Shown here: positions 1 to 64,000 of the stretch, one piece after another | Layout: each line of letters starts with the position of its first letter | Position numbering within the stretch: position 1 is the stretch's first letter | Origin: an uncultured Gelidibacter sp. | GTDB taxonomy: Bacteria; Bacteroidota; Bacteroidia; Flavobacteriales; Flavobacteriaceae | DNA: 64,000 nucleotides | Assembly (NCBI RefSeq): GCF_947500795.1 | Contig: NZ_CANMTE010000002.1 | Span: 496,001 to 560,000, forward strand | Direction: 5' to 3' | The notes under the pieces: generated by a model | Told to the model about the DNA's origin: nothing | The model's input: the letters and a program-made list of their open reading frames with translations, nothing else | The model's database searches: none | Translations under genes and position numbers: made by a program

Positions 1-489
1 AGTGCATGAATTTCCGGCTTTTACCCAAGAATTTGACATCACTGCTTCATAGCCTCTTTCAAATTTTATTTCAATTACCCAAGGACCTGAACCGTCAACG
101 TTAATTTTTATAAAATTGTTAGTTGTTGCCTGCGGATTGCAACCTGTGCCTTGACCTTCGCTCGGCGTTAAGTCTGCAGGATTTCCATTTACGTTTGCGT
201 ATACAATATTTGCGAATGATGCGCTTTCATCGCCACAATTGTTTAAGTCAATAATATAATGACCTAAATCTTTAGCTCTAGTTTCAGGATTTTTCGAAAT
301 AATATAAGTCCATAAAGATCCATCCGAATTTTGTGAAACAGATACTAAATAATCAGTAGAAGCACTGGTTGAGTTGCGACTTCCTTTTTGTAAGGCATTC
401 ATAGCGGAAGTGTCATCAGATGTCGCTTCTTGGTTGCTGCAAGAGGTTAAGCAAAAGCTAAATAGGGCTAATAATAGAATTTTTTTCAT
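1..489 (-). CDS. Putative lipoprotein, partial (cut by left edge)
   Basis: The frame opens with ATG at 489 and stays open for 163 codons to base 1, so the C-terminus lies outside the window. The first residues form a lipoprotein signal (MKK, a hydrophobic stretch, then the lipobox L-T-S-C with Cys17), followed by a polar Ser/Thr/Asp-rich linker. The rest is rich in Asn, Gly and aromatic residues and has several cysteines (NCGDES near residue 104, GCNP near 137, NSCT at the edge), which would suit a disulfide-bonded extracytoplasmic fold. I recognise no family. It is transcribed away from the AlbA_2 gene at 862. The start and signal are clear; the function is unknown. Confidence 0.75.
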   Translation of the reverse strand, partial: MKKILLLALFSFCLTSCSNQEATSDDTSAMNALQKGSRNSTSASTDYLVSVSQNSDGSLWTYIISKNPETRAKDLGHYIIDLNNCGDESASFANIVYANVNGNPADLTPSEGQGTGCNPQATTNNFIKINVDGSGPWVIEIKFERGYEAVMSNSWVKAGNSCT

Positions 490-861
490 TTTAGTTTAGG
501 TTAAAAGTGTTAGACGATTTTTTAAAATTTTGGGTTAATTTAGATGTTAAAATGACATGTAGTTATTTTTCAAATTCAAAAACGATTCAAGAATCAAAAT
601 CGACGACGAGATGCATGCTCATGTCAAAATCATCGATGAAATGGTTTAGCGTTATTGCTGTAAGTAACTATAAAATAGTGCGGTAAGGGAGATAAGGTTG
701 GTAGGTTGCGTAATCGTTAGTTTGTCTTATTTGGAATGATCAAGATTAACGAAATGATAAAAATGCAGGCTGTTATAGTATTGTCAAATTCATTAATTTT
801 AATCGCAGGGTATTAATCGCTTTTGCATCCATTCATTTATATTTTCTTATTTTAACATTTG
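490..861. other. Intergenic region between divergent genes
   Basis: AT-rich, 372 bases. It must hold the promoters of the lipoprotein (minus) and of the AlbA_2 gene (plus). I find no good TTG-N17-23-TAnnTTTG match on either strand, no terminator-like hairpin and no convincing small ORF. Confidence 0.4.
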
Positions 862-1995
862 ATGATCAACAAACGCCTTCTCATAAAAAACCTTCTAGCT
901 CACAATGATGAGAATAGTTTTTATGACAAAAAACGGCAGATTGACATTGGGGAAAAAGAAGGGAAAGCGAAATTTCTTAAACACGTTTGTGCCCTTTCAA
1001 ATACCAATCCGAAAAACAATTCCTATATCGTTATTGGTGTTGAAGATGATGATAATAGTATTAGGGGAGTTGACTTTTTTGATGACAGTAAGATTCAAAA
1101 CCTAATCAATGCGTATTTAGTCAACCCGCCTATTGTGCAATATGAAAATATTCCGTTTCCACATTTGCCAGATAACAAGGTGGTGGGATTGGTAACAATT
1201 AGGGCAATTAATGGACTCACATCGCTCAAGAAAAATATTTGGAAGTATTATGGCGGCTCTGTGTTTTTTAGAGATGGGAGTATAAGCATGCCAAAAGTCT
1301 ATGATGTTGAAATAAAGGATGTCAACTCTAAGATTGTTGCGGCTATTGAAAATAATTCTCAAAATAACATTCAACATACTTTAGATGGCGTCTTCGATTT
1401 TTTGAGCAAACGGAAAGATTACCATCCCGAATATAAAGTGTTTAAGGAGTACTTTGTGCTCTGTTGGGCTGGTCAGAAAAAGATGCATCATGGTGAGGCG
1501 TTTTATAGCAGGGTAGATATTGAGCTGATTAATGAACAAGTAAGATTGTTTTTTTCCACTTTAGATGAGGTGACCATTCATTATGATGAAGATTCTTTTA
1601 AGATTGTGGAGTATGTAAGTTTGGGAATTAATAACGATTTCAAATACTATCCTTTGGAGGAAACGCTTATTAGTTTTGGCAATAATGCGACTTATCAAAT
1701 TGAAGCCAAATTGCTGTTTGAGGCACCTCAATTTGATAAAAAGGTCCTCCATCATATTTATAATGCCAACAATGCCATTTTAGAAAAGCTTAAAAATGGA
1801 CAGTCACTTACGAACAGAGAGGTAAAAGACCTCAAAAATTTACCGGCCACGTATCTCATTTGTTATCTTAATTTATTCCATGAAGCGGTTGATAAACTTA
1901 ATGAGGCCAAGCCCTATTTAAAAAAATATAATACTGACGCTTATGAGAGTCTTAAAGATTCATTACGGATCCTAAGAAAAGTTAAGTATAGTTAA
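862..1995 (+). CDS. AlbA_2 (Schlafen-type) putative DNA-binding domain protein
   Basis: 377 residues from ATG 862; a TTG directly before it (859) would add one residue and is less likely. The N-terminal ~150 residues fit the AlbA_2/Schlafen fold: an acidic segment (QIDIGEKEG), FLKHVCALSNT, the strand YIVIGVEDD, and the closing FFRDGSISMP, which matches the usual 'R-x-G-S-s-x-x-a' end of the domain. Proteins of this type are often labelled 'ATP-binding protein', but no Walker motif is visible. The C-terminal ~220 residues match nothing I recognise and lack the helicase or winged-helix part seen in many relatives. The gene stands alone, flanked by a terminator at 2136. DNA or RNA binding is an inference from the domain only. 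Confidence 0.7.
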   Translation: MINKRLLIKNLLAHNDENSFYDKKRQIDIGEKEGKAKFLKHVCALSNTNPKNNSYIVIGVEDDDNSIRGVDFFDDSKIQNLINAYLVNPPIVQYENIPFPHLPDNKVVGLVTIRAINGLTSLKKNIWKYYGGSVFFRDGSISMPKVYDVEIKDVNSKIVAAIENNSQNNIQHTLDGVFDFLSKRKDYHPEYKVFKEYFVLCWAGQKKMHHGEAFYSRVDIELINEQVRLFFSTLDEVTIHYDEDSFKIVEYVSLGINNDFKYYPLEETLISFGNNATYQIEAKLLFEAPQFDKKVLHHIYNANNAILEKLKNGQSLTNREVKDLKNLPATYLICYLNLFHEAVDKLNEAKPYLKKYNTDAYESLKDSLRILRKVKYS

Positions 1996-2355
1996 ATTTA
2001 GATTCTACATTACCGTTTATCGATGTTTTTGTACTTCCGGTGTCGTTCATACATATTTATTGACTAATCATAGTTTTTAACAAATTGGTATTAAAAAATA
2101 GTTGCATATTTACACTGCTATTAATCAATAAAATAACCCTGTTTCTTCTGAATTTATATCAGTTGTGAAATAGGGTTTTTTTTATGCGACATTTCGTCGA
2201 TGTTTTTTAAAAGCTTTACTTTTTTGGATGTAAGGCAAGAATTTACGTCAACAAGTACACGGCCAGCAAGCAATCGAGCGTAAAATTACCCCGACTTATG
2301 GCTATGAATTTAGAATTTAATGATGCAGATTTAGGCTACTAGTTGCAAGCTAATT
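1996..2355. other. Intergenic region with terminator, convergent genes
   Basis: 360 bases between the stop of the AlbA_2 gene and the stop of fbp. Besides the terminator hairpin at 2136-2183 I see no gene or RNA signature; the remainder is AT-rich unassigned sequence. Confidence 0.4.
2136..2183 (+). terminator. Probable rho-independent terminator
   Basis: ACCCTGTTTC pairs with GAAATAGGGT (one G-U) around a ~21-base loop and is followed by a run of eight T. It lies 140 bases past the AlbA_2 stop codon. Confidence 0.55.
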
Positions 2356-3360
2356 TTACGCATTGCGTATAAACTCCTCACACTTTTCGACCATATTTTT
2401 ACTACCGCAAATAAAAGGTACACGTTCATGAAGTTCAGTTGGTTGAATATCTAAAATACGTTGTATTCCGTCACTTGCTTTACCGTTGGCTTGTTCCGCT
2501 AAGAACGCCATAGGATTACATTCATAGAGTAAACGTAATTTCCCTTTTTCATTGAGAGAGCTCTTAGGGTACATATAAATACCGCCTTTAATCATATTTC
2601 TATGAAAATCTGAAACTAATGATCCGATATAACGTGAGGTATAAGGTCGGTCTCCCTCTTCCATTTGGCAATATTTAATATAGTTTTTAACGCCTTGAGG
2701 GAAGTGGATATAATTTCCTTCGTTAACCGAATAAATACGGCCATCTTCAGGGAACTGCATGTTAGGATGCGATAAATAAAAGGTCCCAATAGCAGGGTTT
2801 AATGTGAATCCGTTAACACCATCACCCGTAGTATAAACGAGCATTGTGGACGTTCCATAAACCACATAGCCAGCGGCAACTTGCTGATTTCCTGGTTGAA
2901 GAAAATCCTCAATAGTAACCGGAGTTCCGATAGGCGTTACACGTCTGTAAATTGAAAAAATAGTTCCAACAGACACATTGACATCAATATTTGATGAGCC
3001 GTCTAAAGGATCAATGAGCACTACATATTTATTTTGATGATTTTCATCCTGACTGTTGATAGCAATAAAATCATCTTCTTCTTCACTGGCAATTCCACAA
3101 ACAATATTTCTATTGGTCATGGTCTGGATGAATTTTTCATTGGCATATACATCCAATTTTTGCTGGTCTTCACCCTGAATATTTCGATCTCCAGCCGCAC
3201 CAATAATATCTACCAATCCGGCTTTATTAACTTCATAATTGACTACTTTGGCAGCCAATCTGATAGAGTTTATAAGACTTGAAAGTTCCCCTGAGGAGTA
3301 TTTAAAAGACGTCTGATTTTCAATAATGAATTCACCTAAAGTTTGATGTGTGCGAGACAT
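2356..3360 (-). CDS. fbp: Class I fructose-1,6-bisphosphatase
   Basis: 334 residues, the usual length. It hydrolyses fructose-1,6-bisphosphate to fructose-6-phosphate in gluconeogenesis, in the cytoplasm, using divalent metal. Visible signatures in order: the N-terminal helix region, [20 protein letters not shown], the acidic ASEEEDDF metal-binding segment, the hallmark [12 protein letters not shown] motif, and near the C-terminus [18 protein letters not shown] with the conserved catalytic-site region, then [10 protein letters not shown]. The start is the only upstream ATG before a 120-base divergent gap shared with the GNAT gene. It stands alone on the minus strand. Confidence 0.96.
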
Positions 3361-3455
3361 GAAGTGTTTTGATTTGTTTTTGCAAATATCGTATTTTTTA
3401 CCATACTACAACGTTTTCGGAAAAGTTAAATGGTTTTAATTTTGGCAGTTTACGT

Positions 3456-3463
3456 TATATTTG
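3456..3463 (+). promoter_or_regulatory. Candidate -7 element for the GNAT/lysC transcript
   Basis: TATATTTG fits the Bacteroidota TAnnTTTG element and sits 18 bases before the GNAT start codon. No clear TTG is found at the matching -33 distance, so support is moderate. Confidence 0.4.
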
Positions 3464-3480
3464 AAAAGAATTTTTGATAG

Positions 3481-3975
3481 ATGAATTTCAATATAAGAAA
3501 GGCTGTTCCTATAGATATGCCTCGAGTACATGAATTATTAACGGAATTGGCAGTTTTTGAAAAAGAACCTGATGCTGTTGAGGTTTCCATTTCAGATTTA
3601 CAAAACGACGGTTTCGGAAAGCATCCAGCTTTTGAATGTTTTGTGGCTGAAGTGGATGACAAAGTGGAAGGGATAGCCTTAGTGTATCCGCGTTATTCTA
3701 CTTGGAAAGGACGGATTTTACATTTGGAAGACCTTATTGTGAGTCAAAAAATGCGTGGCAGCGGATTAGGGACTGCCCTATTAGACGAAGTTGTGCGTTA
3801 TGGACATCAGTTAGGTGTAAAACGCATTTGTTGGGAAGTGTTGGATTGGAACGAGCCAGCCATTGAATTTTATCTAAAAAAAGGTGCAGACGTTAAACGC
3901 GATTGGGATGTGGTTCATTTAACTGAAGCCGGAATTAAGAATTATATAGCGACACTAGAAGATGCACGTATTTAA
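3481..3975 (+). CDS. GNAT family N-acetyltransferase (diamine acetyltransferase-like)
   Basis: 164 residues forming one GNAT domain. The acetyl-CoA pyrophosphate-binding motif is visible as MRGSGLGTALL (about residues 97-107), preceded by the strand ILHLEDLIV, and followed by the WEVLDWNEPAIEFYLKKGA segment typical of the spermidine/spermine acetyltransferase (SSAT-like) branch. The substrate is probably a small amine or amino acid, but this cannot be fixed from sequence. The 3' end overlaps the aspartate kinase start by 14 bases, so the two genes are almost certainly co-transcribed and translationally coupled. Confidence 0.88.
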   Translation: MNFNIRKAVPIDMPRVHELLTELAVFEKEPDAVEVSISDLQNDGFGKHPAFECFVAEVDDKVEGIALVYPRYSTWKGRILHLEDLIVSQKMRGSGLGTALLDEVVRYGHQLGVKRICWEVLDWNEPAIEFYLKKGADVKRDWDVVHLTEAGIKNYIATLEDARI

Positions 3976-5221
3976 ATTTGGAGGTGCCTCAGTTAAAGAC
4001 GCGCTAGGAGTAAGAAACTTAGAAGCTGTTCTGAGAAAAGTAGGGTATGAAAATACGTTAATCGTTATTTCTGCCATGGGAAAAACCACCAACGCACTTG
4101 AGGTTGTTGTTGGGAATTATTTCAATACTAAAAACGAGCTGCAGAGTTCAATTCAAGACGTCAGGAAATATCATAATGCTATTTTATTAGATCTTTTTGA
4201 TACAGGAGAAGAGGAATCGCATTCTGTTTTTAATAAAGTAGCGGCATTATTTGACGATTTAAGTGGCTTTTTTGACCGAAATAAATCGCCTGATTATAAC
4301 TTTGTTTATGACCAAGTGATTGGTTATGGCGAATTGGTTTCCACCTTGATCGTAAGTGAATATCTCAATATGATTGGGATGACAAACACCTGGTTGGATG
4401 TTCGCGAATTAATTAAAACAGATACGTATTACAGACGCGCCAACGTTAATTGGGAGGCTACACAAGCTGCCGTAACTTCAAAAGTAAATACGTCAGTTTT
4501 GAATATTACCCAAGGATTTTTGGGGAGCGATGACAATAATTTTATGACCACGTTAGGGCGCGAAGGAAGTGATTATTCCGCCGCCATTCTTGCCTATTGC
4601 TTAAATGCAGACTATGTGACTATTTGGAAGGATGTGCCTGGTGTTTTAAATGCTGATCCGCGGTATTTTGAAAATGCACAACTGCTCAACAAAATATCCT
4701 ATCGTGAGGCGATCGAGCTTGCATTTTATGGCGCATCGGTTATTCACCCAAAAACATTGCAGCCTTTACAGCAAAAGGAAATTCCACTCTTCGTCAAATC
4801 TTTTAAAGATCCTGAACATGCGGGTACCATGGTGGGGAAGGGTTCTGGAATAGAGCCTTTGATTCCGTGTTTTATCGTTAAGAAAAATCAAGTGCTGATT
4901 TCTTTGTCGTCTTTGGACTTTTCTTATATCGTAGAAGAAAATATCAGTGAAATTTTCAAGTTGTTGGCCTTGTACAAAATGAAGGTGGATGTGATTCAAA
5001 ATTCCGCCATTAGTTTTTCTGTTTGCGTGGACAACGTGTATAACAATCTGCCCAATTTATTGCAACATTTAAAGGCTAATTTCAAGGTTTCGTGCCAAGA
5101 AAACGTATCCTTATACACTATCCGACATTATAATTTGGAGTCAATTGCTCAATTGGAAGTTGGTAAAACTGTGTTATTGAAGCAGTTGACGCTAGAAACG
5201 GTTCAGATGGTCACATGGTAG
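3962..5221 (+). CDS. lysC: Aspartate kinase
   Basis: 419 residues. It phosphorylates aspartate as the first step to lysine, threonine, methionine and diaminopimelate. The N-terminus has the amino-acid-kinase signature FKFGGASVKDA; the middle carries the aspartokinase segments TLGREGSDYSAAILA, VTIWKDVPGVLNADPR and YGASVIHPKTL. The C-terminal ~120 residues are the expected position of ACT regulatory domains (QVLISLSSLDFSYIVEE onward), so end-product feedback is likely. There is no fused homoserine dehydrogenase. The start overlaps the GNAT gene by 14 bases and the acyltransferase gene follows after 25 bases, suggesting one operon. Confidence 0.93.
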   Translation: MHVFKFGGASVKDALGVRNLEAVLRKVGYENTLIVISAMGKTTNALEVVVGNYFNTKNELQSSIQDVRKYHNAILLDLFDTGEEESHSVFNKVAALFDDLSGFFDRNKSPDYNFVYDQVIGYGELVSTLIVSEYLNMIGMTNTWLDVRELIKTDTYYRRANVNWEATQAAVTSKVNTSVLNITQGFLGSDDNNFMTTLGREGSDYSAAILAYCLNADYVTIWKDVPGVLNADPRYFENAQLLNKISYREAIELAFYGASVIHPKTLQPLQQKEIPLFVKSFKDPEHAGTMVGKGSGIEPLIPCFIVKKNQVLISLSSLDFSYIVEENISEIFKLLALYKMKVDVIQNSAISFSVCVDNVYNNLPNLLQHLKANFKVSCQENVSLYTIRHYNLESIAQLEVGKTVLLKQLTLETVQMVTW

Positions 5222-5246
5222 TGGCAAGAACAATTTATAAAAAAAA

Positions 5247-7109
5247 ATGATTAGGTTTGTAGCCATGACCAAACAGCAGGATATCGGATTAGTAAGTGCA
5301 AAAGAAGTCGCTAAAGCCATCAATTTAGACAAGTATGGCATTTTTGGTACATTTAGTGGCTGGCTTTTGATGAAAGTCCTTAAAATATCTACGCTTAATA
5401 AGATCTACAATCGAAATAAACATTTAAAAAACATCGAATTTTTAGATGCTATTTTAGGTGATTTCCAGATCCGATTTGAGATTCCCGAAGAAGATTTAAA
5501 ACGCTTGCCTAAAGATGGTGCGTTCATTACCGTATCCAATCATCCGCTTGGAGGAATAGACGGCATTTTATTGCTCAAATTGATGTTGGAACACCGAGAC
5601 GATTTTAAAATTATCGCCAATTTCCTTTTGCATCGTATTGAACCGATGAAACCTTATATCATGCCGGTCAATCCGTTTGAAGATCGAAAGGAAGTCAAGT
5701 CGAGTATTGTAGGTTTTAAAAATGCCATTTCGCATTTGCGCGATGGTCATCCGCTTGGGATATTCCCGGCAGGTGAAGTGTCTACTTACAAAGATGGAAG
5801 ATTAGTAATTGACCGCCCTTGGGAAGAAGCCGCTATGAAACTTGTTCAAAAAGCAGAGGTTCCTGTGGTGCCAGTTTATTTTCACGCTAAAAACAGCAAA
5901 CTTTTTTATAAGCTTTCAAAAATAAGCGACACGTTCAGGACAGCTAAATTGCCATCCGAATTGTTGACTCAAAAACGCCGTGTCATTAAGGTCAGAATTG
6001 GGAAACCTATTACTGTTGCCGATCAAAAGGAATACAGCGCTCTTAAAGACTTTTCAGAGTTTTTAAGAAAGAAAACTTACATGTTGGCAAACAGTTTTGA
6101 TGAAAAAGGAAAATTTTTGAGTACTATTTCTTCAACATTAAAAGTTCCTAAACCTGTTAAAAATATTGTTACACCTGTAAGTGTAGACAGTATGATAAAA
6201 GAGGTTAATTATCTGCGTGAAAACGACGGTCGACTCCTGGAAAGTAAAAATTACGAAGTGTTTTTTACAGATTCTAAAAGCATTCCAAACATTCTTCGAG
6301 AAATTGGTCGTTTGCGTGAAATTACCTTTAGGGAAGTAGGAGAAGGCACCAATGAAGCAATTGATTTAGATCCGTTTGATAATTATTACCACCATATGTT
6401 TTTATGGGACAATTCAACCAATGTGGTTGCAGGTGCTTACCGCATGGGATTGGGTTCGAGAATATTTGCAGAATATGGTATTGACGGATTTTATCTTCAG
6501 GATTTGTTCCGTTTTGAGCCTGAACTCTATAAAATGATGAGCGAATCTATTGAAATGGGTCGCGCCTTCATTATTAAAGAATACCAACTGAAACCAATGC
6601 CGTTATTCCTTTTATGGAAAGGCATCGTGCATACCACCTTACGTTTTCCGGAGCATAAGTATTTGATAGGCGGCGTGACCATTAGTGATAAGTTTACCAA
6701 CTTTTCAAAATCGCTGATGATTGAGTTTATGAAATCCAATTACTATGATCCTTATGTGGCGCAATACGTGCGTCCTAAAAAAGAATTCAAAGTAAAATTA
6801 AAGGATGCCGATAAAGATTTTGTGTTTGATGAAACCGAAGCCGATTTGGTCAAATTTGACAAAATTATTGATGAGTTAGAGCCAGGAACCTTGCGTTTGC
6901 CAGTGCTGATTAAAAAATACATCAAACAAAATGCAAAAGTCGTCGCATTTAATGTGGATCCGTTGTTCAACAATGCTGTGGATGGTTTAATGTATATCAG
7001 AATAGCCGACTTGCCAGAAAGCACCGTGAAACCTGTGATGGAAGAATTTCAAGCGGAGATGGAGCGGAAGTTTGCCGAGAATGGTGAAACCCCGGAAGCG
7101 TCAGAATGA
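5247..7109 (+). CDS. Fused lysophospholipid acyltransferase / GNAT N-acyltransferase (OlsF-like)
   Basis: 620 residues with two catalytic parts. Residues ~85-290 are a PlsC-type glycerolipid acyltransferase: the H-x4-D box appears as NHPLGGID and a second block as FPAGEVSTYKDG. Residues ~330-540 resemble the hemolysin-like GNAT fold that N-acylates amino acids with acyl-ACP (REITFREVGEGT, MGRAFI, LWKGI). This order matches OlsF of Flavobacterium and Serratia, which makes ornithine lipid with one protein; related split proteins in Bacteroides make glycine lipids. So the likely product is an acylated amino-acid membrane lipid, the head group being uncertain. Met7 (5265) could be the true start because recognisable homology begins just after it. 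It is followed by a terminator. Confidence 0.85.
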   Translation: MIRFVAMTKQQDIGLVSAKEVAKAINLDKYGIFGTFSGWLLMKVLKISTLNKIYNRNKHLKNIEFLDAILGDFQIRFEIPEEDLKRLPKDGAFITVSNHPLGGIDGILLLKLMLEHRDDFKIIANFLLHRIEPMKPYIMPVNPFEDRKEVKSSIVGFKNAISHLRDGHPLGIFPAGEVSTYKDGRLVIDRPWEEAAMKLVQKAEVPVVPVYFHAKNSKLFYKLSKISDTFRTAKLPSELLTQKRRVIKVRIGKPITVADQKEYSALKDFSEFLRKKTYMLANSFDEKGKFLSTISSTLKVPKPVKNIVTPVSVDSMIKEVNYLRENDGRLLESKNYEVFFTDSKSIPNILREIGRLREITFREVGEGTNEAIDLDPFDNYYHHMFLWDNSTNVVAGAYRMGLGSRIFAEYGIDGFYLQDLFRFEPELYKMMSESIEMGRAFIIKEYQLKPMPLFLLWKGIVHTTLRFPEHKYLIGGVTISDKFTNFSKSLMIEFMKSNYYDPYVAQYVRPKKEFKVKLKDADKDFVFDETEADLVKFDKIIDELEPGTLRLPVLIKKYIKQNAKVVAFNVDPLFNNAVDGLMYIRIADLPESTVKPVMEEFQAEMERKFAENGETPEASE

Positions 7110-7130
7110 TTTTTCGAAATGATATTGAAT

Positions 7131-7163
7131 TAAAAAGAGCCAAACTTGTGGCTCTTTTTTTTA
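7131..7163. terminator. Bidirectional terminator
   Basis: AGAGCCA pairs with TGGCTCT, flanked by five A on the left and eight T on the right. It separates the acyltransferase gene (plus) from the convergent DUF4870-like gene (minus) and can serve both. Confidence 0.8.
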
Positions 7164-7165
7164 TT

Positions 7166-7621
7166 TTATAAGGACTTAAACCAATCCTGAAAATATTCAC
7201 CTACAACTGGGGTTAATTTCTTTTCGCCATTAACAGCGCCAATCAAACTCATAATCCAGAGGACAAATACAGCCAAGTTTAGAATCCATCCTACAAAGGG
7301 TACAAAGCTTAAAACAATGCCACAAAGCATAAGTCCCAACACCTGACGGACATAGAATGAACCAAATTCGTTTTTAGTATTATTATTCATCACTAAAGCC
7401 ACAATCCACCCAATTAATGTCAGATGCGCGATTAATGCTATATTTTTGCCATCTTTGGAAATGTCGTTCACATCATTTTCAATGGTGTGGGCAGCTCTTC
7501 TTGCATCATTTGAAAACTCGTTTGTTTTTTCTCTAGCGTCGTTTGAAAATTCTCTTGTATTGTCCTTCGTGTCGTCTAACATATCGTTAAGATCGTCACC
7601 TAAATTTTGATCGTTTGCCAT
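7166..7621 (-). CDS. DUF4870/Tic20-like small membrane protein
   Basis: 151 residues. Residues 1-55 are highly charged and show a repeated element (REFSNDAREKTNEFSNDAR), predicted as a helical or coiled region. Residues ~60-140 contain three hydrophobic helices separated by the conserved-looking NEFGSFYVRQ segment, the arrangement of DUF4870/Tic20-like proteins. The extension before the domain is unusual in carrying the duplicated EFSNDAR heptamer-like unit. The function is unknown. It has its own 5' region of 74 bases and shares a terminator with the gene upstream on the other strand. Confidence 0.75.
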   Translation of the reverse strand: MANDQNLGDDLNDMLDDTKDNTREFSNDAREKTNEFSNDARRAAHTIENDVNDISKDGKNIALIAHLTLIGWIVALVMNNNTKNEFGSFYVRQVLGLMLCGIVLSFVPFVGWILNLAVFVLWIMSLIGAVNGEKKLTPVVGEYFQDWFKSL

Positions 7622-7695
7622 CTTTAGTTTTTTTAGAGATTAAATGTAACACATTAAAAATTAGAACATTAAATATAGCAAAAAATCTTAATCTT

Positions 7696-8082
7696 TTACA
7701 AGAAAGCTTTGTCGATAGGTTCCCAAAGTTCTATTTTGTTGCCGTCATTATCCATAATCCAACCGAATTTCCCATACTCATGGGTTTCCATGTCGCCAAC
7801 TATAGTAACGCCTTCTTCCTTTAAAACCTTAAGTAGCTCCTCCAAATTTTCAACCCGATAGTTAAACATAAAATCCTTTTTTGAGGGCTTATAATATGTG
7901 GAGTCTTCTGGGAATGGACTCCATTGTGTGGAACAATCATTACCTTCCTTGTCCTTCCACCAAAAAGTGCAGCCATAAGCATCTGTATCAAAACCTAAAT
8001 GTTTTTTATACCATTCTTTTGAGGCGTTAGGATCTTTACTTTTAAAGAATAGTCCGCCAATTCCCGTCACTCGTTTTTTCAT
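7696..8082 (-). CDS. VOC (glyoxalase/bleomycin-resistance fold) family protein
   Basis: 128 residues with the beta-alpha-beta-beta-beta pattern of the vicinal oxygen chelate superfamily. It opens with GIGGLFFKSKDPNASKEWY, has LLKVLKEEGVTIVG in the middle, and ends with the typical FGWIMDNDGNKIELWEP box containing a metal-ligand-type Glu. The superfamily includes glyoxalases, dioxygenases and antibiotic-binding proteins, and the substrate cannot be told. It is a single gene; a small GCAA-loop hairpin lies just upstream. Confidence 0.88.
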   Translation of the reverse strand: MKKRVTGIGGLFFKSKDPNASKEWYKKHLGFDTDAYGCTFWWKDKEGNDCSTQWSPFPEDSTYYKPSKKDFMFNYRVENLEELLKVLKEEGVTIVGDMETHEYGKFGWIMDNDGNKIELWEPIDKAFL

Positions 8083-8099
8083 AATAATTAGTGTTTAGT

Positions 8100-8119
8100 A
8101 TTCCCTTGCAAAAGGGAAT
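8100..8119. repeat. Perfect 8-bp hairpin with GCAA tetraloop
   Basis: ATTCCCTT-GCAA-AAGGGAAT between the 2-hydroxyacid dehydrogenase and VOC genes. There is no T-run on either side, so it is not a clear terminator. It may stabilise the 3' end of the dehydrogenase mRNA. Confidence 0.5.
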
Positions 8120-8172
8120 CTTATAATCTTATACCAAATAGCTGCGTTCAACAGTTCGGGTGTTACTCGACG

Positions 8173-9111
8173 TTATAATTTGAAGTGGCTTCCGATCTTA
8201 TCCACAATTGTTTGTGCCAATTTCTCTTTGCTTTCTACCGTCCAGCCTGCCACATGCGGGGTTAGGAGCACGTTGTCGGCATTGATGAGGTATTGGAAGG
8301 CTTCTGGTATTTCTGAAGCAAACAGATCTTCAAAAGATGCTTTTTCATATTCCAAAACATCTAACCCTGCGCCAAGAATTTTACCAGATTGTAATGCTGC
8401 AACTAGATCTTTGGTCACCACGCTTTTGCCACGAGCGGTATTAATTAACCAAAATGGTTTTTTGAAAGCATTGATAAACTCAGCATTGATCATTCCCAAA
8501 GTGAGCGGCGTTTGTGGCGTGTGTAAGCTCACCACATCAACGTTTTCCTGAAACTCTTTAAGTGATACCTGCTTAGCATTATCATCTCCTACAGCGTCCT
8601 GAATGTCGTAACACAGAACGTCTACGTCAAATCCTCGGAGTTTCTTAGAGAATGCTTTCCCCATATTGCCGTAACCAATAATGCCGACGGTTTTTCCATC
8701 CAGTTCTATTCCTCGGTTCGCTTCGCGTAGCCATTGTCCTGACCTGACTTCTTGGTCCGCTTTATTGAGCTTGTTAAATAACGATAACAGCATCCCCAAA
8801 GCATGTTCTCCAACGGCGTTTCGGTTGCCTTCTGGTGCTGCAATAAGGTGAACACCTTTTTGTTGTGCGTAATCCCCATCAATATTTTCCAATCCAGCAC
8901 CTACACGCCCAATAAACTTGAGGTTTGTGGCGGCATCTAAAAAGGTTTTATCAATTGTAAAACGGCTTCTGATGATGACCCCATCATACTTATGGATTTT
9001 AGCTTCAATAGCGGCTTTTGAGGATGTATAATCTTCATCGTTTTCAAATCCTAATGCTTGGAGTTGATTGATGAGAAGTGGGTGATTGGTATCGAGGTGG
9101 AGGATTTTCAT
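8173..9111 (-). CDS. D-2-hydroxyacid dehydrogenase (phosphoglycerate dehydrogenase-like)
   Basis: 312 residues from ATG 9111. The frame is open another 55 codons upstream to 9276, but that part (MDSIPF...) looks non-coding, whereas MKILHLDTN is a normal start for the family. The Rossmann NAD-binding motif is GIIGYGNMG; the catalytic Arg, Glu and His are visible in INTARGKSVV, GLDVLEYE and LTPHVAGW. Length and lack of an ACT domain suit a short SerA-type or related 2-hydroxyacid dehydrogenase, so 3-phosphoglycerate (serine synthesis) is plausible but not proven. It lies downstream of mgtE with a 223-base gap. Confidence 0.9.
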   Translation of the reverse strand: MKILHLDTNHPLLINQLQALGFENDEDYTSSKAAIEAKIHKYDGVIIRSRFTIDKTFLDAATNLKFIGRVGAGLENIDGDYAQQKGVHLIAAPEGNRNAVGEHALGMLLSLFNKLNKADQEVRSGQWLREANRGIELDGKTVGIIGYGNMGKAFSKKLRGFDVDVLCYDIQDAVGDDNAKQVSLKEFQENVDVVSLHTPQTPLTLGMINAEFINAFKKPFWLINTARGKSVVTKDLVAALQSGKILGAGLDVLEYEKASFEDLFASEIPEAFQYLINADNVLLTPHVAGWTVESKEKLAQTIVDKIGSHFKL

Positions 9112-9277
9112 GCTATTTTCCTGCGGATACAGGATTCTCATTTTAAAAGTTAATGTATCAAAATTAAGAAAAGCGTGGCTACTTTTAGTGATGTGGTTGA
9201 AGAAAGTAGGATGTGGGTTGGCTTTTTTAGATAAAAACCCTTCCGACTTTAATTCCTGAAATGGAATGGAATCCACC

Positions 9278-9300
9278 TTCCCTTGAAATAAAGGAAGGAA
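9278..9300 (-). terminator. Hairpin downstream of mgtE
   Basis: CCTTCCCTT pairs with AAAGGAAGG (one mismatch) around GAAAT, about 35 bases after the mgtE stop. No strong T-run follows on the minus strand, so it is either a weak terminator or a degenerate intergenic repeat. Confidence 0.35.
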
Positions 9301-9334
9301 TTTTGATTGTAGTAACTATTGAAAATAAAAAACC

Positions 9335-10708
9335 TTAAAAACCTAAAATCAACTTAGCGATTAAGAAATAGGTCAAAATCCCGAAGACATCATTACTGGT
9401 TGTGATAAAAGGTCCTGTTGCAACTGCGGCGTCAATGCCTCGTTTATCTAGGAAAATTGGGATGAATGTTCCAATTAAAGCGGCCATGATAATTACCGTA
9501 ACGAGTGCTACGCAAATGGTCAATGATTCGTAATACGTTGTATGGAATCCAAAATGGCTTATTATTAAAACGACAATTGCAATGGCAAGTCCATTAACCA
9601 ACCCTAACAGCATTTCTTTAAAAAGACGGCCAATAATGTTGCCATCAATAGTGTCATTTGCTAACCCTTGCACCACAATAGCGGAAGATTGTACACCTAC
9701 ATTTCCAGCTGTTGCCTGAACTAATGGGATGAATAATAATAAGGCCGGGAATTGTAACATGGCATCACTAAACCCGTTAATAATGCTCGCCGCGCCAATA
9801 CCGCCAAACATACCAATAAGTAGCCATGGCAAACGCGCTTTGGTCAGCTGCCAAATACTATCATCAGCTTCTACATCTCCTGTAATACCCGCTGCTAATT
9901 GGTAATCTTTATCAGCTTCTTCCCTTAAAACGTCAATAATATCATCAATGGTAATACGGCCTAATAATACCATATCATCATCCACCACAGGAATCGCTTC
10001 CAAGTCATATTTTGCCATGACTTTTGCAACTTCTTCTGGGTCTTCATCAACCTTTACATAATCAACGCTTTTGATATAGATATCGGCGATTTTCTCAGTG
10101 CTTTTCGCAATAATCAAATCTTTTAGAGACAAACGGCCAATCAGTTTATTCTGTTTGTTAACCACATAAATGGAATGTACGCGGGTCACATCCTTTGCTT
10201 GACCTCTAATACGACGCAAACAGCCTTCAACGGTCCAAGTTTCATAGACTTTAACCAACTCTTTAGCCATAAGTCCACCAGCGGTATCCTCATCGTAGGC
10301 AAGCAGTTCTGTAATTTCAGCCTTGTGGCTTTCGTCCTCAATATGGTGGATCACCTCACGTTGGCGTTCTTCTGAAAGTTCAGCAATAATATCGGCAGCA
10401 TCATCCGTATCTAAGGCGCCAACTTCATCGGCAATCTCCTTAGAAGAAAGGTTGCGTAATACTTTTTCACGATTGTCTTCATCCAACTCCATCAAAACTT
10501 CCGAAGTAGTTTCTGTATCGAGGAGTTTGATCACATACATGGCCTCATCCAAATTGACTTCATCGAGAATTTCAGCAATATCCGCGTAATGGAACTCTTT
10601 TAAAACGCGTTGCAGCTCCTCGTCATCTTTAATTTTGATGAGGTGCTGTACTTGTTTAATGAGTTCGTCAGTAAGCTCGAATTGTGTGTTTTCTCTTTCG
10701 TCAGTCAA
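9335..10708 (-). CDS. mgtE: Magnesium transporter MgtE
   Basis: 457 residues in the standard MgtE order: an N-terminal helical superhelix (about residues 35-135, acidic and Leu-rich, with the LxELDEDNREKVL type repeats), a pair of CBS domains (about 140-260, LIGRLSLKDLI and LLGRITIDDIIDVL), the plug helix, and five membrane helices (about 290-457). The pore-region signature PLVQATAGNVGVQSSAIVVQGLA is visible in part as TAGNVGVQSS. It mediates Mg2+ influx gated by cytosolic Mg2+ binding to the N and CBS domains. It starts 19 bases after rsmA ends, so the two are probably co-transcribed. Confidence 0.95.
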   Translation of the reverse strand: MTDERENTQFELTDELIKQVQHLIKIKDDEELQRVLKEFHYADIAEILDEVNLDEAMYVIKLLDTETTSEVLMELDEDNREKVLRNLSSKEIADEVGALDTDDAADIIAELSEERQREVIHHIEDESHKAEITELLAYDEDTAGGLMAKELVKVYETWTVEGCLRRIRGQAKDVTRVHSIYVVNKQNKLIGRLSLKDLIIAKSTEKIADIYIKSVDYVKVDEDPEEVAKVMAKYDLEAIPVVDDDMVLLGRITIDDIIDVLREEADKDYQLAAGITGDVEADDSIWQLTKARLPWLLIGMFGGIGAASIINGFSDAMLQFPALLLFIPLVQATAGNVGVQSSAIVVQGLANDTIDGNIIGRLFKEMLLGLVNGLAIAIVVLIISHFGFHTTYYESLTICVALVTVIIMAALIGTFIPIFLDKRGIDAAVATGPFITTSNDVFGILTYFLIAKLILGF

Positions 10709-10727
10709 ATGGTGTGCTTTTTAAGAC

Positions 10728-11555
10728 TTAATTATCGTTTTCTAATAGTTGGGTAAGCGTGATAAATTGTTCAACGCTTAACTGTTCAGGGCGTTGGTCA
10801 AAGATAGGGTTTGATTTTAAATTTTCAGAAATATCGAAGGATTTTAAACTGTTTCGAAGCGTTTTTCGACGTTGTTGAAATCCTGTTTTTACGACTCTAA
10901 AAAATAATTTCTCATCGCATGGAAGTGTGTAGTTTTCCTTTCTTTTTAATAATAATACGCCAGAATCTACTTTTGGTGGCGGATTGAATACTGATGGTGG
11001 CACTGTAAACAAATACGAAGCATCATAAAATGCTTGTGTCAGTACTGAAAGAATGCCGTACACTTTGCTGCCTTCTTTGGAACAGATGCGCAAGGCCACT
11101 TCCTTTTGAAACATGCCTGAAAATTCCGGAATTTGATCGCGCATTTCCAAAGTTTTAAATAGGATTTGCGAGGAGATGTTATAAGGAAAATTCCCAATGA
11201 TTGCGAAAGGTTTCTCTTCAAATACTTCTTTAAGATCGTATTTTAAAAAGTCCTTTTCGATAATCCGATCTGCTAAATTCAGATAGTTGTTTTTGAGGTA
11301 TTCTACGGATTCCGTATCAATCTCAATAACATGCGTTACGATATCTTTTTTTAGTAAATATTTGGTTAGAACGCCCATTCCTGGACCAATTTCCAAGACA
11401 TGGTCATAGCCTTTGTATGAAAGGGAATCTGAAATTTTTTCAGCGATGCTTTCATCGGTCAGGAAATGCTGACCAAGGTGTTTTTTTGCTCTAACTTGAT
11501 GATCTTTTGACACGTATAGCGAATGATTTAATGAGGGTGAATACTTGAAGCGCAA
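10728..11555 (-). CDS. rsmA: 16S rRNA (adenine1518/1519-N6)-dimethyltransferase
   Basis: 275 residues from ATG 11555; an in-frame GTG at 11513 ([17 protein letters not shown]) is equally credible because homologues usually begin close to the KKHLGQHFL block. It dimethylates two adjacent adenines in the 3' hairpin of 16S rRNA during 30S maturation, using SAM. Motifs: GQHFLTD, SAM-binding [12 protein letters not shown], acidic VIEID, the N6-adenine catalytic NFPYNIS, then the C-terminal helical domain with [13 protein letters not shown]. It leads a probable rsmA-mgtE unit. Confidence 0.95.
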
Positions 11556-11660
11556 GGCTTGAATTTCAAAGTACGAAGTTAGTGAGAATTTTTTTTAGAA
11601 GCAGAAAAAGTCCAGTTTTCTACTCGTTGTAATCTAGTTTCTATTCTCCAGTCCTTTAAT

Positions 11661-11984
11661 TTAATTCACTTTTACCGTATACTCATCAACAAGTTCCAAT
11701 TCTGTACGGAAAGCCAAGACCTTATCACCAAACATTTTTAAGGATTCTTGACGTAATCTGTCAGCATCATTTTTATAATAATTGTCAAGTGCCTCGCGAG
11801 ATTTCGCTCTATATTGAACGGAATATGTTGTGGCGCCTTCTTGCTCTTCAACCAAAACTTTAGTCAATTTTGCTTCAGTAAAATGGCCCGTAGCCAACAC
11901 GTGAGGAATGTGTTCTTTGATCCAAACAATCCACTTATCGTGAATGCTCGCATCTATGTTTGAGGTAACGTTATATATGATCAT
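11661..11984 (-). CDS. DUF4286 family protein
   Basis: 107 residues from ATG 11984 (MIIYNVTSNID). An upstream in-frame ATG at 12011 would add nine residues not seen in the family. It is a small alpha/beta protein with TYSVQYRAKSREALDNYY in the middle and a conserved C-terminal FRTELELV strand. DUF4286 proteins are short, single-domain and frequent in Bacteroidota; the fold suggests a ferredoxin-like dimeric barrel, with no known activity. It lies between the TPR protein gene and rsmA, all on the minus strand. Confidence 0.8.
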   Translation of the reverse strand: MIIYNVTSNIDASIHDKWIVWIKEHIPHVLATGHFTEAKLTKVLVEEQEGATTYSVQYRAKSREALDNYYKNDADRLRQESLKMFGDKVLAFRTELELVDEYTVKVN

Positions 11985-12141
11985 AATCTGAAAATTTAAA
12001 ATCGATTGCACTAAATTCCCTTATTTAGGATAAAAATGGGTCGGAAATAGTGCGTTTTATCGTTTGAATTAATACTATTCTGCAAATAACAGAACTTATT
12101 GTGTGGCATCAAAAGAGATTGAACGTTTTTTACGGGCGACT

Positions 12142-13926
12142 TTAATTAATCGCGTCCCCGCGCAACATCCTAAACTGCTTTCTGGCTTCTACAAAATAGA
12201 TGCTGTCCTGATGATTGAAGATGATTTTCTCGTATAAAGGTTTCGCAAGTTCCGGTTGATTGAGGATATTATTATACAATTCTGCCAAGTAAAAATAAGC
12301 ATCGTCGGCTAAAATTCCGTCACTATAATGGGCTATAATCGCTTCGTAATTTTTAATAGCCTTATCATATTCCTTTTTCTGTTGATAGAGTTGCGCCTGT
12401 TTAAAAAGTGCTTGATCTTCAATACTCTCGCCTTTATGTTCCGTCAACACTCTGTCCAATAACGCAATGGCGGCATCATTTTTATTTTGAAAAGCCATCA
12501 AATCCGCTTTCGCATAGAGTTTTAGTGCCACCTGAAGAGAATCTTCATATTTATTATCAGAAATAAGGAGTTTTAAGTCTAACGCGTCATTGGCGATAAG
12601 TTGTGAGGTAGATGATTTTAAGATGTTTAACTGTGATTCCGCCCATTGAAAATCGCCTTTGTAATAACTTGTTTTCGCTACTTTAAATCGCGCTTCTTGT
12701 GCTATCGGACTGTTTTTAAGATTGGATTGGATTTGTGTGTAATAAATTAAACCTTCATTGAATTTTTCCTGGAACACTAATATATCGCCTAAAGTCATTT
12801 TTATTTCAGCTTGATCTACTAAAGAGATGTTGAGTTTTAAAGTGTCTTTTAAGAAATCACTTGCTTCCTCTGGTCTATTCATTTGGAATGCAAGAAAATT
12901 GGCATAGTCTATTTGAAGCCTAAGTGTTTGTGGCGATATGCCATATTGGGAAAAAAGAGCTTTGTATTTTTCTTCGATTTTGGGTAAATCTTTTGAAGAA
13001 GCATTTCCTGTTTCAATAGACAACAAATAATGATGAACGTCGAGGATGAGTGTATTGTCCTGCGTATGGTCCAGAACATAATTAAAAATATCAGTAGCAA
13101 TTGCTTCCTCCTTATCGCTCAAAGCTGTTAGAGCCACTACTAGAATTCGGTTCAGGCTTTCGCGTTGACGCATATACAATGCTTTTTCTTGGGTAAAAGC
13201 CTTGTTATAATCCTTTTCCTGAATAAAAAGCCAGCTGAGTAATTCATACCAATGCGTATCTGGCTGCGTTTGGATTTTTTTTAGCAACAGTTTCTTTAAA
13301 AGAATGTTGTTCTCATTGTCTTTATTTTCAGATACAAAATCACTAAACTCCCTTTTTACACTATTAATGTATTCTGGGCGCACTTCCACGTAAGCCATGT
13401 AGTTGGTGAAAAGCATTTCAATATTGCCCTGTTCGCCATAAACGCTAGCCAATTCGCGGTTGTAGTTTGCGTCAGGATCGTGCGCCATGCCTTTTTCATA
13501 ACTTTTAATGGCATATTCCAAAAGCGAATGTTGCTCAAATTGTCGGGCGATGATACCAGCATATTCAGGACGTTCTTCAAGTTTTTGGAGTGCTTCGTCA
13601 TAATATGCAGTGGCTTTATCCATAGCATTCCGAAGTTGATAATTATAGCCCAACTCAATTATAAGCGACGGATTGCGGTAGGCGGTCATTTTGGACATAA
13701 TAAGAGCTTCGGCGTTATCAAATAGCTCAAGTTCTTGGTATGTTTTAATCAAATGAATAATGTAATTGTAATTGCTCGGCTGTGATTCATACAGCTTTTG
13801 ATAGGAAAGTAGTGCTTTTTCAAACTCGCCGCGCTTATAATAGTCTGCAGCCAAAAGCTCTTCATCATTTTGAGAAAATGATAAAGCGCTAAAGAAGAAA
13901 ATAATCACACATAGAAACGCTTTCAT
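12142..13926 (-). CDS. Secreted tetratricopeptide-repeat protein
   Basis: 594 residues. It begins with a cleavable signal peptide (MKAFLCVIIFFFSALSFSQ), so it acts in the periplasm. The rest is almost entirely helical repeats: TPR units are clear near residues 25-60 (AADYYKRGEFEKALLSYQKL), 90-170, and again 450-585, where DKAIKNYEAIIAHYSDGILAD and LAKPLYEKIIF give the best matches. No enzymatic domain is visible. Such proteins act as scaffolds or adaptors in the envelope. It is the last gene before DUF4286 on the strand, and its own start follows a terminator at 13993. Confidence 0.85.
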   Translation of the reverse strand: MKAFLCVIIFFFSALSFSQNDEELLAADYYKRGEFEKALLSYQKLYESQPSNYNYIIHLIKTYQELELFDNAEALIMSKMTAYRNPSLIIELGYNYQLRNAMDKATAYYDEALQKLEERPEYAGIIARQFEQHSLLEYAIKSYEKGMAHDPDANYNRELASVYGEQGNIEMLFTNYMAYVEVRPEYINSVKREFSDFVSENKDNENNILLKKLLLKKIQTQPDTHWYELLSWLFIQEKDYNKAFTQEKALYMRQRESLNRILVVALTALSDKEEAIATDIFNYVLDHTQDNTLILDVHHYLLSIETGNASSKDLPKIEEKYKALFSQYGISPQTLRLQIDYANFLAFQMNRPEEASDFLKDTLKLNISLVDQAEIKMTLGDILVFQEKFNEGLIYYTQIQSNLKNSPIAQEARFKVAKTSYYKGDFQWAESQLNILKSSTSQLIANDALDLKLLISDNKYEDSLQVALKLYAKADLMAFQNKNDAAIALLDRVLTEHKGESIEDQALFKQAQLYQQKKEYDKAIKNYEAIIAHYSDGILADDAYFYLAELYNNILNQPELAKPLYEKIIFNHQDSIYFVEARKQFRMLRGDAIN

Positions 13927-13982
13927 GAGACTAATTTATGTAATTATAAGCACTTAAGTCGGGTTGGAAACGTGAATATTTT

Positions 13983-14014
13983 AATAAAAAAAAGCCCAAA
14001 CTTTCGTTTGGGCT
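13983..14014 (-). terminator. Strong rho-independent terminator
   Basis: AGCCCAAAC-tttc-GTTTGGGCT is a perfect 9-bp stem, followed on the minus strand by eight T. It could end serS or a small transcript from the gap between serS and the TPR gene. Confidence 0.85.
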
Positions 14015-14108
14015 GTTACCATCAAAATAATTGTGCTATTAATCATTAATTACAAAAATGATTCAGTTATCTTGTTTGGTAGACTTGTTTATGAAAATTC
14101 AATTATTT

Positions 14109-14177
14109 TTAAATCAAAACTTTAACCATTAATACTACCAGTGAAACGAGTATTAAAATGCGCATAAAATTTTTCAT
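14109..14177 (-). CDS. Candidate 22-residue hydrophobic peptide
   Basis: ATG 14177 opens MKNFMRILILVSLVVLMVKV..., a single predicted membrane helix flanked by lysines, with TAA at 14109. It sits between serS and a strong terminator that would end its transcript 95 bases later. The evidence is only ORF composition and position; a chance ORF in AT-rich sequence remains possible. Confidence 0.3.
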   Translation of the reverse strand: MKNFMRILILVSLVVLMVKVLI

Positions 14178-14310
14178 ACTCAGCAAATTTCTATTTCGAG
14201 ATACTAACTTGGAAAAAAAATGTCAAAAAACAAAGAAAACTGACATATAATCGTTGAATGACCTCTAATTTTGGCATTTTAACCGATTATAATGTAAGAA
14301 AATCCACAAT

Positions 14311-15579
14311 TTAAATCTTATCAAACCCTGTATAAGGAATTAAAACTTCAGGGATCTTGATGCCATCTTCTGTTTGATAATTCTCTAAAATGCCAGCTAA
14401 AACTCTCGGTAATGCTAAAGAACTTCCGTTGAGGGTATGAGCCAATTCATTCTTGCCTTCAGCATTTTTGAAACGTAATTTTAAGCGGTTTGCCTGAAAA
14501 GTTTCAAAGTTGGATACTGAAGAGATTTCCAACCAACGATCTTGGGCTGTAGAAAACACTTCAAAATCATAGGTAAGCGCTGAGGTGAATCCGAGGTCTC
14601 CACCGCATAAACGCAAAATTCTGTACGGTAATTTTAACTCGTCAAGAATTTCTTTAACGTGCTCCACCATAGCCTCTAACGCTTTGTAGGAATTATCAGG
14701 ATGTTCTACACGTAATATTTCAACTTTATCAAATTGATGCAAACGGTTTAGTCCTCTCACGTGAGCACCGTAACTTCCCGCTTCACGTCTAAAACATGGT
14801 GTGTAACCCGTAATTCCGATAGGAAGGTCAGACTCGTTAAGCAATTCGTCTCTAAAAATATTGGTTCCAGGAACTTCCGCCGTAGGAATTAAATAAAGAT
14901 TGTCTTCAGTAACGTGGTACATTTGACCTTCTTTATCTGGCAATTGGCCTGTACCAAAACCTGATGCTTCATTTACCAAAAGTGGTAATTGGTATTCTGT
15001 GTATCCAGCAGCGGTATTTTTATCAAGAAAATAAGCAATTAACGCACGTTGCAGTCTCGCGCCTTTACCTTTGTACACAGGAAATCCTGCGCCGGTAATC
15101 TTGTTGCCCAATTCAAAATCGATAATATCGTATTTTTTTGCTAATTCCCAATGCGGTAATGCATTGGCATGCAATGTAGGGATGTCGCCTTTTTTGAAAA
15201 TTTCTTCATTATCGTCTTCCGTGCTTCCTGCAGGAACGCTCTCATGCGGAAGATTTGGAAGCTTGTAAAGCAATTGGTTTAAACTTTCAACAGTAGCATT
15301 AAGATCTTCGCCAAGTGTTTTTGAAGTTTCTTTTAGCTCACTCGTTCTTTCTTTTAAAGCATTCGCTTTATCCGCTTGACCGGATTTGTACAAGTTCCCG
15401 ATTTCTTTAGATAAACCATTGGATTCTGCCAAAGTGTTGTCCAATTCCGTTTGTAAACGTCTTCTTTTTTCATCAAGAGCAATGACGTCATCAATCATTT
15501 GTGTAGCGTCAAGGTTTCTTTTTTTCAAGCCCTCGATCACTTTTTCTCGGTTTTCTCTAATTAATGGTACTTGTAACAT
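14311..15579 (-). CDS. serS: Seryl-tRNA synthetase
   Basis: 422 residues, standard length for the class II enzyme. The N-terminal ~110 residues are the long antiparallel coiled coil that grips the tRNA-Ser variable arm (IDDVIALDEKRRRLQTELD onward). The catalytic core contains motif 2 (FRREAGSYGAHVRGLNRLHQF) and motif 3 (SSLALPRVLAGILENYQ) with the ATP-binding arginine, and the class signature EISSVSNFETFQANR. It charges tRNA-Ser, and also tRNA-Sec if present. A TATTTTTG -7-like element lies at 15598-15605. Confidence 0.97.
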   Translation of the reverse strand: MLQVPLIRENREKVIEGLKKRNLDATQMIDDVIALDEKRRRLQTELDNTLAESNGLSKEIGNLYKSGQADKANALKERTSELKETSKTLGEDLNATVESLNQLLYKLPNLPHESVPAGSTEDDNEEIFKKGDIPTLHANALPHWELAKKYDIIDFELGNKITGAGFPVYKGKGARLQRALIAYFLDKNTAAGYTEYQLPLLVNEASGFGTGQLPDKEGQMYHVTEDNLYLIPTAEVPGTNIFRDELLNESDLPIGITGYTPCFRREAGSYGAHVRGLNRLHQFDKVEILRVEHPDNSYKALEAMVEHVKEILDELKLPYRILRLCGGDLGFTSALTYDFEVFSTAQDRWLEISSVSNFETFQANRLKLRFKNAEGKNELAHTLNGSSLALPRVLAGILENYQTEDGIKIPEVLIPYTGFDKI

Positions 15580-15597
15580 AATTATTTAATTTGATGG

Positions 15598-15605
15598 CAA
15601 AAATA
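15598..15605 (-). promoter_or_regulatory. Candidate -7 element for serS
   Basis: TATTTTTG on the minus strand fits TAnnTTTG, 18 bases before the serS start codon. No TTG is found at the matching -33 distance. Confidence 0.3.
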
Positions 15606-15660
15606 AGTAAATTTTAGGCATCCGTCGTAGCCTTTAGTGGTCAGTTGGAATTATTTTGTG

Positions 15661-17025
15661 TTATTCCATTTGTGCTCCACTTTCTAGAATTTCCACTTTT
15701 TTATTGGACGGTGTTTCTTGGTTTGACGGCATTAACCAATCGCTGTGTTTAAATGGATGCCATTTTTCATTGGCCAAATCCACTTCAGGGTCAATAAGTT
15801 GTTTTAGTTCGCCGCCATTAACACGCACATACGAATCTACATACACCTTAACATCTCTCCCTTGATCTGCGAAAATTTGTTTAAGTCGCTGCGCAAATTG
15901 CCAAATGACATCAGGTTTGGTGCTAACGGTTCGCAATTGTTTGCTGCTGAGGTAATCTTCAATTTGCACCGGAATCTGCATGTTGGTTTTCGCATCCACG
16001 ACTTTAAAAGTGGTACGGCCACTTTTTGCACGCAACATCATTCGCCACGATAAGCGATGTCCTTCTTCAGTCCATAAAACGTCATCTTTAAAAAACCAGT
16101 GCCGTAATGGTAAGCCTATTTGCACTATAAAATAAACCACAAAAACGGCAATAAAAGGCTTATGATAATCTGGTACAATAACCTCTTCTTGATCGTAATA
16201 AGGCTTTCTTTTTAGGAAAATTCGGTGAATTGTCGCAGTAGGGTAAAAGAACAGTACAAATGCTAAAGCTAAGTATGGAAAGATTCCAACCTGAAAAACG
16301 AAAGAATTGAACAAGTGAAAGAAAATAGACGCAAAAAACGCCACTTTACGCGTTCGTTTCCATAATAATAACGGGATAATCAATCCGTCATATAAAATAC
16401 CGCCGTAAGCGATGCTATAGTGCGCCCATTTTTGTTGCAGGAGTTCCCCCACCAAAAAATAATCCTTTTTACTACGCATCAAGACTTCTGCAACGGTTGC
16501 ATCTAACCAATCAGGGTAGATTTTTGCAATAGCGCCGTAGGTATACACGATAAACATTTGCAGGATAAACACCAATGCACACCAATTGGGCATGGAAATC
16601 ATCTTGATTTTTGGGTTTAAGCGTGCATCAACAGAAAGGTATTTATGAGCTGGTTGGAACACCATAATGGCGCTCAAAAGAATCAAAAGGTAATAGTGGT
16701 TATTATAGGACGATTTTTGCATTAAATACGTTCCCGTCCACAGTAGTGTAAACACCAACATGCTCCATCGGTATTTGTAACCTATCATCACTAAAAGTCC
16801 GCAAAGTCCCATGACGCCGTAATAAAAATACATGCCATTGCCAGGTAGTGGTTGGAGCCACTCAAAACCTATAAATGAAAAGGTGACTTGAGGTTCCATG
16901 AGGGTGCGTCGGATCCATCCTGTGTAAATAGAGCCGGCACTTTCCATAAAAATCAGGAAGCCAAAAATAATTCGGAATACGATAAGTGCACTGTTATCGA
17001 TATGTTTAAAAAGCAGCCTATGCAT
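15661..17025 (-). CDS. HTTM domain protein (vitamin K-dependent gamma-carboxylase-like)
   Basis: 454 residues from ATG 17025, chosen because it overlaps the ribF stop by only 8 bases and begins MHRLLFKHIDNSALIVFRI, the normal family start; a longer frame to 17088 would lie mostly inside ribF. About eight membrane helices span residues 1-310, followed by a soluble C-terminal part. The segment EEGHRLSWRMMLRAKSG is the conserved block shared with animal gamma-glutamyl carboxylase. Bacterial members are of unproven function, and vitamin K-dependent carboxylation here is inference from the fold only. Coupling to ribF suggests co-expression, not a common pathway. Confidence 0.82.
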   Translation of the reverse strand: MHRLLFKHIDNSALIVFRIIFGFLIFMESAGSIYTGWIRRTLMEPQVTFSFIGFEWLQPLPGNGMYFYYGVMGLCGLLVMIGYKYRWSMLVFTLLWTGTYLMQKSSYNNHYYLLILLSAIMVFQPAHKYLSVDARLNPKIKMISMPNWCALVFILQMFIVYTYGAIAKIYPDWLDATVAEVLMRSKKDYFLVGELLQQKWAHYSIAYGGILYDGLIIPLLLWKRTRKVAFFASIFFHLFNSFVFQVGIFPYLALAFVLFFYPTATIHRIFLKRKPYYDQEEVIVPDYHKPFIAVFVVYFIVQIGLPLRHWFFKDDVLWTEEGHRLSWRMMLRAKSGRTTFKVVDAKTNMQIPVQIEDYLSSKQLRTVSTKPDVIWQFAQRLKQIFADQGRDVKVYVDSYVRVNGGELKQLIDPEVDLANEKWHPFKHSDWLMPSNQETPSNKKVEILESGAQME

Positions 17026-17953
17026 TGCGCTGGGCAATAATTTGTTGGGCATTCGTGCGATCTTGTCGTAATTGTGCAATAAGTGCATCTACCGATTCAA
17101 ATTTACGTTCGTCCCTAAGTCGGTCGAGAAAACTTATTTTTAAATGCTGTCCGTAGAGGTCTTCATTGAAATCAAAAAAGTGAGCTTCAATGGTTTTTTT
17201 ATCGCCATCAAACGTCGGATTCATGCCAATATTCATCATTCCATAAATGACCTTATCGTTATAGGTAGAAGAAATGGCATACACGCCGTTTTTTGGAATC
17301 AGTTTATAAGCTTCATCAACAGCGATATTTGCAGTAGGAAATTCCATTTTTTTGCCAAATCCTTTACCTCTTACCACGGTCCCATTAATGTAGTAATCGT
17401 AACCTAAGAACGCAGTGGCCGTTTGGATATCTCCCGAATTGAGCGCGTTTCTTATTTTGGTAGAACTGACCGCTACATCTTCAACGTCTTGTGCTGATAT
17501 TTCGTCCACTTCAAACCCGAATTCAGCTCCGAAAGCTCGCAAATCATCAATATTTGCAGATCTATTCTTACCAAAATGATGGTCGTAACCAATAATAATA
17601 TGTTTGGCTTTAAGCTGGTCAACCAATATGCTTTTAACAAAGTCGCGAGCGGTCATATCCGCAAAATCCATTGTAAATTCCTGAACAAAAATATAGTCCA
17701 GTCCCAATGCAGATAAAATCTCTTTACGTTCTGCAATGGTATTAAGGAGCTTAATGTTTGAATTTTGTTGCAATACCATCCGGGGATGAGGAAAAAAAGT
17801 CAATACAACAGAAATTAGGTTTTTATCAGCAGCTTTTTTGGTGAGTTTTTTGATGATTTTTTGATGCCCAATATGCACGCCATCAAAAGTGCCAATAGTG
17901 ACTACTGATGGTGTTTGGGGAATAGAATGCGCTGTTGCTGTAATTACCTTCAA
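17018..17953 (-). CDS. ribF: Bifunctional riboflavin kinase / FAD synthetase
   Basis: 311 residues. It makes FMN from riboflavin and then FAD. The N-terminal nucleotidyltransferase domain has GTFDGVHIGHQKI (the HxGH ATP site) and SSTKIRNALNSG. The C-terminal kinase domain has VRGKGFGKKMEFPTANI with the GxxxxFPTAN motif, and NIGMNPTFDG. The 3' end overlaps the HTTM gene by 8 bases. No FMN riboswitch is visible upstream. Confidence 0.96.
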   Translation of the reverse strand: MKVITATAHSIPQTPSVVTIGTFDGVHIGHQKIIKKLTKKAADKNLISVVLTFFPHPRMVLQQNSNIKLLNTIAERKEILSALGLDYIFVQEFTMDFADMTARDFVKSILVDQLKAKHIIIGYDHHFGKNRSANIDDLRAFGAEFGFEVDEISAQDVEDVAVSSTKIRNALNSGDIQTATAFLGYDYYINGTVVRGKGFGKKMEFPTANIAVDEAYKLIPKNGVYAISSTYNDKVIYGMMNIGMNPTFDGDKKTIEAHFFDFNEDLYGQHLKISFLDRLRDERKFESVDALIAQLRQDRTNAQQIIAQRNA

Positions 17954-18028
17954 GTTATTTTTTTGTAAAAATAACCATTTAAGGGTTTAAAAAAAATTAC
18001 TGTAGGCTATTTGAATTCTTATGTGTTA

Positions 18029-18598
18029 TTATCCGTCAGAAGCAGCATTATTAGATTGGTCTAAGGTTATTATTTCGTCAATTTCAGTAAGTATTTGTGG
18101 TACTTCTGATGTTTTAAAATGAAGCTTCAAATGAAAACGTCCATCATCCAAAGGGGTTAAAGAAAGTGTGCCGGTATTAATTTGGTAAATTCCTGTTTCA
18201 CCTTTACAATAGCACAATCGTTCAAAAAGCAAATTGACTTGCTGCAGCGCATTGTCTTTCAAAATGAATGATTTTGGTGCAGGTGGTAATTCTATATAAA
18301 CACGTTCAATGTAATGCCCATCAGCTGTGTTCGGGAGTGTGTCACGTTGATATTCGAATTTTAAAAGTGTGGATTTTTTTTTCAAATATTCAATATAGCC
18401 CATGCCAAATTCGTCTATATGGAATTTAACAGCGGTGTTTGGAAAGCTGTTATAGCTGCACTTGCCGTCATCTGGACACATGGAAAATGTCTTATTTAGT
18501 TCATCAGAATTTTTCAAAATAGTGTCTTGACTTTTGCATGAAAATACGCCTAATACCGCGATTAATCCAAGCAAATGGAAGTACGTTTTTATAAACAT
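18029..18598 (-). CDS. Putative lipoprotein, unknown family
   Basis: 189 residues with a lipoprotein signal: a hydrophobic helix ending in V-F-S-C (Cys21). The mature part is mostly beta-strand-like with two cysteine pairs (SMCPDDGKCSY near residue 40 and ERLCYCKGETG near 133), so disulfides are likely in the periplasm. No known domain is recognised. The gene is divergent from the reprolysin-type protease gene at 18673, with 74 bases between the starts. Confidence 0.75.
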   Translation of the reverse strand: MFIKTYFHLLGLIAVLGVFSCKSQDTILKNSDELNKTFSMCPDDGKCSYNSFPNTAVKFHIDEFGMGYIEYLKKKSTLLKFEYQRDTLPNTADGHYIERVYIELPPAPKSFILKDNALQQVNLLFERLCYCKGETGIYQINTGTLSLTPLDDGRFHLKLHFKTSEVPQILTEIDEIITLDQSNNAASDG

Positions 18599-18672
18599 GG
18601 ACAGTTTTTTGTAAGTTATTTAATTTGAGTGTAACTTTCCCAATATTAAATATAGTGGTAAAAAGGACTTAA

Positions 18673-21600
18673 ATGGATATTAAATATTTAAAAACAAGCT
18701 TGTTTTTAATCCTGATTTTCGCATTTTCTCTGACATATGCTCAGAAAAGCGAATCACCTTGGACAAAGATCTACAAAAGTGATATTTCTCATAATAGAAT
18801 GCTGCCTCAAAAGTCGGTTCCAAAAACAGCTGCCTACTATAAGTTAGATATGGAGGTGTTAAAATCGCACTTGAAACATGCTCCCGATAGAGATTCCGGC
18901 GTACAGTCGAAAGCGTTGCTCGATTTTCCTAATGATAATGGAGGTCTGGAAACTTTCAGAATTATGGAGTATTCGGTTATGCATCCTCAACTTCAGGCTA
19001 AATTTCCTGAAATTCGTTCTTATGTTGGGTATAGCTTGAAAAATCCATCTACCGTGGTGTATTTTAGTGTTTCTCCGCAAGGCCTGCATGCCTTGACTTT
19101 ATCTGCCAATCATGCTGCTCATTTTATCAATCCTTATACGAGTGATGGCGCTTATGAAGCGTTTTCAAGAAATGCCATTCCTGTAACAAACAAATTATTT
19201 GAATGTGGTGTTGTTGATGATGGACTTCCAAATCAAATAGAGATGGCCCGAACGGTCGCTGAAGCCAAAAATGCGAATGATGGTCAACGACGTACTTTTA
19301 GATTGGCAATCGGGACGAGTGTTGAGTATAGTGAGTTTCACGGCGGAACAATTGCCTCTGTTTTATCGGCTATTAATACGACAATGACCAGGGTGAATGG
19401 AATTTATGATCGCGAATTATCCATTAGAATGACTTTAGTCGCCAACAATAATCTCTTGATATCTACCGCTGATAATAGTATTTTTTCCAATACTGGGAAT
19501 CTTGGTTCTATTACCAACATTATTAACACGAAAATAGGTGAAACGGCCTATGATATAGGCCACACTTTTACTACCGGTTCTGGTGGAAGTGCGTATTTGG
19601 GCAGAGTTTGTACTGCCACAAAGGGTGGGGGAACTACCGGTCTTACGCAGCCTGTAGGAGATCCTTATAATATTGATTATGTAGCTCATGAAATGGGACA
19701 TCAATTTGGGGCAACCCATACGTTTAATGGTTCTGTGGGCAATTGTTCGCAAAATAGGTCAGCTGATGCCGCTTATGAACCAGGAAGTGGATCGACCATC
19801 ATGGCTTATGCAGGACTTTGTGCGCCTCAAAATGTGCAACGCAACAGTAGTGATTATTTCCATCAGATAAGTTTGCAACAAATTTGGAGGAATGTGACCA
19901 TAGGAAACAGTACCTGTGGCGTTTTATCATCTACAGGAAATACTGCTCCAAAAGCACAGGCGGGTGCGTCTTATCACATTCCAATTTCTACACCGTATAA
20001 ATTGACTGGCGCTTCAACTGATGTTAATGGCACCAATTCTCATACCTATAATTGGGAGCAATTTGATTTAGGCCCGGCCGCTGCGCCAACTGAAACTACT
20101 GAGTTTGGACCGATAGTGCGTTCTTTTCCACCCACGACCAGCCCGGTGAGATACATTCCTAAGTTTCAAGAGGTACTGCTTAATGGAGGGACGTCAACAA
20201 CATGGGAAAAGTTGCCTTCAATTGAAAGGACCATGACCTTTGCTTTAACGGTAAGAGATAATGACCCTCGAGGAGGGCAAACGGATGTTGGTTATATGAC
20301 GGTGAATACTGTTGAAGCTCCTGGACCTTTTAAAGTGACATCACAAAACAGTAACGTGACTTGGGAAATTGGTGCCAATAAAAAAATTACTTGGGATGTT
20401 GCAAATACGAATGTTGCACCCATAAATACCCCAACCGTCAATATAAAATTATCGATAGATGGGGGTGTCACCTTTCCATACACCTTGGCTACAAATGTGC
20501 CTAATGATGGGTCTCATGAAATTAAGGTTCCAACAGGTGCAGAAACTACTCGTGCACGAATTTTGGTGGAAGCCGTCGGGAATATTTTTTATAACGTCAA
20601 TACCACGAATTTTAAAATTACAACGGTAGACTATCTGTTAAACTTCGCGCCGTCTACAGTTTCGGTGTGTCAACCTGCAAATGCAGTTTATAAATTCACC
20701 TATAATACTTACCGTGGTTTTTCGCAAAATACTGTGTTTTCTGCTACCAATTTGCCGTCCGGAGCGACAGCTACTTTTAGTCCAACATCAGCAAGTGCTA
20801 ATGGCACGGTAGTAACGATGACCGTTTCAGGAGTCGGATCACTTACACCAGGAACCTATAACATTACGGCAGTAGGAACGTCGGGCAATCAAACGCAATC
20901 TTCTGTTGTGGAACTGACGACTTATAATAGTACGATTGCGCCAATCAATTTGGTTTCACCGTTAAATGGTGCTTCAGGACTTTTTGGTGATATTGAGTTT
21001 AAATGGGAGTCTAATGCTAATGTGGAGGAGTATCTCATAGAAATTTCAAAAACCAGTAATTTCAATACAATTGTAGATTCGAAAACCCTGACGACCAATT
21101 CATATAATGCCTCCTTAGAACTCGAAACCGTGTATTATTGGAGGGTTTCTGGAATGAACCGTTGTTCATCAGGTAAGAAAACGTCTTTGGTCTATACGTT
21201 TTCTACAGGTGTTTCTTCTTGTGGTGATGCCCTAACGGCAAAAGACACTCCAATTGTTATAGCGTCAGATAAATCAGAAACGTATACCACTAACATTACG
21301 GTGACTGAAAATTTACCGATCACTGATGTGAATGTCAAAGTTAATATTCAGCATGATTGGGTAAGAGATTTAAAGCTCGTTTTGGTCAGTCCAGAAGGTA
21401 CTTCCATAGTTTTAAGTAGCAATAACGGATTGTCTGGCGATAAAAATTATGCCAATACTATTTTTGATCAGCAGGCGACCATTCCAATAACGCAAGGCAC
21501 GGGTCCTTTTACAGGCTCCTATATTCCTGAAGGCGATTTATCCGAATTAAATGGGGAAATGTCAGGGGGTGTTTGGAAGCTTCAAGTAACAGATCTTTAT

Positions 21601-21927
21601 GATACCGATGGAGGTACTATTAATGAATTTACGCTTGCACTTTGTCTTTCACGACCATTGTCAATTGAAGAGCAGGATTTTGATGCCTTTGGACTTTTCC
21701 CAAATCCGAATAAAGGCGAATTTACTGTGAAGTTACAATCCACATCAGGGGAAGATATTACGATAGATGTGTATGATATTAGAGGGCGAAAAGTATTTGA
21801 AAATCGTTTTAATAATGTCCCTAATTTTAGAGAAGTTATCCGATTGGACAATGCACAGTCTGGAATGTATTTGATAACCATTTCCGATGGTTTAAGAGCA
21901 GTTACTAAAAAGATTTTGGTACAATAA
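18673..21927 (+). CDS. Secreted reprolysin-type zinc metalloprotease with T9SS tail
   Basis: 1084 residues. A signal peptide (residues ~1-23) is followed by a propeptide-like region, then a metzincin protease domain (about 205-415) with the zinc signature HEMGHQFGATH (His339, Glu340, His343, His349) and a Met-turn STIMAYAG. After that come Ig/Fn3-like modules (about 415-845), a proprotein-convertase P domain (about 850-985, HDWVRDLKLVLVSPEG), and a C-terminal T9SS type A sorting domain (LFPNPNKGEF near 1007, ending GMYLITI...KKILVQ). It should be exported by Sec, then across the outer membrane by the type IX system, acting on peptides outside the cell. A strong terminator follows. Confidence 0.93.
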   Translation: MDIKYLKTSLFLILIFAFSLTYAQKSESPWTKIYKSDISHNRMLPQKSVPKTAAYYKLDMEVLKSHLKHAPDRDSGVQSKALLDFPNDNGGLETFRIMEYSVMHPQLQAKFPEIRSYVGYSLKNPSTVVYFSVSPQGLHALTLSANHAAHFINPYTSDGAYEAFSRNAIPVTNKLFECGVVDDGLPNQIEMARTVAEAKNANDGQRRTFRLAIGTSVEYSEFHGGTIASVLSAINTTMTRVNGIYDRELSIRMTLVANNNLLISTADNSIFSNTGNLGSITNIINTKIGETAYDIGHTFTTGSGGSAYLGRVCTATKGGGTTGLTQPVGDPYNIDYVAHEMGHQFGATHTFNGSVGNCSQNRSADAAYEPGSGSTIMAYAGLCAPQNVQRNSSDYFHQISLQQIWRNVTIGNSTCGVLSSTGNTAPKAQAGASYHIPISTPYKLTGASTDVNGTNSHTYNWEQFDLGPAAAPTETTEFGPIVRSFPPTTSPVRYIPKFQEVLLNGGTSTTWEKLPSIERTMTFALTVRDNDPRGGQTDVGYMTVNTVEAPGPFKVTSQNSNVTWEIGANKKITWDVANTNVAPINTPTVNIKLSIDGGVTFPYTLATNVPNDGSHEIKVPTGAETTRARILVEAVGNIFYNVNTTNFKITTVDYLLNFAPSTVSVCQPANAVYKFTYNTYRGFSQNTVFSATNLPSGATATFSPTSASANGTVVTMTVSGVGSLTPGTYNITAVGTSGNQTQSSVVELTTYNSTIAPINLVSPLNGASGLFGDIEFKWESNANVEEYLIEISKTSNFNTIVDSKTLTTNSYNASLELETVYYWRVSGMNRCSSGKKTSLVYTFSTGVSSCGDALTAKDTPIVIASDKSETYTTNITVTENLPITDVNVKVNIQHDWVRDLKLVLVSPEGTSIVLSSNNGLSGDKNYANTIFDQQATIPITQGTGPFTGSYIPEGDLSELNGEMSGGVWKLQVTDLYDTDGGTINEFTLALCLSRPLSIEEQDFDAFGLFPNPNKGEFTVKLQSTSGEDITIDVYDIRGRKVFENRFNNVPNFREVIRLDNAQSGMYLITISDGLRAVTKKILVQ

Positions 21928-21949
21928 CCGAAACTATAATTACTATAAA

Positions 21950-21986
21950 AGCTGTCTCAAAGTACAACTGAGACGGCTTTTTTTTA
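21950..21986 (+). terminator. Rho-independent terminator of the protease gene
   Basis: AGCTGTCTCA pairs with TGAGACGGCT (one G-U) around AAGTACAAC, followed by eight T. Confidence 0.85.
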
Positions 21987-22042
21987 TAGGGTTTGATGAG
22001 GGTTTTGAACCTTTATGTAATGATAAATTCCTAATACACTTC

Positions 22043-22080
22043 CATAAAAAAAGACCCTTTCATTTTGAAAAGGTCTTCTT
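22043..22080 (-). terminator. Rho-independent terminator of the TonB/lipoprotein unit
   Basis: On the minus strand AAGACCTTTTC pairs with GAAAGGGTCTT, then a T-run follows. It lies about 40 bases after the lipoprotein stop codon. Confidence 0.75.
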
Positions 22081-22116
22081 AAACTTTAGGTTTTAATATT
22101 GATATTGGGGATTCAA

Positions 22117-23307
22117 TTATAAACCAACAGTCCAACCGTTAGCCCAAGTTGGCTTAGCAGTTCCGTTACCTGCACCTGTAGCATTTTCATTTACAGTGTA
22201 CATAGCAGATACATCAACCGCTGTTCCTGCAGTGTTTTTACCTGAAGATAACTTTGTGATGTTGTCAAATTTCACGTTTGTAGCAACTAATGAACCAGCA
22301 GTTACATAACCTAAACTTTCATCGTGTTGAACGTCAAAGCCTGTTTTCCAGTTGCTCAATACTAAATTGTCAAATTTTGCTTTAGTACCTACACGTAATT
22401 TAATTGCTTGTGTTTCTGAACTTGTATCAGCAGCTCCTAAACCAATTAATGTTAAGTTTTTAATTGTAGGATTAGAAATTGGCGTTGCTAAATGGTTGTT
22501 AGAGTTGTTGTCAGCTTCAATACCTCTGTTACCAGCGTTAGATCGGATACCAAACCAGTTTTCACCTGCCCCAGACCAACCTTCAGTCCAGTCAAACATA
22601 TCATCACCTACTTGCTCAGAGAAGTTGCTTACTACTAAATATTTTGCAACCGCTGTTCCTCCAAAAAATTCGAAACCATCATCTGAGCCTTCGTATGATT
22701 GTACGTACTCGATAGTTGTTCCGTTACCTACACCAAATAATGATAAGCCGTTAAATTCTTTTTCAGAATTGTAAGCAAATCCAGTATATTCTAATCTTAA
22801 ATATTTGATAGAACCTGAATTGTCATTTGGTTCGTTACCACCGTAAGTTAAGTCAGAAACTTCAGCAGACGCTGTAATTCCTTTATTGATAGGTGCTTTC
22901 CCGCATAATACAAGTCCGCCCCAAGAGCCTGGTGCTTTTGTTGCAGCTGTCATGACTACTGGATTTGAAGATGAACCTTGTACGTCAATTTTACCGCCTT
23001 GTGCGACTGCAATATAGCGTACAGCTGCAAAATCTGAACTTGCTACTGATGTTGCTTCAATTTTAACGCCTTCTTTAATGGTTAATTTAGCACCTGAATT
23101 CACGATTAATTTTCCAGTCAATTTGTAGGTTCCAGATTCTAAAACCACTTCTCCGCTGTTGATTTCTCCTTTTAGATCTTCACGGTTTAATACGAATGAG
23201 CTTCCACCATCGTCAATTGTAGCGTCATCATCACTTGAACATGACGTTGTAAATAGTAAGGAAAATAAAAATACTGTTCCTAAAACTTTTGAAATTGTTT
23301 TTTTCAT
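22117..23307 (-). CDS. Surface lipoprotein with beta-helix-like fold, partner of TonB receptor
   Basis: 396 residues with a lipoprotein signal ending T-T-S-C (Cys23) and then an SSDDD stretch, a pattern linked with surface display in this phylum. The remainder is Gly/Asn-rich with regularly spaced hydrophobic pairs (LTLIGLGAAD, NLVLSNWKTG, IKYLRLEYTG), typical of a right-handed beta-helix. It follows the TonB receptor gene by 79 bases and precedes a shared terminator, so it probably captures or presents the receptor's ligand, as SusD-like proteins do for SusC, although it is not SusD-like in sequence. The ligand is unknown. Confidence 0.78.
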   Translation of the reverse strand: MKKTISKVLGTVFLFSLLFTTSCSSDDDATIDDGGSSFVLNREDLKGEINSGEVVLESGTYKLTGKLIVNSGAKLTIKEGVKIEATSVASSDFAAVRYIAVAQGGKIDVQGSSSNPVVMTAATKAPGSWGGLVLCGKAPINKGITASAEVSDLTYGGNEPNDNSGSIKYLRLEYTGFAYNSEKEFNGLSLFGVGNGTTIEYVQSYEGSDDGFEFFGGTAVAKYLVVSNFSEQVGDDMFDWTEGWSGAGENWFGIRSNAGNRGIEADNNSNNHLATPISNPTIKNLTLIGLGAADTSSETQAIKLRVGTKAKFDNLVLSNWKTGFDVQHDESLGYVTAGSLVATNVKFDNITKLSSGKNTAGTAVDVSAMYTVNENATGAGNGTAKPTWANGWTVGL

Positions 23308-23386
23308 AATGTTTACTTGTTAATTGTTTTTAATTACAAATTTTTAATTGATTGAGTTGATATATGTTGGGTCGTTGTTTTGGGAT

Positions 23387-26122
23387 TTATAATTTGTAGC
23401 GCAATCCTAATTTGAAAAATGCACCTCGTTTGAATGATAATACAGTGATGTCCTCTGAAGCATTTTCTTGAATTCTTTCAATCGCAGGATTCAATATGTT
23501 TTTCACTGTCAAATCAATTCCGAAATGCTTGTTGATTTTAGTTTTAAGGATAAAATCTAAAGTGCCAACACCCTTGTCAACCAAGTTTCCTTTAGTTTCT
23601 ACACCTAATGCATAAATTTTGTCAGAGGTGTACGAGTAAGCAAGAGTGGCCATCAAATTGCCATCATTATTGAAAGCTTTGATGTAAGACAGATCAGCAT
23701 TTAATAACATATCTGAAGCGCCTGTAAATCCTGAGGTGTCATTTGTAAGATTGGTGTTGTAATTGGTTTCCTGTCTTACTTTTTCAGAATCCAATTCCTG
23801 GTGCGTTTGCATGAAAGATGCATTAAGTCCTGCAGAAAGCTTGTTAGATTCTTCTTCATCAAAGTTGAATAGGTTTTTTCTGATTTCTATTTCAGCACCA
23901 TAAACATAACCTGAATCTCCTGTGTTTATAAAGGAAATGTCATTGGTAGAAGACGCTAAAGTGATTTCATTTATAGGATCTAGAATGTATTTTCCAAAAG
24001 CAGTTACAGAGAATAATTCTGAGTTTTTAGGAAACACCTCCCACTTTAAATCTACATTGTAGTTTTGGGAAGGATACAAATCTGGGTTACCAACTTTTAC
24101 TTCGGTTACGTCTTCATAAATAAAGAGTGCACGTTCTTTAAATTGTGGTAAAGTGTAAGTTTTGCTGGCACCGAAACGTAAATTTTGTTTTTCGTTCAGT
24201 TCATATTTTAAAATGACACTTGGCAAAAACTCATTTCTGTTAAACGTGTTGCTTCTTCCTGAGGCATCCAATTGTGTTCTCCAAGAAACGGTTTGTTCTA
24301 CTCTTTCAAAACGTAAACCTGCAACAGCGCTTAGTTTCTCTGATAGATTGTATTCTAAACTCGCAAATCCTGCGTGAATGAGTTGTTCGCCATCATAAGT
24401 TTGAGGTGTTAATCCAGCGAAAGATTCGATGCCAAATAAGCCATTGTTATAGTTTTGCTTATTTAAAAATGCATCTAAGTTATCAGGATTTACTGCCGAA
24501 TTTAATTCTGATCCTGAAATTCTGAAGTTAAATTGAATGGCCTCAAAATCACGGTTTTTAAATCGGCCGTTATAGCCCAAAGTAGCTTTTCCTTTTGATA
24601 CGCCATCTTCATCTTCATTCAGCCTGTAGCTTACTGAAAGATTTGCTGCCAATTCATCTTCCACCAAGTTTTGATAGTATCTGTGGTTGTCTGTAATCGT
24701 ATTTTGAGCAAAAACATACCCGTTAGCATCCTCTGAATATTTTAAGGTATTTTGCGTTCTGTCTGGCATATCACCTTCTACTTTATTATACGACGTTGCC
24801 CAATCGAAGTCCAATCTGTCAGATAGTTTATGGTTTCCTAATAATTGGTGAATCATTAATGTGTTTTGCACGTAAGTACTACGCTGAATAAGTCCGTTAT
24901 TGTCCTCCGCAATGTCACGAATAAACCCTTTGTATCCATCTTTAGTTTGGTTGGAAGAGTTAACCGTTAAAAAGTTATAGGCAATTTTATGGTTGGAATT
25001 AAGGCGGTAGTTCGCATTAAACATTCCTGTGGTATTCGTGTTGTACGAAAAGCGTTCCTGATTGAAAGATTTCAATTTGGCACCTTGAGCACTTACACTT
25101 TGGTTGATGCCATCTCTATATTCAAAGCCGTTGTCAAAACTAGCCGTAGCGAATAAATTAAGGCTGCCTTCTTCGCCAATGCTGAAAGATTTACCTGCCT
25201 TTAAACCTAATGCGCTGCCTATTGGTTTCTCTTTTACAGGTGCTAATTTGTTTTCAAAATTGTAACCGTTAAGCGGGTTATTTGGAACACCATAATTAGA
25301 GAATCCAAATCTATTTGGACCATCTTGAAGTTGGAAATCATTGTATTTGTCAAGGGCATTGGTTCCCATTGTAGAGCCCAAATTAACCTCTAACATGCCT
25401 TTTCCTTTATAGTTTATAGAGGTAATATCTACGTTTCCACCTGCGAAGTCACCAGAAATTTTAGGGCCATAAACCTTATCAATAGAAATGAATTCAACAA
25501 TATCTGTTGAAAAAAGGTCCAGGGAGATGTTTTTCTTTTCAGGATCATTCGAAGTTATTGGAAGTCCGTTTAACGATGTGGAATTGTAACGATCTCCAAG
25601 TCCGCGTACATAAATAGTGTTGGAGCCTTCCTGCTTGGAAACGCCCGTTGTTTTAACCACAGCACTAGCAACATCGCTGATGCCTTTGCGTGATAATTCT
25701 TCTGAACCAATACTTTGCTTGATTTCAATTGCATTTTTTTGGTCTAACAAAAGTGCAGTTTCACTTTCTTTTCGTGTAGTGGTTGTAATAACCACTTCGT
25801 CTAAGGAAGCTGAACTTGCAAACATTTCTACATCCACGTTAACTACTTTTCCAGCTTCAAGGACTACTTCTAATTCTTTGGTTTCATAACCAACAAAACT
25901 GTAAACTAAGGTGTAGCGACCTTCATCCAAGTTGTCAAAATGATAAACCCCATCCATGTCAGATGTGGTTCCAATAGTTGTTCCCTTAATAAGGACATTT
26001 CCGAATGCCAAGGGTTCGTTGTTATATTCTTTATCAATCAATTTTCCAGCAATTGTCGCTGTCGATTGTGCACTCAAAATTGAGGTGAATACAAGGGTTA
26101 ATAGTGTAAATAAATGCTTCAT
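23387..26122 (-). CDS. TonB-dependent outer-membrane receptor
   Basis: 911 residues. A signal peptide (MKHLFTLLTLVFTSILSAQ) precedes a carboxypeptidase-regulatory-like beta-sandwich (about 22-105, GTTSDMDGVYHFDNL and YTLVYSFVGYETKEL). The plug follows (about 115-270, SDVASAVVKTTGVS, IYVRGLGDRYNSTSLNGLP), then a 22-strand barrel to the C-terminal FFKLGLRYKL with terminal aromatic/Leu pattern. It imports a ligand across the outer membrane using TonB-ExbBD energy. It lacks the SusC-length barrel and has no SusD partner; the co-transcribed beta-helix lipoprotein takes that position. No riboswitch is visible upstream, so cobalamin or thiamine control is not indicated. Confidence 0.93.
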   Translation of the reverse strand: MKHLFTLLTLVFTSILSAQSTATIAGKLIDKEYNNEPLAFGNVLIKGTTIGTTSDMDGVYHFDNLDEGRYTLVYSFVGYETKELEVVLEAGKVVNVDVEMFASSASLDEVVITTTTRKESETALLLDQKNAIEIKQSIGSEELSRKGISDVASAVVKTTGVSKQEGSNTIYVRGLGDRYNSTSLNGLPITSNDPEKKNISLDLFSTDIVEFISIDKVYGPKISGDFAGGNVDITSINYKGKGMLEVNLGSTMGTNALDKYNDFQLQDGPNRFGFSNYGVPNNPLNGYNFENKLAPVKEKPIGSALGLKAGKSFSIGEEGSLNLFATASFDNGFEYRDGINQSVSAQGAKLKSFNQERFSYNTNTTGMFNANYRLNSNHKIAYNFLTVNSSNQTKDGYKGFIRDIAEDNNGLIQRSTYVQNTLMIHQLLGNHKLSDRLDFDWATSYNKVEGDMPDRTQNTLKYSEDANGYVFAQNTITDNHRYYQNLVEDELAANLSVSYRLNEDEDGVSKGKATLGYNGRFKNRDFEAIQFNFRISGSELNSAVNPDNLDAFLNKQNYNNGLFGIESFAGLTPQTYDGEQLIHAGFASLEYNLSEKLSAVAGLRFERVEQTVSWRTQLDASGRSNTFNRNEFLPSVILKYELNEKQNLRFGASKTYTLPQFKERALFIYEDVTEVKVGNPDLYPSQNYNVDLKWEVFPKNSELFSVTAFGKYILDPINEITLASSTNDISFINTGDSGYVYGAEIEIRKNLFNFDEEESNKLSAGLNASFMQTHQELDSEKVRQETNYNTNLTNDTSGFTGASDMLLNADLSYIKAFNNDGNLMATLAYSYTSDKIYALGVETKGNLVDKGVGTLDFILKTKINKHFGIDLTVKNILNPAIERIQENASEDITVLSFKRGAFFKLGLRYKL

Positions 26123-26301
26123 CAGTCGTTCTAAATTGTTTGCTGCAAAGAAACTGATGATGTGTAAAAAGAAGGTTAACTAAGGATTAAGGCTAAGTCA
26201 TATAAAAGTTACGTTTGTGTTAGTTTTACGTGAATTATTGCCAATAGGTGATATAAATTTAACATTGAAAAATGTATCTTGCGTGCGCTTAAAGCATTAC
26301 T

Positions 26302-27645
26302 ATGAACTGGGAACAATTATTATCATTAAAACGATTTGGAGATACGCACAAACGTATCAGAAAAGAACAGGATGAAACTCGTTTAGGCTTTGAAGTAGAT
26401 TATGATCGTGTCATTTTCTCTTCAGAATTCAGAAGCTTACAAGATAAAACCCAGGTCATTCCGATGTCTCAAACCGACTTTGTACACACCCGATTGACGC
26501 ATAGTTTGGAAGTAAGTGTTGTAGGAAGAAGTTTAGGAAGACGCGTTGGTCAAAAAGTATTGGCCAAGTATCCGCACCTTCAAAATATACATGGGTATCA
26601 GGCTAACGACTTTGGAGCGATTGTCGCTGCAGCAGCTTTGGCTCATGATATCGGGAATCCGCCGTTTGGGCATTCTGGTGAGAAAGCAATTGGCGAATTT
26701 TTTAAAAACGGTAAAGGCAAAAAGTTTAAATCGCAGTTAACGGATAAGGAATATCAAGATTTATGCGATTTTGAAGGAAACGCCAACGGATTTAAAATTT
26801 TGACTGAAAGTCGTGTCGGACGATTGGGCGGCTTACGTTTGAGCTATGCTACACTTGGTGCGTTTACAAAATACCCTAAAGAATCGTTGCCTAAAAAGCC
26901 AACTTCGCATATTGCGGATAAGAAATACGGATTTTTCCAAAGTGAGAAAGAGGCCTTTGATGATATTGCTCAGGAACTTGGATTGATTAGCCGTGGAAAT
27001 GACGAAGATTTAAGTTATTCCCGTCACCCTTTAGCATTTTTGGTGGAAGCTGCCGATGATATTTGTTATACCATTATCGACTTTGAAGATGGTATTAATT
27101 TAGGATTGATTAATGAGGAATATGCTCTGGAATATCTTATCAAATTGGTAAGAGACACCATTAATACAAACAATTACCATGCGTTGTCCAATACTGAAGA
27201 TCGCATTAGTTATTTGCGTGCGTTAGCAATTAGTACATTAATAAATGAAGCGGTTGAGCTGTTTATGACCCATGAAGAAGAAATTCTTAACGGCACATTT
27301 GATAAAGCCTTGATGGATGTTTCTAAATATCAAGCGCAGATAAAGGATATCATTAAAGTGAGTGTTGAAAAAGTCTATCAATCTGCGGAAGTGGTAGATA
27401 AGGAAATTGCTGGATTCAAGATTATTGATGGTATTTTGGACGTGTTTACGGATACGATCTTAAATCATCACCAAGGAACTTTGGGCAGTTATAACAAATC
27501 GATTCTTAAGATTTTTCCAAAAACACTCGATTTGAATCAGGAAAATATCTATCACAGCTTGTTAGGCATTTGTAATTATGTGGCTAAATTTTCAGATAGT
27601 AAAGCCATTATGACGCATAAAAAGCTTCAAGGCACACATTTTTAA
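26302..27645 (+). CDS. dgt: Deoxyguanosinetriphosphate triphosphohydrolase
   Basis: 447 residues with an HD phosphohydrolase domain. The metal-ligand residues are seen in FVHTRLTHSLEVS and AALAHDIGNPPFGHSGEKAI (His-Asp pair), and further on in the AADDICYTIID segment. It splits dNTPs to deoxynucleoside plus triphosphate, which controls dNTP pools and can restrict phage. It belongs to the shorter branch of Dgt proteins common in Bacteroidota. It stands alone on the plus strand, converging on dxs with a 23-base gap. The ribonucleotide reductase genes lie 6-10 kb away. Confidence 0.93.
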   Translation: MNWEQLLSLKRFGDTHKRIRKEQDETRLGFEVDYDRVIFSSEFRSLQDKTQVIPMSQTDFVHTRLTHSLEVSVVGRSLGRRVGQKVLAKYPHLQNIHGYQANDFGAIVAAAALAHDIGNPPFGHSGEKAIGEFFKNGKGKKFKSQLTDKEYQDLCDFEGNANGFKILTESRVGRLGGLRLSYATLGAFTKYPKESLPKKPTSHIADKKYGFFQSEKEAFDDIAQELGLISRGNDEDLSYSRHPLAFLVEAADDICYTIIDFEDGINLGLINEEYALEYLIKLVRDTINTNNYHALSNTEDRISYLRALAISTLINEAVELFMTHEEEILNGTFDKALMDVSKYQAQIKDIIKVSVEKVYQSAEVVDKEIAGFKIIDGILDVFTDTILNHHQGTLGSYNKSILKIFPKTLDLNQENIYHSLLGICNYVAKFSDSKAIMTHKKLQGTHF

Positions 27646-27668
27646 TCGATTTTTTAAAACGTACTTTT

Positions 27669-29447
27669 CTAGCTGTTTTTGATGTGAAGTAAGGCCGTTT
27701 CTAAAGTCTTAGAAATAGAATTTGCATCTACGTGCGACAATTCCTGTAATTGTTTTACGGTGCCTTGTTCTATAAAGGCATCAGGAATACCGAGTACTTT
27801 TATTGGTAAATGGTAATTGTGCTCTGCTGCAAATTCTAGAACTGCAGATCCAAATCCACCTTTTACCGTGCCATCTTCAATAGTGATAATGTATTTGAAA
27901 GTTTTGAAAATGTCATGTAACAACGCTTCATCCAATGGTTTTATAAAACGCATGTCATAGTGTGCAATTTCTTGTGAGTTGCTCACTTTTTGTATGGCTT
28001 CTTTGGCATTTTCTGCAATGAAACCTACCGTTAAAATTGCAATGTCTTTTCCTTCTTTAAGGACTTCTCCTTTGCCGATTGTTAACTTTTGAAAAGGCTG
28101 TTTCCAATCTGCAACTGATCCATAACCACGCGGATATCTGATTGCGATGGGATGTTCAAGTCCTAATTGTGCGGTGTACATGATGTTGCGTAATTCGCAT
28201 TCATTCCGCGGAGCCATGATGATGAGGTTTGGAATGCATCGGAGATAAGCTAAGTCAAAAACCCCATGGTGTGTGGCGCCATCTTCTCCTACCAAGCCTG
28301 CACGATCCAAGCAAAAAATTACTGGTAAATTCTGTAAAGCCACATCATGTATAACCTGATCGTAGGCGCGCTGTAAAAATGTTGAATAAATATTACAAAA
28401 CACCATCATGCCTTGTGTCGCCATTCCAGCGGAAAGCGTTACTGCATGTTGTTCAGCAATGCCCACATCAAAAGCACGATCGGGCATTTGATCCATCATG
28501 TATTTAAGCGAGCTTCCGGTGGGCATTGCAGGCGTAATGCCTACAATCTTCGGATTTTGCTCTGCCAATTCCACTAAAGTCAATCCGAAAACATCCTGAA
28601 ACTTTGTAAGCGACGATGCTGATTTTGCTATCAATTCCCCGGTAAGCGAATCGAATTTTCCTGGTGCATGATACGTCACTTGGTTTTCTTCCGCTTGTTT
28701 TAAGCCTTTCCCTTTGGTGGTAATCACATGGAGAAACTTAGGGCCTTTAACCGATTTTAATCGGTTTAATTCTGAAATTATCGCATCCAAATCATGACCA
28801 TCAATAGGTCCGGTATAATCAAAATTGAGCGCTTCAAATATATTGTCTTGCTTTTCTGTACCTTTTTTGACGTTGGTCAGATATTGTTTCAAAGCGCCCA
28901 CACTTGGGTCAATTCCAATCGCATTATCATTTAGGATGACCAACAAATTAGCATCGGTAACACCGGCGTGATTTAAGCCTTCAAAAGCCATCCCGCTGGC
29001 AATGGAGGCGTCACCAATAATGGCCACATGATGCTTGTCTTCACCTTTTAATTGGGAAGCAATCGCCATTCCTAACGCTGCAGATATGGAAGTAGAAGAG
29101 TGGCCAACACCAAACGTATCATAATCGCTTTCATCACGTTTTGGGAATCCGCTGATGCCTCCAAGTTGTCTGTTGGTATGGAAATTTGAGCGTCTTCCGG
29201 TTAAAATTTTATGTCCGTAAGCTTGATGTCCCACATCCCAAACCAATAAATCGTCCGGCGTATTAAATACATAATGCAAAGCAATGGTCAGTTCCACAAC
29301 ACCAAGACTCGCGCCTAAATGTCCTTCCTTTGTTGCTACAATATCAATAATGAAAGATCGTAGGGCTTTGGCAAGTTGAGGTAGGTCTTCCTGTTTTAAA
29401 GCTCTTAAATCTGACGGCGAATGGATATGGTCCAATATATTTTTCAT
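27669..29447 (-). CDS. dxs: 1-deoxy-D-xylulose-5-phosphate synthase
   Basis: 592 residues, slightly shorter than the ~620-residue proteobacterial enzymes. It condenses pyruvate and glyceraldehyde-3-phosphate, the first step of the MEP isoprenoid route, with thiamine diphosphate. Motifs: VWDVGHQAYGHKILTGR, GVGHSSTSISAALG, the ThDP-binding GDASIASG...NDN (GDA in place of the usual GDG), IDGHD, and the transketolase signature DRAGLVGEDGATHHGVFD. The C-terminal transketolase domain ends with EQGTVKQLQ. A TACATTTG element sits right before the start codon (29455-29462). Confidence 0.96.
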   Translation of the reverse strand: MKNILDHIHSPSDLRALKQEDLPQLAKALRSFIIDIVATKEGHLGASLGVVELTIALHYVFNTPDDLLVWDVGHQAYGHKILTGRRSNFHTNRQLGGISGFPKRDESDYDTFGVGHSSTSISAALGMAIASQLKGEDKHHVAIIGDASIASGMAFEGLNHAGVTDANLLVILNDNAIGIDPSVGALKQYLTNVKKGTEKQDNIFEALNFDYTGPIDGHDLDAIISELNRLKSVKGPKFLHVITTKGKGLKQAEENQVTYHAPGKFDSLTGELIAKSASSLTKFQDVFGLTLVELAEQNPKIVGITPAMPTGSSLKYMMDQMPDRAFDVGIAEQHAVTLSAGMATQGMMVFCNIYSTFLQRAYDQVIHDVALQNLPVIFCLDRAGLVGEDGATHHGVFDLAYLRCIPNLIIMAPRNECELRNIMYTAQLGLEHPIAIRYPRGYGSVADWKQPFQKLTIGKGEVLKEGKDIAILTVGFIAENAKEAIQKVSNSQEIAHYDMRFIKPLDEALLHDIFKTFKYIITIEDGTVKGGFGSAVLEFAAEHNYHLPIKVLGIPDAFIEQGTVKQLQELSHVDANSISKTLETALLHIKNS

Positions 29448-29454
29448 CTGGATA

Positions 29455-29462
29455 CAAATGTA
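29455..29462 (-). promoter_or_regulatory. Candidate -7 element of dxs, almost on the start codon
   Basis: TACATTTG on the minus strand ends 7 bases before the dxs ATG (29447), so transcription would begin within about two bases of the start codon. There is no TTG at the -33 distance. Confidence 0.35.
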
Positions 29463-29508
29463 GCATTTGAAATTGTATTTTTGATTTTTAACCTTTGAAG
29501 ATTGCCTT

Positions 29509-29958
29509 GTGGAAAATCCTTTTGACGATGTCTATTTTATGAGAAAAGCTTTGCAGGAAGCTGAAATTGCCTTTGATAAGGGCGAAATCCCTGTGGGTGC
29601 CTTAATTGTGATTGACAATAGGATTATTGCAAGAGCGCATAACCTTACGGAGTTGCTTAATGATGTCACGGCCCATGCCGAAATGCAGGCTATAACAGCT
29701 GCGGCCAATTTTTTAGGTGGAAAATACCTGCTTAACTGTACCCTTTACGTGACTTTAGAGCCTTGTCAGATGTGTGCGGGAGCTTTGTATTGGAGTCAGA
29801 TTAGCAGAATTGTATACGGCGCTAGAGATTTTGAGCGCGGTTGCCTTTCTTTAAATACGAAGTTACATCCTAAAACGGTAATGATTGGTGGTGTTTTAGA
29901 GGAAGAATCGGCAGAATTGCTAAAACGATTCTTTATTGAAAAGCGAAATTTAAATTAA
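29509..29958 (+). CDS. tadA: tRNA-specific adenosine deaminase
   Basis: 149 residues starting with GTG at 29509 (MENPFDDVYFM...), chosen because homologues share the short NPFDD leader; the next ATG lies inside the first helix. It converts adenosine-34 of tRNA-Arg(ACG) to inosine. The zinc site is complete: HAEMQAI (His and catalytic Glu) and EPCQMCAGAL (two Cys). It is divergent from dxs, and its stop codon overlaps the stop of the convergent small membrane protein. Confidence 0.93.
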   Translation: MENPFDDVYFMRKALQEAEIAFDKGEIPVGALIVIDNRIIARAHNLTELLNDVTAHAEMQAITAAANFLGGKYLLNCTLYVTLEPCQMCAGALYWSQISRIVYGARDFERGCLSLNTKLHPKTVMIGGVLEEESAELLKRFFIEKRNLN

Positions 29959-30188
29959 AATTTGCGTTTTTCTTTTTCACGCATCTTATCTAAATTCTCC
30001 TTAGTTAGCATATAATCTTTGAAGTTTCTATCCTTCCAACGGTGGTAAGTGAATAATGGAAACACTACCAAAAACAGTCCAACGGTGCCAAAACCGATCA
30101 TCTTTTGGGAATATTCGGTCTCAAAGATAAATCCGGCAGCAATACTGCCTAACGTTAAGATTACCAATACGATTATTAAATATTTCAT
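29955..30188 (-). CDS. Small two-helix membrane protein
   Basis: 77 residues with two membrane helices (residues ~3-22 and ~32-48) and a charged C-terminal tail (RHRWKDRNFKDY-like, ending KEKRKF). It begins with the ATG that overlaps the stop of the ClC gene by one base (TAATG), so it is translated from the same mRNA. Its stop overlaps the tadA stop by four bases. The function is unknown; coupling suggests an accessory role to the ClC transporter, which is inference. Confidence 0.7.
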   Translation of the reverse strand: MKYLIIVLVILTLGSIAAGFIFETEYSQKMIGFGTVGLFLVVFPLFTYHRWKDRNFKDYMLTKENLDKMREKEKRKF

Positions 30189-31975
30189 TATTGTGTGATG
30201 TTTATTAGTTTGCGACGGTACATGGTGAGCAGTTTGGATTTGGATATAAATCCAACATAAATTCCGTTATCTACCACAGGCAAATTCCAAGCATTGCTAT
30301 CTTGGAATTTTTTCATGATTTCAGTCATCTTGTCTTTATTAATGTCGATGGTGTCCGGTGGCGCTTGCATCACATCGCGAGCAAATACTTCAGAATACAG
30401 TGTTGGGTCAAACATAATTGGGCGAATGTCGTCCAATAAGATAATCCCTTTCAAAGTATTGGTTTTAGCATCGACCACGGGAAATATATTCCGATTTGAT
30501 TTTATTACTGCCTCGTGTACAATATCGCCCAAAGTCATCGTGGTAGTAATCTTAATAAAATTTGTTTCAATAACTTTATTAATGTCCATCAAGGTTAACA
30601 CCGCATGATCTTTGTCGTGGGTAATGAGTTCTCCTTTACGCCCCAATTCCATAGTATAAACGGAATGTGGGTGAAAATATTTCGTAATCCCGAATGATAT
30701 GGCGGCCGTAAGCATAAGCGGTATAAATAACTCATAGCCACCGGTGACTTCGGCAATTAAGAAAATTGCAGTTAGAGGTGCATGAAGTACCCCGGCCATT
30801 AAACCCGCCATGCCAACTAGCGTAAAATTACTTTCAGAGACAGGATAATTTGTGAATCCACTGTGATTGATAAGTTTGGCAACACAATTGCCCATAATGC
30901 TGCCCATAAATAACGTTGGGGCAAAAATACCACCAACACCACCAGCTCCAAAAGTGAGCGCACTGGCAATAATTTTAAAAAACACCAAGCCTGCTAAAAG
31001 CAAAATGACCACCCAAATGTTTTCTACATTGAGATTTAAAAAATTATTCTGAATGGCTTTTTGATGATTCCCAGCAATTAAATTATTAATCACTTCAAAG
31101 CCTTCACCGTATAAGGGAGGAATAAAATAAATTAAGACGCCCAAAAGCGAACCTCCAATCAGCAGCCTTTTTATGGGTGAGTTCACCCGATCAAAGAGCC
31201 GTTGTATGCGATCATACACTTCAGTGAAATAAATAGACGTAAATGCGGCAACAACTCCTAAGATCAGGTAAAATGGTGCGTCCGATAATTTAAATCCGTC
31301 CTCCAAACTGAAGGGTAGAAGCACATCATTGCCAAGAAAAAAATAAGAGGTCAAAATTGCCGATAATGATGCCGTTAGTAGCGGTAACATGGAGGCAATG
31401 GTCAAATCTAAACTGAATACTTCTATAGCAAAAATAATGGCAGCAACAGGTGCTTTAAAAATGGAGGACATGGCTCCCGCTGCGGCACAACCTATCAATA
31501 AATTGCGCGTGGATTGATTGACGTGAAATAGCCGTGCAATGTTTGAACTTATGGCCGCTCCCGTAGCTACTGTAGGGCCTTCCAATCCCACAGAGCCACC
31601 AAACCCGACCGTGAGCGGTGCAGTAATAACAGAGCCGAACATTTGATAGCGTTTCATGAGGCCTTTACGCTTTGAGATTGAATAAAGCGTTGAAGGGATC
31701 CCGTGACTTACCTTATGCCTGATGACATATTTCATAAGGAAGTACACTAAGGTCAGACCAACAATGGGAAACAGGAAATAGAACGCCTCTTGGTAATACT
31801 TCACCAATTGCCCTTCCATGATACTCTGGATAAAATGCGTGAGGTTTTTTAGAACAACCGCACCCAAGCCAGAAGTAAAACCAACCAAAATACTTAGAAT
31901 AATCACAAACTGATTGTGAGAAATGTATTTAGCTCTCCAGATGAGGAGTTGCTTAAAAAGTGGTCGTTTAGGCAT
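30188..31975 (-). CDS. ClC-family chloride channel/antiporter with CBS domains
   Basis: 595 residues. The membrane part (about 25-430) has the ClC selectivity motifs: SHGIP (GSGIP in the E. coli protein, so the chloride-coordinating Ser position is His here), GSVGLEGP with the external gating Glu, and GGIFAPTLFMG. The C-terminal ~130 residues form a CBS pair (FPVVDAKTNTLKGIILLDDI and LPVVDNGIYVGFISKSKLL) that probably senses nucleotides. It moves Cl- or another halide, with channel or H+-antiport mode not certain. It is coupled by one base to the small membrane protein downstream. Confidence 0.9.
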   Translation of the reverse strand: MPKRPLFKQLLIWRAKYISHNQFVIILSILVGFTSGLGAVVLKNLTHFIQSIMEGQLVKYYQEAFYFLFPIVGLTLVYFLMKYVIRHKVSHGIPSTLYSISKRKGLMKRYQMFGSVITAPLTVGFGGSVGLEGPTVATGAAISSNIARLFHVNQSTRNLLIGCAAAGAMSSIFKAPVAAIIFAIEVFSLDLTIASMLPLLTASLSAILTSYFFLGNDVLLPFSLEDGFKLSDAPFYLILGVVAAFTSIYFTEVYDRIQRLFDRVNSPIKRLLIGGSLLGVLIYFIPPLYGEGFEVINNLIAGNHQKAIQNNFLNLNVENIWVVILLLAGLVFFKIIASALTFGAGGVGGIFAPTLFMGSIMGNCVAKLINHSGFTNYPVSESNFTLVGMAGLMAGVLHAPLTAIFLIAEVTGGYELFIPLMLTAAISFGITKYFHPHSVYTMELGRKGELITHDKDHAVLTLMDINKVIETNFIKITTTMTLGDIVHEAVIKSNRNIFPVVDAKTNTLKGIILLDDIRPIMFDPTLYSEVFARDVMQAPPDTIDINKDKMTEIMKKFQDSNAWNLPVVDNGIYVGFISKSKLLTMYRRKLINITQ

Positions 31976-31988
31976 TTTTAAATCTACT

Positions 31989-32018
31989 AAAAAATATGTC
32001 CCGATGGTTATCGGGACA
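31989..32018 (-). terminator. Rho-independent terminator of aspS
   Basis: TGTCCCGAT-GGTT-ATCGGGACA is a perfect 9-bp stem followed on the minus strand by ATATTTTTT. It lies 15 bases after the aspS stop. Confidence 0.75.
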
Positions 32019-32032
32019 CGGTTTAAATTTTA

Positions 32033-33787
32033 TTAAGATTTGAGATTCAGTTTTAAACTGAGTTCCTCTAGTTGTTTGTCATCAATTGGAGCAGGAGCGT
32101 CAATCATTACATCACGACCGTTGTTGTTTTTTGGGAATGCAATAAAATCGCGAATGGTTTCTTGTCCACCTAAAATGGCAACCAATCTGTCCAATCCAAA
32201 TGCTAATCCACCATGTGGCGGTGCACCATATTGGAACGCATCCATTAAGAACCCAAATTGAGCTTTTGCTTCTTCAGGAGTGAATCCTAAATAATCAAAC
32301 ATTAGAGATTGGGTCTTTTTATCGTGAATTCTGATCGATCCACCACCAATTTCATTACCATTTAATACCAAATCATAGGCGTTGGCTTTCACTGCTCCCG
32401 GATCAGTATCTAACAATTCCAATTGTCCTGGTTTTGGAGATGTAAACGGATGGTGCATCGCGTGGTAACGGTTGGTTTCTTCATCCCATTCCAATAATGG
32501 AAAATCTACAACCCATAACGGTGCAAATTCTTTAGGATTACGTAAACCTAAACGCGTTGCCAATTCCATACGTAAGGCGCTTAACTGCGTTCTTACTTTA
32601 TGTGTAGGTCCTGAAAGCACACAAATCAGGTCTCCAGGTTTTGCGCCTGTTATTTCGGCCCATTTTGCTAAATCTTCTTGATCATAGAATTTATCAACAG
32701 ACGATTTGAAAGTCCCATCCTCATTGTAACGTGCGTAAACCATGCCTAACGCACCAATTTGCGGACGTTTTACCCAATCAATCAATTGGTCAATTTCCTT
32801 ACGGGTATAAGCGTTTCCGCCAGGTACAGCGATTCCAACTACCAATTCAGCAGTGTTGAAAACACCAAAATCTTTATGTTGTGTCACTTCGTTTAACTCG
32901 CCAAATTCCATTCCGAATCGGATGTCTGGCTTGTCATTACCATACTTTTGCATCGCTTCATCATACGTCATGCGTGGGAATTTTTCAATTTCCACTCCAT
33001 TCACTTCTTTAAGTAAATGACGGGTTAAGCCTTCAAAAGCATTTAAGATATCTTCTTGTTCAACAAAGGCCATTTCGCAGTCAATTTGCGTAAATTCTGG
33101 CTGTCTGTCAGCACGTAAATCTTCATCCCTAAAACATTTCACAATTTGGAAATACTTATCCATGCCACCAACCATCAACAATTGTTTAAAGGTTTGCGGA
33201 CTCTGCGGAAGCGCATAAAACTGCCCTTCATTCATGCGGCTAGGTACCACAAAATCGCGTGCACCTTCTGGTGTAGACTTGATTAAGTATGGCGTTTCAA
33301 CCTCTATAAAACCTTCGTTTGATAAGTAGTTGCGAACTTCTTGCGCTACTTTCGCTCTAAAGATTAAACTGTTTTTAACAGGATTTCTACGGATGTCCAA
33401 GTAACGGTATTTCATACGTAACTCTTCACCCCCGTCAGTGTCATCTTCAATAGTAAATGGAGGAAGAAGTGCTGAATTCAATACTGTTAATTCTGAAACC
33501 AAAATCTCGATATCTCCCGTAACCATGTTCGGGTTTTTTGAGGTACGCTCAATGACGGTTCCTTTTACTTGAATAACAAACTCACGACCTAAGTTTTGCG
33601 CTTGTTCCATCAATGCTTTTGGCGTGCGTTCCGCATCAAAAACAAGTTGCGTAATGCCGTAACGATCGCGTAAATCTACCCAAAGAACAAACCCTTTGTC
33701 GCGACTCTTTTGAACCCATCCTGATAAAGTAACTTCGTTATTGATATGTGATGCTCTTAACTCACCACAGTTGTGACTTCTGTACAT
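32033..33787 (-). CDS. aspS: Aspartyl-tRNA synthetase
   Basis: 584 residues, bacterial-type length. The N-terminal OB-fold anticodon-binding domain contains [22 protein letters not shown]. The class II core shows motif 2 ([20 protein letters not shown]), the bacterial GAD insertion in the middle, and motif 3 ([15 protein letters not shown]). It charges tRNA-Asp. A well-formed promoter lies directly upstream and a terminator directly downstream, so it is a single-gene unit. Confidence 0.97.
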
Positions 33788-33806
33788 AGTATGAAAAATT
33801 GAAATG

Positions 33807-33836
33807 CAAATTTAATGAAGTTCTATGAGTATCAAA
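33807..33836 (-). promoter_or_regulatory. Consensus promoter of aspS
   Basis: On the minus strand TTTG (33833-33836), 18 bases, then TAAATTTG (33807-33814): a full match to the Bacteroidota housekeeping promoter. The predicted transcription start leaves a leader of roughly 14 bases before ATG 33787. Confidence 0.75.
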
Positions 33837-33893
33837 TAAAAAGGTTTAACAATTATGGGCTTTTATATTTTGATGATTTAAGCGGGTTGAAAT

Positions 33894-33928
33894 GAAAAAA
33901 ACACCCCTTCCAAGTGTAGGAAGAGATG
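33894..33928 (-). terminator. Rho-independent terminator of nrdA
   Basis: On the minus strand CATCTCTTCC pairs with GGAAGGGGTG (with G-U pairs) around TACACTT and is followed by seven T. It lies 27 bases after the nrdA stop. Confidence 0.8.
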
Positions 33929-33954
33929 CTTTTAATTAACACTTATCTTAATGA

Positions 33955-36432
33955 TTATGAGCCGCACATCAAGCAGTCATCACCTTCAGCTGCTTTGGCT
34001 TGGGCGATTAATGCTTTCATTTCTTCTGCGGACATTGGTTCTACTTCTGTAGTTTCTTGAGCAAAGGTTACCGCTGCTTTTGCGGCCTGTTGTTTTTGTT
34101 GCGCGATTAAGTTGTTGTCAATGGCGCTAACATCAGCAATTGCTGCTACAGGCTCTTGTTTTTTTGCATTATCTAAAGTGAATTTAATCGCATCTACAGC
34201 GCTCTTCGTTCTTAAATAATACATTCCTGTTTTTAAGCCGCTTTTCCAAGCATAGAAGTGCATAGACGTTAATTTGGCCATTGTTGCACCTTCCATAAAC
34301 AAGTTTAAAGATTGCGATTGGTCAATGAAATAACCTCTATGACGAGACATGTCGATAATGTCTTTCATGCTCATTTCCCAGACTGTTTTGTAAAGTTCTT
34401 TAATGTCTTGAGGAATGTTTTCAATATGTTGGATGGAACCGTTGGCTCTCATGATTTCCTGTTTCAAACCTTCGTTCCAAAGACCTAATTCCACTAAATC
34501 TTCCAACAAATGTTTGTTAACGATGATGAATTCGCCAGAAAGCACACGACGTGTATAAATATTAGACGTGTAAGGTTCAAAACACTCGTTGTTGCCTAAA
34601 ATTTGAGAGGTACTTGCGGTTGGCATTGGTGCCACTAATAAGGAGTTGCGAACACCGTGCTTTTTAACTTCAGTGCGAAGTTTTTCCCAATCCCAGTTGC
34701 CACTCAATTCGTCATCATTGATGCCCCAAAGGTTGTGTTGAAACTCGCCATTGCTTATTGGAGACCCTTCGTAAGTAGAATATGGACCTTCCACTTGCGC
34801 CAATTCCATACTAGCTGTAACTGCAGCATAGTACAAAGTTTCAAAAATATCTTGGTTCAGTTTTTTAGCTTCATCACTCGTAAATGGCATACGCAACAAA
34901 ATGAAGGTGTCCGCCAATCCTTGAACGCCCAAACCTACTGGACGGTGACGTAAATTGGAGTTTTCAGCTTCTTTAACTGGATAGTAATTACGGTCAATAA
35001 CCTTATTTAAGTTTTTTGTGACGCGTTTCGTGATTCTAAACAGTTCTTTGTGATCAAAAGTTCCGTTTTTCACAAACATTGGTAACGCGATAGACGCCAA
35101 GTTACATACTGCAATTTCATCTGGAGAAGTGTACTCCATAATTTCAGTACATAAGTTTGAAGAGCGAATTGTACCTAGATTTTTCTGGTTAGATTTTCTA
35201 TTGGCCGCATCTTTATAAAGCATGTATGGTGTGCCCGTTTCAATTTGCGATTCTAATATTTTCTCCCAAAGCTCACGTGCTTTTACTGTTTTTCTGCCTT
35301 TTCCTTCAGATTCATATTTGGTGTAAAGAGCTTCAAATTCTTCACTGTGTACATCACATAAACCTGGACATTCATTAGGACACATTAACGTCCATGGACC
35401 GTCTTCTTGTACACGTTTCATGAATAAATCAGAAATCCACATCGCATAGAACAAGTCTCTAGCACGCATTTCCTCTTTTCCGTGGTTCTTTTTTAAGTCT
35501 AAGAAATCGAAGATGTCTGCATGCCAAGTTTCCATGTAAATTGCGAAACTTCCTTTGCGTTTTCCACCACCTTGATCCACATAACGTGCCGTGTCGTTAA
35601 ACACTTGAAGCATTGGGACAATACCATTGCTCGTGCCGTTTGTGCCTGCAATATAACTACCTGTTGCTCTCACATTATGGATAGACAATCCAATACCACC
35701 GGCAGATTGCGAGATTTTTGCTGTTTGTTTTAAGGTGTCATAAATACCATCAATACTATCATCCTTCATGGTTAAAAGGAAGCAAGACGACATTTGTGGT
35801 TTTGGTGTGCCTGAATTAAAAAGAGTTGGGGTAGCGTGTGTAAAGTATTTTTTAGACATGAGCTCGTAAGTCTCAATAGCCGATTCAATATCATTGCCAT
35901 GAATACCTACAGCCACACGCATCAACATGTGTTGTGGACGTTCCGCAATCTTACCGTTTAATTTAAGTAAGTACGAACGTTCTAAAGTTTTAAAACCAAA
36001 ATAATCATAACCAAAATCGCGATTATAAATAATTGTGGAATCTAATTTCTCTTTGTTTTCCATGATGACTTCATACACATCATCGGCTAGTAAAGGCGCT
36101 TTTTTACCAGTTCTTGGGTTGATGTAAACATACAAGTCATGCATGACCTCACTAAAGGTCTTTTTTGTGTTTTTATGAAGGTTGGAAACTGAAATACGTG
36201 CTGCCAATCGTGCGTAATCAGGATGGGCGGTGGTCATTGTAGCTGCTACTTCAGCTGCAAGATTGTCCAACTCACTAGTAGTTACGCCATCATAAAGACC
36301 TTCAATAACTCTCATTGCAACCTTAATCGGGTCCACAAGCTCATTAAGTCCATAACATAATTTTCGAACTCTAGCAGTGATTTTATCGAACATCATTGGT
36401 TCTTTCCTGCCATCTCTTTTTACTACATACAT
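33955..36432 (-). CDS. nrdA: Ribonucleoside-diphosphate reductase, large (alpha) subunit, class Ia
   Basis: 825 residues. The N-terminal ATP-cone ([16 protein letters not shown], residues ~4-95) gives allosteric activity control. The barrel carries the first active-site cysteine (SSCFLL), the N-x-C-x-E catalytic segment (NLCTEIMEY) and its partner cysteine ([10 protein letters not shown]), and the C-terminal CLMCGS gives the reducing cysteine pair. A Gln/Ala-rich linker before this tail is typical. It makes dNDPs from NDPs with NrdB. It follows nrdB by 179 bases with two hairpins in the gap, so the two may be partly uncoupled. Confidence 0.97.
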
Positions 36433-36450
36433 ACAATTACACGTTTTAGT

Positions 36451-36475
36451 TTTTCAGTAGCACCTATACTGAAAA
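36451..36475 (-). repeat. Inverted repeat in nrdA leader
   Basis: TTTTCAGTA-gcaccta-TACTGAAAA is a perfect 9-bp inverted repeat ending 18 bases before the nrdA start codon. It could be an RNA hairpin in the leader or a dimeric protein-binding site. Confidence 0.5.
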
Positions 36476-36562
36476 GTTAATAATAGTTGGTTAATATATT
36501 AAGATACTCATTTAATTTGACATCAAACGGTCTTGATTTTAAAAGTAAAACAGCCCTATTCT

Positions 36563-36584
36563 GAAAAGCTTCAGAATCTTAAGT
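36563..36584 (-). repeat. Hairpin between nrdB and nrdA
   Basis: GATTCTGAA-GCTT-TTCAGAATAG (minus strand) forms an ~8-bp stem with a four-base loop, about 30 bases after the nrdB stop, without a T-run. It may act as a 3'-end stabiliser or weak attenuator. Confidence 0.4.
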
Positions 36585-36611
36585 AGCACTTAGGATGAAA
36601 TTGGGTTGTGG

Positions 36612-37592
36612 TTAGAAATCAGCGTCAAAGTTGAATTTATCTTTCTCCTCTTCTTTATTCATGACACCAGCTTTTTGATATTCAGACACGCGTTTTTCAA
36701 AGAAATTTGTTTTTCCTTGAAGCGATATCATATCCATAAAATCAAAAGGATTTGAGGTGTTATATTCTTTTTCACAATCTAATTCAGATAGCAATCTGTC
36801 AGTAACAAATTCAAGATATTGTGTCATCAAATTAGAATTCATACCAATCAAACTCGCTGGTAATGATTCTGTGATGAATTCACGTTCAATATCTAAAGCC
36901 TCCACAAGAATTTCTCTAATACGTTCTTTAGACACTTTATTGACAAGGTGATGGTTGTGTAAGTGCACTGCAAAGTCACAGTGTACGCCTTCATCACGGG
37001 AGATTAATTCGTTTGAAAAAGTCAGTCCTGGCATTAATCCGCGTTTTTTCAACCAGAAGATTGAACAGAACGCACCTGAGAAGAAAATGCCTTCTACCGC
37101 TGCAAACGCAATAAGGCGCTCAGCAAAACTAGGAGATTCAATCCATTTTAATGCCCAATCTGCTTTTTTCTTAATAGCAGGGAAATTATCAATAGCATTG
37201 AATAACTGTCCTTTTTCTTTTTCGTCTTTAACGTACGTGTCAATCAATAGCGAATAGGTTTCACTATGGATGTTTTCCATCATAATTTGGAACCCATAGA
37301 AAAACTTGGCTTCACTATACTGCACTTCATTGACGAAGTTTTCAGCTAAATTTTCATTAACAATACCATCACTAGCAGCAAAGAATGCTAAAATGTGTTT
37401 GATGAAATAACGCTCGTCGTCATTTAATTTATTGTTCCAATCTGTAAGGTCTTGGTGAAGATCAATTTCTTCGGCCGTCCAAAAACTTGCTTCAGATTTT
37501 TTATACCAATCCCAAATATCATGATGTTGAATAGGAAATATTACAAATCGATCTTTATTTTCTTGCAGAATTGGTTCAATAGCTTGAGACAT
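36612..37592 (-). CDS. nrdB: Ribonucleoside-diphosphate reductase, small (beta) subunit, class Ia
   Basis: 326 residues. All first-sphere residues of the di-iron/tyrosyl-radical site can be placed: Asp75 (ASDGIV), Glu106 and His109 (MENIHSETY), the radical Tyr113, then Glu in AAVEGIFF and Glu/His in RDEGVHCDF. The spacing equals that of the E. coli protein (D84, E115, H118, Y122), so a normal radical enzyme is expected. It supplies the radical to NrdA. The upstream region has two DnaA-box-like nonamers and a minus-strand TAATTTTG at 37663-37670. Confidence 0.97.
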
Positions 37593-37883
37593 TTTTGTTG
37601 AGTGTTTTTTTTTGTAAAAATTAGACGAAATTTTTCGCGTGATTTGGAATCAATCAAAGATTCAAAATTACGGTTGAAAATGAAAGGTATATTTATAAAC
37701 ATTGTCAACAAGTTTTTAACAAAGCCTGTTTTTTAGTTTTCCACAATGCAATTTTATGAAGAATTTGCTTTACTGATAATCAGTTATTTGCGATGTAAAA
37801 ATGCTTGTAAGCCTTGTAAACACAAGGAAAAGAAATTGGATTTTTGAGAATTTTATAAGCAAGTGATCCGTTGGTTTCTGCCT

Positions 37884-37908
37884 ATAAAAAAAGGAGCTCA
37901 AAAAGTGC
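37884..37908 (-). terminator. Terminator-like hairpin
   Basis: On the minus strand AAGGAGC-acttttTGA-GCTCCTT is followed by seven T. No annotated gene on that strand lies upstream within 390 bases. Confidence 0.6.
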
Positions 37909-37982
37909 TCCTTCAGTCCCTTAAAAATTAATTAGACAACTCCTACTGTTACAAGATAAAAATTGCAGTAAAAAGTGTTTTT

Positions 37983-38014
37983 TTTAAAAAAGTCAGGGGT
38001 TTTCTCTCTGACTT
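37983..38014 (-). terminator. Terminator-like hairpin, possible end of a small RNA
   Basis: On the minus strand AAAAGTCAG pairs with CTGACTTTT around ~12 bases and runs into further T and A. It is the second minus-strand terminator in a gap without minus-strand genes. Confidence 0.5.
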
Positions 38015-38299
38015 TTCAATGATTAATAGCATTTAATCTGAAAGTGAATCCCCACGATCACTTTTGTTTAGGTAAAATAAATTCCTATATCAAATATCAT
38101 AAATTTATAGTTCTATTTGGAGGACGTTTGTATGGTTGGTATAAAATAATGTATAGTTGGCGGTTCATAGTGGCGTTAATTTATGGTCATTAAGCGTTTT
38201 TATATTAAATTGAGGCTAGAGTATGCGCATTATACATTAAACGGAACTAATCATACATATTTGTATCAATCACATTCATAATAGTATTATATTTAATTT

Positions 38300-39034
38300 A
38301 TGGTTAAAGCTGTAATTGTTGATGACGAACCTAAAGCGATCCAGAGCCTCTCGTGGGAGCTTTCTAATTTTAGTGATGATATTGAGGTAATCAGGACATT
38401 CACTAATCCGGAAGATGCTATTGACTATATTGACAATAGTGTGCTGGACTGTCTGTTTTTGGATATTCAGATGCCTACGATGGACGGTTTTCAGTTTTTA
38501 GGCAAACTCACTAATAAAGATTTCGCGGTGGTAATTACGACGGCTTATAATGATTTTGCTATCAAAGCCTTAAAACACGAAGCTATCGATTATCTACTAA
38601 AACCGATAGATTCTGATGACCTTGAGGAAACTATCAAAAAGATTAAAAAGTACACTTACAAATTGGCGAATTCCACCAAAATTGAGGAAGTACTTCTTAA
38701 TTTTAACGCAAAGTTTGATCAAAAGAAGATTACAATCAATACCGATGGCAAGCTTATTTTTTTAGATGCTGAAGAAATCCTGTTTGTAGAATCTGACGGT
38801 AATTATTGTACCATTATCATGGAAAATTCCCATAAAATTGTAATTACGAAGAAGTTGAAGGAAATGAACAGCATTTTGCCGGAGAACCAATTCTTCAGAA
38901 TACATAATTCCTTTATCATCAACTTAAAGAAAATCAAAGAATACATTAAGAGCGAAGGCTACGTAGTTATGGAGTCAAACCATAGAATTCCAGTGGCGCG
39001 CCAACGAAAATCTGATTTTTTAGAGAAGTTATAA
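38300..39034 (+). CDS. LytTR-family response regulator
   Basis: 244 residues. The receiver domain (1-120) has the acidic pair Asp8/Asp9, the phospho-acceptor Asp55 in LFLDIQMP, Thr in TAYND and Lys in LLKPID. The C-terminal LytTR DNA-binding domain (about 140-240) shows ILFVESDGNYCTIIM, FFRIHNSFIINL and PVARQRK. It probably activates or represses genes after phosphorylation by the histidine kinase encoded four bases downstream. The regulated genes cannot be told from the window. Confidence 0.95.
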   Translation: MVKAVIVDDEPKAIQSLSWELSNFSDDIEVIRTFTNPEDAIDYIDNSVLDCLFLDIQMPTMDGFQFLGKLTNKDFAVVITTAYNDFAIKALKHEAIDYLLKPIDSDDLEETIKKIKKYTYKLANSTKIEEVLLNFNAKFDQKKITINTDGKLIFLDAEEILFVESDGNYCTIIMENSHKIVITKKLKEMNSILPENQFFRIHNSFIINLKKIKEYIKSEGYVVMESNHRIPVARQRKSDFLEKL

Positions 39035-39038
39035 TCCA

Positions 39039-41015
39039 ATGCAATCTAATCTCCTTAAACAAATAACTCGTTTTCAGTGGCCCTTAAGGGCTTTGGTAAT
39101 TGCACTCTTATTTTGCATGTGCCACACCTTGCATGCGCAGAAAGACCCGTCCTTAACTTTTGAAAACACTTTAAAAGATTTAAAAGGTTCTTGGCCAAAT
39201 AATTATGAAGCCATACATGCTATGTTCTCACGATTTCAGAATGACAGTGTGGTCTTGCGGACTTTGGCTTTAAAGGCCGAAGAGAAGAACTCGTTGGAAG
39301 TTGAGAGTTATGCGCTCAATAAATTAGGGGAAATTTATAGAAATATCTCTTCTTATGATGCGGCTTTGGAAATGCATTTTAAAGCTCGGAAACTTGCAAT
39401 GCAAGCCAATAACATCCAATTGGAAGTCATCAGTCTCAATATGATTGGTGTTGTTTATAGGCGGATGGATTTCATAAAACCGGCACTCGATTATCATAAG
39501 AAAGCCCTCGATATTGCAAATGGGGTTAAAAATCCGTCGAAAGAATTGCGAGCTAGTATTGCTGTTTCCCAAAACAGTATGGGTAATATTTATTTGACTT
39601 TAAAACAGTATGATTTGGCTATCACTCAGTTTGAGAAATCCCTGGTTATCGAGAAGCAATTGGGCAATAAGCTCGGATTGGCTATTAATTATCATAATTT
39701 GGGGTATGCTGATGAGGCTAAAGGACTTTTAGATGTTGCACTGGAAAACTATGAACGGAGTCTAGAGTATAACGAGCAAATAGATTCTGAAGTTGGCCGG
39801 GTTATTTGCTATAACAGTATTGGTCAGATTTATATCAAACAAGAAAAATATCAGGAGGCTAAGCTTATTATTGAAGACGGTCTGAAAAAAGCGGTCCAAT
39901 TGGGAGATCAGTTTTACATTTCCTATGCTTATATTAATCTGGGATGGGTGCAAAGTGAATTATATCAGGACGAAGAGGCAGAGGCGAATCTTAAAAAAGG
40001 TTTAGAAATTGCTGAAACCTACGGATTAAAAACTTCCAACGTTGATGCGAATATGCAACTTGCAGATTTTTATAAGAGGAAAAACGATTTTAAAACGGCG
40101 CTCAGCCATTATGAAAAAGCGGTAGAACTTGAAAAAACGATTTTCACTGACCGTAATATGCAGTATGTGAGTGATATTATTATCCAATACGAAAATGAAG
40201 CAAAAAACGACCAAATTATTCAGCTTGCGAATGAAAATGAGTTGGTAAAATCGAGAATGCAACGTAATCAGACCATATTTTGGTTTGCAATTTTAGTCTT
40301 GGCGATCACGGCAGGAGCTATGATTGCGGTTAATAGAACCCGACAGTTAAAGCACGAAAAGCAAATTGTGACTTTAGAGCAAGACATGTTGAGAAGTCAG
40401 ATGAATCCTCATTTTATCTTCAATTCATTAAATTCTATTAAGCTTTATATCATCAATAACGAGAAGGAAAATGCAGTGTATTATCTGAATAAATTTTCAA
40501 AGTTTATCAGAAAAATATTGATTGCTTCAACGGAGAAAGAAATTCTACTGGAAGATGAATTGGATACCATGCAATTGTATATGAACATTGAAAACATTCG
40601 TTTTTCAAATGAAATTAACTTTACGATTGATGTGGCTCCGGGAATCAATACTGCAGGCATACGTGTACCATCGCTAATTTTACAACCTTTTCTGGAAAAT
40701 GCACTGTGGCACGGTCTTTCTTCCAAAAATGATGATAAGCGAATTGAAATGAGAGTTTATAAGGACACTGAAGAGTATATCACTATTGCCATTACAGATA
40801 ATGGAATTGGACGGAAGGCATCTCAAATCATCAATCATAATAGGGTTCTTAAGGGAAAATCGGTGGGATTGGCCATTACCAAAGCGCGATTGACCAATTT
40901 CTCCAAAAGGTTTACGTCGGATTATAAAATGGATATTCAAGACTTGTATGACGACCAACGCCAACCGGCAGGAACACGAGTTGTGGTCAAAATACCAATC
41001 CGTAAAAACACTTAA
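39039..41015 (+). CDS. TPR-containing sensor histidine kinase (LytS/YehU type)
   Basis: 658 residues. A signal/anchor helix at 10-34 is followed by periplasmic TPRs (about 60-380, e.g. NSMGNIYLTLKQYDLAITQFEK), one membrane helix (about 412-432), a short coiled coil, and a His_kinase domain with phospho-acceptor His458 in MNPHFIFNSLN. The HATPase region contains LILQPFLENALWHGL (N box) and ITDNGIGRKAS (G1 box). Such kinases pair with LytTR regulators; the periplasmic TPR is probably the sensing part. It begins four bases after the response regulator, so the two form an operon. Confidence 0.94.
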   Translation: MQSNLLKQITRFQWPLRALVIALLFCMCHTLHAQKDPSLTFENTLKDLKGSWPNNYEAIHAMFSRFQNDSVVLRTLALKAEEKNSLEVESYALNKLGEIYRNISSYDAALEMHFKARKLAMQANNIQLEVISLNMIGVVYRRMDFIKPALDYHKKALDIANGVKNPSKELRASIAVSQNSMGNIYLTLKQYDLAITQFEKSLVIEKQLGNKLGLAINYHNLGYADEAKGLLDVALENYERSLEYNEQIDSEVGRVICYNSIGQIYIKQEKYQEAKLIIEDGLKKAVQLGDQFYISYAYINLGWVQSELYQDEEAEANLKKGLEIAETYGLKTSNVDANMQLADFYKRKNDFKTALSHYEKAVELEKTIFTDRNMQYVSDIIIQYENEAKNDQIIQLANENELVKSRMQRNQTIFWFAILVLAITAGAMIAVNRTRQLKHEKQIVTLEQDMLRSQMNPHFIFNSLNSIKLYIINNEKENAVYYLNKFSKFIRKILIASTEKEILLEDELDTMQLYMNIENIRFSNEINFTIDVAPGINTAGIRVPSLILQPFLENALWHGLSSKNDDKRIEMRVYKDTEEYITIAITDNGIGRKASQIINHNRVLKGKSVGLAITKARLTNFSKRFTSDYKMDIQDLYDDQRQPAGTRVVVKIPIRKNT

Positions 41016-41048
41016 TTGATTGTTTTATTTTAGGTCGTCACTATAAAA

Positions 41049-41678
41049 TTATTGCTTTAGTCCAAAAGGTTGTGCCGGAAGTTTCTTTTCCCAATCCTTC
41101 CCAAACAATGACGTGAGATATGCAGCTATTTTAGTATTGTTGTCTTGAGATGTTTTATAAGTTATTGGGTCTACAATGCAATTTTTGCTTATAAATCCAA
41201 TGCCGTATTCATTTTTAAAAGCTTCAAAAGTTTCAGGACTAATTGCCGCCAATCCATGCACGATAAAGTTGACAGTTCCCTTAGAAATCTCCGATTTCAA
41301 GTCTTCCGTTGAAAGATTGCTAATGTCCTTAGTTGTTACCGTAATAGGAGCGATAGTTCCTTTGTTGAGCTGAGCTTTCTTTTCTAATCTGATGGTTATG
41401 GTGTTGTTGCGTTCTGTAATTCTTACTGGATAAGAGGTGAGAGCGGTAGCGTCTTCTGTGTGAAACCTAAACTCATATTTCCCTTTTTCTGGAAGTTCAA
41501 CAGTAAAACTTGACAATGTATTGATCTCGAATTTTTCATTGGTTTCAGTAATGAAAAACACCCCATTAACCGTGGTTTGTTCTGTTAGATTTTCAAAAAC
41601 TACAGTGGCGGTAATAGGCGTTGCATAACTCGTATAAACCGATAATAGTGCAATCAGTAGGGTGGAGAATAGTTTCAT
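41049..41678 (-). CDS. Exported protein of unknown function
   Basis: 209 residues with a Sec signal peptide (about 1-19, ending SYATPI). The first half of the mature part is beta-rich (VFENLTEQTTVNGVFFITE, YEFRFHTEDA); the second half is mixed, with FEAFKNEYGIGFISKNCIVDPITY followed by LTSLFGKDWEKKLPAQPFG. That latter part is reminiscent of a periplasmic partner domain, but I do not recognise a family. A single Cys in NCIVDP is conspicuous. It lies downstream of a long hairpin at 41737 and converges with the histidine kinase gene. Confidence 0.65.
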   Translation of the reverse strand: MKLFSTLLIALLSVYTSYATPITATVVFENLTEQTTVNGVFFITETNEKFEINTLSSFTVELPEKGKYEFRFHTEDATALTSYPVRITERNNTITIRLEKKAQLNKGTIAPITVTTKDISNLSTEDLKSEISKGTVNFIVHGLAAISPETFEAFKNEYGIGFISKNCIVDPITYKTSQDNNTKIAAYLTSLFGKDWEKKLPAQPFGLKQ

Positions 41679-41736
41679 AATCTATCGTGTTAGGTGGCTC
41701 TAAAATAAGTAAAATATCTTGATCAATCAATTTGAT

Positions 41737-41785
41737 ACAACTCAAAAAAGGCATAACGGTCAATGTTATGCCTTTTCTGAGTTGT
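41737..41785 (-). terminator. Unusually long terminator hairpin
   Basis: A 21-base arm beginning ACAACTCA and ending GGCATAAC pairs with its complement except for one mismatch, around GGTCAAT. It lies just after the DUF4412 gene stop and before the exported-protein gene. An inner T4-rich arm gives partial terminator character. Confidence 0.6.
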
Positions 41786-41803
41786 GTAAATTATTGACCA
41801 GTT

Positions 41804-42508
41804 CTAATTTCCTAAAGCGCCTAACATAGAACCATATTCCGAGGTTTTGATTGTTAAATTAGTTTCTTCAACACCTATACATTGCATGGTCATACTGTTT
41901 TTGTCTTTCTTTTTGTCGACAAACTGCATCTCCATCATTAGTGCATTTTTGCTGTATTTTTCCATCCATGCAGGATTGAATCCTTTTGGTGACTTTGTTT
42001 TTCCATTCTCCCACATTTTGTTGAAACTAATAGGAGCTTCATTGGTAACGTAAAAGATGATTTTGCTATCTGCATTTTCGCCCTCAAATCCGTCGCAATT
42101 GTAGCCTAAAATGGTTTTGGACCCTATTTTTTTGAAGGTGTAATCGGAATCATTCTCGTCAGAAGTAAAATCGCTCAGTTTTATTTTAGATGTTTTCACG
42201 ATTTTTTTGCCCATCATCTCCATAAACATTCCGGTAACAGCGTTTGCGTTATCCATCACAGTAAACATTTTCATGCCTTCTTGGCCTTGCGACATGGCAG
42301 CGATGTCAAATCCGAAATAGTCAGCGTCTTTTTTTAGATAATAATCAAATTGGATATCATCTTTCTTGTTGGTCATTTTGAGTTTGTAGATGTAATCAAA
42401 ATCGTAAGTGCTTCTAAGTCCTTGTGAATCGTTTTGTGCAACCATCATCATTGAAGAAAGTAGAAAACTGATGCCTACAGCTAATCTGAAAATTATTGAA
42501 TATCTCAT
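41804..42508 (-). CDS. DUF4412-like exported protein
   Basis: 234 residues with a signal peptide (about 1-24, SSMMMVAQ). The body fits the DUF4412 pattern: methionine-rich strands around KMFTVMDNANAVTGMFMEMMGKK and a short IGSKTILGYNCDGFEGENAD block (the 'g.ktI.Gy.C.kY' element of the family), then MWENGKTKSP. It is probably a periplasmic or outer-membrane-attached beta-structure of unknown role. A TATTTTTG element on the minus strand at 42556-42563 may drive it. Confidence 0.7.
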   Translation of the reverse strand: MRYSIIFRLAVGISFLLSSMMMVAQNDSQGLRSTYDFDYIYKLKMTNKKDDIQFDYYLKKDADYFGFDIAAMSQGQEGMKMFTVMDNANAVTGMFMEMMGKKIVKTSKIKLSDFTSDENDSDYTFKKIGSKTILGYNCDGFEGENADSKIIFYVTNEAPISFNKMWENGKTKSPKGFNPAWMEKYSKNALMMEMQFVDKKKDKNSMTMQCIGVEETNLTIKTSEYGSMLGALGN

Positions 42509-42632
42509 TTGTTTTTGAAATTAAAGAAGTTAACATATTGCTAATCTGTAATTTACAAAAATAAATGCTAAGGTGATAAAAGAATGTATGCTATGTATGA
42601 AATGGTGTGTACTTGGAACTGTAAGTAGATTG

Positions 42633-43196
42633 TTATCGGTTTTCGGCAACTTTTTCAAGTTCCATATACCAGTCTTCTCCAAATTTTCGGATGAGTGCTT
42701 GCTTCACAAATTTATAAACCGGCACTTGAAGTTCCTTACCTAAGGTGCAGGCATCATCGCAAATTTCCCACTTATGGTAATTAACGGCAGAAAACTCAGA
42801 ATAATCCTTTACACGAACAGGGTATAAGTGACAGGAAACAGGTTTTTTCCAATCAATTTCACCTTGATTGTGAGCTTCCTCAATAGCGCAAAGGGCGGTA
42901 CCTTTATTGTCGAACATTACATAAGCACAGTCAGCACCGTCTATAAGAGGTGTTTCAAATTCGCCATCTTCAGTAGTGATAAAAGTGCCTTGAGCTTCCA
43001 CTGCGTCAATTCCTGCCTGACGCATAAACGGTTTTACCTTCGGATAAATATCCTGCATAATTTTTGTTTCCTCCAAATCTAAGGGTGCGCCCGCGTCTCC
43101 ATCAATGCAACAAGCGCCTTTACATGCCGATAAATTGCATACAAAATCCTTCTCGATGATGTCTTCTGAAACGATGGTTTTTCCTAATTGAAACAT
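42633..43196 (-). CDS. DUF3109 family cysteine-rich protein
   Basis: 187 residues. The N-terminus has the cysteine cluster CNLSACKGACCIDGDAG, and further cysteines follow as DCAYVMF, ALCAIEE, VSCHLYPVRV and ICDDACTLG, an arrangement that suggests a bound metal or iron-sulfur centre as in YkgJ-type proteins. DUF3109 members are widespread in Bacteroidota and have no assigned reaction. It is divergent from marC, with a TACTTTTG element at 43245-43252 on its strand. Confidence 0.85.
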   Translation of the reverse strand: MFQLGKTIVSEDIIEKDFVCNLSACKGACCIDGDAGAPLDLEETKIMQDIYPKVKPFMRQAGIDAVEAQGTFITTEDGEFETPLIDGADCAYVMFDNKGTALCAIEEAHNQGEIDWKKPVSCHLYPVRVKDYSEFSAVNYHKWEICDDACTLGKELQVPVYKFVKQALIRKFGEDWYMELEKVAENR

Positions 43197-43328
43197 AATG
43201 TATTAGCTTAAAAATGAGGTGTGTTTTGATCAAAAATTGCGGGACAAAAGTAACCAAAATTTAGAGTTATTTAGTATAATAAATCGATATTAAACTTCTA
43301 CTTTTGCAAAAAATTAAAGCTTAAGCAT

Positions 43329-43916
43329 ATGCAACTTGATTTTAAAGAGATTTTTACAGCATTTATGATTCTTTTCGCGGTGATTGATATTATTGGAAAT
43401 ATTCCGATTGTCATTGATTTGCGTAAGAAATTTGGACATATTGAAAGTGGTAAGGCCTCTATAATTGCTGGTATCATTTTGATTATCTTTCTTTTTATAG
43501 GTCAGAATATTTTGTCATTAATTGGGATTGATATCAACTCGTTCGCGGTAGCTGGTGCATTTATCCTGTTTTTTATCGCCATAGAAATGACATTGGGCAT
43601 TACCCTGTATAAAAATGATGAAAGTAGTAGTATGACCGCAACGGTCTTTCCACTGGCATTTCCGTTAATTGCCGGTCCTGGTAGTTTGACCACATTATTA
43701 TCTTTACGAGCCGAATATGCGGTAGAAAACATCATTGTTGCGGTTTTAATGAATGTTGTTGTTATCTTTATCGTGTTAAAAACATCATCAAGAATTGAAC
43801 GATTTCTTGGTCCGAGTGGTATCAATATTATCCGAAAAATCTTTGGAGTTATTTTATTGGCCATTGCCGTAAAATTATTTGCCGCCAATATTAAGACTTT
43901 GTTTGAACTTGTATAA
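43329..43916 (+). CDS. MarC-family integral membrane protein
   Basis: 195 residues with six predicted membrane helices. Family signatures are FAVIDIIGNIPI near the N-terminus, the central PLAFPLIAGPGSLTTLL and the C-terminal GVILLAIAVKLF. MarC/UPF0056 proteins are inner-membrane proteins of undefined transport role. A TACTTTTG element at 43299-43306 precedes the start by 22 bases. A small membrane protein gene follows after 10 bases and then a flavoprotein gene, so the three probably form an operon. Confidence 0.92.
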   Translation: MQLDFKEIFTAFMILFAVIDIIGNIPIVIDLRKKFGHIESGKASIIAGIILIIFLFIGQNILSLIGIDINSFAVAGAFILFFIAIEMTLGITLYKNDESSSMTATVFPLAFPLIAGPGSLTTLLSLRAEYAVENIIVAVLMNVVVIFIVLKTSSRIERFLGPSGINIIRKIFGVILLAIAVKLFAANIKTLFELV

Positions 43917-43926
43917 TACCTAAATT

Positions 43927-44136
43927 ATGAAAATAGCAACCATTATCTTATCTATAATTGCATTGGGACTTATTGTTTTCAATGTGACCAAACTTAATTT
44001 TGACAACCTTTTTCAGGGAGAAAGTGCAGTTGCACTGATCACAATATTAACTGCGCTGTGTGCAATTGTATTGCTACAAATCCTTAGAGTTTCAAAACGA
44101 ATTGACAAGCTTTCTAAGGAAAAGCGTAATGTTTGA
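43927..44136 (+). CDS. Small two-helix membrane protein
   Basis: 69 residues: two hydrophobic helices (about 3-20 and 38-55) separated by a short loop, then a basic tail (SKRIDKLSKEKRNV). No family is recognised. It starts 10 bases after marC and its last 8 bases overlap the next gene's start codon, so its expression is tied to both neighbours. Confidence 0.7.
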   Translation: MKIATIILSIIALGLIVFNVTKLNFDNLFQGESAVALITILTALCAIVLLQILRVSKRIDKLSKEKRNV

Positions 44137-44731
44137 TGTATTGATAGTTGGAGCTGGAGCCGCTGGCATGTCTTGTGCCTTGGTTTTAGGATCAGCTAAA
44201 TCGAAGCCCTTTGCTGAGGATAAACGCATAGGATTAATTGCGCACCAAAGAACTTCGCATTTACAAAATGCCCTATTCAATAATGTTTTAGGATTGCCGG
44301 CAGGGACTTTAGGTTCCGATATTCTAACGGCCGGTAAAGCGCAGCTTGCCTCGCTTTATCCACATGTGGAGCAGATTGAAAAGGAAAAAGTAAAATCTGT
44401 TGTTAAATCTTCTGAAGGATTTACTGTTATAACCAATAAGGGAACTTATGCTGCTAAGTTGGTAGTGATTGCTGTGGGCTATACTAATTTGATAACTATA
44501 AAAGGTTTAGAATCATATATAGAAGCGCATCCAAAAGCGGCACCTGCAAAGGAACGTATTTGGTTGAAAAATGAAAATCATGTCGTAGAGCCTGGTTTGT
44601 TTGTTGCGGGAACTTTGGCCGGATTAAGAAGTCAATATGCTATTGCTTGTGGAACTGGAGCTCAAGTAGCTACTGATATTTTGACGCTTTGGAATGATGG
44701 AAAAGACACTCACGTGCATGATAAAATTTGA
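44129..44731 (+). CDS. Reduced thioredoxin reductase-like flavoprotein
   Basis: 200 residues from ATG 44129 (MFDVLIVGAGAAGMSCALVL); the frame is open further upstream, but that part lies inside the small membrane gene. It has the FAD dinucleotide motif GAGAAG, a middle TKGTYAAKLVVIAVGYTN strand, and a C-terminal LFVAGTLAGLRSQYAIACGTGAQVA segment corresponding to the usual flavin-contact block (GD replaced by GT). The NAD(P)H-binding domain and the CxxC active site of thioredoxin reductases (~310 residues) are missing. The substrate is unknown. Its start overlaps the preceding gene by 8 bases. Confidence 0.78.
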   Translation: MFDVLIVGAGAAGMSCALVLGSAKSKPFAEDKRIGLIAHQRTSHLQNALFNNVLGLPAGTLGSDILTAGKAQLASLYPHVEQIEKEKVKSVVKSSEGFTVITNKGTYAAKLVVIAVGYTNLITIKGLESYIEAHPKAAPAKERIWLKNENHVVEPGLFVAGTLAGLRSQYAIACGTGAQVATDILTLWNDGKDTHVHDKI

Positions 44732-44756
44732 ATACGTGGCGTAAAACAATTTTAAA

Positions 44757-46361
44757 TTATTGTTTTTTAGGCTTAGCCTTCACCAGTTTCAAAACCTCCT
44801 CAATCATAGCATCACTAGCATTTAAAATTTCTTCTGCAGCGTTAGAGCCATATAATTGATCAGCCAAAGCAGCTTTAATCAGCGTTTTCATTTCTTGATG
44901 ATACGCTACAAACGTAACGTTGCCCTGTTGTTTGTTGTTCAAATATTTTTGAAAACGAAGTACAATATCATCACTTACTTCAAAATTGTTGATGAAATCC
45001 TTCTTAGAAATTTCTAAATAGCTTTTGCGATCTTTATCCAATTCTTCAAACACAAAATAATTGATGAGACCACTGTATTTGATATAATTTAGGGTTTCAT
45101 TTTGCAAACTTGGATCCAAAGGCACAAAAATATCAGGAATTATACCACCGCCACCGTAAACGACTTTGCCTTTAGGCGTTGTGAATTTCAGTGAATCGTC
45201 TATTTTGATGTTAATTTCATCATTGAACTCACCATTGCTACGACGCTTGTAATAATCGTTATAATATTCTTGATTATGGCCATTGTCATAAGGACGTTGG
45301 ATGGAACGACCGGTTGGAGTGTAATAACGCGATACGGTTAAGCGTACGGCGCTACCATCGCCTAAAGACATTTCACGCTGTACCAACCCTTTGCCATAAC
45401 TACGACGGCCAATAATGGTGCCTTTATCATTATCTTGTAAAGCGCCTGCAACAATTTCGCTGGCAGATGCTGAGTTTTCATTGATTAAAATAAAGACTTC
45501 ACCTTCTTCAAAATCGCCTTTTTTTGTGGCGAAACTTTTATCGATACGTCCAGATTTGTTTTTGGTAAACAGGATGAGTTTATCGTCTTCCAAAAATTCG
45601 TCTGCAATCTGTTCTGCTATGGCCAAGAAACCACCTGGATTGTCTCGTAAATCCAATACCAATTTTGTGGCGCCTTCATCTTGCAATTGGTCTAAAGCTC
45701 TTTTGAATTCTTTATAGGTAGATTCAGCAAATCGGTTGATTTTAATGTAAGCCAATTCCGGAGTCAGCATATAAGCGGCGTCCACACTGGTAATAGGAAT
45801 GCTTGAGCGTTTCACACTGAAATTGATGAATCGGTTTTCGCTTTTGCGATAAATTTTCAGTTCGATTTTGCTGTTCTTGTCGCCTTTTAGCTTCTGAATA
45901 ATTTGATCATTCGTCCACTGACGACCAAAAATCGAATCGCCATCAGCCATAATTATCCGATCCCCGCTTTTGATGCCTGCTTTTTCACTAGGTCCTCCTG
46001 CAATGGGTCTGATGACGGTAATTGTGTCTTTATAAGTGTAAAAACTGACGCCAATACCCACAAAATCACCTTTCATATTCTCGGTAACACGTTGTAAATC
46101 GGCTTTAGGGATGTAAGTAGAATGTGGGTCGAGCTTGTCTAAAATACCATTAACGGTAACGTCTACAATACTATCGGTGTTGACATTATCAACATATTCA
46201 TAATCGATATAATCAATAAGACGGTTGAGTTTGTCTTTCTTACTGTTGGAGGTGAATAAACGGTCAGAATTGTCTGTGAAATTGAGTTTTCCACCAATAA
46301 AGACGCCGGCTGCAACTGCAACGCCAATAATCAATGGAATATATTTCTTTTTAAAAGACAT
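44757..46361 (-). CDS. Carboxyl-terminal processing peptidase (S41 family)
   Basis: 534 residues. An N-terminal membrane anchor (about 8-25) puts it in the periplasm. The PDZ domain (about 85-175) shows IRPIAGGPSEKAGIKSGDRI; the S41 protease core follows with LVLDLRDNPGG, the nucleophile Ser in INENSASASEI and the general-base Lys in RRSYGKGLVQ. It cleaves C-terminal tails of envelope proteins, comparable to CtpA/Prc. Its start overlaps the stop of the deaminase gene by one base (TAATG). Confidence 0.94.
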   Translation of the reverse strand: MSFKKKYIPLIIGVAVAAGVFIGGKLNFTDNSDRLFTSNSKKDKLNRLIDYIDYEYVDNVNTDSIVDVTVNGILDKLDPHSTYIPKADLQRVTENMKGDFVGIGVSFYTYKDTITVIRPIAGGPSEKAGIKSGDRIIMADGDSIFGRQWTNDQIIQKLKGDKNSKIELKIYRKSENRFINFSVKRSSIPITSVDAAYMLTPELAYIKINRFAESTYKEFKRALDQLQDEGATKLVLDLRDNPGGFLAIAEQIADEFLEDDKLILFTKNKSGRIDKSFATKKGDFEEGEVFILINENSASASEIVAGALQDNDKGTIIGRRSYGKGLVQREMSLGDGSAVRLTVSRYYTPTGRSIQRPYDNGHNQEYYNDYYKRRSNGEFNDEINIKIDDSLKFTTPKGKVVYGGGGIIPDIFVPLDPSLQNETLNYIKYSGLINYFVFEELDKDRKSYLEISKKDFINNFEVSDDIVLRFQKYLNNKQQGNVTFVAYHQEMKTLIKAALADQLYGSNAAEEILNASDAMIEEVLKLVKAKPKKQ

Positions 46362-46792
46362 TATGAGTTTAAATCTTCAATATGTTGTAGTTCTATGCCC
46401 GCTTTGGACAAAAATTGGAGGCCAGAATCATCTTTATAGCCTTCATGATATACAACACGAATGATGCCAGCCTGGTGAATTAATTTACTACATTCTTTGC
46501 AAGGTGATAAGGTGATGTATAAGGTGGCGCCTTTACAGGATTGTGTGGAGGACGCTACCTTTAGTATGGCGTTGGCTTCAGCATGGAGGACGTACCATTT
46601 TGTGTAGCCTTCATCATCTTCGCAATAATTTTCAAAACCTGTTGGAGTGCCATTATAACCGTCAGAAATGATCATTCGGTCTTTAACGATGAGCGCGCCA
46701 ACTTGTTTGCGTTGGCAATGTGATAATTTGCCCCATTCTTTTGCTATCCTTAAATACGCCTTATCATAGCGCAACTGTTTTTTATTTGGCAT
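46361..46792 (-). CDS. dCMP deaminase-family protein (ComEB-like)
   Basis: 143 residues with a zinc-dependent deaminase fold: KQVGALIVKDRMIISDGYNGTP, the zinc/catalytic HAEANAI and SPCKECSKLI. It probably converts dCMP to dUMP, supplying the thymidylate route, though related members act on other cytosine nucleotides. It shares one base with the protease gene downstream, so both are translated from one message; a functional link between them is not obvious. Confidence 0.88.
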   Translation of the reverse strand: MPNKKQLRYDKAYLRIAKEWGKLSHCQRKQVGALIVKDRMIISDGYNGTPTGFENYCEDDEGYTKWYVLHAEANAILKVASSTQSCKGATLYITLSPCKECSKLIHQAGIIRVVYHEGYKDDSGLQFLSKAGIELQHIEDLNS

Positions 46793-46927
46793 TGATGTAA
46801 TTTACGATTTTGAAAGTACGGTTTTTTAATAGGTGTTATTTGAATTATCTAAAACCTTGTACGAATATAAAATCTTCGTGTTTTAATTTATCTAATTTAG
46901 AGTTAAACTTTGGCGAATCTGTCAGAT

Positions 46928-47518
46928 TTATGCAAATAACTCACTGTTTATCAACATAGGGATAACTAATCCTACAACTATAGCAGAAAGAATCATGATC
47001 CAATCGCGTTTTGAAATTCTGAAAATAGTTTGGCATAAAAACCCTAAAAACAGGACTGCAAATACGATAATGAGCTGTGCTAATTCGATGCCCAGAGCAA
47101 ACTCTACCAAAGGCAATAATTTGTTTTCCTCCCTGCCTACAAACATTCTAAATTCGCCAGCAAAACCGAGTCCGTGTATCAATCCGAAAAACAAGGTCGA
47201 AAAAAACAGGATCCCAATTTTTTCACTTGGAGCTTTCTTACCCGCTGTAAAAACGTTGTATAAGGCAACAACCAAGATGGTAATAGGAATTAAAAATTCT
47301 ACCAACTTAGAGCTGACACTAATAACACCGTAAACAGCCAGTACCAAACTGACCGTATGGCCTAGCGTAAACATGGTAACCAATAACAATACGCGTTTCC
47401 AATCCTTGAACATATAGGGCACCGTAAGTACCAACAAAAACAGGACATGGTCATAGGCATTGATGTCCAATACATGGTTCATGCCGTATTGCACGTTAAA
47501 CCAAAAGTTGTCTAGCAT
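46928..47518 (-). CDS. HupE/UreJ-family membrane protein
   Basis: 196 residues with about six membrane helices. The HupE/UreJ hallmarks are visible: NHVLDINAYDHVLFLL near residue 15, TLGHTVSLVLAVYG, and GLIHGLGFAGEF with conserved His residues in the membrane. Proven relatives import nickel for hydrogenase or urease. No hydrogenase, urease or nickel-metabolism gene is within this window, so this is an orphan copy and the metal is uncertain. A consensus promoter lies just upstream. Confidence 0.88.
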   Translation of the reverse strand: MLDNFWFNVQYGMNHVLDINAYDHVLFLLVLTVPYMFKDWKRVLLLVTMFTLGHTVSLVLAVYGVISVSSKLVEFLIPITILVVALYNVFTAGKKAPSEKIGILFFSTLFFGLIHGLGFAGEFRMFVGREENKLLPLVEFALGIELAQLIIVFAVLFLGFLCQTIFRISKRDWIMILSAIVVGLVIPMLINSELFA

Positions 47519-47540
47519 AATTGTGTTGTTTGGGTAGCTT

Positions 47541-47571
47541 CAAAGGTACGAGGAATGCTATGAGTTGCAAA
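47541..47571 (-). promoter_or_regulatory. Consensus promoter of hupE-like gene
   Basis: On the minus strand TTTG (47568-47571), 19 bases, TACCTTTG (47541-47548). The predicted start leaves about 17 bases of leader before ATG 47518. Confidence 0.75.
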
Positions 47572-47630
47572 ATATATTTTGTTAAACGGGGAGAGGGGAA
47601 GTAGGTGGAAATGTGGAGGTTTTGGATTGG

Positions 47631-47713
47631 AGAGAAGAGAATAGAGAATAGAGAATTAAGAATAAAGAATTTAAGAATAGAGAATAAAGAATAGAGAATA
47701 GAGAATAGAGAGA
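47631..47713. repeat. Purine-rich GAATAGAGA tract
   Basis: Iterations of AGAATAGAGA/AGAATAAAGA on the plus strand. A 17-base piece at 47688-47704 is perfectly complementary to 47818-47834 inside the neighbouring repeats, so long RNA or cruciform pairing is possible. Confidence 0.75.
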
Positions 47714-48381
47714 GACTTGTTATTATTTGTGATTCCAGTAATGTAAAAATACCTAATGCTGTGACGAAAGAGCGTCAAATTTAAAATGAACCAACCTCCA
47801 GTCTAACAGCGTAGCGGTCTCTATTCTCTATTCTAACAGCGAAGCGGTCTACTCCAAAGCAGCGCAGCGGTTTTAATTTTCCCGGAACACTAAGTGAATC
47901 GCAGACAGGAATAAGATGAGAAGAGAAAAGAGAATAGAGAGAAGAGACTTGTAAGGAGTTATGCTCGAGGTTTGGTATTTATAAATGATTCCATTAATGT
48001 AAAAATCCTTAATGCTCACATGAAAGAGCGTCAATTCTCAAAAAGAACCAGCTCAAGTCTAACAGCGAAGCGGTCTCTATTCTCTATTCTAATAGCGAAG
48101 CGGTCTACTCCAAAGTAGCGCAGCGGTCTTAATTTTCCCGGAACACTAAGTGAATCGCAGACAGTAATAAGATGAGAAGAGAGAAGAGAATATAGAGAAG
48201 AGACTTGTAAGGAGTTATGCTCGAGGTTTGGTATTTATAAATGATTCCAGTAATGTAATAATCCTTAATGCTCACATGAAAGATAGTCAAAATCTCAAAA
48301 AGAACCAGCATCAAGTCTAACAGCGCAGCGGTCTCTATTCTCTATTCTAACAGCGCAGCGGTCTATCTTAGAAGTGACGTG
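47714..48381. repeat. Three imperfect tandem copies (232, 256 and ~180 bases) with internal 17-mer motif
   Basis: Copies begin with GACTTGT at 47714, 47946 and 48202. Shared blocks are ATTCCAGTAATGTAA, CTTAATGCTCACATGAAAGA, CCCGGAACACTAAGTGAATC and GAATCGCAGACAG. Each copy holds two TAACAGCGNAGCGGTCT motifs exactly 30 bases apart, and copies 1 and 2 a third one 23 bases on. The motif starts at 47804, 47834, 47857, 48060, 48090, 48113, 48318 and 48348. The last copy is cut short by the end of dinB. Confidence 0.85.
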
Positions 48382-48382
48382 A

Positions 48383-49600
48383 CTATGCTTTTCGATGGGG
48401 CAATAGCGGTGGCGGTTCTCCATTAAACGGATTCCATCTGCCAATGGTTCGTGCTTCCATACCTGCCGCACTAATGACGGCCCTGTCGCCATAACGTTCA
48501 CGCATTTTGTCAATGGCTTCGCTTAAGTGTAGGAATTTGGTATCGTCATCAAACAAATTGACTTGATGTCCGCCTTCTACCAAATGGCTGAATTTTACCC
48601 CAATCAACCGCACTAAGAGCCGTCGGTTATAAAGCTTTGCAAATAAATCCAACACTATGGGAATGATGTTGTGGTCCATCGCGCTATATGGAATGCGTTG
48701 TTGTTGGGTATAAGTTTGAAAATCAGAATAGCGGATTTTAAAAGTGATACACGCAGTTAATTTATTGCCACGGCGTAATTGATAGGCCAAATTCTCGGCC
48801 ATGGCAATAATAATACCTTTCAATTTGGTGACATCTGTAGTGTCTTTGTTGAAGGTGCGTTCCGTAGAAATAGATTTACGCTCATGGTATTGAATCACCG
48901 GCGAATTGTCAATACCATTGGCTTTGTTCCAAATGCTCAAGCCGTTTTTGCCGAGCACTTTGTACATGAGTTCCATAGGCATTTCCTGTACGGTCCTGAT
49001 TTGTTTGATGCCCAAATCGCAGAGTGATTTATAGGTGACTTCACCCACCATAGGGATTTTTTTAACGGATAAGGGTGCGAGAAATGGTTTTTCAGTCCCG
49101 GAAACAATTCTTATCTCATTATTGGGTTTTGCCTCGCCGGTTGCAATTTTGGAAACGGTTTTGTTGAGCGACAATCCGAAGGAAATGGGCAATCCTGTTT
49201 CGCGGATGATGCGCTGGCGTAATTCTGAGGCCAGTTTATGGCAGCCAAAAAACTTGTCCATTCCGGTCAAATCAATATAAAATTCGTCGATTGAAGATTT
49301 TTCGTATAAGGGCACAGAGTCTTTAATAACGTCAGTCACGTTTTGGGAGAATTTGGTGTACGTGCCTGCATCGCCACGAAGAATGATGGCTTCGGGACAC
49401 AATTGTTTGGCCATCCGCATGGGCATGGCAGAATGCACGCCAAATTTCCGCGCTTCATAACTGCAGGATGCCACCACACCTCTATCGCTAGTACCACCAA
49501 TAAGCACGGGTTTTCCGTTGAGGCGACTGTCGAGCAGGCGTTCACAGGACACGAAAAAAGTGTCCAAATCCATGTGTACTATAGAGCGTTGGTAGGTCAT
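48383..49600 (-). CDS. dinB: DNA polymerase IV (Y-family)
   Basis: 405 residues. The palm shows the metal ligands in VHMDLDTFFVSCE and SSIDEFYIDLTG; the second Phe of DTFF is the steric gate that excludes ribonucleotides, as in E. coli DinB. ASCSYEARKFGVHSAMPM is the finger motif. The little-finger domain ends with HQVNLFDD, a good beta-clamp-binding peptide (QxNLF), followed by a further ~55-residue extension rich in Arg and Pro. It performs translesion synthesis. It lies 94 bases downstream of a dnaE-type gene on the same strand, forming a polymerase cassette divergent from a LexA-like regulator. Confidence 0.95.
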   Translation of the reverse strand: MTYQRSIVHMDLDTFFVSCERLLDSRLNGKPVLIGGTSDRGVVASCSYEARKFGVHSAMPMRMAKQLCPEAIILRGDAGTYTKFSQNVTDVIKDSVPLYEKSSIDEFYIDLTGMDKFFGCHKLASELRQRIIRETGLPISFGLSLNKTVSKIATGEAKPNNEIRIVSGTEKPFLAPLSVKKIPMVGEVTYKSLCDLGIKQIRTVQEMPMELMYKVLGKNGLSIWNKANGIDNSPVIQYHERKSISTERTFNKDTTDVTKLKGIIIAMAENLAYQLRRGNKLTACITFKIRYSDFQTYTQQQRIPYSAMDHNIIPIVLDLFAKLYNRRLLVRLIGVKFSHLVEGGHQVNLFDDDTKFLHLSEAIDKMRERYGDRAVISAAGMEARTIGRWNPFNGEPPPLLPHRKA

Positions 49601-49694
49601 TTTTAATAAGATGAATTAAGAGTTGAGAACGTTAATTGGTTTTCAAAGCCTTAAAAAATAAAGTGATTATGGGGTTTGTGTGATTTGACTTTCG

Positions 49695-52600
49695 TTAACT
49701 AACCGTCGGAACAGGTCTGACTTCTGGTTTTGGTTTTCCTTTTGCTAACATTTGACTGTAAATATTTCTTGCTGTAGAAGCTTGAGGTGGCGGATTGGTA
49801 CTATACCTCGGGTCTTCAATCACGGCCAAGCGTTCCATATGGGTGACTTCAATAGAAACGCAATCAAATTCAATCATCACTTTGCCTGTAATGCTATAAA
49901 TGCCTTTGCCTCTAAAAGGAAATTTTGCTGCCACAGGAGGAAAGTGGACCGTGTCTATAAAATCGCCATCCCGATCTAAAAAATTTCCAAAATGCATGAT
50001 TTTACCACTAGTCGTTTTAGTGTTTTTTGTGGTGATGAGGTAACCTTCAATCGTAACGGTTTGCTCTTTCATGGTTTCCAAATGCTTCGCACGTAACGGG
50101 TTTATAGAAGGGTTTTCTAGCAGATGAAACGGATTGCAGAGCGGAAAGCCTAACAATTCAATCTCATCAAAAGCATTTTCCAATGCGGTACTTGGCAATT
50201 CTGGGGTTTTATAGTGGACGCGTTCGGTTTTAAATAAGGTGACTGCAGGTTCTTGCGCTACGTGTTTGCTGATTTTTAAATGGGCTTCCCATAGCAATTC
50301 GCGTTTATTGTTTCCCGTGAATCGGAATGCATTGATTTTTATCAAAATAGACACTTGTTCTATAGAAATGGGAACACGTTCAATAAAGTCGTCCAAACTT
50401 AAAAAAGCCCCGTTTTCATTACGTTCTTTAACGATGCGTTTGATGGTTTTTGATTCAAACGATTGTAAAAACATAAAACCGAGATAAATGGTTTTTCCAT
50501 GAATAACTGTTTGCGTAAAACTATGATTGATGCAGGGTGCTTCAATAATCCCGCCGTTCATTCGGGCTTCATGAACATAGAGTTCCGTGCTGTAAAATCC
50601 GCCAAAATTATTAATGGTAGCCACCATATATTCCAATGGGAAATAGGCTTTCATAAACAAACTTTGGTAGCTTTCTACGGCATAGGAAGCGGAATGTCCT
50701 TTTGCAAAAGCATAGCCCGCAAAACTTTCAATTTGTCGCCAAATATCTTCTACGAGTTCATCCGGTTTTCCCGAGTTTTTGCAATTGTCAAAAAACTGTT
50801 GTTTCACTTTCATAAACTCTTCACGCGATCGGAATTTACCCGACATACCGCGCCGCAGCATATCTGCCTCTCCCAATGTGAGTCCGCCAAAATAATGCGC
50901 CACTTTTATCACATCTTCCTGATATACCATCACGCCATAAGTTTCGGGCATAATATCGAGTAAAATTTTTGGTGCATCTTTACGACGCTCCGGGTCGCGG
51001 TAGCGTAGAATATATTCGCGCATCATGCCACTTTTGGCCACACCGGGGCGAATGACGGAACTTGCGGCTACCAAACCTAAATAATTATCGACGCGTAATT
51101 TCCGCATCAGCATGCGCATGGCGGGTGATTCTACGTAAAAGCAACCAATAGCTTTGGCGTTTTTAAGCAAGTATTTGATGCGGGCATCTTGTTTAAAACG
51201 TTTGATGTCGTGAATGTCAATCGGTGGTTTTTCAGGATGGTTATAGGCCACAATTTCTGTAGCTTCCTTTATTTTGCCGAGTCCACGTTGGCTTAAAATA
51301 TCAAATTTATACAACCCGATATCCTCTGCAACCACCATGTCAAATTGCGTGGTGGCGTAACCTTTGGGCGGTAAAAAAGTAGCGCCGTAATAATGGATTG
51401 GTTTTTCTGAAATCAGAATACCACCAGCATGAATGCCCAAATAATTAGGAAATCCTTGAATGTATTTGCTATATTTAATGACCAGTTGCGACAATTGATC
51501 CAGTTGTTTAAGATCGTATTTGCCTCGGGTCAGCATATCCATTTCTGATTTTGGTAAACCAAAGACTTTACCCAATTCGCGCACGGAGGCTTTAAATTTA
51601 AAGGTGTTATAAACCGCGATAAGCGCGGTATTCTTAAATCTTTTAAAAATAAAATCGGTAATATCATCGCGATCCCGCCAGGAGAAATCGAGGTCAAAAT
51701 CGGGTGGATTTTGTCTAAAAACGTTAATGAATCGCTCAAAATACAAATCGAGTTCCACAGGATCGACATCCGTAATGCGTAGCAAATAGGCCACAATGCT
51801 ATTGGCGCCACTACCGCGGCCTATATAGAAATAATTTTTACTGCGCGCGTATTTTAAAATCTTCCAATTGATCAGGAAATAAGAAACAAAGCCTTTTTGC
51901 TCAATAATAGTGAGTTCTTTTTCAATCCGCGTAAAAATCCGCTCTCCCGGTTTTTTATAGCGGTAATGCAAACCGTCATAGGTCAGTTTTCTCAGTAACC
52001 TAAAATCTAAAGCCTCATTGCGGGTGTAAGAGCGTTGGTTGTTTGGGTTTTCTTGAGAAAAGTCAAAATCCACACGGCATTTTTCGAGAATGGACGCTGT
52101 ATTTTCAAGAAGTTCAGGAAACTCATTATAGGTGTCGCACAATTCCTGATACGGCAACATGGTGTCTGTTTCTTGGGCTTGTTCGCTTTTTGGAAGCTTG
52201 CTCAACAAAGTGTTATTATCGATGGCACGTAATAAACGGTGGGTATTAAAATCTTTTTTATTCTGAAATGATACGGTTTGTAAAACGACCAACTTGTTCC
52301 GCAATGCATTCCATTTTGAGAATTTAAGATGATTTAAATCCTGTGGCTTGATGCCTAAAAACTCATGGTCTTTAAGCTGATAGTTTTTTTTATGGATGTA
52401 CGGATAAATCACAAAGACATCTTCTAATTCTGGAGCGATTTCAGGGATTTTTAATTCTGAATTGTGTAAAAACCCAGAGAGGTAGGTGTTGATATTTTGG
52501 AACCCTGTATTGTTTTTTGCAATCAGAATAAATTGCTGCTGAACGCCATTTCTGAAATCAATGCCCAACACGGGTTTAATCTTGTATTTTGAAGATAATC

Positions 52601-52745
52601 GCGCAAAATCCAAACAGGCCGAAGTACTATTAATGTCTGTCAACGCTAACGTCTGTAGTCCATTTTCTGAAGCAATGGCAAGCAGTTGTTCCGGCTTGAT
52701 GGTGCCGTAGCGAAGGCTGTAGTAAGTGTGACAATTGAGGTACAT
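49695..52745 (-). CDS. dnaE: Short DnaE-type DNA polymerase III alpha subunit (second, probably error-prone copy)
   Basis: 1016 residues, well below the replicative DnaE of this phylum and near the length of DnaE2 enzymes. The N-terminal PHP domain is degenerate: the usual HxH is N4-C-H6 and TDHG is TDIN, so metal-dependent exonuclease activity is not expected. The C-family palm is intact: PDFDLDF (Asp349, Asp351) and KFDIL (Asp482) supply the three catalytic aspartates, and KGHSASYAVESYQ is the thumb/finger signature. The C-terminal ~130 residues resemble an OB fold (IEGYLITTKNTKTTSGKIMH). It is followed by dinB and faces the XRE-S24 gene, which favours a role in damage-induced translesion synthesis. 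Confidence 0.9.
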   Translation of the reverse strand: MYLNCHTYYSLRYGTIKPEQLLAIASENGLQTLALTDINSTSACLDFARLSSKYKIKPVLGIDFRNGVQQQFILIAKNNTGFQNINTYLSGFLHNSELKIPEIAPELEDVFVIYPYIHKKNYQLKDHEFLGIKPQDLNHLKFSKWNALRNKLVVLQTVSFQNKKDFNTHRLLRAIDNNTLLSKLPKSEQAQETDTMLPYQELCDTYNEFPELLENTASILEKCRVDFDFSQENPNNQRSYTRNEALDFRLLRKLTYDGLHYRYKKPGERIFTRIEKELTIIEQKGFVSYFLINWKILKYARSKNYFYIGRGSGANSIVAYLLRITDVDPVELDLYFERFINVFRQNPPDFDLDFSWRDRDDITDFIFKRFKNTALIAVYNTFKFKASVRELGKVFGLPKSEMDMLTRGKYDLKQLDQLSQLVIKYSKYIQGFPNYLGIHAGGILISEKPIHYYGATFLPPKGYATTQFDMVVAEDIGLYKFDILSQRGLGKIKEATEIVAYNHPEKPPIDIHDIKRFKQDARIKYLLKNAKAIGCFYVESPAMRMLMRKLRVDNYLGLVAASSVIRPGVAKSGMMREYILRYRDPERRKDAPKILLDIMPETYGVMVYQEDVIKVAHYFGGLTLGEADMLRRGMSGKFRSREEFMKVKQQFFDNCKNSGKPDELVEDIWRQIESFAGYAFAKGHSASYAVESYQSLFMKAYFPLEYMVATINNFGGFYSTELYVHEARMNGGIIEAPCINHSFTQTVIHGKTIYLGFMFLQSFESKTIKRIVKERNENGAFLSLDDFIERVPISIEQVSILIKINAFRFTGNNKRELLWEAHLKISKHVAQEPAVTLFKTERVHYKTPELPSTALENAFDEIELLGFPLCNPFHLLENPSINPLRAKHLETMKEQTVTIEGYLITTKNTKTTSGKIMHFGNFLDRDGDFIDTVHFPPVAAKFPFRGKGIYSITGKVMIEFDCVSIEVTHMERLAVIEDPRYSTNPPPQASTARNIYSQMLAKGKPKPEVRPVPTVS

Positions 52746-52768
52746 TTTTTTTCGGTTTGCTTATTTTT

Positions 52769-52776
52769 CAAAATTA
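52769..52776 (-). promoter_or_regulatory. Candidate -7 element of the dnaE-dinB unit
   Basis: TAATTTTG on the minus strand, 23 bases before the dnaE start codon. No TTG is found at the proper distance; it lies next to the TATTTGTAG repeats. Confidence 0.35.
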
Positions 52777-52781
52777 ACTAT

Positions 52782-52897
52782 TATTTGTAGTGAGTCTTGC
52801 TTATATTTGTAGCAAGTTTTAAAATGCAGAATTAAGGTTTGAGAATCAAGTACTAAGAATCAAGATTCAGGACTTTGTCTCAATAGTGTATTTGTAG
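52782..52897. promoter_or_regulatory. Three TATTTGTAG direct repeats in the divergent promoter region
   Basis: TATTTGTAG occurs at 52782-52790, 52804-52812 and 52889-52897, between the dnaE start (52745) and the XRE-S24 start (52911). The first two are 22 bases apart and the third 85 bases on, close to whole helical turns. TATATTTG at 52802-52809, a -7-type element, overlaps the second copy. They are candidate operators of the adjacent LexA-like repressor. Confidence 0.5.
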
Positions 52898-52910
52898 TAG
52901 AAAGAAGAAA

Positions 52911-53681
52911 ATGAAAAACATTCAAGCAAACATAAAACACCTTCGCTCCTTAAAACAGTTGTCTCAAGAGCGTTTTGCCGATGAGTTGGGTTGGTCACGA
53001 TCGGTAGTGGGATCATATGAGGAAGGGCGTTCAGAGCCACCCATTGACCGATTGATTGATTTGTCAAATTACTTTAAAATTCCCATTGACATTTTGGTCA
53101 AAAATGATTTGCGAAAAGCCAAAGACACCTCGTTTATTGATATTGGAAGTAAGCGCGTGCTGTTCCCGATAACCGTTAATGAAGACAATGAAGATCTTAT
53201 TGAAATTGTGCCTGCAAAAGCCTCTGCGGGGTATTTGGCAGGTTATGATGATCCAGAATATATTGAACAGCTGCAAAAAATTAAGCTGCCTTTTCTTCCT
53301 ACAGGAACCCACCGTGCCTTTCCAATTAAAGGCGATTCCATGCTGCCCGTAAAAGACGGGTCTTTTGTGGTGGCAAAATATGTTGAGGATATTCAGGATG
53401 TAAAAAATGGACGCACCTATATTGTGTTGACTAAAGATGATGGACTGGTTTATAAGCGCGTGTATAATTTAATTGAAGAGAAACAGACCTTGATGTTAAG
53501 CAGCGATAATAAAGCCTATCAACCTTATGAAGTTCCTATTGAAAATGTGTTGGAACTGTGGGAATTTACCTGCTGTATCAACACTCAGGAATACGATGAA
53601 AAGGAATTGAAAATGAGCAGTATTATGGCAATGTTCCAAGAATTAAAAGTAGAGCTGGAAGCGGTTCAAAAAATGGCCTAA
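52911..53681 (+). CDS. LexA-like XRE-S24 self-cleaving transcriptional repressor
   Basis: 256 residues. Residues 5-65 are an XRE helix-turn-helix (LSQERFADELGWSRSVVGSYEEG). The C-terminal S24 peptidase domain has a putative cleavage site Ala106-Gly107 (KASAGYLAG), nucleophile Ser143 (GDSM) and Lys182 (VYKR); site, Ser and Lys spacing agree with LexA/UmuD/CI proteins. It should repress target genes until RecA filaments trigger self-cleavage. It ends with a short helical tail. It is divergent from dnaE-dinB and overlaps the exonuclease fusion gene by one base (TAATG). Confidence 0.93.
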   Translation: MKNIQANIKHLRSLKQLSQERFADELGWSRSVVGSYEEGRSEPPIDRLIDLSNYFKIPIDILVKNDLRKAKDTSFIDIGSKRVLFPITVNEDNEDLIEIVPAKASAGYLAGYDDPEYIEQLQKIKLPFLPTGTHRAFPIKGDSMLPVKDGSFVVAKYVEDIQDVKNGRTYIVLTKDDGLVYKRVYNLIEEKQTLMLSSDNKAYQPYEVPIENVLELWEFTCCINTQEYDEKELKMSSIMAMFQELKVELEAVQKMA

Positions 53682-55060
53682 TGGGAAAAACCAAAGCAAC
53701 ATATACCATTATTGACGTCGAAACCACCGGACGTGGTAACAAAATCACTGAAATTTCCATTTTTAAATATGATGGTGACAAGGTGGTTGATGAATTCACG
53801 TCGCTGGTCAATCCGGAGTCTTTAATTCCTGACTATATTACCGCATTAACTGGTATTGATAATGCGATGGTAGCGGATGCGCCAACCTTTGCAGAAATTT
53901 CAGAAGCGATTCTTGCCATTACTGAAGACACTATTTTTGTGGCCCATAATGTCAATTTTGATTATAACGTGATTCGTAATGAATTCAAAGCTATTGGCGG
54001 CGATTTCAGACGACGTAAACTGTGTACGGTGCGGTTGTCGCGTACGCTGTTCCCTGGGTTCCGATCGTATAGTTTGGGAAAATTGTGTGCTACTATGGAG
54101 ATTGATTTGGTAGACAGGCACCGCGCACGCGGTGATGCAGAAGCCACCGTGACCTTGTTTCAAAAACTATTGGCCCATAAACATTCGGAAACCGTTTTTG
54201 CTGATTTTTTGAAAAAAGGTTCGAAAGAAGCCACCTTGCCGTCGCACTTGCCAAGCGCCATTTTTGAAAGCATTCCTAATGGTCCGGGTATTTATTATTT
54301 CAAAAACAAGAAAGGAAAAATCATTTATGTTGGGAAGGCTATCAATTTAAAAAAGCGTGTTTTAGGGCATTTCTATGATAAGAAAGAAAAGGAACTGAAC
54401 CTTTGTAGAGAAACGGCCCATATTGATTATGAACTGTCGGGCAGTGATTTGGTGGCGCGATTGATGGAAGATGCGGCCATTAAGCATCATTTTCCGCTCT
54501 ATAATCAAGCTGCCAAACGTGTGCCAAAGCCCTATGCGGTTTTTAGTTATGAAGACCGTCGCGGTATCCAACATCTGGCATTTAATACGCTTAAAGCGAC
54601 ACCATTTCCGCTACAAATCTTTCATAGTATTCGCGATTGCCGATTGTATTTAGAGCAGGTATGCGAGAAATTTGAATTGTGCCCTAAATACTGCCATTTG
54701 CAAGAGAGTGTTTGGACCTGTTCGCATTACAAATTGACCACTTGTAAAGGTGTTTGTAAGGATGAAGAATCGGTGGTCGATTATAACGAACGGGCGAATT
54801 TGGCCATTGAATATATGGCAACGTCCAATCAGAACATCGTCTTAAAGGAAAAGGGACGGCATCAGGAAGAGGAAGCTTTTATATTGATAAAAAACGGACT
54901 CTATCTCGGCTATGGATTTGTAGAAAAATCGGAGCAGATTGTACATATGGACGATTTGGAAGCCTTCCTTATTCCGCAAAAGGAAACGATGGAAGTTCAG
55001 GGTATTTTGAGAAAACTAGTGTTGCAGTCTTCAACTATTGAAACTCTAGAATTGCACTAA
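53681..55060 (+). CDS. DnaQ-like exonuclease fused to UvrC-type GIY-YIG nuclease
   Basis: 459 residues. Residues 5-170 are a DEDDh exonuclease: DVETTG (Asp12, Glu14), HNVNFDYNVI, and HRARGDAEAT. Residues 200-290 are a GIY-YIG domain: GIYYF (Gly203), IYVGKA, KKRVLGH with the catalytic Arg, and LMEDAAIKHHFPLYN with the metal-binding Glu. Then follows a cysteine-rich part (residues ~325-365) with C-x7-C-x3-C, the same spacing as the cysteine cluster of UvrC. Similar DnaQ-UvrC fusions occur in actinobacteria. The UvrB-binding and endonuclease-V-like C-terminal parts of UvrC are absent, so it resembles Cho. It is translationally coupled to the LexA-like gene. Confidence 0.92.
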   Translation: MGKTKATYTIIDVETTGRGNKITEISIFKYDGDKVVDEFTSLVNPESLIPDYITALTGIDNAMVADAPTFAEISEAILAITEDTIFVAHNVNFDYNVIRNEFKAIGGDFRRRKLCTVRLSRTLFPGFRSYSLGKLCATMEIDLVDRHRARGDAEATVTLFQKLLAHKHSETVFADFLKKGSKEATLPSHLPSAIFESIPNGPGIYYFKNKKGKIIYVGKAINLKKRVLGHFYDKKEKELNLCRETAHIDYELSGSDLVARLMEDAAIKHHFPLYNQAAKRVPKPYAVFSYEDRRGIQHLAFNTLKATPFPLQIFHSIRDCRLYLEQVCEKFELCPKYCHLQESVWTCSHYKLTTCKGVCKDEESVVDYNERANLAIEYMATSNQNIVLKEKGRHQEEEAFILIKNGLYLGYGFVEKSEQIVHMDDLEAFLIPQKETMEVQGILRKLVLQSSTIETLELH

Positions 55061-55073
55061 TTTTAAAATTTTT

Positions 55074-55110
55074 CATAAAAAAAGCACTTAAGAAATTAAG
55101 TGCTTTATGT
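55074..55110. terminator. Bidirectional terminator
   Basis: AAAGCACTTAA-gaaa-TTAAGTGCTTT is a perfect 11-bp stem with A-run on the left and T-rich sequence on the right, between the exonuclease fusion (plus) and DUF2147 (minus). Confidence 0.8.
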
Positions 55111-55127
55111 TTTTTAGATTGAAATGT

Positions 55128-55568
55128 TTAGTCTGTCACACGATACCATTTTTGGGTTCTGTAGAAAAAGGCCACATAACCACGAACGTTTAAGGTGTTT
55201 GGACTGTCTTTATCAATCCACATTTTGCATTTGTATTCTTTGCCTTTCTGCGGATCGAAAATCGTACCGCCTTCATACTCATTATCACCATTTTTAGTCA
55301 AACCTTTCACTATAACCAAGCCTTCAATGGGCTGATTATAATCTTTTCCTTCACATTTAATGCAAGGTTTGCCTTGATCTTCAGGTAGCAATAATTTTGA
55401 AACCTTTCCGTAAATTTTTCCGTTAGCACTATAAAGTTCAACGATGGATTTGGTCTTGCCTGTTTCATCATCAACCGTTTTCCATTTGCCCGTAATTTGC
55501 TGTGCTTGGGATGATGGAATGCTCAAGAGTAATCCGAGGCATACTAAATAGGTTTTTATCGATTTCAT
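55128..55568 (-). CDS. DUF2147 exported protein
   Basis: 146 residues with a signal peptide (about 1-22, SSQAQQ). The mature part is one DUF2147 domain: GKWKTVDDETGKTKSIVEL at the start, a Cys pair in KPCIKCEGK, IVKGLTKNGDNEYEGGTIFDPQKGKEYKC, and the closing LNVRGYVAFFYRTQKWYR. DUF2147 is a small beta-barrel found in exported proteins, of unknown role. It begins nine bases after the outer-membrane protein gene and is co-transcribed with it. Confidence 0.9.
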   Translation of the reverse strand: MKSIKTYLVCLGLLLSIPSSQAQQITGKWKTVDDETGKTKSIVELYSANGKIYGKVSKLLLPEDQGKPCIKCEGKDYNQPIEGLVIVKGLTKNGDNEYEGGTIFDPQKGKEYKCKMWIDKDSPNTLNVRGYVAFFYRTQKWYRVTD

Positions 55569-55577
55569 AACTGAATA

Positions 55578-56513
55578 TTAAAGAATAAATCGAATTCCCA
55601 CATTAATTCCTGTGCCACTTGCATTCACGTATTGCGTCGGGATGAGACGTGGTTTGGTTTGGTCAGGTTGAGTGGTGGTACTTTGATTATAATCATCAGA
55701 GAATTCAAATTCTTTTTCATAAACAGGTAAATCTGCTAATTGTTGTCCCGGTACCAATTGCGATTGTCCGCCAGAAATAGCGGTTGTAGAATATTCCGTG
55801 ATTTTTGCCGATTTACTTTTGATGCTTAAGTTTTTGATCTCTACTTCACCAAAAATACTCAAGTTGTCGCTGATTGGGTAAGTGATTCCTAATGCTCCAA
55901 AATAGCCCACGCTAAATTTAGCTTGCACTTCACTCAATGCCTCTACCAAAATATCCGTGCCTTCGCCACCGCCATTTTTTTGTCTTGCAACAGTTTCAAT
56001 CGTCAGGTCGCCTGCTACAGGAACAATCAATCCGATACGTGCGTAAGGGTTAACCGCCTTAAAATTTGGAGTGATGAAGATTCCTGGAGCCACATCAAAA
56101 CCTCTTAAATAGGTGTTGGCTTCAGAATTGACCTGCGGACTTCTCAAACGCCCAATCATTGTTTTATCACCATGGAAATACGTGATGCCGAATTCAGCAC
56201 CAAAATAAGGATTGAACATATAGCCACCAGTAACATTAAATTTCATTCCAGCACCAGCCGTCCCATTTAAGGATTTTACATTAATTGAAGACCCGTCTGC
56301 ATTCACGGTAATATCAGTAGATTGCTTGATGCCGGTAAGTTCATTTGGGTCGGAATTATTAAATTCTGTTTTTCCAGATTGAAAACTGTAACCGCCAGTA
56401 ACACGGATGTAATAGTTTGAATCCTCAATAGGAGTCATGTCATTTTGAGCTTGCGAAACATAAGTTGTCGCCATTAGTATACAAGCTAACAAAGCGTTGC
56501 GTGTCATTTTCAT
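55578..56513 (-). CDS. Outer-membrane beta-barrel protein
   Basis: 311 residues with a signal peptide (about 1-22, TTYVSQAQ). Amphipathic strands run throughout, with barrel-type patterns such as NYYIRVTGGYSFQSG, NVTGGYMFNPYFGAEFGITYFHG, KFSVGYFGALGITYPISDNLSIFGEVEIK and a C-terminal GINVGIRFIL ending in a Phe-rich strand. It resembles OmpA-type N-terminal barrels. The binding partner is unknown. A likely promoter lies at 56591-56618. Confidence 0.82.
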   Translation of the reverse strand: MKMTRNALLACILMATTYVSQAQNDMTPIEDSNYYIRVTGGYSFQSGKTEFNNSDPNELTGIKQSTDITVNADGSSINVKSLNGTAGAGMKFNVTGGYMFNPYFGAEFGITYFHGDKTMIGRLRSPQVNSEANTYLRGFDVAPGIFITPNFKAVNPYARIGLIVPVAGDLTIETVARQKNGGGEGTDILVEALSEVQAKFSVGYFGALGITYPISDNLSIFGEVEIKNLSIKSKSAKITEYSTTAISGGQSQLVPGQQLADLPVYEKEFEFSDDYNQSTTTQPDQTKPRLIPTQYVNASGTGINVGIRFIL

Positions 56514-56590
56514 AATTGTAATTTTTTAGTTGTATAATTTTTTGATGTGGATATGGTTGAGGTACTATTTTTCAAAACCATAATGGGAGG

Positions 56591-56618
56591 TAAAGTTACG
56601 AAGAATAAAATGCTTCAA
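56591..56618 (-). promoter_or_regulatory. Candidate promoter of the outer-membrane protein/DUF2147 unit
   Basis: On the minus strand TTG (56616-56618), 17 bases, TAACTTTA (56591-56598), with one deviation from TAnnTTTG. Confidence 0.4.
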
Positions 56619-56783
56619 TGCATTAAATCCTAACCCATATAGGCGTTTGTGGGCACTTGGGTTACCATCATACGACTTATTTTTGACGATTTAAACGGTA
56701 TAAAGAGTGGTTTTTAATCACATTATAATTGGATTTTCAGACTGAAATTGAATCGATTACAACACATTTAATATCAAAATTAT

Positions 56784-56804
56784 CTACTAGTACCTACCAG
56801 TTTG
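56784..56804 (+). promoter_or_regulatory. Candidate operator of the gal operon
   Basis: CTACTAGTA and CTACCAGTT repeat in tandem with 10-base spacing right up to the -33 element, and TACTAGTA is an 8-base palindrome. Position suits binding by the GntR-type regulator of the same operon. Confidence 0.35.
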
Positions 56805-56831
56805 TATATGTGGAAAAATATTCTACATTTG
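56802..56831 (+). promoter_or_regulatory. Consensus promoter of the gal operon
   Basis: TTG at 56802-56804, 19 bases, TACATTTG at 56824-56831. The -7 element ends four bases before ATG 56836, so the transcript would start at or next to the start codon. Confidence 0.75.
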
Positions 56832-56835
56832 TTAC

Positions 56836-57834
56836 ATGGGCATTGTCAATATTAAAGAGAAATCCAGCATTCCTAAGTACAAACAAATTGTGGCTTCCAT
56901 TGAAGCTGCCATTGTTGCCGGTACTTTAAAAAAAGGGGATAAGTTGCCCTCCTTAAATTCAATTAAAAATCAGCATTCCTTATCCCGAGATACCGTTCTT
57001 ACTGCGTTTAATGAGTTGAAAACCCGAGGAATTATTCAATCTATCGTTGGAAAAGGCTATTATGTAAATAGTGTTGATGTTGAGGTCAACCATAAAATAT
57101 TCTTACTTTTTGACGAATTTAATTCGTTTAAGGAAGATTTATACAATTCGTTTCTATTCAGTTTAGGCGATAATATTCAAGTGGATATTTTCTTTCATCA
57201 CTTTAATCAGGATATGTTCGCCAAGTTGATTAATGATAATGCTGGAGATTATAGCGCGTATGTCATCATGCCTGCAAATCTGAAGAATACCGGACAAGTT
57301 ATAGAACGATTGCCACAGGATAAGGTTTATATTTTAGATCAAACACATGCCGATCTCAAGCAATACCCTTCAGTTTTTCAAAATTTCAAGAAAGATATAT
57401 ATCAGGGACTTGAAGTAGCTTTAGATAAAATTAAATCGTATCAAAAACTCGTTTTATTATATCCTGCATCGCGACAACCTCAAGGGATTAAAGATGGCTT
57501 TCAGGCATTTTGCGAACATCACAATCTGACTAATGAAATCATTGATAGTTTTTCAAATAGGACAATAACTGCCGGTGAACTTTATATTGTATTGGACGAT
57601 AAAAACCTAATTCGAATTATAAAGCATATTAAAGAACAAGAGTTGCTACTGGCAAAAGACGTCGGTATTATCTCTTATAATGACACTTTATTAAAAGAAA
57701 TTGTTGAAGGCGGCATTACGACCATTTCAACCGATTTTAATCTAATGGGGCAACGATTGGCAGAGATGATTCTGAATAAGGAATTTGCCCAAGTTGAAAA
57801 CCTGAACCGTTTAATAATTAGAAAATCTATATAA
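56836..57834 (+). CDS. GntR-family regulator with periplasmic-binding-like sensor domain
   Basis: 332 residues. The N-terminal winged helix (about 8-75) has PKYKQIVASIEAAIVAGTLKKGDKLPS, NQHSLSRDTVLTAFNEL and GIIQSIVGKGYYVNS. The rest (about 80-330) is a LacI/periplasmic-binding-type ligand domain as in AraR-like proteins. As the first gene of the galactose operon it probably represses the operon and its own promoter, and is relieved by galactose or a derivative. The start is fixed by the promoter, which leaves no room upstream. Confidence 0.92.
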   Translation: MGIVNIKEKSSIPKYKQIVASIEAAIVAGTLKKGDKLPSLNSIKNQHSLSRDTVLTAFNELKTRGIIQSIVGKGYYVNSVDVEVNHKIFLLFDEFNSFKEDLYNSFLFSLGDNIQVDIFFHHFNQDMFAKLINDNAGDYSAYVIMPANLKNTGQVIERLPQDKVYILDQTHADLKQYPSVFQNFKKDIYQGLEVALDKIKSYQKLVLLYPASRQPQGIKDGFQAFCEHHNLTNEIIDSFSNRTITAGELYIVLDDKNLIRIIKHIKEQELLLAKDVGIISYNDTLLKEIVEGGITTISTDFNLMGQRLAEMILNKEFAQVENLNRLIIRKSI

Positions 57835-57837
57835 ACC

Positions 57838-58740
57838 TTGTATACACTTACAAAAAAAGAAGCGCATGGGTTGCAGTTTGTTGAACTGACTAATGCTGAC
57901 CAAACCACTAAAGCTACATTATGTCTTAACCAAGGTGGCCGATTGAGTGACCTTGTGTTTAATGGTATTGCGGTGCTTGCCGACTATGCTCCGTCAACGT
58001 ATAAAGACAATTACGCCTCTTCTATTTTGTTTCCTTTTGCGAACAGAATTAAGGATGGCACCTATTCTTTTGAAAATCGTAAATACACGTTAGATTGTAA
58101 TGAAGTGGATAAAAACAATGCACTTCATGGGTTGGTTTATGATAAAACCTTCGAATGTAGTGGTGAAGATCTTCAAGCAAATTATGGAGCTATCACGCTA
58201 AATTATAATTACGATGGTTCTTGCAAAGGATTTCCATTTAAGTTTGAAATGAGATTGACCTATAAATTATCTGGTGATGATTTAAGTCTGTCGGTTGAAA
58301 TAAAAAATAACGATACGAAGGCACTTCCATTCACCTTAGGCTGGCACCCGTATTTCGTGAGTAAAAACATAGATGAAAGCAGTCTGCATTTTGATAGTGA
58401 AACTCAATTTTTATGCGACACTCAGCAAATTGTTTCCGGCACATGTCCTTTTGATATTGAAATGCCGTACCATCTTAAAGGTGTCACTTTAGATGATGGA
58501 TATGAGCTACAATCTAATACCGTCCAATTTCATACGCCAGAATATCTTTTAAAAATTGGCAGTACTTCTGAAAAAAAATATTTACAATTGTACACACCTA
58601 AAACTCCAAATGTTATTGCGATTGAGCCAATGACGGGTGCGGCAGACAGTTTTAATAATGCTATAGGCTTGCAAACATTACAGCCAAATGCAGAGTATGA
58701 CGTTACATGGACTATCGCATTTAAAGATCTTAGAGACTAA
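57838..58740 (+). CDS. galM: Aldose 1-epimerase
   Basis: 300 residues from TTG 57838 (MYTLTKKEAHGLQFVEL), three bases after the regulator's stop; no ATG alternative is near. It interconverts alpha- and beta-galactose so that galactokinase receives its substrate. Signatures: FPFANRIKDGTYSFENRKY, HGLVYDKTFE (His in the active site), LGWHPYF with the second catalytic His, and IEPMTGAADSFNN with the general-base Glu region. It is second in the gal operon. Confidence 0.92.
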   Translation: MYTLTKKEAHGLQFVELTNADQTTKATLCLNQGGRLSDLVFNGIAVLADYAPSTYKDNYASSILFPFANRIKDGTYSFENRKYTLDCNEVDKNNALHGLVYDKTFECSGEDLQANYGAITLNYNYDGSCKGFPFKFEMRLTYKLSGDDLSLSVEIKNNDTKALPFTLGWHPYFVSKNIDESSLHFDSETQFLCDTQQIVSGTCPFDIEMPYHLKGVTLDDGYELQSNTVQFHTPEYLLKIGSTSEKKYLQLYTPKTPNVIAIEPMTGAADSFNNAIGLQTLQPNAEYDVTWTIAFKDLRD

Positions 58741-58768
58741 TGAACACTAACAAACTAATCAGATAATT

Positions 58769-60415
58769 ATGCAATTTTTAACTTTTATTGGGTTTACGGT
58801 ACTCGTGGCGGTAATCTCCTATTTAAAAACCAGAAGAACAGATGAAGGCACTTCAGATGGGTATTTCTTAGGCGGACGTAGTTTAACTGCCGGCGTCGTT
58901 GCAGGATCATTATTACTTACCAATTTATCTACGGAGCAATTGGTGGGACTTAATGGATCAGCTTATCAGAGCGGGTTGTCCGTAATGGTGTGGGAAACTG
59001 TTGCTGCCGTTGCGATGGTATTAACCGCTATTTTCTTATTACCACGCTATTTAAAGGGCGGATTGACAACTATACCGGGGTTTTTGGCGGAGCGTTTTGA
59101 CGTCACAACCAAGACCTTAACCTCTGTGTTATTCCTTTCGGGCTATGTAGTTGTGTTACTTCCGGTTATTTTATATTCTGGCTCTTTGGCTATTAGTGGG
59201 ATGTTTGATGTGCCTGAACTATTAGGTGTTACCCAAACCCAGTCTATTTGGATCTGTGTGTGGGGCATTGGGATCATCGGATCTATTTATGCCGTATTTG
59301 GTGGACTTAAAGCCGTTGCGGTATCTGATTCTATTAATGCGATTGGCTTGTTGATTGGTGGTGTGTTAATCCCGATTTTTGGGTTGTTGATGATTGGTGA
59401 TGGAAATATGTTAGATGGCTTATCCATCCTTACTACTGAACATCCTGACAAATTTAAATCGATGGGAGGACCGACAGATCCGGTGCCATTCTATACCATA
59501 TTTACAGGGATGATGTTGGTGAATTTGTTTTATTGGGGAACCAACCAACAGATCATCCAAAGAGCACTTGGGGCTAAAAATTTAAAAGAAGGCCAAAAAG
59601 GATTGTTGTTGGCCGGGTTTATTAAAATATTAGGGCCAATCATTGTGGTTTTACCAGGATTGATCGCTTATCATATGTTTCAAGGAACATTAGAAAATGC
59701 AGATAGTGCCTACCCTATGTTGGTTAAAAAAGTATTACCTACAGCTTTTGTCGGCTTTTTTGCAGCGGTAGTTTTTGGTGCTATTTTGAGTTCCTTTAAT
59801 AGTGTACTAAACAGTTCCGTTACTTTGTTTGGTATCGATGTCTATAAACAACACATCAATAAGGATGCTGACGAAAAAACGGTAGTTAAATACGGTAAAA
59901 CTTTTGGAATTGTCTTAGCAATTGCGGCTATGTTTATTGCGCCACTGATTGCTAACGCAGGTAGTTTGTTTGCGTATTTACAAGAAATCAACGGTATTTA
60001 TAGTATTCCAATCTTGACCATTATTGTAGTTGGCTATACCACTAAACGCGTGCCTGCTATCGCCGCAAAAATTGGATTAATCTCAGGATGTTTATTATAC
60101 ATTATCAGCCAATTCTTCATGAAGGACTATTTTATTGGGAAGGCCCTTGCTGAAGCATCGGCTTCAGGAGTTACTGATACAGCTGCGTTAGCACTAGTTG
60201 AAGCGCAAGCTTATCCTCACTTTTTAGATATCATGGCCATTCTATTCGTGTTGAATATTGTGATCATGTTAATCATCGGGAAACTAAGACCAAGAGAAAC
60301 ACCTTTCGTTCAAGAATACACCAAACAGGTAGATATCACCCCTTATAAGCATGTGAAGTCTGTTGGCTTGGTCATCTGTTTATTGGTTATTGCAGTGTAT
60401 GTTTATTTTGCTTAA
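58769..60415 (+). CDS. Sodium/sugar symporter, SSS family
   Basis: 548 residues with 14 predicted membrane helices. Typical SGLT-like features are an N-terminal GYFLGGRSLTAGVVAGSLLLTNLSTEQLVGLNG segment (seen in the LNG-SAYQSG region), the GGLKAVAVSDSINA block, NLFYWGTNQQIIQRALGAKN and a C-terminal GAILSSFNSVLNSSVTLFGIDVY motif. Its place between galM and galK makes galactose the likely cotransported sugar, moved with Na+. It is third in the operon, with 28 bases from galM and two bases to galK. Confidence 0.92.
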   Translation: MQFLTFIGFTVLVAVISYLKTRRTDEGTSDGYFLGGRSLTAGVVAGSLLLTNLSTEQLVGLNGSAYQSGLSVMVWETVAAVAMVLTAIFLLPRYLKGGLTTIPGFLAERFDVTTKTLTSVLFLSGYVVVLLPVILYSGSLAISGMFDVPELLGVTQTQSIWICVWGIGIIGSIYAVFGGLKAVAVSDSINAIGLLIGGVLIPIFGLLMIGDGNMLDGLSILTTEHPDKFKSMGGPTDPVPFYTIFTGMMLVNLFYWGTNQQIIQRALGAKNLKEGQKGLLLAGFIKILGPIIVVLPGLIAYHMFQGTLENADSAYPMLVKKVLPTAFVGFFAAVVFGAILSSFNSVLNSSVTLFGIDVYKQHINKDADEKTVVKYGKTFGIVLAIAAMFIAPLIANAGSLFAYLQEINGIYSIPILTIIVVGYTTKRVPAIAAKIGLISGCLLYIISQFFMKDYFIGKALAEASASGVTDTAALALVEAQAYPHFLDIMAILFVLNIVIMLIIGKLRPRETPFVQEYTKQVDITPYKHVKSVGLVICLLVIAVYVYFA

Positions 60416-60417
60416 TT

Positions 60418-61572
60418 ATGAAGAATAAGAAATTAATTAAAGACGTTAAACAGCGTTTTAAATCACATTTTAATACAGAACCTTTACTTGTCTATTCGCC
60501 AGGAAGAATCAATTTGATAGGAGAACACACTGATTATAATGAAGGTTTTGTGTTTCCTGCCGCCATCAATAAAGGCATCGCACTTGCTATTCAAAAAAGT
60601 GATGCTTCTACAAGTAAAGTTATTGCCTTAAACATGGAAGAAGCGCATGAATTTGGCTTGGATGCTTTAAAACCTTTGAGTGATGGTGGATGGCGAAATT
60701 ATATCTTAGGGGTTATTGCTGAAGTTCAAAAGTTGGGTAAAAACCCAGGCAACTTTAATAGTGTGTTTACAGGAAATATTCCTGGAGGTGCAGGCATGTC
60801 TTCATCAGCAGCCTTAGAAAATAGTTTTGTCTATGGGTTGAATGAACTTTTTGATCTAGGCTTGACCAAAGAGGAGATGATTTTAGTCTCCCAAAAAGCA
60901 GAGCATAACTTTGTAGGTGTTAATTGTGGGATTATGGATCAGTATGCCAGTATGTTTGGCATCACGGACAGCGCTTTACTTTTAGATTGTAGAACGGTCG
61001 AGTCCAAGGCTTATACTATCGATTTTAAAGATTATGAGTTGATGCTCATTAATACTAATGTAAAGCACGATTTATCAGAAAGTGCCTATAACGACCGACG
61101 CGCAGTATGTGAGAATATATCAAAACTTCTAAATGTTGATGCTTTAAGGGATGCAACAAAGGAGGATTTAGATGGTTTGAAGTCTGAGATTAGTGACGCT
61201 GATTATCAAAAAGCACTCTATGTCATTCAAGAAAATAACCGAGTACAGTGTTTTGCTGAATCGATAGAAGAAAATGATGTTGACACTTTGGGAGACTTGC
61301 TTTTTCAATCGCATAACGGTTTGAGCAAACAATATCAAGTGAGTTGCGCTGAGCTGGATTTTTTGGTGGAGCGCGCCAAAGAAAGTCCCGATGTTGCTGG
61401 TGCCCGCATGATGGGTGGCGGTTTTGGTGGCTGTACAATCAACTTGGTGTTGAAAACTGCCTTTAAAACCTTCAAAAAAGAAGTTTCTGAACAGTATAAA
61501 AACGAATTCGGAACAACGTGTTCTGTTTATAAAGTGAAGTTGTCACAGGGAACACACGTTATCAAGTCTTAA
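60418..61572 (+). CDS. galK: Galactokinase
   Basis: 384 residues of the GHMP kinase family. The galactose signature is PGRINLIGEHTDYNEGFVFP; the ATP loop is PGGAGMSSSAALE; the third motif is GARMMGGGFGGCTINLV near the C-terminus. It forms galactose-1-phosphate in the Leloir pathway. It begins two bases after the symporter gene and ends 17 bases before galT. Confidence 0.96.
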   Translation: MKNKKLIKDVKQRFKSHFNTEPLLVYSPGRINLIGEHTDYNEGFVFPAAINKGIALAIQKSDASTSKVIALNMEEAHEFGLDALKPLSDGGWRNYILGVIAEVQKLGKNPGNFNSVFTGNIPGGAGMSSSAALENSFVYGLNELFDLGLTKEEMILVSQKAEHNFVGVNCGIMDQYASMFGITDSALLLDCRTVESKAYTIDFKDYELMLINTNVKHDLSESAYNDRRAVCENISKLLNVDALRDATKEDLDGLKSEISDADYQKALYVIQENNRVQCFAESIEENDVDTLGDLLFQSHNGLSKQYQVSCAELDFLVERAKESPDVAGARMMGGGFGGCTINLVLKTAFKTFKKEVSEQYKNEFGTTCSVYKVKLSQGTHVIKS

Positions 61573-61589
61573 TTATACATTAAAGTACA

Positions 61590-62612
61590 ATGAATACAAA
61601 TTTACAAGATTACTCGCATAAACGATTCAATATATTAACTGGCGAATGGGTATTGGTGTCGCCACATAGAGCGAAACGCCCGTGGCAAGGACAGAATGAA
61701 ACGGTGGCAAATGAAAACCGTCCAGCACATGATCCAGAATGTTATTTGTGTGCGGGAAATACACGGATTAATGGCGAAAAAAATCCAGATTATAAAGATG
61801 CCTTTGTCTTTACCAATGACTTTGCGGCTTTGCAAACCACATCACCAGTGTTTTCTGTAAATGAAGGCTTGTTTAAAGCGGAGAGCGAACAAGGTATTTG
61901 TAAAGTGATTTGCTTTAGCCCTGACCATTCCAAAAGTTTGGCGGATATGGCAGTTGAAGATATTACGAAAGTGGTTAAGACCTGGCAAGCTGAATATGAC
62001 TTATTAGGTGCTAATGAAGCGATTAACTACGTGCAGATTTTTGAAAATAAAGGTGCCGTAATGGGCTGTAGCAATCCACATCCGCACGGGCAAATTTGGA
62101 GTCAATCAACCTTACCAAACGAGGTAGAGAAAAAAGATTTACATCAAAAAACCTATTATGATACGCATAAAAGCAGTCTTTTAGGCGATTATTTAAAGCA
62201 GGAACTTGAAGCGCATGAACGTATTATTTATCAGAATGACCACTTTGTAGTACTGACGCCATTTTGGGCGGTTTGGCCGTTTGAAACCATGATTGTTCCG
62301 AAGTACAACTACACCAATATTTCAGAATTATCAGATGCTGAAAGCATTGCTTTTGCAGATGCTATTTCTAAAATCACCAAAGCTTATGATGCACTGTTTC
62401 AAGTGTCATTTCCATATTCTAGCGGAATTCATCAAGCACCAACCAACGGACAAGATAATAGCCATTGGCATTGGCATATGAGTTTTTATCCACCATTATT
62501 GAGAAGTGCGACGGTTAAGAAATTTATGGTAGGCTATGAGATGTTTGGCTCACCACAACGTGATATTACTGCGGAGCAAGCAGCGGATAGGCTTAGAGCG
62601 TTGGTTGTATAA
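61590..62612 (+). CDS. galT: Galactose-1-phosphate uridylyltransferase
   Basis: 340 residues. It exchanges UMP between UDP-glucose and galactose-1-phosphate. Zinc ligands appear in CYLCAGNTR, and the catalytic His lies in the HPHGQIWSQS motif (NPHPHGQ). C-terminal sugar-binding residues are in HQAPTNG and HWHWHMSFYPPLLRS. It is the last gene of the operon and is followed by a terminator. galE is not in the window. Confidence 0.97.
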   Translation: MNTNLQDYSHKRFNILTGEWVLVSPHRAKRPWQGQNETVANENRPAHDPECYLCAGNTRINGEKNPDYKDAFVFTNDFAALQTTSPVFSVNEGLFKAESEQGICKVICFSPDHSKSLADMAVEDITKVVKTWQAEYDLLGANEAINYVQIFENKGAVMGCSNPHPHGQIWSQSTLPNEVEKKDLHQKTYYDTHKSSLLGDYLKQELEAHERIIYQNDHFVVLTPFWAVWPFETMIVPKYNYTNISELSDAESIAFADAISKITKAYDALFQVSFPYSSGIHQAPTNGQDNSHWHWHMSFYPPLLRSATVKKFMVGYEMFGSPQRDITAEQAADRLRALVV

Positions 62613-62630
62613 TAAAATATTTATGACGAT

Positions 62631-62666
62631 AAAAAAGGCTTCAATAATTCTATTGAGGCCTTTTTT
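62631..62666 (+). terminator. Terminator of the gal operon
   Basis: AAAGGCTTCAATA pairs with TATTGAGGCCTTT around ATTC and is followed by a T-run; the A-run on the left lets it also serve the convergent hydrolase gene. Confidence 0.85.
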
Positions 62667-62684
62667 GAAGGTATCGCACGCTAA

Positions 62685-63611
62685 TCAGTATTTTAACCCC
62701 TTTACTAACTCTGCAAATCCTGCCGCAGGTTTCCAGTCCGATTCTGGTTCAAAATAATTCCATAAATATGCGGAAATTGCTCTCTGTAATTCCCATGCTT
62801 TATTGTCAAATCCCCAAGATTCATCGGCATTGTTTTTAGTAGCAATGTAAAACACATAATCTCCACTTGGCGCATTCACCATCACTAATTCTGAACGGGA
62901 TTTATTAACCATCCCTTGTTTAGCAGCGGTTTGAACGTATGGCGGAATTTGAGAAAGTGAATAATCGGTATAAAAGGAGTTGCTCATAATTCTGTACATC
63001 TCATCACTCGCAGCTTCATCAACTAAGGCTCTGTTTCTCATTTTTATAAGCAAAGACGCCATTTCCCGAGGTGTAGTTTGTCCCCAGCCATAGGTTTCCC
63101 AATCTAAAGTTCTGCCTTCGGTTCGGCTATTCACTCGCGTATGCTTCAAGCCTAAGTCGGCCATGGTTTTGTTGATGGCCAGTCCGCCACCTACAAGTTC
63201 TTGACACCACAATGACGTGGTATTATCACTCATCGTAATCATCAACGACACCAAAGTACGAAGGTCCGTAACGGTACTGTCTTTATAAAACTGCATTAAT
63301 CCTGATCCGCCATACACACGTTTTGCATCATACACCATGGTGTCATTAAGATGCAATTTCCCGGCTTTTATCTGATTAAACACTTCAATTAAAATTGGCA
63401 CCTTAACAATGCTCGCCGTTGGGAAAATAGTATCGGCATTGATGGCCGCTTCTTTTTGGGTTTTAAGATTGTAAACATAAATGCCAACATCGCCTTCAAA
63501 GTTTTTGACGAGTTCTGTAAGTCCGGATTCCAAAGTTTTATCAGTTTGTTGTGCCGACATAAAATGACATAAAAAAATTAGCACTAAGGAACAATATAGT
63601 TTTGTTTTCAT
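62685..63611 (-). CDS. Class A beta-lactamase-like serine hydrolase
   Basis: 308 residues with a signal peptide (about 1-20, CHFMSAQQ). The serine-beta-lactamase fold is visible: nucleophile Ser67 and Lys70 in TASIVKVP, Ser128-Asp129-Asn130 in MSDN, and Glu165 in RTEG at the position expected for the deacylating Glu, before TTPREMA. The usual KTG box is KQG (231-233, AAKQGMV), so activity on beta-lactams is doubtful. The length is that of class A enzymes. It is a single gene, convergent with the gal operon, with no resistance gene near it. Confidence 0.85.
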   Translation of the reverse strand: MKTKLYCSLVLIFLCHFMSAQQTDKTLESGLTELVKNFEGDVGIYVYNLKTQKEAAINADTIFPTASIVKVPILIEVFNQIKAGKLHLNDTMVYDAKRVYGGSGLMQFYKDSTVTDLRTLVSLMITMSDNTTSLWCQELVGGGLAINKTMADLGLKHTRVNSRTEGRTLDWETYGWGQTTPREMASLLIKMRNRALVDEAASDEMYRIMSNSFYTDYSLSQIPPYVQTAAKQGMVNKSRSELVMVNAPSGDYVFYIATKNNADESWGFDNKAWELQRAISAYLWNYFEPESDWKPAAGFAELVKGLKY

Positions 63612-63749
63612 AAATAAGACGTGTGAATTGTATTCTTGGGATAATTTACGAAATTTATGATTATTGTGCCTTTTTTTGATAAAAACAGTAGGATGTTGCG
63701 CAACGAGATTAACGTTAGGAACGTAAAACCAGGATTGTTGAGAAATCTG

Positions 63750-64000
63750 CTAAGCCTCCAAATCCAGCTCCATAATTGTTTGGGACGTATAATAGCCCAG
63801 TAAGCTCAACTCACGCACCGTAGTCAGAAAGGTGTATAAATGGTAGTCTGGTTTGATAGCATTTGAAAGCCCATTATAATCGGAGTCCAGCATTTCAAAT
63901 ACGGCTTTTTCTTGATCCTTCGAAATATTAAAATAAGTGCTGAGCATCAATTCATAATTTTGTCGAGTACCTTCAGTGGTTGAATTGCCCGTGATTTTTA
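63750..64000 (-). CDS. C-terminal part of a protein cut by the right edge (gluconate 2-dehydrogenase subunit 3-like)
   Basis: The frame is open from base 64000 to the stop at 63750, about 83 codons; the start lies outside the window. The visible residues include TRQNYELML, KAVFEMLDSDYNG, HLYTFLTTVRELSLLGYYTSQTIMELDLEA. The TVRELSLLGYYTS segment resembles the C-terminal helix of gluconate 2-dehydrogenase subunit 3 proteins (small partners of GMC oxidoreductases), but too little is present to be sure. In-frame ATG at 63947 is internal, because the open frame continues past it without a break. Confidence 0.5.
   Translation of the reverse strand, partial: KITGNSTTEGTRQNYELMLSTYFNISKDQEKAVFEMLDSDYNGLSNAIKPDYHLYTFLTTVRELSLLGYYTSQTIMELDLEA

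Follow-up and report, generated by a model that had tools for sequence, protein, structure and literature searches.

A LexA-type S24 repressor with a predicted paired operator between divergent translesion and nuclease genes in Gelidibacter

The window, which is the whole 64,000-nucleotide stretch of DNA analysed, comes from a marine Gelidibacter (Flavobacteriaceae) and carries a peptidase S24 repressor that is probably the core SOS switch of its organism, shutting two divergent operons via a paired site with an operator of its own lineage. The genes, their residues, the conserved sites and their spacing, the recurrence of sites away from the locus and the near-exclusion of another LexA type are direct observations. 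On balance, we also think that the regulator represents a third LexA lineage and operator in Bacteroidetes, found in more than a quarter of the sampled Flavobacteriaceae genera, with a mutagenesis-centred regulon that leaves out recA and in which, as partners of the switch, the nuclease and a mutasome of two polymerases can in part substitute for one another.

Genes of the locus

The four genes and two segments of the Y-family polymerase are as follows.

48383..49600, minus strand: Y-family polymerase (PolY2-like, active residues kept), 405 aa, IMS/IMS_C
48473..48538, minus strand: RecA-N-terminus-like segment of the Y-family polymerase, residues ~355-376, by sequence comparison
48551..48565, minus strand: QVNLF in the Y-family polymerase, residues 346-350, which we take to be a clamp-like motif
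49695..52745, minus strand: second DnaE (DnaE2-type), catalytic aspartates intact, 1016 aa, DNA_pol3_alpha + PHP
52911..53681, plus strand: non-canonical LexA-type repressor, HTH_3 + Peptidase_S24, 256 aa, Ala106-Gly107 site and Ser143/Lys182 dyad
53681..55060, plus strand: Cho+Exo-like nuclease, DEDDh exonuclease + GIY-YIG + four Cys, 459 aa, RNase_T + GIY-YIG

The four reading frames, their strands, the 165-base divergent region between repressor and dnaE (52746-52910), the overlap of the nuclease frame with the repressor stop codon at TAATG and the domain types all lie where the original prediction had placed them. Domains were called as Pfam matches at E 0.001. The HTH_3 and S24 matches of the repressor exceed the Pfam cut-offs, the winged-helix LexA domain PF01726 was not among its matches at E 0.001, and a comparison with solved structures gave no match at 0.001.

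A repressor identical to the window's is encoded by G. sediminis DSM 28135. No second HTH-S24 repressor was found in the window's genome, where the one other S24 match is a Schlafen-type helicase protein. Among 90 aligned homologs, Ala106 is kept in 84 and Gly107, Ser143 and Lys182 in 85 each; the deviating rows are five with CTAA operators and two others that differ at Ala106 only. Within the clade of the window's repressor, the cleavage site and Ser-Lys dyad are unchanged in 59/59 rows. The proposed self-cleaving-type repressor facing a dnaE-dinB pair is supported; polymerases lie opposite it in 71 of the best 80 relatives.

Active-site residues of the Y-family polymerase are kept in 67/67 orthologs and the DnaE catalytic aspartates in 69/69. 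When compared with the N-terminus of RecA from this cell, the C-terminal extension of the Y-family polymerase shows a resemblance that scores 39, a value reached by one shuffled tail in 5000; the tail of the other DinB in the genome scores 16. This other Y-family gene (369 aa, at C2:406957) and the window's gene are the two Y-family genes of the genome, and both match their families over cut-off, which together with the kept active residues agrees with the predicted absence of ImuB. For ImuA, a PF00154 search of the genome returned one gene only, RecA. The description of the window's gene as a bona fide DinB needs narrowing: it is an active Y-family polymerase, but neither the genome's only one nor its canonical Pol IV.

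The DEDDh and GIY-YIG residues of the nuclease are kept in 30/30 sequences, with one Cys changed in 1/30. Its scores fall below the NCBIfam cut-offs of named models; the Cho model NF007833, for instance, matches residues 185-411 with 86 bits against a cut-off of 367. A distant paralog (36-42% identity; partial in G113) occurs in 30/30 genomes, and a close copy in 12/30.

A paired site between the divergent promoters

The paired operator is a feature that the original prediction missed. The predicted sites are listed below, together with the promoter boxes called with the -7 consensus of PMC6847099.

52778..52790, no strand: predicted operator site 1, CTATTATTTGTAG, consensus CTAC-N5-GTAG, conserved among promoters
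52797..52815, no strand: predicted operator site 2, TTGCTTATATTTGTAGCAA, conserved among promoters
52802..52809, plus strand: predicted -7 box of the repressor promoter, TATATTTG, inside site 2 (PMC6847099 consensus)
52769..52776, minus strand: predicted -7 box of the dnaE promoter, TAATTTTG, beside site 1 (PMC6847099 consensus)

Promoters were sampled one per genus from the clade of the repressor (n = 59). Both sites were present in 42, site 2 only in 10 and neither in 7, and in every pair the two sites are spaced 21 bp apart. The site matrices were built on the first 30 promoters, and the other 29 served as an independent check, of which 16 had both sites, 7 had site 2 only and 6 had neither. 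When searched for without a matrix, CTAC-N5-GTAG occurred in 19/59 promoters, with 0.05 expected. Site 2 contains a TAnnTTTG box in 51/52 promoters, so part of its conservation may be that of the promoter; a -7 box for dnaE adjoins site 1 in 40/52.

The published operators GGA-N5-TCC and CTAA-N5-TTAG were also looked for, and both are absent from the window's locus. In the repressor's own promoter, GGA-N5-TCC was found in 0/59 of the clade and CTAA-N5-TTAG in none of the clade's rows; the 59 comprise 30 relatives without GGA-N5-TCC and a further 29 without either motif. The 20 most distant homologs fetched include 13 with at least two GGA sites and 5 with CTAA sites.

A separate regulator lineage and its distribution

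A tree of 89 regulators separates a CTAA set (100/100), a GGA set (100/99) and the window's clade (95/92), with the qualification that it is midpoint-rooted, that the bootstrap had not settled and that a long-branch warning was raised. The window's clade holds 61 rows in the tree, 52 of which have the new sites and none a published site. Its HTH region is nearer to the CTAA set, which makes a one-letter change of the half-site plausible.

Among 199 Flavobacteriaceae genomes, one per genus, the window's repressor type (at least 63% identity) is present in 57 and a GGA-type LexA (E 1e-35 or better) in 71. The two regulators occur together in 2 genomes against 20.3 expected (Fisher p 8e-11, a test that ignores kinship), and 55 of the 57 genomes with the window's type have no GGA-type regulator. 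As the operator of the window's type is readable, the SOS regulons of the genera concerned become predictable.

Polymerases and nuclease as neighbours

The named relatives are the best 80 of 589 confirmed stretches, a sample that consequently leans towards close relatives. The 71 of these with polymerases opposite the repressor have dnaE first in 59, dinB first in 8, dnaE only in 3 and dinB only in 1. Both operator sites are present in 65 of the best 80, and the nuclease lies directly behind the repressor in 17 of the best 80.

In the 59 one-per-genus loci, with less than 1 kb available upstream in one of them (L162), the polymerases opposite are intact in 45, fragmented in 2 and missing in 12. 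Conserved synteny had been named beforehand as a point on which the prediction could fail, and it was found for the polymerases in these 45 loci. As a four-gene module the prediction is partly supported: it stands for the polymerases, and the nuclease is optional (24/59 loci) and most frequent where intact polymerases are missing. It lies beside the repressor in 12/45 loci with intact polymerases vs 12/14 without them (p 1.3e-4, ignoring kinship), and 33/59 loci have polymerases but no nuclease. The nuclease is a genuine, recurrent but optional partner of the repressor, and is more often an alternative to the polymerases than their companion. This alternation weakens the reading of the four genes as one obligate machine. 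Polymerases or nuclease adjoin the repressor in 57/59 loci; two loci combine polymerase fragments with an intact nuclease, and the polymerases themselves vary, with two gene orders and two types of sequence. Some Gelidibacter copies of the locus contain inserted toxin-antitoxin-like genes.

Sites away from the locus

Both sites were found at an unlinked dnaE in two genomes, G157 and G084, and these are the only 2 of the 59 loci (L008, L171) with neither polymerases nor nuclease beside the repressor. The dnaE of G013, of the same genus and 54% identical, has no operator sites. Among unlinked close nuclease genes, 1/6 (G153) clearly retains sites.

A PA0069-family radical-SAM gene, presumably SplB/COG1533, was found in 22/30 genomes. 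It is preceded by a perfect dyad in 7/22, the window's own genome included, while control dyads preceded it in 1, 0 and 0 of 22. The other SplB-like promoters comprise one with a copy of site 2 and 14/22 without either site, one of which carries GGA-N5-TCC. In the own genome, the dyad before the SplB-like gene is also 138 bp upstream of a peptidase-like gene in divergent orientation. Upstream of recA, no operator site was found.

Counted across the own genome, the perfect dyad occurs at 24 places vs 61 for the reversed control, with 20 places within ORFs, two near contig ends and one 234 bp before an open frame. The loose pattern CTWNNATNTGTAG showed no enrichment there (15 places vs 18 for the control) and was discounted, and weight was put on position and conservation only. 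The site-2 pattern TTGCTTANNTTTGTAG, in contrast with its reversed control (3 places), occurs at 58 places in the 57 genomes. Fourteen of these are off the repressor gene, including the SplB-like gene of G119 and the unlinked dnaE of G084. The remaining 12 lie at a gene pair containing RuvC (four genomes, including the own one and G013), at M16 peptidase genes (two genomes), at an acyltransferase gene (two genomes) and at four others; domains were checked for one of each, and the rest were identified by likeness. Because the pattern holds the -7 box, these 12 were not counted as regulon members, and ruvC is a candidate member.

Proposed mechanism and alternatives

A dimeric S24 repressor would occupy a pair of sites separated by two helical turns, one at each -7 box, and would thereby shut its own gene with the downstream nuclease and the dnaE2-polY2 operon together. 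Upon damage, RecA filaments would trigger self-cleavage at Ala106-Gly107 and open both operons. The Y-family polymerase with its RecA-like tail and DnaE2 may then form a mutasome free of ImuA and ImuB, while the nuclease could contribute incision and resection. The regulon would be small, with the repressor itself, the polymerases, the nuclease and the SplB-like gene, and the lineage of the regulator would replace the GGA-N5-TCC LexA in 57/199 Flavobacteriaceae genomes. Repressor binding, self-cleavage, damage induction and mutasome assembly are what we infer. The original prediction also proposed excision coupled with translesion filling, which may hold; in Caulobacter, DnaE2 is reported to fill gaps left by excision repair (PMC8102061).

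The repressor and nuclease could instead form the real unit, for damage-induced excision, with the polymerases a separate guest on a shared operator. The nuclease in 12/14 loci without intact polymerases vs 12/45 with them, the two loci that pair polymerase fragments with an intact nuclease, and the two orders and two sequence types of the polymerases would all fit, but 33/59 loci hold polymerases without a nuclease and the double site recurs at an unlinked dnaE in two genomes, and we regard this arrangement as unlikely. Somewhat more doubtful still is that the conserved block consists of two back-to-back housekeeping promoters only, the S24 protein acting elsewhere or without control of dnaE. 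The boxes in site 2 (51/52) and beside site 1 (40/52) would be expected of such promoters, as would the site-2 matches before genes without a repair role. However, the site 1 dyad lies apart from the boxes and is perfect in 19/59 promoters against 0.05 expected, the 21-bp pairing is fixed, and dyads before the SplB-like gene and double sites at unlinked dnaE genes point to an operator.

A prophage or mobile-element origin of the S24 repressor, which would then lie beside the polymerases by chance, seems very improbable. It has a CI-type HTH_3 domain, and the toxin-antitoxin-like insertions in some Gelidibacter copies recall mobile DNA, but its viral relatives are five weak ones, none above 34% identity, on which a viral origin was rejected. 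At the same time, the protein is found at 63% identity or more in 57/199 one-per-genus genomes and adjoins polymerases or nuclease in 57/59 loci. For the preferred reading of an SOS switch with a paired operator, one 165-bp fragment suffices to examine whether the repressor binds, whether it does so cooperatively and whether the divergent translesion operons are repressed jointly.

Comparison with known systems

The kind of module described here is already largely known, both as an S24 LexA over dinB/dnaE and as a PolY2 + DnaE2 pair. In Bacteroidetes, PMC8565304 (2021) describes a non-canonical LexA (S24) over dinB/dnaE and a GIY-YIG exonuclease, with two operators, DinB-DnaE operons and SplB in the regulon; for relatives it reports EMSA and induction by mitomycin C. 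The window's repressor shares with it the CI-like HTH_3 + S24 architecture, the Ala-Gly site and the Ser-Lys dyad, a candidate operator upstream of both its own gene and translesion genes with dinB/dnaE as predicted targets, and SplB and a GIY-YIG exonuclease as members of the published regulon. It differs in its operator, CTAC-N5-GTAG in a 21-bp pair instead of GGA-N5-TCC or CTAA-N5-TTAG. The nearest site in the published text is TTAC-N5-GTAA from Elizabethkingia (TTAC-AAATT-GTAA), reported there as diverged, with the regulator opposite an error-prone polymerase. CTAC/GTAG at word start is absent from the main text of PMC8565304, whose supplements and figures with diverged palindromes may list the motif, and a search of later literature on such motifs gave nothing closer.

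The same report assigns control of the SOS regulon in Flavobacteriaceae to the GGA-N5-TCC regulator and notes further homologs in the family. In a published model, one LexA takes over from another, with a change of operator. Compared with the GGA-type LexA, the window's repressor forms a separate clade and is almost never in the same genome. Two regulators that avoid each other in this way fit that replacement model cleanly.

An active PolY2 + DnaE2 pair without ImuA/ImuB, with a RecA-like tail on PolY2, has been described in Bacteroidetes (PMC6511836, 2019), as have short DnaE2 cores (PMC3919608). In the window, too, DnaE2 lies beside a Y-family polymerase that keeps its active residues and has a RecA-like tail, with no ImuA among the PF00154 matches, and in the text of that report, as here, an ImuB C-terminal domain is not described; the order differs, as dnaE is first in the window and dinB in some relatives. 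With the lexA-imuA-imuB-dnaE2 cassette, the locus shares a repressor-linked second DnaE and a Y-family partner. Unlike in that cassette, where ImuB is catalytically dead, the Y-family active site is intact, no ImuA is found by PF00154 and the repressor is not a winged-helix LexA.

Fusions of exonuclease and GIY-YIG were classed as Cho+Exo in PMC1564403, which mentions a proposal that resection by the exonuclease starts at the incision. The window's nuclease has the same layout, an exonuclease N-terminal to GIY-YIG and a four-Cys region, but its frame overlaps a LexA-type repressor. Relative to the published text, what appears new here is the lineage of the regulator, its operator and pairing, the recurrence of the sites off the locus and the near-exclusion of the GGA type.

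Forms and remnants of the polymerase cassette

The polymerase cassette occurs in two forms, with either dnaE or dinB as the first gene, and the repressor side is common to both (loci L152-L180 and L279-L291). DnaE identity is at least 69% among the dnaE-first loci listed; for the dinB-first form it is 52-58%, with DinB identity of 61-67%.

Small gene pairs are inserted in several Gelidibacter loci:

L217 1850-2781, pair between dnaE and dinB, first of two Gelidibacter species
L218 1777-3051, pair between dnaE and dinB, second species
L215 4626-6001, pair separating the repressor from dnaE, G. salicanalis PAMC21136

Judged by eye, the pair between the polymerase genes reads like a ribbon-helix-helix antitoxin with a PIN toxin, and one gene of the PAMC21136 pair appears RelE/ParE-like. 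A gap of similar size between dnaE and dinB is seen in loci L219 and L220.

G. salicanalis IC162 (L216, on G013:C18) keeps the repressor and nuclease at a locus from which the polymerases are absent; a 54% identical dnaE lies elsewhere in this genome (G013:C8:546973-549924) and lacks the predicted operator sites. Loci L172 and L176 are cassettes in decay, in which an intact repressor and nuclease face polymerase fragments. At a second genomic place in another genome (G113:C1:1905800-1906009), dnaE lies opposite an 84-codon open frame in which the repressor is represented by its HTH part alone.

Further site-like strings and S24 homologs

Strings resembling the predicted operators, including site 2, the one holding a predicted -7 box, were found at further positions:

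G000:C7:102498-102513 (L315 1999-2014), site-2-like string, own genome of the window
L314 2031-2046, and also in L317 and L319, site-2-like string, other genomes
window 52886-52900, additional TATTTGTAG string (GTGTATTTGTAGTAG), immediately upstream of the repressor start codon

In all four genomes the site-2-like string lies 44-112 bp upstream of a beta-barrel gene which is followed by ruvC; ruvC is a candidate member of the regulon. The string in the window is possibly a half-site.

The window's own genome also encodes an S24 fusion, of 559 codons counted from the first ATG within the sequence piece examined:

L213 247-1923 (G000:C1, around 336550), Schlafen group 3 helicase domain with C-terminal S24 peptidase-like domain

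Five S24 homologs (L193, L195, L196, L197, and L204) have CTAA-N5-TTAG operators, one of the two published for non-canonical LexA regulators of Bacteroidetes, and these homologs look non-cleavable, as the cleavage Gly is missing and the Ser-Lys dyad is replaced by Glu and Arg.
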